This document shows positions 1-36,874 of a DNA stretch of 36,874 nt, piece by piece. The notes under the pieces are model-generated. The model did no database searches, had not been told where the DNA came from, and was given only the letters and a program-made list of their open reading frames with translations. The number at the start of each line of letters is the position of its first letter. Positions within the stretch are counted from its first letter, which is position 1. Position numbers and translations under genes: made by a program. Source of the stretch: Spirochaetaceae bacterium (lineage in GTDB: Bacteria > Spirochaetota > Spirochaetia > DSM-27196 > PWMO01); contig REDW01000142.1 in assembly GCA_007693325.1 (NCBI GenBank), forward strand, positions 1-36,874, in the 5' to 3' direction.

Positions 1-1176
1 GTGATCTTTGGCGCCTACGTCGATGAAGACGCTTCGCGGTTTCAAGCTGCGATGGAGCCGTTCATCGAGCAGACCGGAATCGATGTCTACTACGAAGGAT
101 CGGGTGACTTCGAAGCGCTGATTACCGTGCGTGCCGAAGGTGGCGATGCCCCCGATATCGCGGCGTTTCCGCAGCCGGGACTGATGGCGGACCTCTACGG
201 CCAGGGGCACGTGATCGATCTGCGCGACTGGTTCAGCGAGAATGAGCTGTTGCAAACCTACGAGCAGAGCTGGATCGATATGAGCCGCCACGATGACGGT
301 GCAATCATGGGTGTGTGGTATCGCACCAACGTCAAGAGCCTGGTATGGTATCCGCCGGCAGTATTCGAGGCCGAAGGCTACGAAATCCCGACTACCTGGG
401 ACGAGTTGCTGGCGCTGTCCGATCAGATGGTTGACGACGGCTACACGCCGTGGTCGGTTGCAATGGAATCAGGCGGCGCAACCGGCTGGGTCGGGACCGA
501 CTGGATTGAGGACATCATGCTGCGCATCCACCCGCCCGAGGTCTACGACCGCTGGGTAGTCGGTGATCTGCAGTTTGACAGCCCCGAGGTACGCGAAGCG
601 TTCGAGTACCTGGGTGAGGTCTGGTTCGAAGACGATTACGTGCTCGGCGGTACCGCCAGTATCCTGACTGTACCGTTCGGTGACGGTGCCAATCCGATAG
701 TTGCCGATCCGCCGCAGGCGCTGATGCACCGCCAGGCGAGCTTCATCACCGCTTTTCTGCCCGATGGTACCGATATCGGTTCCGACGGCGACATCGACTT
801 CTTCTACCTGCCGCAGATCGATCCCGAGCTGGGAGACCCGGTGCTGGTTGCCGGCGATATCATGAGCGCGATGCAGGATCGGCCCGAGATACGAGCGGTC
901 ATGCGCTATCTGACCACCGGCGAGTCCACCCGCGGATGGCTTGAGCAGGGCGGGTTTGTTGCTCCGCATCAGGACGCTGATCTGGGCTGGTATCCGGAGC
1001 TCGATCGCGGCTACGCCGAGATCCTGATGAACGCCGACGTTGTGCGCTTTGACGCATCGGACCTGATGCCGGGCGCGGTAGGCACCGGCTCGTTCTGGAC
1101 CGGCATGGTGGACTTTGTCAGCGGCGACAGCCTCGACGAGATTCTGCCGGCCATAGACGCAAGCTGGCCGCGGTAA
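1..1176 (+). CDS. ABC transporter sugar-binding protein, alpha-glucoside type (5' end outside window)
   Basis: Extracellular solute-binding protein of family 1, the part of an ABC importer that captures a sugar or oligosaccharide outside the inner membrane. The visible 391 residues begin directly with mature-type sequence (early FIEQTGIDVYYEGSGDFE block, then GDAPDIAAFPQPG), and no signal peptide is present. The gene therefore starts upstream of the window, and the GTG at base 1 is probably an internal Val codon. The two downstream permeases are of the AglF/AglG kind, which suggests an alpha-glucoside or related oligosaccharide, but the ligand cannot be read from sequence. A strong hairpin separates the gene from the first permease. 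Confident on family, not on substrate. Confidence 0.85.
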   Translation: MIFGAYVDEDASRFQAAMEPFIEQTGIDVYYEGSGDFEALITVRAEGGDAPDIAAFPQPGLMADLYGQGHVIDLRDWFSENELLQTYEQSWIDMSRHDDGAIMGVWYRTNVKSLVWYPPAVFEAEGYEIPTTWDELLALSDQMVDDGYTPWSVAMESGGATGWVGTDWIEDIMLRIHPPEVYDRWVVGDLQFDSPEVREAFEYLGEVWFEDDYVLGGTASILTVPFGDGANPIVADPPQALMHRQASFITAFLPDGTDIGSDGDIDFFYLPQIDPELGDPVLVAGDIMSAMQDRPEIRAVMRYLTTGESTRGWLEQGGFVAPHQDADLGWYPELDRGYAEILMNADVVRFDASDLMPGAVGTGSFWTGMVDFVSGDSLDEILPAIDASWPR

Positions 1177-1201
1177 CAGACTGCCGCGCAGTCATGTGAA
1201 G

Positions 1202-1227
1202 ATTCGGCGGCCGCGAGGTCGCCGAAT
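1202..1227 (+). promoter_or_regulatory. Intergenic hairpin between binding-protein and permease genes
   Basis: Arms 1202-1212 and 1217-1227 pair over 11 positions, with one G-U pair, around a GCGA loop of the stable GNRA class. No T-run follows at once, so it is not a classical terminator. In malE-malF-type operons such hairpins protect the 3' end of the binding-protein mRNA and keep permease levels low. The same role is inferred here. Confidence 0.6.
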
Positions 1228-1266
1228 TGATTTGGCACCCGGTATAACGGGACAGGGGCATATCAT

Positions 1267-2376
1267 ATGAGTGATGTATCCAATTCAAGGACCATCAGCG
1301 AGATGCTCGACGAACCAAAGATCAAGGTTGCGTTTGCAATTGCCGCAACGGCGTTAACCTTAGCGTTGCTGGTGGGAGGGTTCTTCTTCCTGCGCGACGT
1401 GACGCGTGCGCCGCGTATAGCAATCGCGGCCGTGGCTTTGATTATTGGTGTCGGGGGCGTCTGGGCGTTGTTCTTCTCAATGAACGCAATCGCCGAGTTG
1501 TTCAAGCCGACCGTACGAGACAGAATTCTGCCGTACGTGTTCCTGGCGCCGGCGGTCCTGGTGCTGGGCTTCTACATTGTCTGGCCGGCAATCAATACTA
1601 TCAATCTGAGCTTCATGGATCGGTTCGGTAATGAGTACATCGGGCTGGACAACTACGCCTTCATTTTCACCAACGAGGCGATGCTGGTGGTGTTGCGCAA
1701 TACGCTGCTGTGGGTATTGCTGGCACCAACGGTGGCAACCGCCCTCGGCCTGTTGATTGCGGTAATGGTTGACCGGTTCAAGCCAACAGCGGAGAAGATC
1801 ACAAAATCGTTCATATTCCTGCCGATGGCGATATCGTTTGTAGGCGCTAGTGTTATCTGGCGCTTTGTCTACGCCTACCAACCGCCCGGGTTGCCGCAGA
1901 TCGGTATTCTGAACGCGATCTACACCGCGTTGGGCAACGATCCGTTGGCCTGGATCACGTTACGGCCGCGGAATAACCTGTTTCTTATCTTCATCATGGT
2001 GTGGCTTCAAACCGGCTTTGCAATGGTGATTCTGAGCGCGGCGGTCAAGGGGGTCCCCAAGGATCTGCTGGAAGCCGCGCGTATCGACGGCGCCAGTGAG
2101 GTGCGCAGCTTTTTCAACGTGACGATACCCTATATCCAGGGCACCATCCTGACCGTGCTTACAACCATCGTATTTCTGGTGCTCAAGATCTTTGACGTCG
2201 CCTACGTGATGACCAGCGGTCAGTACGGCACTAATATAGTGGCGCTGAGGATGTACCAGGAGGCGTTTGTACAGCGTAACTTCGGTCGTGGCAGCGCGTT
2301 GGCGGTTGTTCTGTTTGTGGTTGTGATTCCGTTGCTGGTTCGCAACGTCCGCGGTCTGAAGGAAACGAGGGGGTGA
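1267..2376 (+). CDS. Sugar ABC transporter permease, AglF-like
   Basis: Inner-membrane permease of the binding-protein-dependent transport family (MalF/AglF branch), 369 residues. Two hydrophobic segments near residues 18-40 and 44-68 precede the usual core, which starts near residue 80 (the ILPYVFLAPAVLVLGFYIVWPAI segment) and has about six further helices. The cytoplasmic EAA loop that docks the ATPase is seen as DLLEAARIDGASEVRSFF. The ATG is preceded by a GGGACAGGGG purine stretch. It lies 90 bp after the binding protein and 4 bp before the second permease, so the three form one operon. The substrate is inferred only from resemblance to alpha-glucoside systems. Confidence 0.88.
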   Translation: MSDVSNSRTISEMLDEPKIKVAFAIAATALTLALLVGGFFFLRDVTRAPRIAIAAVALIIGVGGVWALFFSMNAIAELFKPTVRDRILPYVFLAPAVLVLGFYIVWPAINTINLSFMDRFGNEYIGLDNYAFIFTNEAMLVVLRNTLLWVLLAPTVATALGLLIAVMVDRFKPTAEKITKSFIFLPMAISFVGASVIWRFVYAYQPPGLPQIGILNAIYTALGNDPLAWITLRPRNNLFLIFIMVWLQTGFAMVILSAAVKGVPKDLLEAARIDGASEVRSFFNVTIPYIQGTILTVLTTIVFLVLKIFDVAYVMTSGQYGTNIVALRMYQEAFVQRNFGRGSALAVVLFVVVIPLLVRNVRGLKETRG

Positions 2377-2380
2377 GGCT

Positions 2381-3271
2381 GTGAGCGCAAAAGCAACAAC
2401 ACTGAACGTGGTCGGCGGCCCTTCGCCGCTGCAACGGGCGCTTGGCGGCGTGCCTATCAGACTATTTGTTCTGGCAGTCGTACTGATCTGGACGATACCA
2501 ACCCTCGGGCTGCTGGTAAGTTCTTTTCGGACTCAGCAGGCGATTGCCGCCAGCGGATGGTGGCAGGGCCTGTTCAACTTCACCAACTTCGAACAGTGGA
2601 CCACCAACAACTACGAGCGGGTACTGTTCGCAGACCAGATGGCCAACGCCTTTTTTAACAGTCTGCTGATCACGATACCGGCAACGGTAATTCCGATCAC
2701 CGTGGCGGCGTTTGCGGCTTACGCGATAGCGTGGATGCTCTTTCCGGGGCGGCAACTTCTGTTTGTAATCATCGTTGGGCTGTTGATTGTGCCGCTGCAG
2801 ATGGCGCTGATTCCGGTGCTGCGCGTCTACACGCGCTACGGCATCAACGGAACCTACCTGGGCATGTGGCTGGCGCACACCGGGTTTGGTCTGCCGTTGG
2901 CTACCTACATGCTGTACGGCTATATCTCATCGATACCCAAGTCGATTATCGAATCGGCCCACGCGGACGGTGCTACGCCGTGGATGAGCTTCACCCGGCT
3001 GGTACTGCCGCTGTCGATTCCGGCTATTGCTTCGTTTGCTATCTTTCAGTTCCTGTGGGTCTGGAATGACCTGCTGGTGGCGCTGGTATTCTTTGGCACT
3101 CGCCGCCCGATTGTCACTACACGGCTGGCGGAGCTTGTGGGCAGTCGGGGACAGTCGTGGCACGTGCTGACTGCCGGTGCATTCATTACCATGATTGTGC
3201 CGCTGATTATCTTCTTCTCGCTGCAGCGCTACTTTGTGCGCGGCATGATGGCAGGTTCGGTGAAGGGTTAG
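2381..3271 (+). CDS. Sugar ABC transporter permease, AglG/MalG-like
   Basis: Second permease of the importer, 296 residues, with about six membrane segments starting near residue 25. The EAA loop is visible as SIIESAHADGATPWMSF, followed by the conserved WNDLLVALVF segment and a C-terminal LQRYFVRGMMAGSVKG, which is typical of MalG-type proteins. A GTG start is chosen because GAGGGGG lies just upstream, within the last codons of the first permease, so the two genes are translationally close. No ATPase subunit is encoded nearby. The transporter presumably uses a shared MsmX/UgpC-like ATPase encoded elsewhere or upstream of the window. Confidence 0.88.
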   Translation: MSAKATTLNVVGGPSPLQRALGGVPIRLFVLAVVLIWTIPTLGLLVSSFRTQQAIAASGWWQGLFNFTNFEQWTTNNYERVLFADQMANAFFNSLLITIPATVIPITVAAFAAYAIAWMLFPGRQLLFVIIVGLLIVPLQMALIPVLRVYTRYGINGTYLGMWLAHTGFGLPLATYMLYGYISSIPKSIIESAHADGATPWMSFTRLVLPLSIPAIASFAIFQFLWVWNDLLVALVFFGTRRPIVTTRLAELVGSRGQSWHVLTAGAFITMIVPLIIFFSLQRYFVRGMMAGSVKG

Positions 3272-3281
3272 AGAAGACTCG

Positions 3282-4313
3282 GTGAAATCGAAACGGATAT
3301 CTGCGGGAGACGTTGCCAGAGAGGCCGGAGTATCGCGTACCACGGTGTCGTTTGTGTTGAACAACACGCCGGGCAAAAACATCTCCGAGCCGACGCGGCA
3401 GAAGGTGCTGTTGACGGCGTCCAGGTTGGGCTACACGCCCAACGAGGACGCCCGTCGTCTGGCAATGGTACGGCACAACTCCATCGGCCTCTATATCTGC
3501 CACTCGCAGTACGTGTACACCGACGCCTTCATCGTGCGAACCGTTGAAGGAATGTCCCAGGCGGTCAACCGTCACCGTGTGCGCCTGGTGATCCATCCGC
3601 TGACGCTCCACGAGCCCAGCTATCTGGAGTTGGCGCGCAAAGACGAAGTCGACGGCATCATTCTGATTAACGCGCACGATGAAGACCCGGCGCTGGCCGA
3701 GGTGGTAGAGGCGGGATTCCCGGCGGTTAGCATGGACTACCTTCCCGATACCGCGGTTGACCAGGTGTACGTGGACAACAGTCGCGCTGCCGCCGAGCTG
3801 ATTGAGTACCTGGTGGACCTCGGACACCGCCGCATAGCAATGATTACGCACGCCGCGTTGGTCTACTCGGCCTCCAAGTTGCGCCTGGCCGGCTATCGGG
3901 ATGCGCTCACGGCCGCCGGCATACCCTACGATGCCAGCCTCGTGCGCTATGGAGACTTCTCGGAACACAGCGGCTATAGCGCCATGCAGCAGCTGCTGGC
4001 ACTGGATCCGCCGCCCAGCGCGGTCTTTGCCGGTAACGATGTGGTTGCCTACGGCGCAATGAGCGCGGCGCGCGACAACGGTCTCGAGATTCCGGCCGAT
4101 CTCTCGATCGTGGGCTTTGACGATGACTATCTCTCGCGTTATCTCAACCCGCCGCTCACAACGGTAGCGCTGCCGGCCGCGGGCATGGGTTCGGCGGCCG
4201 CGTCGCTGCTGATCAGCCGTTTTGACGGCGAGCTCTCCGAATCGCCGTCGCACATCGTCCTGCCGGCGCACATATCGGTGCGCGGCTCCTGCGCGCGCCG
4301 CGAAGCGTTGTAA
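3282..4313 (+). CDS. LacI-family transcriptional regulator
   Basis: Repressor-type regulator, 343 residues. The N-terminal helix-turn-helix is clear at residues 4-25 (ISAGDVAREAGVSRTTVSFV), followed by the hinge region with GYTPNEDARRLA. The rest is a periplasmic-binding-protein-like sensor domain, including the usual PSAVFAGNDVVAYGAM and SIVGFDDDYLSRYLNPPLTTV blocks. The GTG start lies 10 bp after the permease stop, with a GAGAAGA stretch as weak ribosome site. Being last in the alpha-glucoside-type operon, it most likely controls that operon in response to the imported sugar. Its operator would lie upstream of the window. Confidence 0.9.
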   Translation: MKSKRISAGDVAREAGVSRTTVSFVLNNTPGKNISEPTRQKVLLTASRLGYTPNEDARRLAMVRHNSIGLYICHSQYVYTDAFIVRTVEGMSQAVNRHRVRLVIHPLTLHEPSYLELARKDEVDGIILINAHDEDPALAEVVEAGFPAVSMDYLPDTAVDQVYVDNSRAAAELIEYLVDLGHRRIAMITHAALVYSASKLRLAGYRDALTAAGIPYDASLVRYGDFSEHSGYSAMQQLLALDPPPSAVFAGNDVVAYGAMSAARDNGLEIPADLSIVGFDDDYLSRYLNPPLTTVALPAAGMGSAAASLLISRFDGELSESPSHIVLPAHISVRGSCARREAL

Positions 4314-4394
4314 ACGCTCGTTCTGCGCGAATTCCGCGCGTTCTGCCACCCAAACGCAATCGCCAGTTCACTGATCGCCGTTAGTACTCTGTGT

Positions 4395-5825
4395 ATGGTA
4401 GCGATAATCGTGTTGCTCCTGATCGGCTGGCCGCAGGTGCAGCCGGCGGCAGAGGATTACCGGATCGGCGCCAACCAGCGGTTGCAGGCCGAAACCACGG
4501 TTCGCAGTGTAGACTGGCAGCTGTTGCAACAGCGCCTCTTGCTGGACTCCGGGGATAGCCGCCTGTTTGTGTCCTACGGTATGGCCTACGGTACGGCCAC
4601 CGCCGTCGGAGGTGAGCTCCAATACCTCAGCGGCGGCGTACGCACGCCGCAGTTGACAGCAGGCGCGGTACAACCAGGCGGGCTGCTGCGCGAGATCAAC
4701 CGTCCGACGCGCTTCGGCTCCGCGTCGGATGTCTATCGTCAGGCGCCGGGACTGATGCTCAATTCCGCGATTGAGCCGGGCCTACGCTACGGGCTGCAGG
4801 TGCAGCCGTGGCAGGCCGCCCCGGCTCTCTTCGGCGTGCTGAACGACAACGCTTCGCAGTCGCTCGGCATGCACTGGAGTCTCGGTGATTATCCGCTGCA
4901 GCTGCGTACGTTGCTTCTGACCACCGACGCGCCGGCGGATAGCGTTGACGATCACTGGTACACCGAGTATCCGCGCTTCATCGGTGGCCGCGTCAATCAC
5001 CTGAGCGGCGAAGCGCGCCTGCAAGGGCAGCAGGGCCGTGTAGCGGTGGCGGCAATTGGCTCAGGTGGACCGCTGACCGCCGCGGCAGCCGCCGGGCGGG
5101 TACACGCCGGCTACCGTACAACCGGACTCAGCGCGCGCGCTCTCTGGGCGCTGACGCAGCGGGGTTACGTTACCCCCGAAGGCCGTTTCTGGCGCGACCG
5201 GCAGCACAGCGCCATTGATCTGCGTCTTGGTCGCACGCGCGGCGGCTTTGTTGAGCTCGAAGCAGCCCAGCGATCGACGCGCGCGCCGTTGCGACAAGGG
5301 CGTAGCGCACCGCAGCGCACCCACTACGCCGCGCTGGCGGGAGTCAACGAGATTGCACTATCCGGTGTGCGGTTGAGCGCTGCCGCCGGTGGCGCGCATA
5401 CCACCACGCGGGATGACCGCGCGCGCGAAGGCCACATCGTGCGTGCAGAGTCACGCCTGGCGGTCCGCGCCGGCCGCACAGCGGCCAGGATTTCGGCTCA
5501 GCGGCGCTGGCAGGAGAGCCGCCACCAGCACGACCGCCTGCAGCTCAGCGCGTCGCGTGGTGGGATGCTGGCCGTGGAGACAATCCTGGTGGCAACACTC
5601 GAGCCGCGGCAGCAGGCGCGTTACCAGGCACGCGCTGAAGCGCGGCTGCGGGCTGAACGCCTGCTGCTGTTCGCGCGGGTGGCAACCCTGCAGGAGAATA
5701 CACTCGATGAGGTGGCCGCGTGGCAATCGGTACCGCTGAGTGTAACGGTCGGCGGCACGTGGCGCTTCGATCTTCCGCAGCCTGCTACCACTCTCCCACC
5801 TTCAGCACTTCGCGTTCCAGAGTGA
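4395..5825 (+). CDS. Exported hypothetical protein, probable outer-membrane beta-barrel
   Basis: I do not recognise a family. The 476-residue product begins with a short signal-peptide-like stretch (MVAIIVLLLIGWPQ, likely cleaved near QPAAED). The rest is Arg- and Ala-rich with many alternating polar/hydrophobic strands and no cytoplasmic helix, which suits a beta-barrel. The C-terminus is PPSALRVPE, not the aromatic residue that usually ends a barrel. No ribosome site is visible before the ATG, and no in-frame ATG/GTG/TTG exists between the previous stop and this start. Its last 41 bp overlap the 3' end of murB on the other strand. The long open frame and signal peptide favour a real gene. 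Confidence 0.6.
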   Translation: MVAIIVLLLIGWPQVQPAAEDYRIGANQRLQAETTVRSVDWQLLQQRLLLDSGDSRLFVSYGMAYGTATAVGGELQYLSGGVRTPQLTAGAVQPGGLLREINRPTRFGSASDVYRQAPGLMLNSAIEPGLRYGLQVQPWQAAPALFGVLNDNASQSLGMHWSLGDYPLQLRTLLLTTDAPADSVDDHWYTEYPRFIGGRVNHLSGEARLQGQQGRVAVAAIGSGGPLTAAAAAGRVHAGYRTTGLSARALWALTQRGYVTPEGRFWRDRQHSAIDLRLGRTRGGFVELEAAQRSTRAPLRQGRSAPQRTHYAALAGVNEIALSGVRLSAAAGGAHTTTRDDRAREGHIVRAESRLAVRAGRTAARISAQRRWQESRHQHDRLQLSASRGGMLAVETILVATLEPRQQARYQARAEARLRAERLLLFARVATLQENTLDEVAAWQSVPLSVTVGGTWRFDLPQPATTLPPSALRVPE

Positions 5826-6705
5826 AGCCGAACTGTTGCTCAACCTGCTCGGCTACCAGGGTTGCCAGCCGATCAATGTCGTACGCGGTTGCATTGCCGG
5901 TGTTTACAATGATGTTGGCGTGCCGCTCGGACACCTGCGCGCCGCCGATCCGCAGTCCGCGCAGACCGAGACGGTCGATGATGGCGCCGCTGGGGCTGCC
6001 GAACGCGCGGTTGTTCTTGAACACCGATCCGGCCGACGGTGCGGCAAAATGCCCTTTGCTCTCGCGGTCGGCGCGGTAGCTGTGCATCTGCTGCCACAAG
6101 GTCTCGCGATCGGCGGCGGTCAACGCGATTCCGCAGTCAACGATTACGCGGTTGGCGGTCTGGAACGGTGATATCTTGTAGTCGAAATCCTCGGCGCGCG
6201 GCAGGTATCGCGTTGTGCTTCCGTCAGGGTGCATCTGGTCGACGTATCGCAGCACTTCGTAGATCTCGCCGTCGTAGCAGCGAGCGTTCATCCAGACCGC
6301 CCCGCCAACGCTGCCGGGCATCGAGTAAAGAAAGTGTAATCCGGCCCAGCCGCGGTCGGCGCACCACGCGGCCGCGTCGCTGACCGCGAGCCCGGCGCCG
6401 ACTTGGAGGGTGTCGTTGTTGATGGAGATGCGGTTGATCTGCGTCATGTCGATCACCAGACCACGGATTCCGCGGTCCGACACCAGGATATTGGCTCCGC
6501 CGCCCAGGATGAAGGGCTCGATGCCTTCGCTGTGGCAGAAACGCAGCAGCGCCGCCAGATCCGCGCTATCGGCGGGGACCGCGAACAGGTCTGCGGGACC
6601 ACCGACACGGTAGGTTGTGTGCGCGGCCATCGGTTCGTCGCTCAGCAGCCGGCCGCGAATGTTGATCTTTCCGGCGCTTTTCTTTACCCTTAGCATCCCA
6701 AGCAT
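5785..6705 (-). CDS. murB: UDP-N-acetylenolpyruvoylglucosamine reductase (MurB)
   Basis: Cytoplasmic FAD/NADPH enzyme that reduces UDP-GlcNAc-enolpyruvate to UDP-MurNAc in peptidoglycan precursor synthesis. The 306 residues show the FAD-binding blocks TYRVGGPAD (31-39), ILGGGANILVSDRGIRGLVIDM (66-87) and SMPGSVGGAVWMNA (128-141). They also show the catalytic serine in GSVFKN (Ser227), then IGGAQVSERHANIIVN, and a terminal LEREVLKVG carrying the catalytic Glu. The SVFKN...GLRG...GGAQVSE pattern and length match type II MurB. The first Met is used here, but Met4 (start at 6696) is equally possible because neither has a good ribosome site. It is divergent from cysS and convergent with the exported protein. 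Confidence 0.96.
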   Translation of the reverse strand: MLGMLRVKKSAGKINIRGRLLSDEPMAAHTTYRVGGPADLFAVPADSADLAALLRFCHSEGIEPFILGGGANILVSDRGIRGLVIDMTQINRISINNDTLQVGAGLAVSDAAAWCADRGWAGLHFLYSMPGSVGGAVWMNARCYDGEIYEVLRYVDQMHPDGSTTRYLPRAEDFDYKISPFQTANRVIVDCGIALTAADRETLWQQMHSYRADRESKGHFAAPSAGSVFKNNRAFGSPSGAIIDRLGLRGLRIGGAQVSERHANIIVNTGNATAYDIDRLATLVAEQVEQQFGFTLEREVLKVGEW

Positions 6706-6766
6706 ACTATCGGATGCGCCGGAGATTTTCCACCGACCAGGACCAGGCAGTAAGGAGAGCGTAGTG

Positions 6767-8182
6767 ATGGGGCTGAAACTCTACAATACTCTTGCGCGAG
6801 CCACCGAGCCCTTTGAGCCAATAGTGCCGGGCACGGTTGGCATGTACTGTTGCGGCCCCACGGTCTACAACTACGCCCACATCGGTAATCTGCGGACCTA
6901 CGTTTTTGAGGATCTGCTGCGCCGCTCGCTCGAGGCGCTGGGCTACCAGGTGCGCCACGTGATGAACGTTACCGACGTGGGGCACCTCACCGATGATGCC
7001 GACGAAGGCGAGGACAAGATGGTGAAGAGCGCCCGCGAAATGAAGCGCTCGGTATGGGATATTGCCGCCTACTTCACCGAGGCGTTCTTCAACGATACGC
7101 GCAAGCTCAACATCGTCTCGCCGACTATTGTGTGTCGCGCAACAGACCACATTCCGCAGATGATAGCGCTGATCGAGCGTCTGCAGCAGCGCGGCTACAC
7201 CTACGAAGCCGGTGGAAACGTCTATTTCGATATCAGCAAGTTTGACTCGTACGGGCAGCTGGCGCTGCTCGACCGGCAGGAGCTGAAGGCCGGTGCCCGC
7301 ATCGAGGTTGACCAGAACAAGCGTAATCCGCACGATTTTGTGCTCTGGTTCACCAGGGGCAAGTTTGAACACCAGTCGATGACCTGGGACTCGCCCTGGG
7401 GCCGAGGCTACCCGGGTTGGCACCTGGAGTGCAGCGCCATGAGTCTGCACTACCTTGGAGAACAGTTTGACATCCATTGCGGTGGCGTGGATCACATTCC
7501 GGTGCACCACACCAATGAGATCGCACAGACCGAAGCGGCTACCGGCAAGAAGTGGGTCAATTACTGGATCCACGCTGAATTTCTGCTGATGGATACTGGA
7601 AAGATGTCCAAGTCGCGCGGCGGATTCGTGACACTGTCCACGCTGGAAGAGGAGGGCTGGGAGCCGCTTGACTATCGCTATTTCTGTCTTGGCGGGCATT
7701 ATCGTACTCAGCTGCAATTCTCCTTCGAATCGCTGGACGCAGCGCGCAACGCCCGGCGCAACCTGCTCGACCGAATCTCCGGCTTAGTGGCAGCACTGAA
7801 CGGTGCAGCACTCCCCGAAGCAGACTGGGACGGCTCCTACGCGCGAGCGTTTCTGCAGCATATCAGCGACGATCTCAACGTTGCCCGCGGCCTGGCCGAA
7901 TTATGGGGTGTGATCAAGGACAGCGAGCTCGAACCACACGACCAGCTGGCACAGATAGCGGCGATTGACCAGGTGCTCGGGCTGAAACTGCTGCAGCAGG
8001 AACTGCCGCAGAACATGGTTGATCCCGAGGTGCAGCAGCTGATCGAGGAGCGCTCGCAGGCGCGCGCCGAGCGCGACTTTGCACGCGCGGACCGGATACG
8101 AGATCAGCTCGCGCAGCAGGGCATCATACTCGAGGACAGTCCCCAGGGAACAAAATGGAAAAAGGTGAGACCGCGGGTGTAA
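6767..8182 (+). CDS. cysS: Cysteinyl-tRNA synthetase
   Basis: Class I aminoacyl-tRNA synthetase that charges tRNA-Cys in the cytoplasm, 471 residues. Visible motifs are CCGPTVYNYAHIGNLRTYVF with the HIGH-type HIGN at 38-41, the GWHLECSAM block, and KMSKS at 279-283. Zinc ligands of the family are present at Cys29, Cys222, His247 and Glu251. The open frame extends further left to 6617, but ATG 6767 is chosen because AAGGAG (6752-6757) sits 9 bases before it and homology begins there. The adjoining GTG at 6764 is the only close alternative. The ECF sigma gene follows 28 bp downstream. Confidence 0.97.
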   Translation: MGLKLYNTLARATEPFEPIVPGTVGMYCCGPTVYNYAHIGNLRTYVFEDLLRRSLEALGYQVRHVMNVTDVGHLTDDADEGEDKMVKSAREMKRSVWDIAAYFTEAFFNDTRKLNIVSPTIVCRATDHIPQMIALIERLQQRGYTYEAGGNVYFDISKFDSYGQLALLDRQELKAGARIEVDQNKRNPHDFVLWFTRGKFEHQSMTWDSPWGRGYPGWHLECSAMSLHYLGEQFDIHCGGVDHIPVHHTNEIAQTEAATGKKWVNYWIHAEFLLMDTGKMSKSRGGFVTLSTLEEEGWEPLDYRYFCLGGHYRTQLQFSFESLDAARNARRNLLDRISGLVAALNGAALPEADWDGSYARAFLQHISDDLNVARGLAELWGVIKDSELEPHDQLAQIAAIDQVLGLKLLQQELPQNMVDPEVQQLIEERSQARAERDFARADRIRDQLAQQGIILEDSPQGTKWKKVRPRV

Positions 8183-8210
8183 CTACCTGAAGCAGTCGGT
8201 TGTTTACAAT

Positions 8211-8738
8211 ATGGAGTGGGGAAGCTCGCACGCGCAGCAGTTCAAGCAGGTATACGACGAAGTCTATCCGATCATCATACGGATCGTATACAGGATTACC
8301 GGTGATCTCGACAGTGCCGAGGAGCTCTGTCAGGATGCCTTTATCAAGTTTTACGAGCGTATCGATGTGGCGCCCGACGCCGAGCAGGCCAAGTACTGGT
8401 TGATTCGCGTGGCCAAGAACCTCGCCTTGAACTTTCAGAAGCGGCGCGGGCGTGAACGAAGGGCGTACGAGCGGGTGTTTCGCGAGCCGCCGCGAACGCT
8501 GGAATCCGGCGAGACCGTTGTCCTGAAGGACGAATCCTCGCAGGCCGTAAAGGATGCGCTAAATGCCTTGCCTGAAAGCCTGCGGACTGTCATTATTATG
8601 AAAGAGTACGGAGAGTTGAGTTATAAGGAGATTGCATCGGTTCTCGGCATCAGCGAGGGAAACGTCAAAGTTCGCGTCTACCGCGCGCGAGAACGGCTTG
8701 CGGAGCATCTGAAGGAGGGGGACATTTATGTACCCTGA
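8211..8738 (+). CDS. ECF-type RNA polymerase sigma factor
   Basis: Group 4 sigma factor, 175 residues. Region 2 lies at about residues 9-77 with DSAEELCQDAFIKFYERI, and region 4 at about 113-165 with LPESLRTVIIMKEYGELSYKEIASVLGISEGNVKVRVYRARERL. It directs RNA polymerase to a specific promoter set, probably in response to an envelope signal, because the next gene encodes a membrane anti-sigma factor. The two genes overlap by 11 bp, so they are translationally coupled. The start ATG has no convincing ribosome site, and TACAAT abuts it directly. The product identity is secure; the exact start is less so. Confidence 0.93.
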   Translation: MEWGSSHAQQFKQVYDEVYPIIIRIVYRITGDLDSAEELCQDAFIKFYERIDVAPDAEQAKYWLIRVAKNLALNFQKRRGRERRAYERVFREPPRTLESGETVVLKDESSQAVKDALNALPESLRTVIIMKEYGELSYKEIASVLGISEGNVKVRVYRARERLAEHLKEGDIYVP

Positions 8739-9318
8739 TAGTGAGTTGTTGTCCGCGTACCTCGACGGAGAGGTACCGTCTCCCTGGAAAGAGCAGCTCG
8801 AGGAACGCCTCAAGGACGATCAGTTGTGTTCCAGCGAGCTCGACCGATTGGCTGCCGTACGGAGCTTCCTTCACAGCGAGCCGCAACCCGACTGGAACGC
8901 CAGTCAGGAGTTGGTGTGGCAACGTCTGATCAATAGCGACTTAACGCGCCGGCCGCAGCCGCTGTGGCGCCGCCGGGTGGTTGTCCCGCTGCCACTGGTT
9001 GCCGCTGCGGCATCGCTGCTGCTGCTGCTGGCAGGGACGTTGCTGTGGTACAGCGGACGGGCTTCTGCTGATCCGGTTGATCTGCCGGTTGCCGCCAGGG
9101 AAATGGATCTCACCATCAGGATCGGCGACATCGGAATCGATGAGCTGCTGCGTATGATCAATGAAACCGACACTATCGGTGAGGTTACCGTGAAGCTGCC
9201 GGACATGGCACGGTTTGACTTCATTGGTGAACCGAAGATGATGCGCGCGGCAGATTATCGCATCGATGAGCCGTTGATAGTGCCGCATCTGGACGGTGAT
9301 GATCTCTCGGACGAGTAA
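8728..9318 (+). CDS. Transmembrane anti-sigma factor with degenerate zinc motif
   Basis: Cognate regulator of the sigma factor, 196 residues. The N-terminal region has the zinc-finger anti-sigma pattern (ELLSAYLDGEV, then a helix), but the HxxxCxxC zinc motif has become R27-x3-D31-x2-C34, so it probably folds without zinc. One membrane helix lies at about residues 85-110 (VVVPLPLVAAAASLLLLLAG). The remaining 85 residues would be periplasmic and could sense the signal or be cut in regulated proteolysis. An AAGGAGGGGG ribosome site precedes the ATG, inside the sigma gene. The role is inferred from position and topology. Confidence 0.85.
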   Translation: MYPDSELLSAYLDGEVPSPWKEQLEERLKDDQLCSSELDRLAAVRSFLHSEPQPDWNASQELVWQRLINSDLTRRPQPLWRRRVVVPLPLVAAAASLLLLLAGTLLWYSGRASADPVDLPVAAREMDLTIRIGDIGIDELLRMINETDTIGEVTVKLPDMARFDFIGEPKMMRAADYRIDEPLIVPHLDGDDLSDE

Positions 9319-9340
9319 GCGAGCAATCAAAAAGGACGCA

Positions 9341-9832
9341 ATGAAGCGACTATTTGCAGTAGTCTTGATGTTGGCGACAACGCTTACCCTGGGCGCCGAT
9401 GACCTTGAGAATGCGCTGCGCCTGTTGTCTGAACAGGCGCTGAGCGTTAATATCGCTGCGCGGATTACCGAGAACGGTGAAGAGACCGTCTGGAACATGG
9501 AGGTTTCTCGGGTAACCATATCGGGGCGCGCGGTCACCATACGTCTGGACGGCAGCAACGTGGTTGTGGTTGTCCAGTTCACACCCTATCAGGAGGGTGA
9601 TAACGGCCTGCTGCTGGTGGCACAGGGACAAACGTGGGTCAGCGGCGCATCCGGCGAAGAAGTCCAGTACCGAACATCGTTCAAGAGTATGCCGGTCACC
9701 CTCGGTGAGCCGGTAGTGTTCTTTCCTCTCGGCGCGCGCCTTGAGGAAATCGCTGTGACAGATGACCAATACACCAGTTTCAACATCGAGCTGCAGGTTG
9801 AGGTAGTTCCCTATCAGGCCGCTGCCGAGTAG
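9341..9832 (+). CDS. Small exported protein of unknown function
   Basis: I do not recognise a family. The 163-residue product starts MKRLFAVVLMLATTLTLGADD, a clear type I signal peptide with likely cleavage near LGA. The mature part looks like beta-rich periplasmic sequence, with no cysteine and no membrane segment. ATG 9341 is preferred over the upstream in-frame ATG at 9296, because AAAGGA lies just before 9341 and the signal peptide then begins at residue 1. It sits 22 bp after the anti-sigma gene and 12 bp before the TIG/transglutaminase-like gene, so it is probably co-transcribed and could be part of the envelope response. Confidence 0.75.
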   Translation: MKRLFAVVLMLATTLTLGADDLENALRLLSEQALSVNIAARITENGEETVWNMEVSRVTISGRAVTIRLDGSNVVVVVQFTPYQEGDNGLLLVAQGQTWVSGASGEEVQYRTSFKSMPVTLGEPVVFFPLGARLEEIAVTDDQYTSFNIELQVEVVPYQAAAE

Positions 9833-9844
9833 TATTGACTTCAT

Positions 9845-11530
9845 ATGAGACGACTGATCACTGATCTCCTGCGAAACTCGGGTACAACTGCGCTGATCGT
9901 TGTGGCCTTTCTGATTCTGGTTGGCGCGCTGGCTCTGGTTATTCGCGAGTCCAGTCGGCCGCCGGTTATCGATTCGATATCTCCCGAGGTGGGCCTGCCC
10001 GGTGACGAGTTGGTGATCGAGGGGCGCAGTTTTGGCAGCGAGCGCGGCCGAAACCGTGTTCTGATTTCGGGCCGGGCGCCAACCGCTTCGGCACACCTGG
10101 AGTGGAGTGATACCCGGATTCGCGTCAGGATTCCAGCTGATACCGCCTCCGGGTTGGTCTACGTTCACACCTCCAACGGACGCAGTAACGGAATGCTGTT
10201 CACCAACCGCGAACATGTGCCCGAGCCGGTGGCAGCGGTGCAGCAGCCGGGGCGCCCGGTGATCAGCCGTATCGAACCTACCCTGAGCCGCGTCGGTAAC
10301 ACTGTGACAATTCACGGCCGCCGCTTCGGCGAGAACCGTAAGAACAGCCGGGTTCTGTTCAGCTGGAGCGCCGAAGGTCGCGATAATCCCGGCGCCACCA
10401 ATACCGTCAGCGGCCTGATCGCCGGATCGATCACCGATTTTGTCTACGGAACCTGGTCCGAGCGCCGTATCGAGGTGCGAGTACCCGACGGCGCGGTCGG
10501 TGGCCCGATCTACGTTGAGACCGACAAGGGGCGCAGCCTGCCTTTCGACCTGCAGCTCGAGCAGCCTGTTGGCCGCAAGACCTACCGTGGGCGGCGAACC
10601 TTCGCTGTACAATACGAGATCGAGATCGATCAGATCGAAATCGATCCAGAGCTGGCGCAGTGGAACCGGTTGTACATCTGGATGCCGCGGGTTCAGTGGC
10701 TGCCCGAACAGCCCAACCCGCAGGTGCTGACGCGCCAGGGTACACCGCTCTTTGACGACGTGTCCGGGCTGGCGGTCTTCGAATTGTCCAATATACGCCC
10801 CGGTGAGACCCACACCATCGCGCGTACGGTACTGTTTGACCGCTGGGAAGTACACAGCGAGATCGAAGCCGGCCGCGTTGTTGCCCGCTATACCGTCGAT
10901 CAGCGGTTTCTGGATAAGTACCTGAGCGAGTCCGCGATCTTACCGGTTGGTGCGAGCGCGATTGCCACTACCGCGCGGCAAGTGAGCGCCGGAACGCAGA
11001 ATCCCTACGTCAAGGCTCAGCGGCTGTACAACTGGGTGCTCGAGCGGCTGACCCCCGAGCAGCGAGAGTCCAGCCGCGGGGCGCTGGAGGCACTGGAAGC
11101 GCGCAGCGGCAACTCCTTCAGCTACGCGGCGCTCTACGTCTCGCTGCTGAGGGCCTCCGGAGTACCCGCACGCGTGGTTGCCGGCTATGTCTTTGACGCC
11201 GAACTCAAACCGCTGCGGCACTACTGGAGCGAGTTCTTCCTGCAGGACTTCGGATGGGTTCCGGTTGACCCGGCACTCGGCGACGGCCTGTACGCTGATC
11301 GTCTGGAGCAGCGCGAGAACGCACGTAGTTTCTATTTTGGCAATCTGGATGCCGCACGGGTCAGTTTTTCACCTGGTCGGCTGCAGGCGCGCAACCTTCA
11401 CGTCGACGGGACACGCCGTTCGGTGCGCGAACTGTACTCGCTGCAGACCCATCACGAGGAATATATCGGTAACCTGGTCGATTACCGCAGCCGCTGGTAC
11501 GATCTGAGAGTGCTCGGAGAGCATTTCTGA
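9845..11530 (+). CDS. Membrane-anchored protein with two IPT/TIG domains and a transglutaminase-like domain lacking the catalytic Cys
   Basis: The 561-residue product has one N-terminal membrane anchor (about 14-33). Two IPT/TIG immunoglobulin-like domains follow: about 39-118, starting PPVIDSISPEVGLPGDELVIEG, and about 137-235, starting PVISRIEPTLSRVGNTVTIHG. A beta-rich linker comes next, then a transglutaminase-core domain at about 350-490. In that domain the usual G-x-C-x3-A becomes GNSFSYA, with Ser424 in place of Cys. The His (His459 in LRHYWSE) and Asp (Asp475 in WVPVDPALGDG) are kept at normal spacing. It may be a non-catalytic binding domain or have altered chemistry. It ends the sigma/anti-sigma cluster, which suggests a periplasmic envelope role. 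Confidence 0.85.
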   Translation: MRRLITDLLRNSGTTALIVVAFLILVGALALVIRESSRPPVIDSISPEVGLPGDELVIEGRSFGSERGRNRVLISGRAPTASAHLEWSDTRIRVRIPADTASGLVYVHTSNGRSNGMLFTNREHVPEPVAAVQQPGRPVISRIEPTLSRVGNTVTIHGRRFGENRKNSRVLFSWSAEGRDNPGATNTVSGLIAGSITDFVYGTWSERRIEVRVPDGAVGGPIYVETDKGRSLPFDLQLEQPVGRKTYRGRRTFAVQYEIEIDQIEIDPELAQWNRLYIWMPRVQWLPEQPNPQVLTRQGTPLFDDVSGLAVFELSNIRPGETHTIARTVLFDRWEVHSEIEAGRVVARYTVDQRFLDKYLSESAILPVGASAIATTARQVSAGTQNPYVKAQRLYNWVLERLTPEQRESSRGALEALEARSGNSFSYAALYVSLLRASGVPARVVAGYVFDAELKPLRHYWSEFFLQDFGWVPVDPALGDGLYADRLEQRENARSFYFGNLDAARVSFSPGRLQARNLHVDGTRRSVRELYSLQTHHEEYIGNLVDYRSRWYDLRVLGEHF

Positions 11531-11534
11531 ATCA

Positions 11535-11563
11535 TTGACAGTAGCAGGTATATCCCCTACCCT
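11535..11563 (+). promoter_or_regulatory. Candidate sigma-70 promoter for glyA
   Basis: A perfect TTGACA at 11535-11540 is followed after 17 bases by TACCCT (11558-11563), a weak -10 that keeps T1, A2 and T6. It lies between the TIG/transglutaminase-like gene and glyA, 30 bp before the glyA start, and would separate glyA from the envelope cluster. Confidence 0.4.
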
Positions 11564-11593
11564 TGATAGCAGCAGCTCTTCAAGGAGTAGACA

Positions 11594-12907
11594 GTGAGCA
11601 CACTTCAGCAAACCGATCCCGAACTGTTCGGCGTAGTCCGACAGGAGGAGCAGCGGCAGCTCTCGAAGCTTGAGATGATTGCCTCCGAGAACTTCGCCTC
11701 GACAGCGGTACTCGAGACCGCCGGTACGGTACTCACCAATAAGTACGCCGAGGGGTACCCTGGAAAGCGCTACTACGGCGGCTGTGAATTTGTTGACATG
11801 GCCGAGGACCTGGCGCGTGATCGCGCCAGGCAGCTGTTTGGCGCAGAATACGCCAACGTCCAGCCACACTCGGGCAGTTCCGCCAATATGGCGGTCTATT
11901 TTGCGCTGCTGAAACCGGGTGACACGATCCTGGGCATGGACCTGGCGCACGGTGGTCATCTTACCCACGGCAGCCCGGTCAACTTCTCTGGAATTCTATA
12001 TAACGTAGCAAGTTATGGTGTCAGCAGGGAGACAGAGACGCTCGACTACCAACAGATTGAACGGGTTGCGCGTGAGACTCGTCCCAAGCTGATTGTTGCC
12101 GGAGCTTCGGCGTATCCGCGCTTGTGGGACTTTGAGCGTTTTCGCGCGATTGCCGACGAGGTAGGTGCCTTTCTGGTGACCGACATGGCTCACTTTGCCG
12201 GTCTGGTTGCCGCCGGAGTTCACCCGAGCCCCATCGGGTTATCACACGTCACCACCAGTACAACCCACAAGACACTGCGCGGACCGCGTGGTGGCCTGAT
12301 TCTTATCGGTAGCGATGAAGAGAACCGGCTGGGCATCGTGGCAGCCAAGTCCGGGCGTACCAAACGCTACTCTGAGCTGATTGACTCCTCGGTCATGCCC
12401 GGGATACAGGGCGGGCCGCTGATGCACATCATCGCCGCCAAGGCGGTGGCGTTCAAAGAGGCGCTCTCACCCAATTTTGTGAGCTATCAAAAGCAGGTGC
12501 TGGCCAACGCGCGCAAACTTGCCGAAGTACTGGCAGCCGGCGGTGCACGGGTTGTATCGGGCGGAACCGACAATCACCTGATGCTGGTTGACGTGACCAG
12601 CTTCGGTCTTACCGGTAAAGAGGCCGAGACCCTGCTCGACGACGCCAATATCACGGTTAACAAGAACGGGATTCCGTTTGACAGCAAGAGCCCTCTGGTT
12701 ACCTCGGGGGTGCGGATCGGCACGCCCGCGCTGACAACCCGCGGTTTTGGCGAGAAAGACATGGAGACCGTTGGCGGCTACATTCTGGACGTGTTGGCCA
12801 ACTCCGGTGACACTGCCCGCCTGAAAAGCATTCGAGACAAGGTTGAGAAGTTTGCCTTGCAGTTCCCGCTTCACGTAGAGCCTGCAGCAGCCGATAGTCA
12901 GAGATAG
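11594..12907 (+). CDS. glyA: Serine hydroxymethyltransferase
   Basis: Pyridoxal-phosphate enzyme that interconverts serine plus tetrahydrofolate with glycine plus 5,10-methylene-tetrahydrofolate, the main cytoplasmic source of one-carbon units. The 437 residues match the family throughout: [11 protein letters not shown] (26-36), [15 protein letters not shown] (49-63), [19 protein letters not shown], and [14 protein letters not shown] (221-234) with the PLP-binding Lys226. They end with the [11 protein letters not shown] and [14 protein letters not shown] blocks. The GTG start is supported by AAGGAG at 11582-11587. Its own promoter is likely just upstream, and a separate promoter follows for the next gene. 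Confidence 0.97.
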
Positions 12908-12916
12908 GGGGCTTGA

Positions 12917-12946
12917 TTGACAAATCCTTCGGCCGATTCGTATACT
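12917..12946 (+). promoter_or_regulatory. Sigma-70 promoter for the cyclic-nucleotide-type regulator
   Basis: TTGACA (12917-12922) and TATACT (12941-12946) are separated by 18 bases, 34 bp before the regulator's ATG. Both hexamers are close to consensus (6/6 and 5/6), and the site lies wholly in the intergenic gap after glyA. Confidence 0.65.
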
Positions 12947-12979
12947 ACAACAGGTGTGTAACCTCGTGTTGGAAAAGGT

Positions 12980-14212
12980 ATGAGCAGCCCACTACAGCTT
13001 TCAATGGTGAATTTCAACAAAGGTGCCTACATCGTTGTTGAAGGAAAACAAAACGCAGACTGTTTCTACATCATTCGTGCCGGTAAGGTACGCATAAGCA
13101 AAGAGGTGGAAGTTGTAGAGGAAGAGGGCGGCAACGTGCTCGGCCCCGGTGACTTCTTTGGCGTTGTCTCGACCATGTCCTCGCACAGCCACATCGAGAC
13201 CGCCCAGGCGCTGACCGATGTTACCCTGATTGCCGTTCATAAAGAGAACTATCACCTGCTCATAGAGAAGAATACGCCGGTGGCGATGAAAATCATCGAA
13301 GCGTTTTCCAGGCGTATGCGCTACCTCGATGAAGCGCTGGCTCGTATTACGTTCAAAGACTCGGTTGAAGCGGATATCAACCACCTGTTCTATGTAGCAG
13401 AGTACTACGCCCGTCAGAGCCAGTATAATCAGGCCTACTACGCCTACTACCAGTACATCAAATACTGTCCGCAGGGACCAAATTTGCAGGCCGCACGCGA
13501 ACGCATGATGAAGATCAAGCCGTATTCCAAAGCGGTCTACCTCGAGGGGAACGAGCAGGCGTTCACGCGCACCTACCCCAAGGATACGATGGTCTTCTGC
13601 GAGACGATGCCGGGCAGAGAACTCTACATCATCCAGAAGGGCAGCGTCAAAATAACCAAGATTGTCAATGACAACGAGGTGCTGCTGGCGGTCCTCAAAC
13701 AGGGTGATATCTTCGGTGAGATGTCGCTGATTGAAAACAAGCCGCGCTCAGCCTCGGCGGTGGCGTTTGAAGACGCGGTACTGCTGGCGGTCAACAAGGA
13801 AAACTTTGCGCGCATGGTCTCTACCCAGCCGCAGATCATCGCGCGGCTGACAACGCTGCTGGCGGAACGAATCTGGTTTATCTACAAGCAGCTGGCAAAC
13901 ACGCTGCTGACCGATAAGGTCGGGCGCCTCTACGATGCGCTGCTGATACAGCTGGAGAAGGCCCGCGTGCCGATTCGCAGCGGCGAGAGCTATACCTTTG
14001 GCTTTGGTACGCGCGAACTGATTAACATGGTCGGCCTGCCGATGAACGAAGGCAACCAGGCGGTCCGCGAGCTGCTGCGTAACGGAAAGCTCAAGGCGAT
14101 GGAGAACCGCATTCTGGCCGCCGATGTTGAGGAAATTGCCAAGCAGGCCAGCTACTATCGCAAGATGCAGAAAATCGAAAAGGCGCGCCGCGAACAGCGG
14201 CGCATCAGTTGA
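12980..14212 (+). CDS. Crp/Fnr-like regulator with two cyclic-nucleotide-binding-type domains
   Basis: The 410-residue cytoplasmic protein has a first cNMP-binding-type beta-barrel at about 10-115 (GKVRISKEVEVV...GDFFGVVSTMSS). A helical, TPR-like segment follows at about 130-180 (YYARQSQYNQAYYAYYQYI). A second barrel lies at about 195-305, with a better phosphate-binding-cassette pattern (GDIFGEMSLIENKPRSASAVA). The C-terminal region at about 330-390 reads like a winged helix (FGTRELINMVGLPMNEGNQAVRELLRNGKL), followed by a basic coiled tail. It is longer than ordinary Crp (about 210 residues). Whether it binds cAMP, another nucleotide or nothing is unknown. GGAAAAGG serves as ribosome site. 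Confidence 0.85.
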   Translation: MSSPLQLSMVNFNKGAYIVVEGKQNADCFYIIRAGKVRISKEVEVVEEEGGNVLGPGDFFGVVSTMSSHSHIETAQALTDVTLIAVHKENYHLLIEKNTPVAMKIIEAFSRRMRYLDEALARITFKDSVEADINHLFYVAEYYARQSQYNQAYYAYYQYIKYCPQGPNLQAARERMMKIKPYSKAVYLEGNEQAFTRTYPKDTMVFCETMPGRELYIIQKGSVKITKIVNDNEVLLAVLKQGDIFGEMSLIENKPRSASAVAFEDAVLLAVNKENFARMVSTQPQIIARLTTLLAERIWFIYKQLANTLLTDKVGRLYDALLIQLEKARVPIRSGESYTFGFGTRELINMVGLPMNEGNQAVRELLRNGKLKAMENRILAADVEEIAKQASYYRKMQKIEKARREQRRIS

Positions 14213-14242
14213 GCCCGAGCGTCTGCCGGCGCACGGAGCCGG

Positions 14243-14965
14243 TCACGGCTTTGACTGACCGTAGTACGCCCCGCTGCCGTGCTTACGCAGGTAGTGCTTG
14301 TCAACGAGCTCCTGCGGCGCTTCGGCGGCCAGCGCGTTGATCGAGCGCGTGTGATAGTCCATCCGCGCAACTTCTTCGAGCACAATCGCGTTGTCGACCG
14401 CCTTCTCAACTGAGGTTCCCCAGGCAAAAGGACCGTGGTGCGCTACCAGCACACCTGGAATTGATTGCGGGTCGATAGCGTGGCGCTGAAACCGTTCCAC
14501 AATCACCAGCCCGGTGTTGCGCTCGTAGGCTTGCTCTATCTCGTGGCGGCTGAGCCTTCGAGTAACCGGAATGGCGCCGTGGAAATGATCGGCGTGCGTT
14601 GTGCCGAAGCACGGGATCGGCTGCTCGGCCTGCGCAAAGCAGACCGCGAAGTGCGAGTGGGTGTGCACAATACCGCCGATATCGGGGAACGCGCGGTAGA
14701 GCTCCAGATGGGTATCGGTATCCGAAGAGGGGCGCAGATCGCCGTTGACCACCGAGCCGTCACCGAGCGCCACGCGCACCATGGTGTCGGGGCCCAGATC
14801 GGCGTAGTCTACGCCGCTGGGCTTGATCAACATAGTCTCGGAGCGGCGGTCAACGGCGCTGGCGTTGCCCCAGGTCAGCAGTACCAGCCCCGATTCCACA
14901 ATGCGCAGATTGGCGCGGTAGACCGCCTCGCGCAGGCGGGCGATGGTGCCGTTGCCGCTGCTCAT
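14243..14965 (-). CDS. araD: L-ribulose-5-phosphate 4-epimerase
   Basis: Class II aldolase/epimerase of 240 residues that converts L-ribulose-5-phosphate to D-xylulose-5-phosphate, linking L-arabinose breakdown to the pentose phosphate pathway. Motifs are LTWGNASAVDR (30-40), IKPSGV (47-52), the zinc histidines of HTHSH (His101, His103) and the third ligand His177 in AHHGPFAWG. GTTHADHFHGAIPVTR and the C-terminal KHYLRKHGSGAYYGQ match AraD rather than fuculose aldolases. The start overlaps the araB stop by 4 bp (ATGA), so the pair is translationally coupled, with araB first. Confidence 0.95.
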   Translation of the reverse strand: MSSGNGTIARLREAVYRANLRIVESGLVLLTWGNASAVDRRSETMLIKPSGVDYADLGPDTMVRVALGDGSVVNGDLRPSSDTDTHLELYRAFPDIGGIVHTHSHFAVCFAQAEQPIPCFGTTHADHFHGAIPVTRRLSRHEIEQAYERNTGLVIVERFQRHAIDPQSIPGVLVAHHGPFAWGTSVEKAVDNAIVLEEVARMDYHTRSINALAAEAPQELVDKHYLRKHGSGAYYGQSKP

Positions 14966-16653
14966 TGTCCGCGCGCCTTGTCACGTATGTCGATCAACTC
15001 TTTCATAACACCGGACAGCGATGCCTGTGATCCTTTGACGCCGAAGGCGTCGTGCATACTGCGGTAGAGGCCGTAGAGCCTGTTGTAGACGCGTGCGTTC
15101 TCGTTGATCGGCGTGAACTGCTTGTCGAGCGTGCCGGTCATGGCGTCGATTGCCGAGTCAAAACTGTCGTGACCACCGGCCTCAACTCCCGCGACTACAG
15201 CACCGGCCATGGCCGCGCCAACCGCGGGGGTTTGCTTGCTGCGTGCGATCTTCAGCGGACGGTTCATCACATCGGCGTAGATCTGCATCACCATTGGATT
15301 CTTCACCGAGATACCGCCGCAGTTGACGATCTCGTTGACTTTCTGGTCATACTCTTCGAAGCGCTCCATGATTACGCGCGCGCCAAACGCGGTTGATTCC
15401 ACCAGTGCGCGGTAGATCTCTTCTGGGCGGCTGTGCAGTGTCAGCCCCAGGATCGCGCCGGTCAGGCGCACGTCCACCAGCACAGTGCGGTTGCCGTTAT
15501 GCCAGTCCAGTCCGAGTAATCCGCTTTGACCGGGTGCCAGCTTTTCAGCGGCGGCGGTCAGCGCTTGGTGAGACCCTTTCTCGGTACCACCGGGCTGCAC
15601 GTAGTTGACAAACCAGTTGAAGATGTCACCGACGGCGCTCTGACCGGCTTCCAGGCCAAAGTGCCGCGGCAGGATTGAGCCTGGAACAATGCCGCATAAG
15701 CCGGGGATATCGGCGAGCTGTTGTGATTCAGGAACCACCATCATGTCGCAGGTGGAGGTTCCCAGTATCTTCACCAGCACACCCGGGCGAATACCCGAGC
15801 CAACACCGCCGAGGTGCGCGTCAAAGGCTCCAACCGCCACCGGAATCCCGGCCGGCAGGCCGGTCTGTTGGGCCCATTCTGCAGAGAGCAGACCGGCGCT
15901 CTGGTCAACGGTGTAGGCTACGTCGGGCAGCGACGCACGCAGCCGCGCCAGGTCCGGATCGAGGCCGGCGAGAAAATCGGCGTCAGGGTAGCCGCCCCAG
16001 TCGGTGTGAAACATCGCCTTATGGCCGGCAGCACAGATCCCGCGCTTGATCTGCGCCGGGTTGCTGATGCCGCACAGCCGGGCCGGAATCCAGTCAGCGA
16101 TTTCTACCCAGGTATGCGCGGCGTCAAAGACCGCTTGCGCACTGCGTTTGCACTTGAGCAGCTTGGACCAGTACCACTCGGAGGAGTAGATACCACCGCA
16201 CTTGGCCAGGAAATGCGGCCGGGACTTCTCGGCGCTGGCGGTAATCTCCTCGGCTTCTGCGGCTGAAGTGTGATCCTTCCATAGCCACGCCATTGCCGCC
16301 GGATTGTCACTCAGCTCAGCGCTGAATGCCAGCGGAGTTCCATCCCTGGCCAGAGGCATAGGAGTGCTGCCGGTTGTATCGACTCCGATCCCGATCACCT
16401 GCCGCGGATCAAATCCGGCAACCGCGCCGGCGTGCGACAATGCCCCTTTGATGACCGCGCGCGCCCCGTCGAGGTAGTCCTGCGGGTGCTGGCGCGCCAG
16501 ATTGGGATCGCGCGCATCGATGATGATGCCCGCCTCACCGTGGGCGTAGTCCCATACGCTCTCGGCGATCTCTTCACCGGTGGCCGTGTTGACGATAACG
16601 GCGCGAACCGAGTTAGTGCCGTAGTCCAGGCCAATGCAGTAGTTGTCGCTCAT
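14962..16653 (-). CDS. araB: Ribulokinase
   Basis: FGGY-family sugar kinase of 563 residues that phosphorylates L-ribulose with ATP. Visible are the N-terminal ATP-binding block GLDYGTNSVRAVIVNTATGEE (8-28), the GIGVDTTGSTPMPLARDGTPLA block (about 86-107), and the C-terminal FGGY region with NEIVNCGGISVKNPMVMQIYADVMNRPLKI. Length and the DTTGSTP motif suit AraB rather than xylulokinase or fuculokinase. AAAGGAG lies just before the ATG. It is transcribed away from the URO-D/transporter operon across a 185-bp control region and is followed by araD with a 4-bp overlap. No araA is present in the window. Confidence 0.95.
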   Translation of the reverse strand: MSDNYCIGLDYGTNSVRAVIVNTATGEEIAESVWDYAHGEAGIIIDARDPNLARQHPQDYLDGARAVIKGALSHAGAVAGFDPRQVIGIGVDTTGSTPMPLARDGTPLAFSAELSDNPAAMAWLWKDHTSAAEAEEITASAEKSRPHFLAKCGGIYSSEWYWSKLLKCKRSAQAVFDAAHTWVEIADWIPARLCGISNPAQIKRGICAAGHKAMFHTDWGGYPDADFLAGLDPDLARLRASLPDVAYTVDQSAGLLSAEWAQQTGLPAGIPVAVGAFDAHLGGVGSGIRPGVLVKILGTSTCDMMVVPESQQLADIPGLCGIVPGSILPRHFGLEAGQSAVGDIFNWFVNYVQPGGTEKGSHQALTAAAEKLAPGQSGLLGLDWHNGNRTVLVDVRLTGAILGLTLHSRPEEIYRALVESTAFGARVIMERFEEYDQKVNEIVNCGGISVKNPMVMQIYADVMNRPLKIARSKQTPAVGAAMAGAVVAGVEAGGHDSFDSAIDAMTGTLDKQFTPINENARVYNRLYGLYRSMHDAFGVKGSQASLSGVMKELIDIRDKARGQ

Positions 16654-16675
16654 CGCTGTCTCCTTTCAGACCCAT

Positions 16676-16705
16676 ACGATACGGCATGCACGCGGGATTT
16701 GTAAA
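16676..16705 (-). promoter_or_regulatory. Candidate araBD promoter
   Basis: On the minus strand TTTACA (16700-16705) and TATCGT (16676-16681) are 18 bases apart, 22 bp before the araB ATG. The -10 is weak (4/6), which would fit a promoter that needs an activator. Confidence 0.45.
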
Positions 16706-16715
16706 TACTCGAGTT

Positions 16716-16744
16716 TGTTGCAGCTTGATCCAACCGCTGTTGCA
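16716..16744. promoter_or_regulatory. Direct repeat in the divergent control region
   Basis: TGTTGCA occurs at 16716-16722 and again at 16738-16744, 22 bp start to start, or about two helical turns. The pair lies just upstream of the araBD -35 and between the two divergent promoters. Equally spaced direct repeats are the usual form of AraC-type activator sites. Seven bases can recur by chance, so this is tentative. Confidence 0.3.
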
Positions 16745-16761
16745 TTGCGCGGATAAACTGT

Positions 16762-16791
16762 TTGACAGAAAAAAGAGGGTGCCCCTATAAT
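16762..16791 (+). promoter_or_regulatory. Consensus sigma-70 promoter of the URO-D/transporter operon
   Basis: TTGACA (16762-16767) and TATAAT (16786-16791) both match consensus fully, with an 18-base spacer, 47 bp before the first ATG. The 8-bp palindrome CGTTAACG (16799-16806) covers the expected start of transcription. A strong promoter with a palindrome at +1 suits control by a repressor such as the LacI protein at the operon's end. Confidence 0.85.
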
Positions 16792-16798
16792 GTGTGTA

Positions 16799-16806
16799 CG
16801 TTAACG
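16799..16806. promoter_or_regulatory. Candidate operator palindrome at the transcription start
   Basis: CGTTAACG is an exact 8-bp palindrome 7 bp downstream of TATAAT, where a bound repressor would block initiation. LacI-family operators are usually longer imperfect palindromes of 14-20 bp, and the flanks here match only partly. Confidence 0.3.
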
Positions 16807-16838
16807 CTAGTTGGTGCACGCCGTGAGGGATATTCACT

Positions 16839-17921
16839 ATGAAGAATCGTGATCGGGTGCTTCTCGCGCTGAACGGGGAGCGTCCGGACCGGTGCCCGAT
16901 GCAGGTCAGTTTCACACCGGAGTTTGCACAGCGGCTGCGCCAGGATATGGCGCTTTGCAGCGGTGACGCAGAACACAATCCGCACGGCGGTGGTAATCCC
17001 TACGACCTCGAGCGCGCCCTCGATGAAGACCTGCTGTTGACCTCGGTAGGCTGGGCCAACTCCTATTACGGTGGCGGCCAGAGCTACACCGACGAATGGG
17101 GCATCGGCTTTCGCCGCGCCGAGTATACAACCAAGTTTGGAACCGGCAGCTATACCGAGATCACCTCGCACCCGCTGGCCGACGACGCAGCGCTCTCCGA
17201 CTACGTTGCTCCCGATCCCCATCGCAGTGAGCTGTACCAGGAACCGGCGCGGGTTGTGCGGGAGTACAAGGATCAGTACTGGATAACCGGGGTGACGGTC
17301 TGTACCATTTTCGAGACCGCCTGGGCTCTGCGGGGGCTCGACCGCTTGCTGATGGACCTGTCTTTGAATCCCGATGTAGCAGAAGCAATTCTGGATATCC
17401 CGTTCCATTTTCACCTGAGTGCGGCAAAACGGCTGGCTGAACTCGGCGTGGATATGATATGGACCGGCGATGACATCGGCGCCCAGTCTTCCATGATCAT
17501 GTCGCCCGAGATGTGGCGCAGCTTTCTCAAGCCCAGAATGGCCCGGTTTGTCTCGGAGGTGAAGGCAATCAACCCGCAGCTCAAGGTTGCGTACCATTCC
17601 GATGGCGCCATCTGGCCGGTTGTCCCCGATCTGATCGAGATCGGTATCGATGTGCTGAACCCGCTTCAGCCGGCAAGCATGGATCCGGCCGAGGTGAAGC
17701 GGCTCTACGGCGATAAGCTTTGCTTCTGGGGTTCGATAGACGAGCAGTATACGCTTCCGTTTGGCAGTCCTCAGGAGGTCAGCAATGAGGTGCGCAAACG
17801 GATGGAAACAGTGGGGAAGGATGGAGGGCTGATTCTGGGGCCAACGCACCACGTTCAGCTCGATACTCCCATGGAGAACTTCTGGGCCATGGTGGATACC
17901 ATCCGCGAGGGCTACCAATGA
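16839..17921 (+). CDS. Uroporphyrinogen-decarboxylase-superfamily protein, first of two
   Basis: The 360-residue cytoplasmic protein has the URO-D/MtaA TIM-barrel pattern: N-terminal RDRVLLALNGERPDRCP (4-20), a central MIWTGDDIGAQSSMIMSPEMW block (about 206-226), then AYHSDGAIWPVVPDLIEIGIDVLNPLQP (251-278). It lacks the RQAGR block of true haem-pathway HemE. Corrinoid methyltransferases of the superfamily have a zinc-binding HxCG, but here the site reads HSDG (His253, Asp255), with a His pair near the C-terminus (337-338). The reaction is unknown. Leading a sugar-transporter operon, it is more likely to act on a sugar-derived compound than in haem synthesis. GAGGGA serves as ribosome site. 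Confidence 0.85.
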   Translation: MKNRDRVLLALNGERPDRCPMQVSFTPEFAQRLRQDMALCSGDAEHNPHGGGNPYDLERALDEDLLLTSVGWANSYYGGGQSYTDEWGIGFRRAEYTTKFGTGSYTEITSHPLADDAALSDYVAPDPHRSELYQEPARVVREYKDQYWITGVTVCTIFETAWALRGLDRLLMDLSLNPDVAEAILDIPFHFHLSAAKRLAELGVDMIWTGDDIGAQSSMIMSPEMWRSFLKPRMARFVSEVKAINPQLKVAYHSDGAIWPVVPDLIEIGIDVLNPLQPASMDPAEVKRLYGDKLCFWGSIDEQYTLPFGSPQEVSNEVRKRMETVGKDGGLILGPTHHVQLDTPMENFWAMVDTIREGYQ

Positions 17922-17978
17922 TAGGCAGACGGGTGCAACAAGTGCCGCTTTGTCTATCGGTACTGCAGAAACGTCCAT

Positions 17979-17993
17979 TTCGCTGTCAGCGAA
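17979..17993 (+). promoter_or_regulatory. Short hairpin after the first URO-D gene
   Basis: TTCGCT and AGCGAA pair perfectly around a 3-base loop. There is no T-run, so it is not an intrinsic terminator. It could shield the 3' end of the upstream mRNA or be a protein site. Confidence 0.35.
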
Positions 17994-18016
17994 GGCGTGA
18001 GATAGTCATTGAAAAC

Positions 18017-18080
18017 GAAGGTCCGGGCAGTCCAGCGCGGCGTATCGGACCTTCAACAACTCTTTCAGATTTTTCTGAAA
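18017..18080 (+). promoter_or_regulatory. Structured leader ahead of the sugar-binding-protein gene
   Basis: Two hairpins follow one another. GAAGGTCCG (18017-18025) pairs exactly with CGGACCTTC (18046-18054) across a 20-base loop. TTTCAG (18063-18068) pairs with CTGAAA (18075-18080), and AGGAGG follows at once (18081-18086). The second stem ends at the ribosome site of the binding-protein gene, so folding could set its translation. I recognise no known riboswitch. Confidence 0.5.
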
Positions 18081-18090
18081 AGGAGGACGT

Positions 18091-19107
18091 ATGAAGAGGT
18101 TAGTAGCAGTTCTTGGTCTGTGTGTCGTACTGCTGTTTGTGGTAGCGGCACTTGGTCTGGCCGAAGGTCAGCAGGAGAGGATGGAGGCCGGCGAGAAGCA
18201 CTTCGAGGGGATCAACATCGTATTCTTCCCCGGTGGTCCTGAGGGCGGCCCGTTTGCATCGATTGTCTACAACGGTGCTCGCGCGGCGGAGTACGATCTG
18301 GGCGTCAACGTGGAGTACGTCTGGTCAGACTGGCTGCCGGACAGAATGATTGCGCAGTTCCGTGATGCGGTTGCGCGCCGACCGGACGGGATCGCGGTGA
18401 TGGGACATCCCGGGGTAGCTGCCCTTGGACCGCTGGTGGATGACGCCAGAGCTCGCGGAATAATCGTAACCAGCCAGAATACTCAGCTGCCCGAGATCGA
18501 AGAAAAGTACAAAGCGGACGGTTTTGGCTACGTTGGTCAGGATCTCTACGCATCAGGCAGAATGCTTGCCGAGGGCGCTGCGCAGCGCGCTGGTGTCGGC
18601 AGCGGCGACCGGGCGATGGTATGGGGACTGCTCGGGCAGGAAACCCGCGGTTTGCGCACCAGGGGTGCGATTGAGGCTCTCGAGGACATGGGATTGACCG
18701 TAGACTACATCGAGATCTCCGATGCGGTGAATTCCGACCCGGCACAGGGGACTCCGGTAGTCACCAGCTACATTGCATCCAACCCCGATGTCAAGCTGAT
18801 CATCACCGACCACGGAGCGCTGACCGCAACCGTCGGTACCTACCTCAGAGCGGCACGCCGCAATCCGGGGGATATCTACGTCGGTGGTTTCGATTTGAGC
18901 GCGGCCACAGTTGATGCAATCAACAGCGGCTTTCTGGGCGTTGTGCTGGACCAGCAGCCGTGGCTGCAGGGTTACCTGCCGATACTGCAGATCGCTCTGA
19001 CCGCAAAGTACGGTTTCTCGGGCCTGCACATCGATACCGGCGCGGCGTTGATCGACGAATCCAACATTGACTTTGTGGCACCGCTGGCCGAGCGGGGAAT
19101 CCGGTAG
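18091..19107 (+). CDS. Ribose-type ABC transporter sugar-binding protein
   Basis: Periplasmic binding protein of the ribose/galactose (RbsB-like) class, 338 residues. The signal peptide MKRLVAVLGLCVVLLFVVAALGLAEG ends near residue 26. The mature part has INIVFFPGGPEGGPFASIVYNGARAA, then DRMIAQFRDAVARRPDGIAVMGHPG, SDPAQGTPVVTSYIASNPDVKLIITDHGALT and IYVGGFDLSAATVDAINSG, the usual order of the two lobes. AAAAGGAGG gives an excellent ribosome site. It is the third-partner gene of the ATPase and permease downstream. Ligand unknown; the araBD neighbours suggest a pentose or pentose derivative. Confidence 0.92.
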   Translation: MKRLVAVLGLCVVLLFVVAALGLAEGQQERMEAGEKHFEGINIVFFPGGPEGGPFASIVYNGARAAEYDLGVNVEYVWSDWLPDRMIAQFRDAVARRPDGIAVMGHPGVAALGPLVDDARARGIIVTSQNTQLPEIEEKYKADGFGYVGQDLYASGRMLAEGAAQRAGVGSGDRAMVWGLLGQETRGLRTRGAIEALEDMGLTVDYIEISDAVNSDPAQGTPVVTSYIASNPDVKLIITDHGALTATVGTYLRAARRNPGDIYVGGFDLSAATVDAINSGFLGVVLDQQPWLQGYLPILQIALTAKYGFSGLHIDTGAALIDESNIDFVAPLAERGIR

Positions 19108-19147
19108 TCCTCGGTATATATTGACAGTCGCTTTTGTATCCGGCGCT

Positions 19148-19162
19148 CCGCGCGTTGCGCGG
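19148..19162 (+). promoter_or_regulatory. GC-rich hairpin between binding-protein and ATPase genes
   Basis: CCGCGC and GCGCGG pair around a GTT loop, 40 bp after the binding-protein stop and 33 bp before the ATPase start. There is no T-run. As with the hairpin at 1202-1227, it probably protects the binding-protein mRNA from 3' decay. Confidence 0.45.
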
Positions 19163-19195
19163 GGCCGCCGTGATTTCTCCGAGGAGGGAACACTG

Positions 19196-19993
19196 ATGTC
19201 AGATAGTGCAGCGGTTACAGACAAGCAGACCACCGAATATGACAAGCTGCTCGAGATGCGCGATGTACACAAGTCGTTCGGCCACGTGAACGTGCTCCAG
19301 GGCATCAATTTTCACGTCAATAAATGCGAGATTGTGGCCCTGGTTGGAGACAACGGGGCAGGCAAGTCTACGTTGATCAAGACTATAACCGGAGTTCACA
19401 GGCCCAACAAGGGCGAAATCTACTTCAAGGGCAAGAGAATCACTATTCACTCGGTTGCGCAGTCGCGCGCTCTGGGCATCGAAACGGTCTACCAGGAACG
19501 CGCGCTTGCGGATCAGCAGAGTATGTGGCGCAATATGTTTGCCGGCCGCGAGATTACTAACAAGCTGGGTATAATCAACGTCAAGAAAGAGAAGCTTGAG
19601 ACCGAGCGACTGCTGCGCGACAGCATGGGCTTTACGTCCAAGGCGATTACGGTTGACTCCCAGGTGATGTTCCTCTCCGGGGGCGAGAAACAGGGTGTTG
19701 CAATCGGCAGGGCTCTCTATTTCGACGCTGAGCTCATTATTCTGGATGAACCAACCATGGGGCTGTCTCTGTCCGAAACAAAAAAGGTCCTGGATTTTAC
19801 CCGAAGCATCAAGGATCACGGCAAATCTGCCATCTTCATCAGTCACAATTTCTACCATATCTACCCGGCAGCCGACCGGTTTGTGATTCTGGACCGCGGC
19901 AAGATTGCAGGCGATGTCAGGAAATCCGAGATTACCCAGGACGATCTGGTGCAGAAGATGGAAAACCTGGCCAGGACCGGGGTGTTCGAGTAA
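19196..19993 (+). CDS. Sugar ABC transporter ATPase, single-domain
   Basis: ATP-hydrolysing subunit of the ribose-type importer, 265 residues. Walker A is GDNGAGKST (51-59), Q-loop VYQE (98-101), signature LSGGEKQ (160-166), Walker B LIILDEP (180-186) and switch His ISHN (215-218). RbsA-type ATPases usually have two fused cassettes of about 500 residues; this one has only one, like FrcA. It should therefore work as a homodimer. ATG 19196 is chosen because GAGGAGG lies 8 bases upstream and homology begins after it; the open frame continues upstream into the binding-protein gene. Confidence 0.92.
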   Translation: MSDSAAVTDKQTTEYDKLLEMRDVHKSFGHVNVLQGINFHVNKCEIVALVGDNGAGKSTLIKTITGVHRPNKGEIYFKGKRITIHSVAQSRALGIETVYQERALADQQSMWRNMFAGREITNKLGIINVKKEKLETERLLRDSMGFTSKAITVDSQVMFLSGGEKQGVAIGRALYFDAELIILDEPTMGLSLSETKKVLDFTRSIKDHGKSAIFISHNFYHIYPAADRFVILDRGKIAGDVRKSEITQDDLVQKMENLARTGVFE

Positions 19994-20013
19994 CCGAGGA
20001 AGGGGTACCCACC

Positions 20014-20976
20014 ATGTTGAAAAAGCCAATGCGCCTGGAACACAAACTCGATCTCAGCATACTGATTGTCTTCTTTTCGGTGTTCATTCTGTTCTTCATC
20101 GCGAATCCCGGGGTGTTCTCCCGGTTCGACATCTACTACTCGTTTATGTCAACCATTCCGTTCATCGCAATCCTGGCGCTGTCGGTTACGCTGGTTGTAG
20201 TGCTCGGGATGATGGACCTGTCGTTTCCGTCGGTGCTGGCGTTTTCCGCCTGGGTCTTCGGGACCGTATTCACCAACACCGGCAGCATGCTGCTGGCGGT
20301 TATCTGCTGCATTGCCGTGGGTACCGCCTGCGGATTCGTCAATTCAATCCTGGTGGTGCGTATCGGCGTTCCTTCGCTGGTGGCAACCATCGGATCGATG
20401 TTCTTCTGGCGCGGAGCGGTCAACATGGTTGCCCGGGGGCGTGGAATTTCGCTGGTGGGCGCGATGGACACGTTTCTGTTCCGGGCATTTGTTGGACGTA
20501 TCGGGGGTGTCATCCCGGCGCAGTTCTTGTGGATGATTGCCGCGGCGCTGTTCTTCGGGGTGCTGCTGAAACGGCACCGCTTCGGTTCGCACCTGCTGTT
20601 TGTGGGTGACAACGAGCAGAGCGCCGCAATGATGGGCATCAACGTCAAGAGGGTCAAGACCATCGCTTTCATGCAGGTGGGCGCGTGCGCGGCCTTTGTC
20701 GGTATCCTCTCCACGCTGGAAGTCACCTATTTCTGGCCGAGTCAGGGACAGGGTTACCTGATGTCAGCGCTTGCGGCGGTCTTTGTCGGGGGGACTTCGG
20801 TGTTTGGTGGAATGGGAACGATCCTCGGTACCTTCCTGGGCGCCCTGCTCATCGGCTCACTGGAGGCCGGGATTATCTCGTCGGGTTTGAGCGGCTTCTG
20901 GATCCAGTTCATCTACGGCCTGCTGATTATGGTTTCGGTATCGACGTATGCAACTATGATGAAGAAGCGGGGCTGA
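20014..20976 (+). CDS. Ribose-type sugar ABC transporter permease
   Basis: Inner-membrane permease of the RbsC class (BPD_transp_2), 320 residues with eight to ten hydrophobic segments from about residue 15 onward. Conserved blocks are ILALSVTLVVVLGMMDLSFPSVLAF, GFVNSILVVRIGVPSLVATIGSMFFWRG, HLLFVGDNEQSAAMMGINVKRVK and ALAAVFVGGTSVFGGMGTILGTFLGALLIG, in family order. GAGGAAGGGG precedes the ATG. It is 20 bp after the ATPase, and only one base separates its stop from the next start, so it is clearly operonic. Confidence 0.93.
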   Translation: MLKKPMRLEHKLDLSILIVFFSVFILFFIANPGVFSRFDIYYSFMSTIPFIAILALSVTLVVVLGMMDLSFPSVLAFSAWVFGTVFTNTGSMLLAVICCIAVGTACGFVNSILVVRIGVPSLVATIGSMFFWRGAVNMVARGRGISLVGAMDTFLFRAFVGRIGGVIPAQFLWMIAAALFFGVLLKRHRFGSHLLFVGDNEQSAAMMGINVKRVKTIAFMQVGACAAFVGILSTLEVTYFWPSQGQGYLMSALAAVFVGGTSVFGGMGTILGTFLGALLIGSLEAGIISSGLSGFWIQFIYGLLIMVSVSTYATMMKKRG

Positions 20977-20977
20977 C

Positions 20978-22051
20978 GTGGTCCTGCAGAACAAGCCGGA
21001 TTTTGACGACGCCATGGCCAGGGTGGAGGCGTGGTTCGATGGCGCCATCGTTGATCGCGTTCCGGTGCGCTTCACACGCCATAACGCCTTTGCCGAGCAG
21101 GTGGATGACGCGGACCCTGAGCGCTGGGGTAGCCTCAGAGAGCGCTGGTTTGATGTAGAGTACCAGATCGAACGTTATCTACGCTCGATCGAAGCCAAGG
21201 TGTTCCTGGCCGAGACTTTCCCGGTCTACTGGCCCAATCTTGGTCCCGAGGTCTACGCGGCCTTCCACGGCTGCCCGCTGGAGTACGGCGAGACAACCTC
21301 GTGGTCGACGCACCCGGTCCGCGAGTGGCCGGATGCCGAGAAGCTGCAATTTGACCGCGGCAATCAGTACTTCCGCAAAGTCGAGGAGCTCACCGCTGCT
21401 GCCCTGGCGGTGTGTAACAACCGGTTCATGGTGGGCTACACCGATCTGCATCCCGGCGCGGACTGCGCCATGGCGTGGCGTGGCGCTGACCGGCTCTGCA
21501 TGGATCTGTACGATACACCGCAGCAGGCCAAAGCGCTGGCTGAGCGCGGCGCAGAGCATTTTTTCGAGATCTACGATCATTTCGACGGCATTCTGAAGCA
21601 GCACGGGCAGCTCTCGGTGACCTGGATGGAGATCCCGTCGCGAGGCAAATTGCATATTCCGAGCTGTGATCTGGCCGCGATGATCTCCGAACAGCAGTTC
21701 AAAGATCTTGCACTTCCGATCATCGAGCGTGAAGTCAGGCACATGACGCACAACATTTTCCACATTGACGGCAAGGGTGTGGCGCGTCATCTCGAACAGC
21801 TTCTGCGCATCCCCGAGATCCAGGCCTACCAGTGGGTGCAGGGTGTTGGTGAAGACCAACCGATCATGCAGTGGGTGCCGCTGATCGAGCGCATTCAGAC
21901 CGCCGGGAAGTCGGTGGTTGTAGACCTGCAGCCCGATGAGCTCGATCCGTTCATGCAGGCAGTGCGGCCCGAGGGGATATTTCTGTGCCTGCCCTCGGCC
22001 AGCGAGGAGCAGGAACGGACGTTGCTGAAGCGGATAGAGAAATGGACCTAA
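20978..22051 (+). CDS. URO-D-like protein, second of two, divergent
   Basis: The 357-residue soluble protein has the layout of the URO-D/methionine-synthase barrel superfamily. The N-terminal MARVEAWFDGAIVDRVPVRF (14-33) parallels the opening block of URO-D proteins. A central region follows with YTDLHPGADCAMAWRGADRLCMDLYDTPQQAKAL, then HNIFHIDGKGVARHLEQLLRIPEIQAYQWV. The HIDG (His262, Asp264) aligns with HSDG of the first URO-D gene. Similarity between the two is low, so they are not a recent duplication. The GTG start follows the permease stop by one base, without a strong ribosome site. Function unknown; it probably acts on the same compound class as its partner. Confidence 0.75.
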   Translation: MVLQNKPDFDDAMARVEAWFDGAIVDRVPVRFTRHNAFAEQVDDADPERWGSLRERWFDVEYQIERYLRSIEAKVFLAETFPVYWPNLGPEVYAAFHGCPLEYGETTSWSTHPVREWPDAEKLQFDRGNQYFRKVEELTAAALAVCNNRFMVGYTDLHPGADCAMAWRGADRLCMDLYDTPQQAKALAERGAEHFFEIYDHFDGILKQHGQLSVTWMEIPSRGKLHIPSCDLAAMISEQQFKDLALPIIEREVRHMTHNIFHIDGKGVARHLEQLLRIPEIQAYQWVQGVGEDQPIMQWVPLIERIQTAGKSVVVDLQPDELDPFMQAVRPEGIFLCLPSASEEQERTLLKRIEKWT

Positions 22052-22104
22052 CGCACAACGACGAGGCAGAGTCACCTGTGCGATTAACCGAGTAGGAGAG
22101 TCTT

Positions 22105-23490
22105 ATGTTAACGGCCAGAGTCGGGTTTATCGTGTACGGGGTACACAAAGATGGTTTGAAGGATCCAATGGGCACGCCCTTCATTGATGATGGGCTGATC
22201 GAAAGCAACAAACAGGCCTTGAAGGACGCAGGGCTGCAGCTGGTTGAGTATCCGATTGTGGTTGCCTCCAAGAAGGAGGCGCGCGAATGCATGTACCACT
22301 TCAAGGTAAAGGAAGAAGTGGATGCGATCATCCTCTACTCCGGTACCTGGGTCTGGGCGGCACATCTTATTGCGGCGGTTCGCGATTATGCCTCCACCGG
22401 CAATGGTATCCTGCTGTGGAACGACCCTGGCGGGCAGAGCTGGGGAGGTTCGGTCGGTGGATTGGTACTGCACGCCGCGATGCGCGAGATAGGCTTGAGT
22501 CACCGTTTTGTCTACGCTGCCGCCACTGAAAGCGGCACAATAACCAGGATTTCTGCATGGTGCCGCGCCAGCGCCGTGAAGCGACAGCTAAACCAATCCA
22601 CCTATGGCGTACTCGGCGGACGCGGCATGGGGCAGACGTGCGGTGTGGCAGATCCTTCGCAATGGATGAAGCTGTTTGGCGTAGACCTGGATTCGCGTGA
22701 CACAACGCGGCTGTTGCATCTTGCCAACAGTGTTGCCACATCCGAGATAGATCAGGCGCGAGAACGAATAACGCCCCTATTCTCTGAGCCGGTCCCCACA
22801 ACCGACGCTGCCGATCGTTCGATTCGTCTGTATCTGGCGCTGAAGAAGATAATGGCAGAAGAGGAGTGGGCGGGCTACGTGATACAGTCGTTTCCCGGAT
22901 TGGGCGATGACTATTCGGCAACCAGTTTTCCCCAGAGCATGATGCTGGAGGATCGTGTGGCCAGCATGACGCTGAGCGATTTCAACTCGCTTCTGACCGT
23001 TATTCTGTTGAATGCTCTGAGTGCTGAACCGGTCTACTACGGAGACCTGCAGCACATCAACAAGGCAACCGGGGAAATGCGGATAGTCTGTGACGGGGCG
23101 TGCCCGCCGTCGCTTGCGGGAACGGTCAAGCCGGCCGCTTTTTCCAGGCACGGAATTGAGACCGAAGGGGCCGCCGGAGGCCTGGCCGTGCAGCTGGTGT
23201 GCAAACCGGGCAACGGTGTCATGGCGCGGGTTGGACGCCGCGATGGGGAGTTTGAGCTGATTGTCTGCCGCTGTTCCATGTTTGAGCCGGGCGCAGATGT
23301 TGTGCAGGAGCTGTTGGAAGAATGTGGAATTCCCTTCTGGCCGCACGCGTTCATCAAGGTTGAAGCGGACCTGGATACCTTGATAGAGTCGTGGAGCAAC
23401 GAGTACGGCTGCATTGCGTATGGCGCCCATCTCTACGAAGACTTGGTGGCATTCGGAGAACAGGCCGGTATCCGGGTTATTGCGTTATAG
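22105..23490 (+). CDS. L-fucose-isomerase-like protein lacking the catalytic Glu
   Basis: The 461-residue protein resembles the L-fucose/L-arabinose isomerase superfamily: N-terminal Rossmann-like lobe (VGFIVYGVHKDGLKDP), a GTWVWAAHLIAAV block near 82, LLWNDPGGQSWGGSVGGLVLHA, and a C-terminal region with DFNSLLTVILLNALSAEPVYYGD. E. coli FucI has Glu337-Asn-Asp339 and Asp361 in the active site. With identical 24-residue spacing this protein has Leu290-Ser-Asp292 and Asp314. The catalytic, metal-binding Glu is thus replaced by Leu, and an aldose-ketose isomerase activity is doubtful. TAGGAGAG precedes the ATG. Operon position ties it to the URO-D-like proteins and transporter. The FucI residues are from memory. 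Confidence 0.8.
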   Translation: MLTARVGFIVYGVHKDGLKDPMGTPFIDDGLIESNKQALKDAGLQLVEYPIVVASKKEARECMYHFKVKEEVDAIILYSGTWVWAAHLIAAVRDYASTGNGILLWNDPGGQSWGGSVGGLVLHAAMREIGLSHRFVYAAATESGTITRISAWCRASAVKRQLNQSTYGVLGGRGMGQTCGVADPSQWMKLFGVDLDSRDTTRLLHLANSVATSEIDQARERITPLFSEPVPTTDAADRSIRLYLALKKIMAEEEWAGYVIQSFPGLGDDYSATSFPQSMMLEDRVASMTLSDFNSLLTVILLNALSAEPVYYGDLQHINKATGEMRIVCDGACPPSLAGTVKPAAFSRHGIETEGAAGGLAVQLVCKPGNGVMARVGRRDGEFELIVCRCSMFEPGADVVQELLEECGIPFWPHAFIKVEADLDTLIESWSNEYGCIAYGAHLYEDLVAFGEQAGIRVIAL

Positions 23491-23502
23491 TCCGGCGCGT
23501 TC

Positions 23503-24561
23503 ATGGCAACAATCAAAGATGTAGCACGCATGGCCGGGGTCTCGATTGGTACCGTTGATCGCGTTCTGAACAATCGCGGGCGGGTGGCGCGCGAGACCTT
23601 TCGGCGTGTGCAGCAGGCTATAGAGGAACTGAATTACTCACCCAATCTGACCGCGCGTCATCTCTCGATGGCCAAGGCAATCAACTTTGGTGTCATGATG
23701 CCTCGGGTCGATCAGGACAGCGGCTACTGGGCGATGCCGCAGAGCGGCATCGCCCGCGCGGCACGCGACCTCGCCTTCCACAAGGTTTCCGCGCAGCATT
23801 TCTACTTTGACCGCCATTGCCCGGATTCGTTCGAGCGCTGCTGCAGAAAGGTGAGGAGCGCCGAACTCGACGGCCTGCTGATTGCGCCGGTTCTGTCGCG
23901 TCCGGCGCAGCGATTCCTGGACACAATGACTGACGAGAACCACACAGCGGTGGTGCTGTTTGACTCGCGCGTTGAGGCCGATGGGCGCTATACGTTCGTA
24001 GGGCAGGATCCTTTTGACAGCGGGGTTGTTGCCGGCAAGATGCTGCGGATTCTGATGCGTACAACGGGCACGGTGGTGGTAATCACCGTGGGTACCGACG
24101 ACTACCATCTGGAGCGCAGGGCCGAGGGGATTCAGCACTTCTTCGTGGATACGCCCGCCGTGAGAATTGAGCAGATTTCGCTGGTGGAAGGGCCCGGGAT
24201 CGATCCTAACGCTGAGCTGACGCGCCGTCTGCCACGCGATCTTGCCGGTGTTGAGGGAATCTTTGTCACCAACGCGCTGAGCCACATCATGGTGGAGTAC
24301 ATCCAGAAGCAGGGTGAGGCGCGCCACATCCCGTTGATTGCCTACGACCTGATCCCGCAAAACATCGCATACCTGCGAGAAGGCAAGATCGACTTTGTGA
24401 TCAGTCAGGAACCCGAGACGCAGGGCTATGAAGCGCTCTACGAGCTCTACCGGCAGGTGGTGCTCGGCTCGGCGCCGGCTGAGACTATCGGTATGCCGAT
24501 TGAACTGGTTACCAGGGAGAACCTGGATTCGTACCTGAACGCCCGCCCGGACAGTTTGTAG
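23503..24561 (+). CDS. LacI-family transcriptional regulator of the sugar locus
   Basis: The 352-residue regulator has an N-terminal helix-turn-helix at residues 3-24 (TIKDVARMAGVSIGTVDRVL) and the hinge NYSPNLTARHLSMAKAI. A periplasmic-binding-protein-like effector domain follows, with FDSRVEADGRYTFVGQDPFDSGVVAGKML and VEGIFVTNALSHIMVEYI. The GTVDRVLNNRGRV variant and the sensor resemble LacI regulators of ribose-type transport operons. It starts 12 bp after the isomerase-like gene, so it is probably the last gene of the operon and controls the divergent promoters at 16676-16791. It converges on topA across a 29-bp gap with a palindrome but no T-run. Confidence 0.92.
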   Translation: MATIKDVARMAGVSIGTVDRVLNNRGRVARETFRRVQQAIEELNYSPNLTARHLSMAKAINFGVMMPRVDQDSGYWAMPQSGIARAARDLAFHKVSAQHFYFDRHCPDSFERCCRKVRSAELDGLLIAPVLSRPAQRFLDTMTDENHTAVVLFDSRVEADGRYTFVGQDPFDSGVVAGKMLRILMRTTGTVVVITVGTDDYHLERRAEGIQHFFVDTPAVRIEQISLVEGPGIDPNAELTRRLPRDLAGVEGIFVTNALSHIMVEYIQKQGEARHIPLIAYDLIPQNIAYLREGKIDFVISQEPETQGYEALYELYRQVVLGSAPAETIGMPIELVTRENLDSYLNARPDSL

Positions 24562-24590
24562 CGCCCCGCGGCGCGCTGCGCAGCGACTGA

Positions 24591-27155
24591 TCAGCGTTTC
24601 TTGCCGGCCTTGACCAGCGCCATTGCATCTTGAAGCGTCAGCTTTTCGATCGCGTCCTCGTCCTTCTTGTCATCGGGCAGACTGATATTCTTGCTGCCGT
24701 ACTTGATATACGGACCGTACTTGCCGTCGTAGACTGCGATCTTCTTGTTGCCCTTGGGTTCGGTTCCGAGATCCTTCAGAACCTTGGAGCGTCTGCCACG
24801 ACCCTTCTTCTCCTCGGCCAGCAATTCGAGTGCCCGCTCCAGACCGATGCTGTATACATCGTCGTCCTTCTTCAGCGAACGGAAATCGCCGTCGTGCACT
24901 ACGTAGGGACCAAAGCGGCCCGTGTTGGCAACAATCTCCTTGCCGCTGTCGGGGTGAGAGCCCAGACTGCGCGGCAGGCTCAGCAGCTTGAGCGCGGTCT
25001 CGGTTGTGATCTCCTTGGCCTTTATGTCGCGCGGCACCGCGGCACGGCGCGGTTTGGGTTGGTCGTCGCTCTTCTCGCCCAGCTGTACGTAGGGGCCGTA
25101 GCGGCCCACCAGGCAGTAGATGTTTTCGCCGCTATCAGGGTCAACCCCGATCGGCTGCGGTCCGTTCTTCTGCAGTTCGATCAGCTCGGCAATGTCCTCT
25201 TCGCGCAGGTCAGCCGGTGCAACCTCTTCCGGGATTGATGCATGAACCGGCTCATCACCGTTGCTCTGATGGACGATATAGGGCCCATAGCGGCCGATCT
25301 TGACCTCAGTTCCCTCGTCGAGCTGCGGTAGAATGATGGTACGGGACGCTTCGGGTTTGATTTCTCCCTCGCGTGCCTGGACCTGCTGCTTGAGCCCGTC
25401 CTCACCCAGGTAGAACTGCTTGAGGTAGTCGAGATGGTTGCGGCTGCCATCGGCAATCTCATCCAGCGCGTTCTCCATCTCGGAGGTGAATCGGTAATCG
25501 ATCAGGTAGTGGAAATGGTTCTCCATCAACTGGGTAACGGCAAAACCGGTAAAGGTGGGTGCAAGCGCGGTACCCTGGCGCCGGACGTAACCGCGCTCGT
25601 AGAGCGTGCTGATGATAGTGGCGTAGGTGGAGGGGCGGCCGATGCCTTCGCGTTCCAGACGCTGCACCAGCGAAGCCTCGGTGTAGCGCGCCGGCGGCTT
25701 GGTCTCGTGGTAGAGAGCATCCATGGCGTCAACGCTCAGCTGATCATCGGTTTTCAAATCGGGCAGCAGCACTTCCTTGTCGTCCAGCGCCGCCTCGGGG
25801 TCATCCTTGCCTTCGACGTAGACGCGCAAGAATCCGGGGAAGAGAATGCGGCTGCCGGCGGCGCCAAAAATACACTCTTCAACGCCGATCCTGACACTGA
25901 CCTGCAGCTTGCGCGCGTCGGCCATCTGGGTAGCCAGCGTACGCTTCCAGATCAGTTCGTAGAGCTCCTTGTCCTTGCCGCTGAGATTGGTGCTGTTGGG
26001 GTGTACAAATTCGGCGCCGGCGGGCCGGATTGCCTCGTGTGCCTCCTGGGCTGAACGAGACCTGGAGCTGTACTGCCGCGGCTGTTCGCAGAGGTAGTCG
26101 CTACCGTAGAGCTGCTCTACTGCGCGGCGCGCACCGCCGATGGCTTCACTGGAGAGCTGGGGAGAATCGGTACGCATGTAGGTGATCAGCCCCTCTTCGT
26201 AGAGGCGCTGCGCCGCGCGCATCGTCTCGCGGGCAGACAGGCCGAGTTTGCGGTTGCCTTCCTGCTGCAGCGTGGAAGTTATGAACGGGGTTGCCGGGCG
26301 CGACGTAACCTGTTTCTCGTTTACCTCGAGTACCCGCCACGGTTTGCTCTGCAGTGTGTGCAGCAGCTGCTCGGCCGCAGCCTGGTCCAGGTGCAGCACG
26401 TCGGCCTTGCCGTCCAGCTTACCGCTGGTGGAATCGAAGTCCTTGCTCCCGGCAACGCGCTTGCCGCCGACTGATTGCAGCCTGGCTTCGAACACCAGGC
26501 GGTTGTTATCCTGGGGCGAAAACAGGTCGGCCTTGAGATCCCAGTACACCGAGCGGTGGAAGCGTATTCGTTCGCGTTCGCGCTCCACGATCAGGCGCAG
26601 CCCGGGAGACTGCACGCGTCCGGCGGACAGGCCGTAGGCAATCTTCTTCCAGATCAGCGGGGACAGCGTGAAGCCGTAAAGGCGGTCCAGAATGCGGCGT
26701 GTCTCCTGTGCTTTCACCAGCCGCATGTCGATTTCACGGTGATTCTCGATAGCGCTCTCAATCGCGGCCCTGGTTATCTCGTGAAACACCATCCGGCGTA
26801 CCGGTCCTTTCGGCTTCAGTACCTGCACCAGATGCCACGAGATACTCTCGCCCTCGCGGTCTTCATCGGTGGCGAGCATCACTGCATCGGCCTGCTTGAC
26901 CTTGCGCTTGAGCTCGTTGATGACTTTGGACTTGCCCTTGGGTGTCACGTACAGAGGAGCAAAATCATTCTCGACATCGATACCGAGCCGCGCCCACTCT
27001 TCCTGCTTCAGGTTCTTGGGGATATCGGCCGCGGTTTGCGGTAGATCGCGGACGTGTCCCACGCTTGCCTCCACGGTGTAGTTGCTCGGCAGGAAGCGCT
27101 TGATAGTTCTCGCCTTGGTGGGCGACTCTACGATCACGAGGACGTTTTCAGCCAT
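24591..27155 (-). CDS. topA: DNA topoisomerase I
   Basis: Type IA topoisomerase that relaxes negative supercoils, 854 residues. The Toprim domain opens with LVIVESPTKARTIKRFL (6-22) and carries the metal-binding DEDRE (97-101). The catalytic tyrosine is Tyr326 in GLITYMRTDS, and SAGRVQSPGLRLIVERE (177-193) is also conserved. E. coli TopA ends in zinc ribbons, but this C-terminus has four copies of a G-[RK]-[YF]-GPY repeat (GRYGPYIVH, GRYGPYVQL, GRFGPYVVH, GKYGPYIKY) and no CxxC pairs. GGAAG precedes the ATG. It is divergent from valS across a 177-bp spacer in which I see only weak promoter signals for topA. Confidence 0.97.
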   Translation of the reverse strand: MAENVLVIVESPTKARTIKRFLPSNYTVEASVGHVRDLPQTAADIPKNLKQEEWARLGIDVENDFAPLYVTPKGKSKVINELKRKVKQADAVMLATDEDREGESISWHLVQVLKPKGPVRRMVFHEITRAAIESAIENHREIDMRLVKAQETRRILDRLYGFTLSPLIWKKIAYGLSAGRVQSPGLRLIVERERERIRFHRSVYWDLKADLFSPQDNNRLVFEARLQSVGGKRVAGSKDFDSTSGKLDGKADVLHLDQAAAEQLLHTLQSKPWRVLEVNEKQVTSRPATPFITSTLQQEGNRKLGLSARETMRAAQRLYEEGLITYMRTDSPQLSSEAIGGARRAVEQLYGSDYLCEQPRQYSSRSRSAQEAHEAIRPAGAEFVHPNSTNLSGKDKELYELIWKRTLATQMADARKLQVSVRIGVEECIFGAAGSRILFPGFLRVYVEGKDDPEAALDDKEVLLPDLKTDDQLSVDAMDALYHETKPPARYTEASLVQRLEREGIGRPSTYATIISTLYERGYVRRQGTALAPTFTGFAVTQLMENHFHYLIDYRFTSEMENALDEIADGSRNHLDYLKQFYLGEDGLKQQVQAREGEIKPEASRTIILPQLDEGTEVKIGRYGPYIVHQSNGDEPVHASIPEEVAPADLREEDIAELIELQKNGPQPIGVDPDSGENIYCLVGRYGPYVQLGEKSDDQPKPRRAAVPRDIKAKEITTETALKLLSLPRSLGSHPDSGKEIVANTGRFGPYVVHDGDFRSLKKDDDVYSIGLERALELLAEEKKGRGRRSKVLKDLGTEPKGNKKIAVYDGKYGPYIKYGSKNISLPDDKKDEDAIEKLTLQDAMALVKAGKKR

Positions 27156-27265
27156 AACTTCCGCTATGCTGCAGATTCACGGCGTTTCGTCAAGCCCGCC
27201 GCATTGATTGTCGCATTGATGTCCGGCTGCACCGGCCTGGGCGCAGCAGAAACCGCGCGGGCGCG

Positions 27266-27295
27266 TTGTCGGGCAGCGGCTAAATCTGGTAGGAT
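27266..27295 (+). promoter_or_regulatory. Candidate valS promoter
   Basis: TTGTCG (27266-27271) and TAGGAT (27290-27295) are 18 bases apart and 37 bp before the valS ATG. Each matches consensus at 4 of 6 positions. The rest of the 177-bp topA-valS gap shows no gene, and I saw no T-box leader. Confidence 0.4.
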
Positions 27296-27332
27296 ATGCG
27301 ATCGAACGAACGTATAGCGAGAGAGGCACCCG

Positions 27333-30005
27333 ATGAAGGCGATCGAGCTGGCCAAGACATTCGATCACAAGGATTTTGAAGATCGCATCTATCAGCACTG
27401 GAAAGCGCACGGCTACTTTGCGCCGCCGGACCCCGGCGAGATCAAAGGAGACGCGGAGCCTTTCGTGATAGTGATTCCGCCTCCCAACGTGACCGGCGTG
27501 TTGCACATGGGGCACGGACTCAACAACAGTCTGCAGGATGTGCTGATCCGTTACTACCGCATGCTCGGCCGCCCGACGCTGTGGGTTCCGGGAACCGACC
27601 ACGCCGGCATTGCGACCCAGAACGTGGTTGAGCGCCAGCTACGCGCCCGAGGTACCAGCCGCCGCGATCTGGGGCGCGAGAGGTTTGTCGAGGAGACCTG
27701 GAAGGTCAAGGACGAGCACCACGCGATCATTACCCGGCAGCTGGAGAAGATCGGTGCATCGTGTGACTGGAGCCGTGAGCGCTTCACGCTGGACGAGGGG
27801 CTTTCTCACGCGGTACGCGAGGTCTTTGTGACCCTCTACGAGCGGGGCCTGGTCTACCGCGGCAACTACCTGGTCAACTGGTGCAGCTCGTGCGGTACCG
27901 CGCTCTCGGACGACGAGGTAGAATACTCCGAGATCAACGGGCGCATGTACCATTACTACTATCCACTGGCGGATGGCAGCGGACAGGTCGAGATTGCAAC
28001 AACGCGCCCGGAGACCATGCTCGGTGACACCGCGCTGGCGGTCAATCCCAGGGACAAGCGTTACGGCGCGCTGATTGGTAAGAGCGCTATTCTGCCGCTG
28101 GTTGGGCGCGAGATTCCGATAGTGGCGGATTCCTACGTAGAAATGGAATTCGGTACCGGCGTGGTCAAGGTGACACCCGGGCACGACGTCAACGACTGGG
28201 AAATCGGCCAGCGCCACCAGCTGGAAGTCATAAACATCCTCAACGCCGACGGTACGCTCAACGAGAACGTGCCCGAGCCTTACCGCGGCCTATCGGCGCT
28301 GGATGCGCGCAAGGCGGTGGTGCTTGACGTCAAGGCGGCAGGACTGTATATCCGCGACCAGGAACACGCGCATCAGATCGGCCACTGTTACCGCTGTAAC
28401 ACGCGCATCGAACCGTTTCTGTCGGACCAGTGGTTTGTGCGCATGAAGCCGCTGGCCGAGAAAGCTCTGGGAGCGTGGCGCCGCGGCGAAGTCAGGTTCT
28501 ACCCGCAGCGCTGGGAAAACACCTACACCAACTGGTTGGAGAACATCCGCGACTGGTGCATTTCGCGTCAGCTCTGGTGGGGCCACCGGATTCCCGTCTG
28601 GTACGACGATGACAGCGGCGAGATGATAGTTTCTCGTAGCGATCCCACCGAGGATCCGGCCAATTCCGGCCGTACGTTGCGCCAGGATGAGGATGTGCTG
28701 GATACCTGGTTCTCGTCGTGGCTGTGGCCGTTCTCGACCCTCGGCTGGCCTGAACAGACCACTGATCTCAAGACGTTCTATCCGACCACCACTCTGGTCA
28801 CCGCCTATGATATAATATTCTTCTGGGTAGCCAGGATGATTATGGCGGGCATGGAGTTCATGGAACAGGCTCCGTTTCGTGACATCTACATCACCGGGCT
28901 GATTCGCGATAAGCAGGGTCGCAAAATGTCGAAGTCGCTGGGCAACGGCATGGATCCGCTGGACATCGTCAACCGTTTTGGTGCCGACGCGCTGAAGTTT
29001 ACGCTTTCGTTCCTGGCCGCCAAGGGGCAGGACATTCTGCTGGATGAAGACGACTTCCACTTCGGCAGCAAGTTTGCCAACAAGATATGGAACGCCTCGC
29101 GCTACTTGCTGATGAATCTGGAAGGGCGCACGCTGCTGCCGCGTGACCAGATCGAGCTTACGGCGGTCGATCGCTGGATCCTGCACCGCCTGAACAACGC
29201 GGTTGCCGACGTGCGGCGTGCGATGCAGGCGTATCGCTTCAATGACGCCAGCAGCGCCGGCTACGAGTTCTTCTGGAACGACTTTTGCGACTGGTACATC
29301 GAGGCGTCAAAGATTTCGCTCTACAGCGAAGATGAAGCCGAGAAGGATCGAGCTATCAGTCTGCTGCTCTACATTCTGGAGGAGAGCCTGCGCCTGCTGC
29401 ACCCGTTTGTTTCCTTCATAACCGAAGAGATCTATCAGAAACTTCCCGAGTTTGCAGAACCGCGCGCCGAGAGCGTTATTGTGGCCGAGTTCCCCCGCGA
29501 GCGCTCGGACCGGCAGGCGCCCGAGGTCGCACGCGACTTTGCCGTGCTGCAGGAGCTGGTACGCGCGGTGCGTACGCTGCGCAGCGAGTTCACCATCCCG
29601 CCGGCCAAGCGGATCAGTTTCCACGTGCGCAGTGAGCCCGGCTTCGCTTCGACCACGTTTCTGGTACAGCAGCACCCTCTGATCTCGCTTCTGACAACCG
29701 CAGAGCGCGTGACCTACTCCGAGAACGCTCCGGCTAGCGGCGGCAGCATTGCCGTGGTGGGTACCGGCTTCGAAGTCTACGTGTTCATCCGCGATGCCAT
29801 CGATGTGGAAGCCGAGATCGGCCGGCTGCTGAAGAGCATCGAGAAATCGCAGCAGGCGCTGCAGGGCAGCGAAAAGAAACTGGCGAATCCCGGTTTTCTG
29901 GAGAAGGCCGGCGATGAAATAGTGCAGAAGGAGCGGCAGAAGCGCGACGAGCTGTTGCGCAAGATCAACAAGATGCGGGGGTACATGGTCGAGCTCAAGG
30001 GATAG
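27333..30005 (+). CDS. valS: Valyl-tRNA synthetase
   Basis: Class I synthetase that charges tRNA-Val and edits mischarged threonine, 890 residues. The HIGH-type motif is PNVTGVLHMGHGL (51-63), and KMSKS lies at about 531-535 in GRKMSKSLGNGMDPLD. The editing domain contains ATTRPETMLGDTALAV and VKVTPGHDVNDWEIG, and the anticodon-binding domain follows. The C-terminal 65 residues form the ValRS coiled coil (EIGRLLKSIEKSQQALQGSEKKL). The DHAGIATQNVVERQL block distinguishes ValRS from IleRS. GAGAGAGG lies before the ATG. The lipoprotein gene follows after 49 bp. Confidence 0.98.
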   Translation: MKAIELAKTFDHKDFEDRIYQHWKAHGYFAPPDPGEIKGDAEPFVIVIPPPNVTGVLHMGHGLNNSLQDVLIRYYRMLGRPTLWVPGTDHAGIATQNVVERQLRARGTSRRDLGRERFVEETWKVKDEHHAIITRQLEKIGASCDWSRERFTLDEGLSHAVREVFVTLYERGLVYRGNYLVNWCSSCGTALSDDEVEYSEINGRMYHYYYPLADGSGQVEIATTRPETMLGDTALAVNPRDKRYGALIGKSAILPLVGREIPIVADSYVEMEFGTGVVKVTPGHDVNDWEIGQRHQLEVINILNADGTLNENVPEPYRGLSALDARKAVVLDVKAAGLYIRDQEHAHQIGHCYRCNTRIEPFLSDQWFVRMKPLAEKALGAWRRGEVRFYPQRWENTYTNWLENIRDWCISRQLWWGHRIPVWYDDDSGEMIVSRSDPTEDPANSGRTLRQDEDVLDTWFSSWLWPFSTLGWPEQTTDLKTFYPTTTLVTAYDIIFFWVARMIMAGMEFMEQAPFRDIYITGLIRDKQGRKMSKSLGNGMDPLDIVNRFGADALKFTLSFLAAKGQDILLDEDDFHFGSKFANKIWNASRYLLMNLEGRTLLPRDQIELTAVDRWILHRLNNAVADVRRAMQAYRFNDASSAGYEFFWNDFCDWYIEASKISLYSEDEAEKDRAISLLLYILEESLRLLHPFVSFITEEIYQKLPEFAEPRAESVIVAEFPRERSDRQAPEVARDFAVLQELVRAVRTLRSEFTIPPAKRISFHVRSEPGFASTTFLVQQHPLISLLTTAERVTYSENAPASGGSIAVVGTGFEVYVFIRDAIDVEAEIGRLLKSIEKSQQALQGSEKKLANPGFLEKAGDEIVQKERQKRDELLRKINKMRGYMVELKG

Positions 30006-30054
30006 GAGCGCGGCTGTACCACGAGTGTACGGCGAGCAGAAAAGGAGAGAGCGT

Positions 30055-30867
30055 ATGCACGGTAGGAAGCGGGTGTTGTTTCTGGTAGTAGTGCTGGTAG
30101 CTGTTCTGATGGGCTGTGGCAGCCTTGACGGTGTGATGTCCGACGCGTTTGGCGCGGCGCTTGAGCGCCCGACCGAAGAATTTCTGGGCCAGATGATGGC
30201 CGGCTGGACCGACGCCATGGCGTTCCAGATGGCCTACCTGCAGGTGTTTCTGCTCGGCGGCTATGGCGCCGGACTGGAGCAGTTTGCCGAGGGAGAAGGC
30301 GTTACCTGGGAAGTGGTGTCCAGTGATGACCGCGACAGCTCGACCTTCATCGCCGAGCGGGCGCTGCTGCGCAATAATGCCGACGGCACATCGTGGTGGT
30401 ATCTGGCCTACCGAACCGAGGATAACGGCGATGAAGTCGAGATGGAGTACGAGGCGCGCCTGAATCAGGAGTATCATGCGCTTGAGATCTATTTCCGTGA
30501 TCCCGAAACCGGCGAGATTCGCCACCAGGTGCTCGATCAGCCCGAGGCTGCAACCGAAGATGATGAGGACTGGGACGATCTCGAATACGACGACGATCAC
30601 GTGGTGTGGGACGAGGAGCTCGGTGAACTGCGCCGCGAGCGCGTTCGTGTGACCGTAGGCGCGGGCACGTTTGATGCCGAACTGCTGGTGTACGACTTTA
30701 CCGATGAAGAGACCGGTGAACGGGGCGAGTACCGCTGGTGGACTACCAGCGAGGTCCCCGGTGAGCTGGTGCTCTACGAATGGGAAGGCGTGACCGAGGC
30801 CGGCACGGTGCGCGGTGAATTGATGCAGGTGCGGCGCGACTACCGTACCCGTTTCGGCGCGTACTGA
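30055..30867 (+). CDS. Lipoprotein of unknown function
   Basis: I recognise no family. The 270-residue product starts MHGRKRVLFLVVVLVAVLMGCG, a type II signal peptide with a lipobox ending at Cys21. The mature protein is acidic, with an Asp/Glu cluster at about 175-195 (TEDDEDWDDLEYDDDH) and predicted beta-rich sequence. ATG 30055 is chosen over the in-frame GTG at 30025, because AAGGAGAG precedes it and the basic n-region then starts the signal peptide. It lies 49 bp after valS and may share its transcript. Its stop is 3 bp from the pyrI stop on the other strand. Confidence 0.8.
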   Translation: MHGRKRVLFLVVVLVAVLMGCGSLDGVMSDAFGAALERPTEEFLGQMMAGWTDAMAFQMAYLQVFLLGGYGAGLEQFAEGEGVTWEVVSSDDRDSSTFIAERALLRNNADGTSWWYLAYRTEDNGDEVEMEYEARLNQEYHALEIYFRDPETGEIRHQVLDQPEAATEDDEDWDDLEYDDDHVVWDEELGELRRERVRVTVGAGTFDAELLVYDFTDEETGERGEYRWWTTSEVPGELVLYEWEGVTEAGTVRGELMQVRRDYRTRFGAY

Positions 30868-30870
30868 GGT

Positions 30871-31332
30871 TCAGACCCGGATTCTGACATCCTCCACGCG
30901 GTAGCGTTTCTCGCAGTACGTGCAGGATACGCTGACACTGCCGCCGGGGCCGGGTGAGGGGCCCCCGGTGGCAAAGCGCGTGAGAACCGGCTCGCTATTG
31001 GTGACGCAGTTCGGGTTGGGGCAGACTATCAGTTCAACGATCTCGGACGGGATAGTCACCGTAATCTTCTCGGCAATCTCGAATTCGCGGATGATCGAGA
31101 TGGAGGCCTGGGGCGCGATTAACGCGATGCTGTTGGCTTCCGCTAGCGATAGTTCGTGATCTTCGATCTTGATCAGGTCCTTGCGGCCAAACTTGCGGCT
31201 GCTGAGATTGACCCCTACCAGCAGCGGCGCGCCGTGAATTTTGAGAATTTCGGTTACCTGCCACGACTTGCCGGCCGGAATATGGTCAATAACCGTGCCG
31301 TTGCGGATGGCGTCTACTTTCATCTCTTTCAT
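30871..31332 (-). CDS. pyrI: Aspartate carbamoyltransferase regulatory subunit
   Basis: Non-catalytic chain of aspartate transcarbamoylase that binds CTP/ATP and gives allosteric control, 153 residues. The nucleotide-binding domain (about 1-97) has VDAIRNGTVIDHIPAGKSWQV and LVGVNLSSRKFGRKDLIKIE. The zinc domain has Cys104-x4-Cys109 and Cys137-x2-Cys140 as in E. coli PyrI; the loop between the pairs is Gly/Pro-rich. It overlaps the end of pyrB by 4 bp (ATGA) and is the last gene of the pyrimidine operon. Its presence implies a holoenzyme of c6r6 type. Confidence 0.96.
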   Translation of the reverse strand: MKEMKVDAIRNGTVIDHIPAGKSWQVTEILKIHGAPLLVGVNLSSRKFGRKDLIKIEDHELSLAEANSIALIAPQASISIIREFEIAEKITVTIPSEIVELIVCPNPNCVTNSEPVLTRFATGGPSPGPGGSVSVSCTYCEKRYRVEDVRIRV

Positions 31333-32234
31333 TCGGCTGCCTCCAGCAGGGTGGCCAGCAGAGCCTGGCGTACCGGAACGCCGTTGTGCGCTTGTTGGAA
31401 ATAGTAGGCGTGCCTGGTTGTGTCGACCTCCGCGGCAATCTCATTGACTCGCGGCAGCGGATGCAGTACGCGCATGCTCTCTCTGGCGCCCGCCAGGGTG
31501 GCACGGTTGACCACGTAACAGCCTTTGACTTTTTCGTACTCCTCGGGATCGGCAAAGCGCTCACGCTGGATGCGCGTGACGTACATCACGTCGAGTTCAC
31601 AGGCCAGTCCGTCGAGCGATGTCAATTGGCGGTAGCTCACGCCGGCGGCCTGCAGGTCTTCCAGGATGTAGTACGGCATGCCCAGATGCTCGGGGGAGAC
31701 AAAGCTGAACCTTGGACGGAAGCGCGCCAGCGCCTGGACCAGAGAGTGAGCCGTGCGCCCGAACTTGAGGTCACCCACCAGGGCTATCGACAGGTCCTCC
31801 AGGCGGCCCTGGGTCTTACGGATCGAGTAGAGATCGAGCAGGGCCTGCGTCGGGTGCTGGTTGGCACCGTCGCCGGCGTTTATGACCGGGATATCGATCA
31901 CCTCGGCGGCGTAGCGCGCCGCGCCTTCTATTGCGCTGCGGATTACGATCAGATCGGCGTACATACTGATGGTCTTGAGCGTATCGGCCAGGCTTTCGCC
32001 CTTCTGGGCCGACGTGCCGCCGGAGCCACTCATCGACAGTGTCTGGCCGCCGAGCCGCTTCATGGCGGTATCAAACGAGAAATGAGTGCGGGTTGACGGC
32101 TCGAAGAAGAGCAGCGCGGCGAGCCGGCCGCTGAGATCGGGGCGTACCCGTTTTGCCTCGATATCTTCGGCCAGCTGCAGTAACGCCAGGGTCTCCTGTG
32201 GCGCGAGATCACGCATCGAGATGAGGTTCTTCAC
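31329..32234 (-). CDS. pyrB: Aspartate carbamoyltransferase catalytic subunit
   Basis: Catalyses carbamoyl phosphate plus aspartate to N-carbamoylaspartate, 301 residues. Carbamoyl-phosphate contacts are seen in FFEPSTRT (43-50) and in SAQKGES (75-81, Lys78). GDGANQHPTQALLDLYSI (121-138) is characteristic of ATCase rather than ornithine carbamoyltransferase. The open frame extends to 32270, but GTG 32234 is preferred because GGAGGAG lies just before it, family homology begins there (VKNLISMRDL), and it then overlaps the pyrEF stop by 4 bp (GTGA), the same coupling seen elsewhere in this operon. Confidence 0.96.
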   Translation of the reverse strand: MKNLISMRDLAPQETLALLQLAEDIEAKRVRPDLSGRLAALLFFEPSTRTHFSFDTAMKRLGGQTLSMSGSGGTSAQKGESLADTLKTISMYADLIVIRSAIEGAARYAAEVIDIPVINAGDGANQHPTQALLDLYSIRKTQGRLEDLSIALVGDLKFGRTAHSLVQALARFRPRFSFVSPEHLGMPYYILEDLQAAGVSYRQLTSLDGLACELDVMYVTRIQRERFADPEEYEKVKGCYVVNRATLAGARESMRVLHPLPRVNEIAAEVDTTRHAYYFQQAHNGVPVRQALLATLLEAAE

Positions 32235-33649
32235 GTCTCCTCCTCCATTCTGTGCTGTAGCGCGCTCCACGCGGCGCTACGGTAGGATTGCGCGGCGGCT
32301 GCGGGGTCCTGTTCCTGATAGATGCCGCGTCCAACAATAATCGCGTCGGCACCGCCGCTAACCGCGCTGTTGACGTCGAGGTACTGCTGCCCGAGGTCGT
32401 CGCCCTGTGCCGACAGGTTCACCCCGGGTACCAGCAGCAGCTGCCCCGGTGGGACCTGTCTCTTGAGAGCGCGCAGCGCAGCGTGGTCTTCGGCGTGGCC
32501 GATGTAGCCGGGCACCTGGTGGCGCCGGCGGCCGCCGATCTCGAAGACGCGCCGAGTGTATTCCTGGCTGATCAGGTTGCCGCGTGAACTCATCCGGGCC
32601 AACAGCAGCGCTCCGCAATCAGCTCCCGCTGCGCCGGCGGAATCTGGAAGCAGACCGTCCAGGATTGCTTCGCCGGCAATCATGTGCACGGTAACCAGAT
32701 CCGCCCATTCTGCAATGCGCGCCGGGCCGGCTTGGAACTGCTTCTGTACCGTGCTGCCGATGTCGGCAAACTTGCGGTCCTCAAGGATCAGCAGATCGGC
32801 TTGCTCCGCGGTCCGTCGCAGCCGGCGGCTGAACGCGTTGAGGTCACCCTGCATGATATCTGCGTGGGTCTTGACCATGCAGAGCGACGGAGCACACGCC
32901 TCGAGAATCGCGAAGAATCGCTGTTGGTCGGTTACATCGAGTGACAGCACCAGGTTGGACTTCTTGCGCTGCATCGTGTCGCGGATGCGTTGCAGCAGCG
33001 GCCCGGAGGGCGCGGTCGGTTTGCGCACGGCGGTATTGTCGCTTCTGTCGCTTTGCTCGCTTGAATGGATGAAGTTATCGACCGCTTCTGCATCGGCGTT
33101 ACTGATGCGGCCGGCGCGCAGCAGCGTCTGCACCAGCGTGGCAACGGAGGTCAGCGCGTGCAGCTGGAGTCCGTGGGTCGCCAGTTGGGCGGTAGCCTCG
33201 CTGCTGCGGTCGATTACCACCGCGATGTGTTCGGCCCGCAGCCCCTCGGCTTTCAGCGCCTCGATTGTCTCCAGCTTGCTCTGCCCGGTGGTCACCAGGT
33301 CGTCCACCACCAGGCAGCGCATTCCCGCCGTGTAGTCGCCTACAACCAGTCCGCCGGTTCCGTAGTGTTTGCGCTCCTTGCGCAGTTGCAACAGCGGCTT
33401 GCCCGTGATCGCGCTCATATGAGTGGCTATCGGTACCGCGGTATACGGAATGCCGACAACCGCGTCGTAGGTCACCGCTGTAGTGCGGGCTACAAGCAAC
33501 TCGGCCATCGCGCGGCACAGCTGCGGCCGGGTTACCGCTGTGCGCAGGTCGAGGTAGAAGGGCGACTGTACGCCGCTTTTCAACCGAAACGATCCGAAGC
33601 GCACCGCACCGATATCGTCCAACGCCAGTATCAGTTGTTCCTGTTGCAT
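32231..33649 (-). CDS. pyrEF: Bifunctional orotate phosphoribosyltransferase / OMP decarboxylase (UMP synthase-type fusion)
   Basis: One 472-residue protein carries the last two steps to UMP. Residues 1-190 are the phosphoribosyltransferase, with RKERKHYG (90-97) and the PRPP loop LVVDDLVTTG (113-122). After a polar linker (about 195-215), residues 220-472 are the decarboxylase. Asp238 lies in LSLDVTD, Lys260 in MVKTHADI, and Asp291, Lys293 and Asp296 in LEDRKFADIG. PGVNLSAQGDDLGQQY and IIVGRGIY bind phosphate. Order and sequence blocks are those of animal/fungal UMP synthase, not of the short bacterial PyrF. Its ATG directly abuts the pyrC stop (TGAATG). Confidence 0.95.
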   Translation of the reverse strand: MQQEQLILALDDIGAVRFGSFRLKSGVQSPFYLDLRTAVTRPQLCRAMAELLVARTTAVTYDAVVGIPYTAVPIATHMSAITGKPLLQLRKERKHYGTGGLVVGDYTAGMRCLVVDDLVTTGQSKLETIEALKAEGLRAEHIAVVIDRSSEATAQLATHGLQLHALTSVATLVQTLLRAGRISNADAEAVDNFIHSSEQSDRSDNTAVRKPTAPSGPLLQRIRDTMQRKKSNLVLSLDVTDQQRFFAILEACAPSLCMVKTHADIMQGDLNAFSRRLRRTAEQADLLILEDRKFADIGSTVQKQFQAGPARIAEWADLVTVHMIAGEAILDGLLPDSAGAAGADCGALLLARMSSRGNLISQEYTRRVFEIGGRRRHQVPGYIGHAEDHAALRALKRQVPPGQLLLVPGVNLSAQGDDLGQQYLDVNSAVSGGADAIIVGRGIYQEQDPAAAAQSYRSAAWSALQHRMEEET

Positions 33650-34948
33650 TCAACCTTCCTCTGCCACTGCCTGCCGGTAGGCCCCGGCGCAGACGGTGGC
33701 TACCACACGTCCGCACAGCGTGATTCCGGCAAACGGTGAGTAATGTGCCTTGGAGTGAAAACGCGCCGGGTCTACTTGCCAGCGAGCCGTTGGATCTATG
33801 ATTGTAAGGTCGGCACGTTTGCCGGCCGTTATCGAGCCGCGGTCGGCGAGGCCAAAGATGTGCGCGGCGTTGCCGGATGTGAGCTCCTGAACGCGCTTGT
33901 GCGGGATGCCGTAACGCACTGCGGCATCCAGCAGCAGGCCCATACTGGTCTCCAGTCCGGGAAAACCGGAGGGTGCCGCCCGGTAGGGCTGATTCTTCTC
34001 TGTCAGCGTGTGTGGAGCGTGGTCTGATCCGAGGCAATCGATGATACCGTCCAACAGTGCCTGCTGCAACGCGCTGCAGTCCGCCGGATCGCGCAGCGGC
34101 GGGTTGACCTTGGCGTGGTTGCCAGACTTCACCGTAGCGCTGCTGTCCAGCCAGAGGTGGTGCGGCGTTGCCTCGGCAAATATGCGTCCGCGGGGTTTCA
34201 GCCGGCGCAGTAGTTTGATCTCTTCGGCGGTGGAGACGTGCACCAGGTAGAGCGTGCAACCCGTCTGGAGAGCGGTCTGAATTGCCAGCTGTGCGCCCTG
34301 CACCACGCACGCACGCGGACGCAGCCGATGGTGATTTGATGCAGCGCGGCGGATGCCGCCGGTATCGACCGCGTCCAGGCACGATTGCAATTCCTGGTGC
34401 ACCGCGACGGGAATATTGTACTGCGCTGCCAGCGTCATTACGGCTTGCAGCGAACTCGGATCGCGTACTATCTCGTTTGAGCTGGAGCCCGCCAGAAAGA
34501 CCTTTATGCCGGCAACATCTGGTGGAGCTGTCTGCAGCAGCGCCCGCAGGTCCCCCAGGTTGGTCTCGGTAGCTCCGAGCCAGAAACGGGCGTCCACCGC
34601 GGCGCCGGCGGCCGCCGCGCGTTTGCGCTCCAGTGCCTCGAGGTCATTGGTAGGCGGGACGCTGTTGGGCATATCGAAGACGGTTGTGTATCCGCCGGCC
34701 AGTGCAGCGGCGGAGGCGCTGCTCCAGTCTTCCTTTTCCCATTGCCCCAGATCGCGGACGTGGACGTGGGGGTCAATTGCGCCGGGAATCACCCACAGGC
34801 CGGCCAGATCCAGAGTCCGCCGTGGCTGCGCCGCGGGTGGTTGCGTACCCACGTACTCGATTGAACTACCGTTGGTCATAATCGCGACGTGCGGCTGCAA
34901 CGCTCCGCTGCGGTCGAGAACCATCGCGTTGCGTAATAAGAGCTTCAC
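33650..34948 (-). CDS. pyrC: Dihydroorotase
   Basis: Zinc amidohydrolase that cyclises N-carbamoylaspartate to dihydroorotate, 432 residues. Metal ligands are visible: DPHVHVRD (His61, His63), the carbamylated Lys149 in GIKVFLAGSS, AVHQEL and LYLVHVST for further histidines, and the catalytic Asp in LGSDHAPHT. The length, and HVRDLG where class I members usually have HLREPG, suit the long dihydroorotase class. The start is GTG, overlapping the pyrK stop by 4 bp (GTGA). It directly abuts pyrEF downstream. Confidence 0.95.
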   Translation of the reverse strand: MKLLLRNAMVLDRSGALQPHVAIMTNGSSIEYVGTQPPAAQPRRTLDLAGLWVIPGAIDPHVHVRDLGQWEKEDWSSASAAALAGGYTTVFDMPNSVPPTNDLEALERKRAAAAGAAVDARFWLGATETNLGDLRALLQTAPPDVAGIKVFLAGSSSNEIVRDPSSLQAVMTLAAQYNIPVAVHQELQSCLDAVDTGGIRRAASNHHRLRPRACVVQGAQLAIQTALQTGCTLYLVHVSTAEEIKLLRRLKPRGRIFAEATPHHLWLDSSATVKSGNHAKVNPPLRDPADCSALQQALLDGIIDCLGSDHAPHTLTEKNQPYRAAPSGFPGLETSMGLLLDAAVRYGIPHKRVQELTSGNAAHIFGLADRGSITAGKRADLTIIDPTARWQVDPARFHSKAHYSPFAGITLCGRVVATVCAGAYRQAVAEEG

Positions 34949-35745
34949 TGCTCACAACTCCTTCTTGCGTTGACAGGGACGCGGGCGCCGCTGGAATTGC
35001 GGCGATAGACACCGAACTCGGTCAGCTGCTCAACTGTTGCCCGCGGCAGTACCGGTCCCTCCACGCAGGCGCGGATGCCCAGCGGATCGAGCGTGCAGCT
35101 GCCGCAGATGCCGATGCCGCATTTCATGTAACGCTCGATCAGCAGCTGGTAGTCCAGCGCGCCGCAGTTGCTGATCAGCGACGCCAGCATCATCTCGGGC
35201 CCCGCGGCGTAGAGCGCGTCAAAACGGTTGTTTTGCAGCAGGCGCAACGCCGCGTCCACGGCGGTCAACGGTTCAGGTGCATCCTCCAGCGCGGTGAGCT
35301 GGTGCAGCGGTAATGCCTGGAAGCGCCGCTCAAACAGGAGCGCATCAGCACTGCGTGCGCCGTTTACCACGGTTGGCTCGGCACCGGCTGCCAGCAGTCG
35401 GCGGCACAGAAAGAACAGCGGCGGGACTGCGCACCCGCCGCCTACCAGCAAAACGCGCCCACTGTGGACAAAAAAAGAGGAGCCGTAGGCTCCTCTGATA
35501 CTGAAAAGATCTCCGCGGCGCGCGTCAAACAGCCGCCGCGTGAAAGGCCCAACCCGCCGCAGCGTGATTGAGAAGCTACCGCCACCGCAGTCCGACAGTG
35601 AGAACGGTTTCTCGTCTCCTTTGAGGTCGCTGATCATTACAAACTGACCCGGCTCCGCCGCGAGTGGATGGGTGAAGCTGAGTGTGCGTACGTCAGGGCT
35701 TTCTTCGGCTATATCGGCTATCGGTAGCGTTATGCGTTCAGGCAT
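34945..35745 (-). CDS. pyrK: Dihydroorotate dehydrogenase electron-transfer subunit
   Basis: FAD and [2Fe-2S] flavoprotein that passes electrons from dihydroorotate oxidation in PyrD to NAD+, 266 residues. The FAD block is KPFSLSD (46-52), the NAD region is LLVGGGCAVPPLFFL (99-113), and the cluster cysteines are Cys209, Cys214, Cys217 and Cys227 (KCGIGICGSC block). In the NAD motif GGGxG the last Gly is Ala. The open frame extends to 35892 inside pyrD, but homology starts at MPERITLPI, so ATG 35745 is used. This gives an 8-bp overlap with the pyrD stop. Confidence 0.94.
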   Translation of the reverse strand: MPERITLPIADIAEESPDVRTLSFTHPLAAEPGQFVMISDLKGDEKPFSLSDCGGGSFSITLRRVGPFTRRLFDARRGDLFSIRGAYGSSFFVHSGRVLLVGGGCAVPPLFFLCRRLLAAGAEPTVVNGARSADALLFERRFQALPLHQLTALEDAPEPLTAVDAALRLLQNNRFDALYAAGPEMMLASLISNCGALDYQLLIERYMKCGIGICGSCTLDPLGIRACVEGPVLPRATVEQLTEFGVYRRNSSGARVPVNARRSCEQ

Positions 35746-36664
35746 GGCTGGGCTCCAGACGGGGGACAGCGGCGGGATCGGGGTAGCACCTGCGGTTGAG
35801 GTACGCCAGCAGGTTGCGGCCGATATCGCCGAAGAGCTCGATGCCGCCGCTCCAGAGTGCCGTACCGACCCCCACCAGGCGGGCGCCGGCAATCAGCATC
35901 TCGGCGGCGTCGACGGCGTTGCATACACCGCCTACGCCGATAATCGGGATGCCGACACTCTGCGCCAGCTGGTGTACCGCACGGACGGCAACCGGACGGA
36001 TTGCCGCACCCGAGAGCCCGCCGCTGCCGTTGGAGAGTACCGGCAGGCCGAGCTCGGTATCGATGACCATGCCCGGGCCCAGCGTGTTGATGGCGCACAG
36101 CGCATCGGCACCGGCCTGCTCGGCGGCTCGTCCAACGGCTGCTATGTCGGTTACATTGGGCGAGAGCTTGGCAATCAGCGGCAGGCGAGCGGCGTGCTTG
36201 ACCGCCGCAACAATGGCGGCCACGGTATCCGGGGAACCTGCCAGCGGGGCGCCGAACTCGCCGCTGACATTGGGACACGAGAGATTCAGTTCCAGCAGAT
36301 CTGCCGGCGAATCCGAGACGCGGCGCGCCAGTTCGGCGAAATCAGCCGGGCTGTCTGCAAAGACGCTGACCGCAACCGGCACCGCTGTATGCCGGCGGTA
36401 CACGGCTACTTCGCGCAGGACCTCAGCTATGCCGGGATTGCTGATGCCTACGGCGTTGAGAAGTCCCGCCGGAGTCTCAACTACCACCGGGCCCGGGTGG
36501 CCGGTGCGCTCGGTGAGTGTTGCTGATTTTGTTGTTACCAGGCCGGCGCCACAGCGGGCGCAGGCAAGCAGGCTGGAAAACGAAGTACCAAGAACACCGG
36601 CCGGCAACACCAACGGTGTGGCCAGATCCAATTCCAAAAAACGTGTTCTCAGCGTCGCATCCAT
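35738..36664 (-). CDS. pyrD: Dihydroorotate dehydrogenase, catalytic subunit (class 1B)
   Basis: FMN enzyme that oxidises dihydroorotate to orotate, 308 residues. The class 1 catalytic base Cys130 is in ELNLSCPNVSG. FMN/substrate blocks include PLVLPAGVLGTS (17-28), TTKSATLTERTGHPGP, KLSPNVTDI and GVGGVCNAVDAAEMLIAGA. The presence of pyrK makes it the NAD-linked 1B type. ATG 36664 is chosen because GGGGAA lies before it; an in-frame ATG at 36694 would add 10 residues but has no ribosome site. First gene of the pyrimidine operon, starting 65 bp after a terminator. Confidence 0.95.
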   Translation of the reverse strand: MDATLRTRFLELDLATPLVLPAGVLGTSFSSLLACARCGAGLVTTKSATLTERTGHPGPVVVETPAGLLNAVGISNPGIAEVLREVAVYRRHTAVPVAVSVFADSPADFAELARRVSDSPADLLELNLSCPNVSGEFGAPLAGSPDTVAAIVAAVKHAARLPLIAKLSPNVTDIAAVGRAAEQAGADALCAINTLGPGMVIDTELGLPVLSNGSGGLSGAAIRPVAVRAVHQLAQSVGIPIIGVGGVCNAVDAAEMLIAGARLVGVGTALWSGGIELFGDIGRNLLAYLNRRCYPDPAAVPRLEPSHA

Positions 36665-36675
36665 GCATTCCCCGG

Positions 36676-36712
36676 ATGGAATTTTCGTGACCATATACTA
36701 TCGCGTGACAAT
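36676..36712 (-). promoter_or_regulatory. Region likely to hold the pyr operon promoter
   Basis: Between the upstream terminator and pyrD the minus strand contains TATATG just after a TAGTAT and a TTGTCA/TTGATC pair further upstream, but no pair of hexamers has good spacing. A promoter must lie here if the terminator works. I cannot place it exactly. I see no PyrR-type attenuator, as the leader is only about 65 bp. Confidence 0.3.
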
Positions 36713-36729
36713 GATCAAGGGGTGAGTAC

Positions 36730-36757
36730 AAAAAAAGCCCGCCGTTAGCGGCGGGCT
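36730..36757 (-). terminator. Intrinsic terminator of the LysM-type gene
   Basis: Read on the minus strand, AGCCCGCCG pairs exactly with CGGCGGGCT around a 4-base loop and is followed by a run of seven T. It ends transcription of the gene entering from the right edge. A second, weaker hairpin (36777-36794) lies between that gene's stop and this terminator. Confidence 0.9.
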
Positions 36758-36796
36758 CTCGATTACCTGTCAAGCTTGTCAGCGCCGGCTGACAGC

Positions 36797-36874
36797 CTAT
36801 TCAGGCTGCCAGACGCCTTCGCGGCGCTCTCCGCGGATGCTGGGGATTTCGAACAGCATCCCCGGCTGAATCAG
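36797..36874 (-). CDS. C-terminal end of a LysM-domain-type protein (5' part outside window)
   Basis: Only the last 25 codons and a TAG stop are visible. They encode LIQPGMLFEIPSIRGERREG followed by VWQPE. The pattern [IL]xPGxxxxIP is the usual end of a LysM peptidoglycan-binding module, and the trailing RGERREG resembles LysM proteins I associate with spirochaetes. The gene is followed by two hairpins, the second a clear terminator. The fragment is too short to say more about function. Confidence 0.6.
   Translation of the reverse strand: MIQPGMLFEIPSIRGERREGVWQPE

Follow-up and report, generated by a model that had tools for sequence, protein, structure and literature searches.

Does a protein built on the fold of fucose isomerase (FucI) and L-arabinose isomerase (AraA) still act as a sugar enzyme when residues that hold the catalytic metal have been exchanged for others? 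The question is raised by a gene on contig REDW01000142.1 of a Spirochaetaceae bacterium (assembly GCA_007693325.1), of which we analyzed a stretch of 36,874 nucleotides, hereafter the window. The gene is a full-length open reading frame (ORF) of 461 aa with an ATG start, no internal stop and an AGGAGA ribosome-binding site upstream. The gene and the codons discussed below are:

22105–23490, plus strand: FucI/AraA-fold protein of the family here called Leu-Asp-Tyr (ORF, sub-cut-off Pfam match, AlphaFold2, Foldseek)
22972–22974, plus strand: codon CTG of Leu290, in the column of FucI Glu337 and AraA Glu306 (alignments)
23044–23046, plus strand: codon GAC of Asp314, the sole retained ligand of three, FucI Asp361 (Asp in 84 of 84 family rows)
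23092–23094, plus strand: codon of Asp330, a family-specific invariant Asp adjoining the AraA His350 column (Asp in 84 of 84 rows; outside the family mostly Cys or Glu)
23404–23406, plus strand: codon TAC of Tyr434, in the column of the His ligand, FucI His528 and AraA His450 (alignments)

The Pfam model Fucose_iso_C scores 26.1 bits on the window protein, below its gathering cut-off of 29.3, and neither AraA_N nor PRK02929 matches it in Pfam and NCBIfam; among 56 family members, 32 match Fucose_iso_C and 14 match AraA_central (E ≤ 0.001). The top NCBIfam match is the sulfoquinovose isomerase SftI/SqvD (NF048012), yet its score of 60.4 bits is far below the cut-off of 700, and four other family members score 58–97 bits with the same model. 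A phmmer search of the PDB with the single window sequence returned no match, so a profile was needed to reach solved structures: built from the 56 family members, it retrieved L-arabinose isomerases (best E = 3.8e-5) over residues 128–458. The AlphaFold2 model of the window protein, computed with the 56-member family alignment as input, has a pLDDT of 88.9 and a pTM of 0.90. In Foldseek it matches AraA best (7chl; E = 3.7e-26, TM 0.81; other AraA structures are 4f2d and 4r1p), followed by E. coli FucI (1fui; E = 3.4e-19, TM to query 0.78; Raoultella FucI is represented by 6k1f and 6k1g), in both cases over the whole length, and no PDB structure outside AraA and FucI reaches a comparable score. 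Given this model confidence and the whole-length matches, the FucI/AraA fold is secure as a prediction, in agreement with the fucose-isomerase-like protein recognized in a preliminary description of this DNA, although the window protein is shorter than FucI (461 versus 591 aa).

In FucI, Mn2+ is bound by Glu337, Asp361 and His528, Asp339 being absent from the three ligands given in the structural paper, and Glu337 and Asp361 transfer the hydrogens in an ene-diol mechanism (PMC6894278). The preliminary description had placed Leu290 (CTG at 22972) at the position of Glu337, with Asp292 (GAT at 22978) and Asp314 at the spacing of Asp339 and Asp361, and had concluded that the metal-binding Glu is lost. 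A MAFFT alignment with intermediate sequences set 84 family rows against 22 relatives from outside the family, among them FucI and AraA of E. coli and the further FucI-like proteins encoded in the genome that carries the window. The Glu337 column holds Leu in all 84 family rows, whereas the outside relatives have Glu (20), Gln (1) or Asp (1). The Asp361 column is Asp throughout the family and Asp or Glu outside it. The column of FucI His528 and AraA His450 is Tyr in 84/84 family rows versus His in 22/22 outside relatives, so that in place of the FucI triad Glu337-Asp361-His528 every family row carries Leu290, Asp314 and Tyr434. The AraA ligand set (Glu306, Glu333, His350, His450) is likewise disrupted: columns 306, 350 and 450 hold Leu, Gly or Cys, and Tyr, the His350 column being Gly in 83 of the 84 rows and Cys329 in the window copy, with His (14) and Asn (5) outside. 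Besides the two Asp residues, FucI Gln300 is kept as Gln261.

Both replacements are placed firmly. An hhalign comparison of the family profile with a 21-sequence outside profile (P = 100, E = 2.8e-72 to 6e-72) pairs Leu290 and Tyr434 exactly as MAFFT does, which rules out misalignment of either residue. The HMM match to solved AraA chains is a third method that puts Leu290 in the Glu306 column; it confirms Leu290 only, and Tyr434 is placed by MAFFT and hhalign together. Run against AraA alone, hhalign leaves the C-terminus uncertain, and the two-sequence profile available for FucI alone is too thin. Nor is Leu290 a sequencing error or a local mutation, given its presence in all 84 rows. The residue placements of the preliminary description thus hold, its two Asp assignments included, and the loss that it noted goes further than it claimed, with the His ligand gone as well. 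The site is not freely exchangeable in the superfamily, because all 22 outside relatives keep the His and 20 keep the Glu, down to very low identity.

The replacement marks a large family. A genome scan gave 173 encoding loci; the best 80 of these, taken for analysis, show 55–66% identity. Going by the record titles, the loci belong to Bacteroidota, Verrucomicrobiota/Lentisphaerae/Kiritimatiellae, Planctomycetota, Chloroflexota, Armatimonadota, Acidobacteria, Calditrichota, Spirochaetes, Clostridia, Atribacteria and others, so the conservation of Leu290, which the preliminary description had proposed to check in close homologues, extends over many phyla. One partial copy, L113 (G074:C7:59-580), lies at a contig edge, covers profile positions 285–458 and has an in-frame TAG within the match. 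When three phyla were searched further with the family profile, 14 of 14 strong matches (≥800 bits; a few duplicate earlier loci) had Leu, Asp and Tyr, and none of the 38 weak matches (≤224 bits) had Leu or Tyr in those columns, their first-ligand column being Glu or Gln in all but one. In a maximum-likelihood tree of 47 sequences, a branch supported at 100/100 separates the Leu/Tyr proteins from the rest, and their neighbors in the tree are proteins with Glu (or Gln), Asp and His. From this single clade and the clean split of the profile matches, the Leu/Tyr change appears to have arisen once and then become fixed. The nearest relatives (C135 from the same genome, L114, L117, L170 and L171) adjoin the family in the tree and share its GGR...D..QW..FG motif region, but they retain the Glu/Asp/His set (with Gln for Glu in L114) and score 84–224 bits versus at least 800 for full-length family members. 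L114 (G045:C96:23979-25211), in this adjoining group, is a FucI-like protein with Gln at the metal Glu and with Asp and His kept.

About 100 columns are invariant in the family. Many of these hold family-specific polar residues, including His14-Lys15-Asp16, Gln261-Ser262, His317, Glu324, Asp330, His349, Glu354, Glu433 and Tyr434, and many invariant columns lie in loops of low pLDDT (11–30, 111–120, 171–180 and 351–360), which we infer to be ordered by ligand or by a neighboring subunit. A tblastn search of plasmids and phages gave no match, and a mobile-element or plasmid/phage origin was rejected. In the papers searched for pseudoenzyme forms of fucose isomerase, for FucI-like families or for sugar isomerases independent of metal, no description of such a family was found.

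The neighborhoods of the relatives suggest what the family does. An FGGY kinase is encoded in 36 of 73 neighborhoods; of the 30 loci flanked on both sides by 4 kb or more, 23 have it. Class II fructose-bisphosphate-type aldolases occur in 23/73 and DhnA-type aldolases in 11/73 neighborhoods, Amidohydro_2 (amidohydrolase) proteins in 31/73, and mutarotase-like genes in 19/73, the latter encoding either DUF4432 or a protein of 287 aa that has no Pfam match and was likened to aldose epimerases by eye. GFO/IDH/MocA oxidoreductases, like the amidohydrolase, are found in many neighborhoods, and 24 of the 73 lack kinase and aldolase genes, several of these being truncated by contig ends. The class II aldolases retain their metal ligands (one Asp, one Glu and three His) in 24 of 24 copies, and the catalytic motifs of the kinase and amidohydrolase copies are retained as well. 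The flanks of the family loci contain no gene for a FucI/AraA-type isomerase, and no xylose-isomerase-type Pfam family is among those listed for 78 other neighbors, a list with few single-member families. Upstream of the family gene in L022, L035 and L037 there is a recurrent trio encoding a glucosamine-6-phosphate-isomerase-like protein, a PfkB kinase and a protein of ~103 aa. As judged from gene content, the layout in the relatives is that of a predicted sugar pathway, from sugar to ketose, ketose phosphate and aldol cleavage, in which the family enzyme would most likely supply the ketose for the kinase. FucI, too, occurs with kinase and aldolase genes, and in the published sulfo-EMP2 pathway the FucI relative SqvD is joined by a kinase and a class II aldolase (PMC9594981), an order that matches the logic of many family operons. 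The Mn2+ ligands of SqvD are, however, reported as conserved (PMC9594981), whereas the Leu-Asp-Tyr family has lost two of them.

The usual partners, FGGY kinase and class II aldolase, are absent beside the window copy, which is encoded in an apparent transporter operon diverging from araB and araD:

14243–14965, minus strand: AraD-like L-ribulose-5-phosphate 4-epimerase, the genome's only strong AraD
14962–16653, minus strand: ribulokinase AraB, divergent from the operon, the genome's only one above the TIGR01234 cut-off
16762–16791, plus strand: sigma-70 promoter match upstream of the operon, 12/12, spacer 18 (motif match)
16839–17921, plus strand: URO-D-like protein (uroporphyrinogen decarboxylase/methyltransferase fold), first gene of the operon (Pfam URO-D, 5.4e-29)
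18091–19107, plus strand: substrate-binding protein of a sugar-type ABC transporter (Peripla_BP_4, 5.6e-34)
19067–19993, plus strand: ABC transporter ATP-binding protein, ORF as listed (ABC_tran, 2.1e-28)
20014–20976, plus strand: ABC transporter permease of the ribose/arabinose type (BPD_transp_2, 2.4e-37)
20978–22051, plus strand: 357-aa protein without a Pfam or other family match
23503–24561, plus strand: LacI-family regulator, 12 bp downstream of the family gene (Pfam LacI, 9.7e-19; Peripla_BP_4, 1.7e-26)

The true start of the ATP-binding protein is probably internal, downstream of the stop codon of the binding-protein gene. The URO-D-like protein and the 357-aa protein bracket the sugar ABC transporter, and URO-D proteins are also encoded near a few of the relatives' genes. 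No inverted repeat with arms of at least 7 was found in 16640–16860, and an operator palindrome common to the operon and araB was accordingly rejected. The window protein would not be the sole arabinose isomerase of its genome, as a canonical AraA is encoded on contig C147, without araB and araD; a link of the window protein with ribulose chemistry is possible, because araB and araD proper occur only in the window. The 3.5-Mb genome encodes at least seven further FucI/AraA-type proteins (contigs C25, C54, C81, C118, C135, C145 and C147) and about 15 FGGY kinases, which marks the organism as rich in sugar-isomerase pathways.

Taken together, we consider the window protein to be a working cytosolic sugar-catabolic enzyme with the FucI/AraA fold and a rebuilt active site, at a probability of roughly 0.55, and the sugar chemistry is probably done in a way not yet described. 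An open-chain sugar would be bound in the pocket between subunits and undergo an isomerase-type step that would feed the FGGY kinase and the class II aldolase, be it the conversion of an aldose into a ketose or a related rearrangement of a keto-sugar. In the FucI mechanism, the lost Glu serves the C2–C1 hydrogen transfer (PMC6894278), so isomerization would need a substitute group. Asp314 and family-specific residues, among them His14-Lys15-Asp16, Asp292, His317, Asp330, His349, Glu354, Glu433 and Tyr434, may replace the Mn2+ held by Glu, Asp and His, and the enzyme would work without a metal or bind one at another place. The window copy probably works with the sugar ABC transporter encoded upstream and with the LacI regulator, and possibly also with AraB/AraD.

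Two other readings also leave the protein an enzyme, and each is possible but clearly less probable than the rebuilt active site. The metal site could merely be rearranged, with a nearby acid or His such as Glu433 or Asp330 filling in, so that the protein would be an ordinary Mn2+ aldose–ketose isomerase with a new substrate. The whole-length fold and the invariance of Asp292 and Asp314 are compatible with such a site, as are the new invariant acids Asp330 and Glu433, which adjoin the columns of AraA His350 and His450; however, Leu290 and Tyr434 are placed unambiguously by two methods, and the outside relatives keep His in 22/22 and Glu in 20/22 cases. The main rival is a different reaction on the same sugar, in which the fold would serve an epimerase, mutarotase, dehydratase or hydrolase acting on the pathway sugar or sugar acid rather than a 1,2-isomerase. 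The concurrent loss of the proton-transfer Glu and the metal His would fit this, and with amidohydrolases and GFO/IDH/MocA oxidoreductases in many neighborhoods, the pathway may start by another route; yet kinase and aldolase would be expected to require a ketose, and in the operons no FucI/AraA-type isomerase was found.

A catalytically dead, sugar-binding pseudoenzyme with a regulatory role, toward either the operon or a partner enzyme, is possible but improbable. It would account for Leu and Tyr at two of three metal ligands, but the polar, pocket-type residues are very strongly conserved and the window operon encodes its own LacI regulator. Of the three outcomes that the preliminary description drew from the metal-ligand loss (pseudoenzyme, regulator or different reaction), the first two are disfavored by the ~100 invariant columns, the co-located kinase, aldolase and other catalytic genes with their motifs kept, and the lack of a FucI/AraA-type isomerase partner alongside; a different reaction, or isomerization by a different site, is the better half of that interpretation. 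Decay and a chance substitution confined to the window gene are very improbable. Of the members examined, the window copy does diverge most, differing at 16 of 153 near-invariant positions (median 1), and the five other sampled genomes of the genus give weak matches at most. But Leu290 is common to all family rows, which refutes a chance substitution there, and the ORF is intact, with a ribosome-binding site and an operon behind a 12/12 promoter match. The changes cluster at residues 106–116 (22420–22452; Thr106Asn, Ser110Gly, Gly112Ser, Arg115Gly and Pro116Ser), and Gly329Cys (23089–23091) is a further departure, together hinting at altered specificity or decay. The substrate or state of the window copy may therefore differ from the family norm, as its divergence and its place in an ABC-transporter operon divergent from araBD suggest for the substrate.

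Extended to the whole family, the rebuilt active site becomes a more tentative proposal, to which we give somewhat less than even odds: a phylum-spanning family with the FucI/AraA fold would carry out sugar isomerization, or another first step of a sugar pathway, while lacking the Glu/Asp/His metal site kept by nearly all other sampled superfamily members. Genome pipelines may name such genes fucose or arabinose isomerases by fold, a label that is doubtful here. The Mn2+ site has been treated as the heart of the mechanism in fucose and arabinose isomerases and is kept even in the distant SqvD. A large family that lacks two of the three ligands and is nevertheless encoded alongside kinase and aldolase in sugar operons would show that this fold supports other chemistry, and would also mark a sugar pathway that has probably gone unrecognized.
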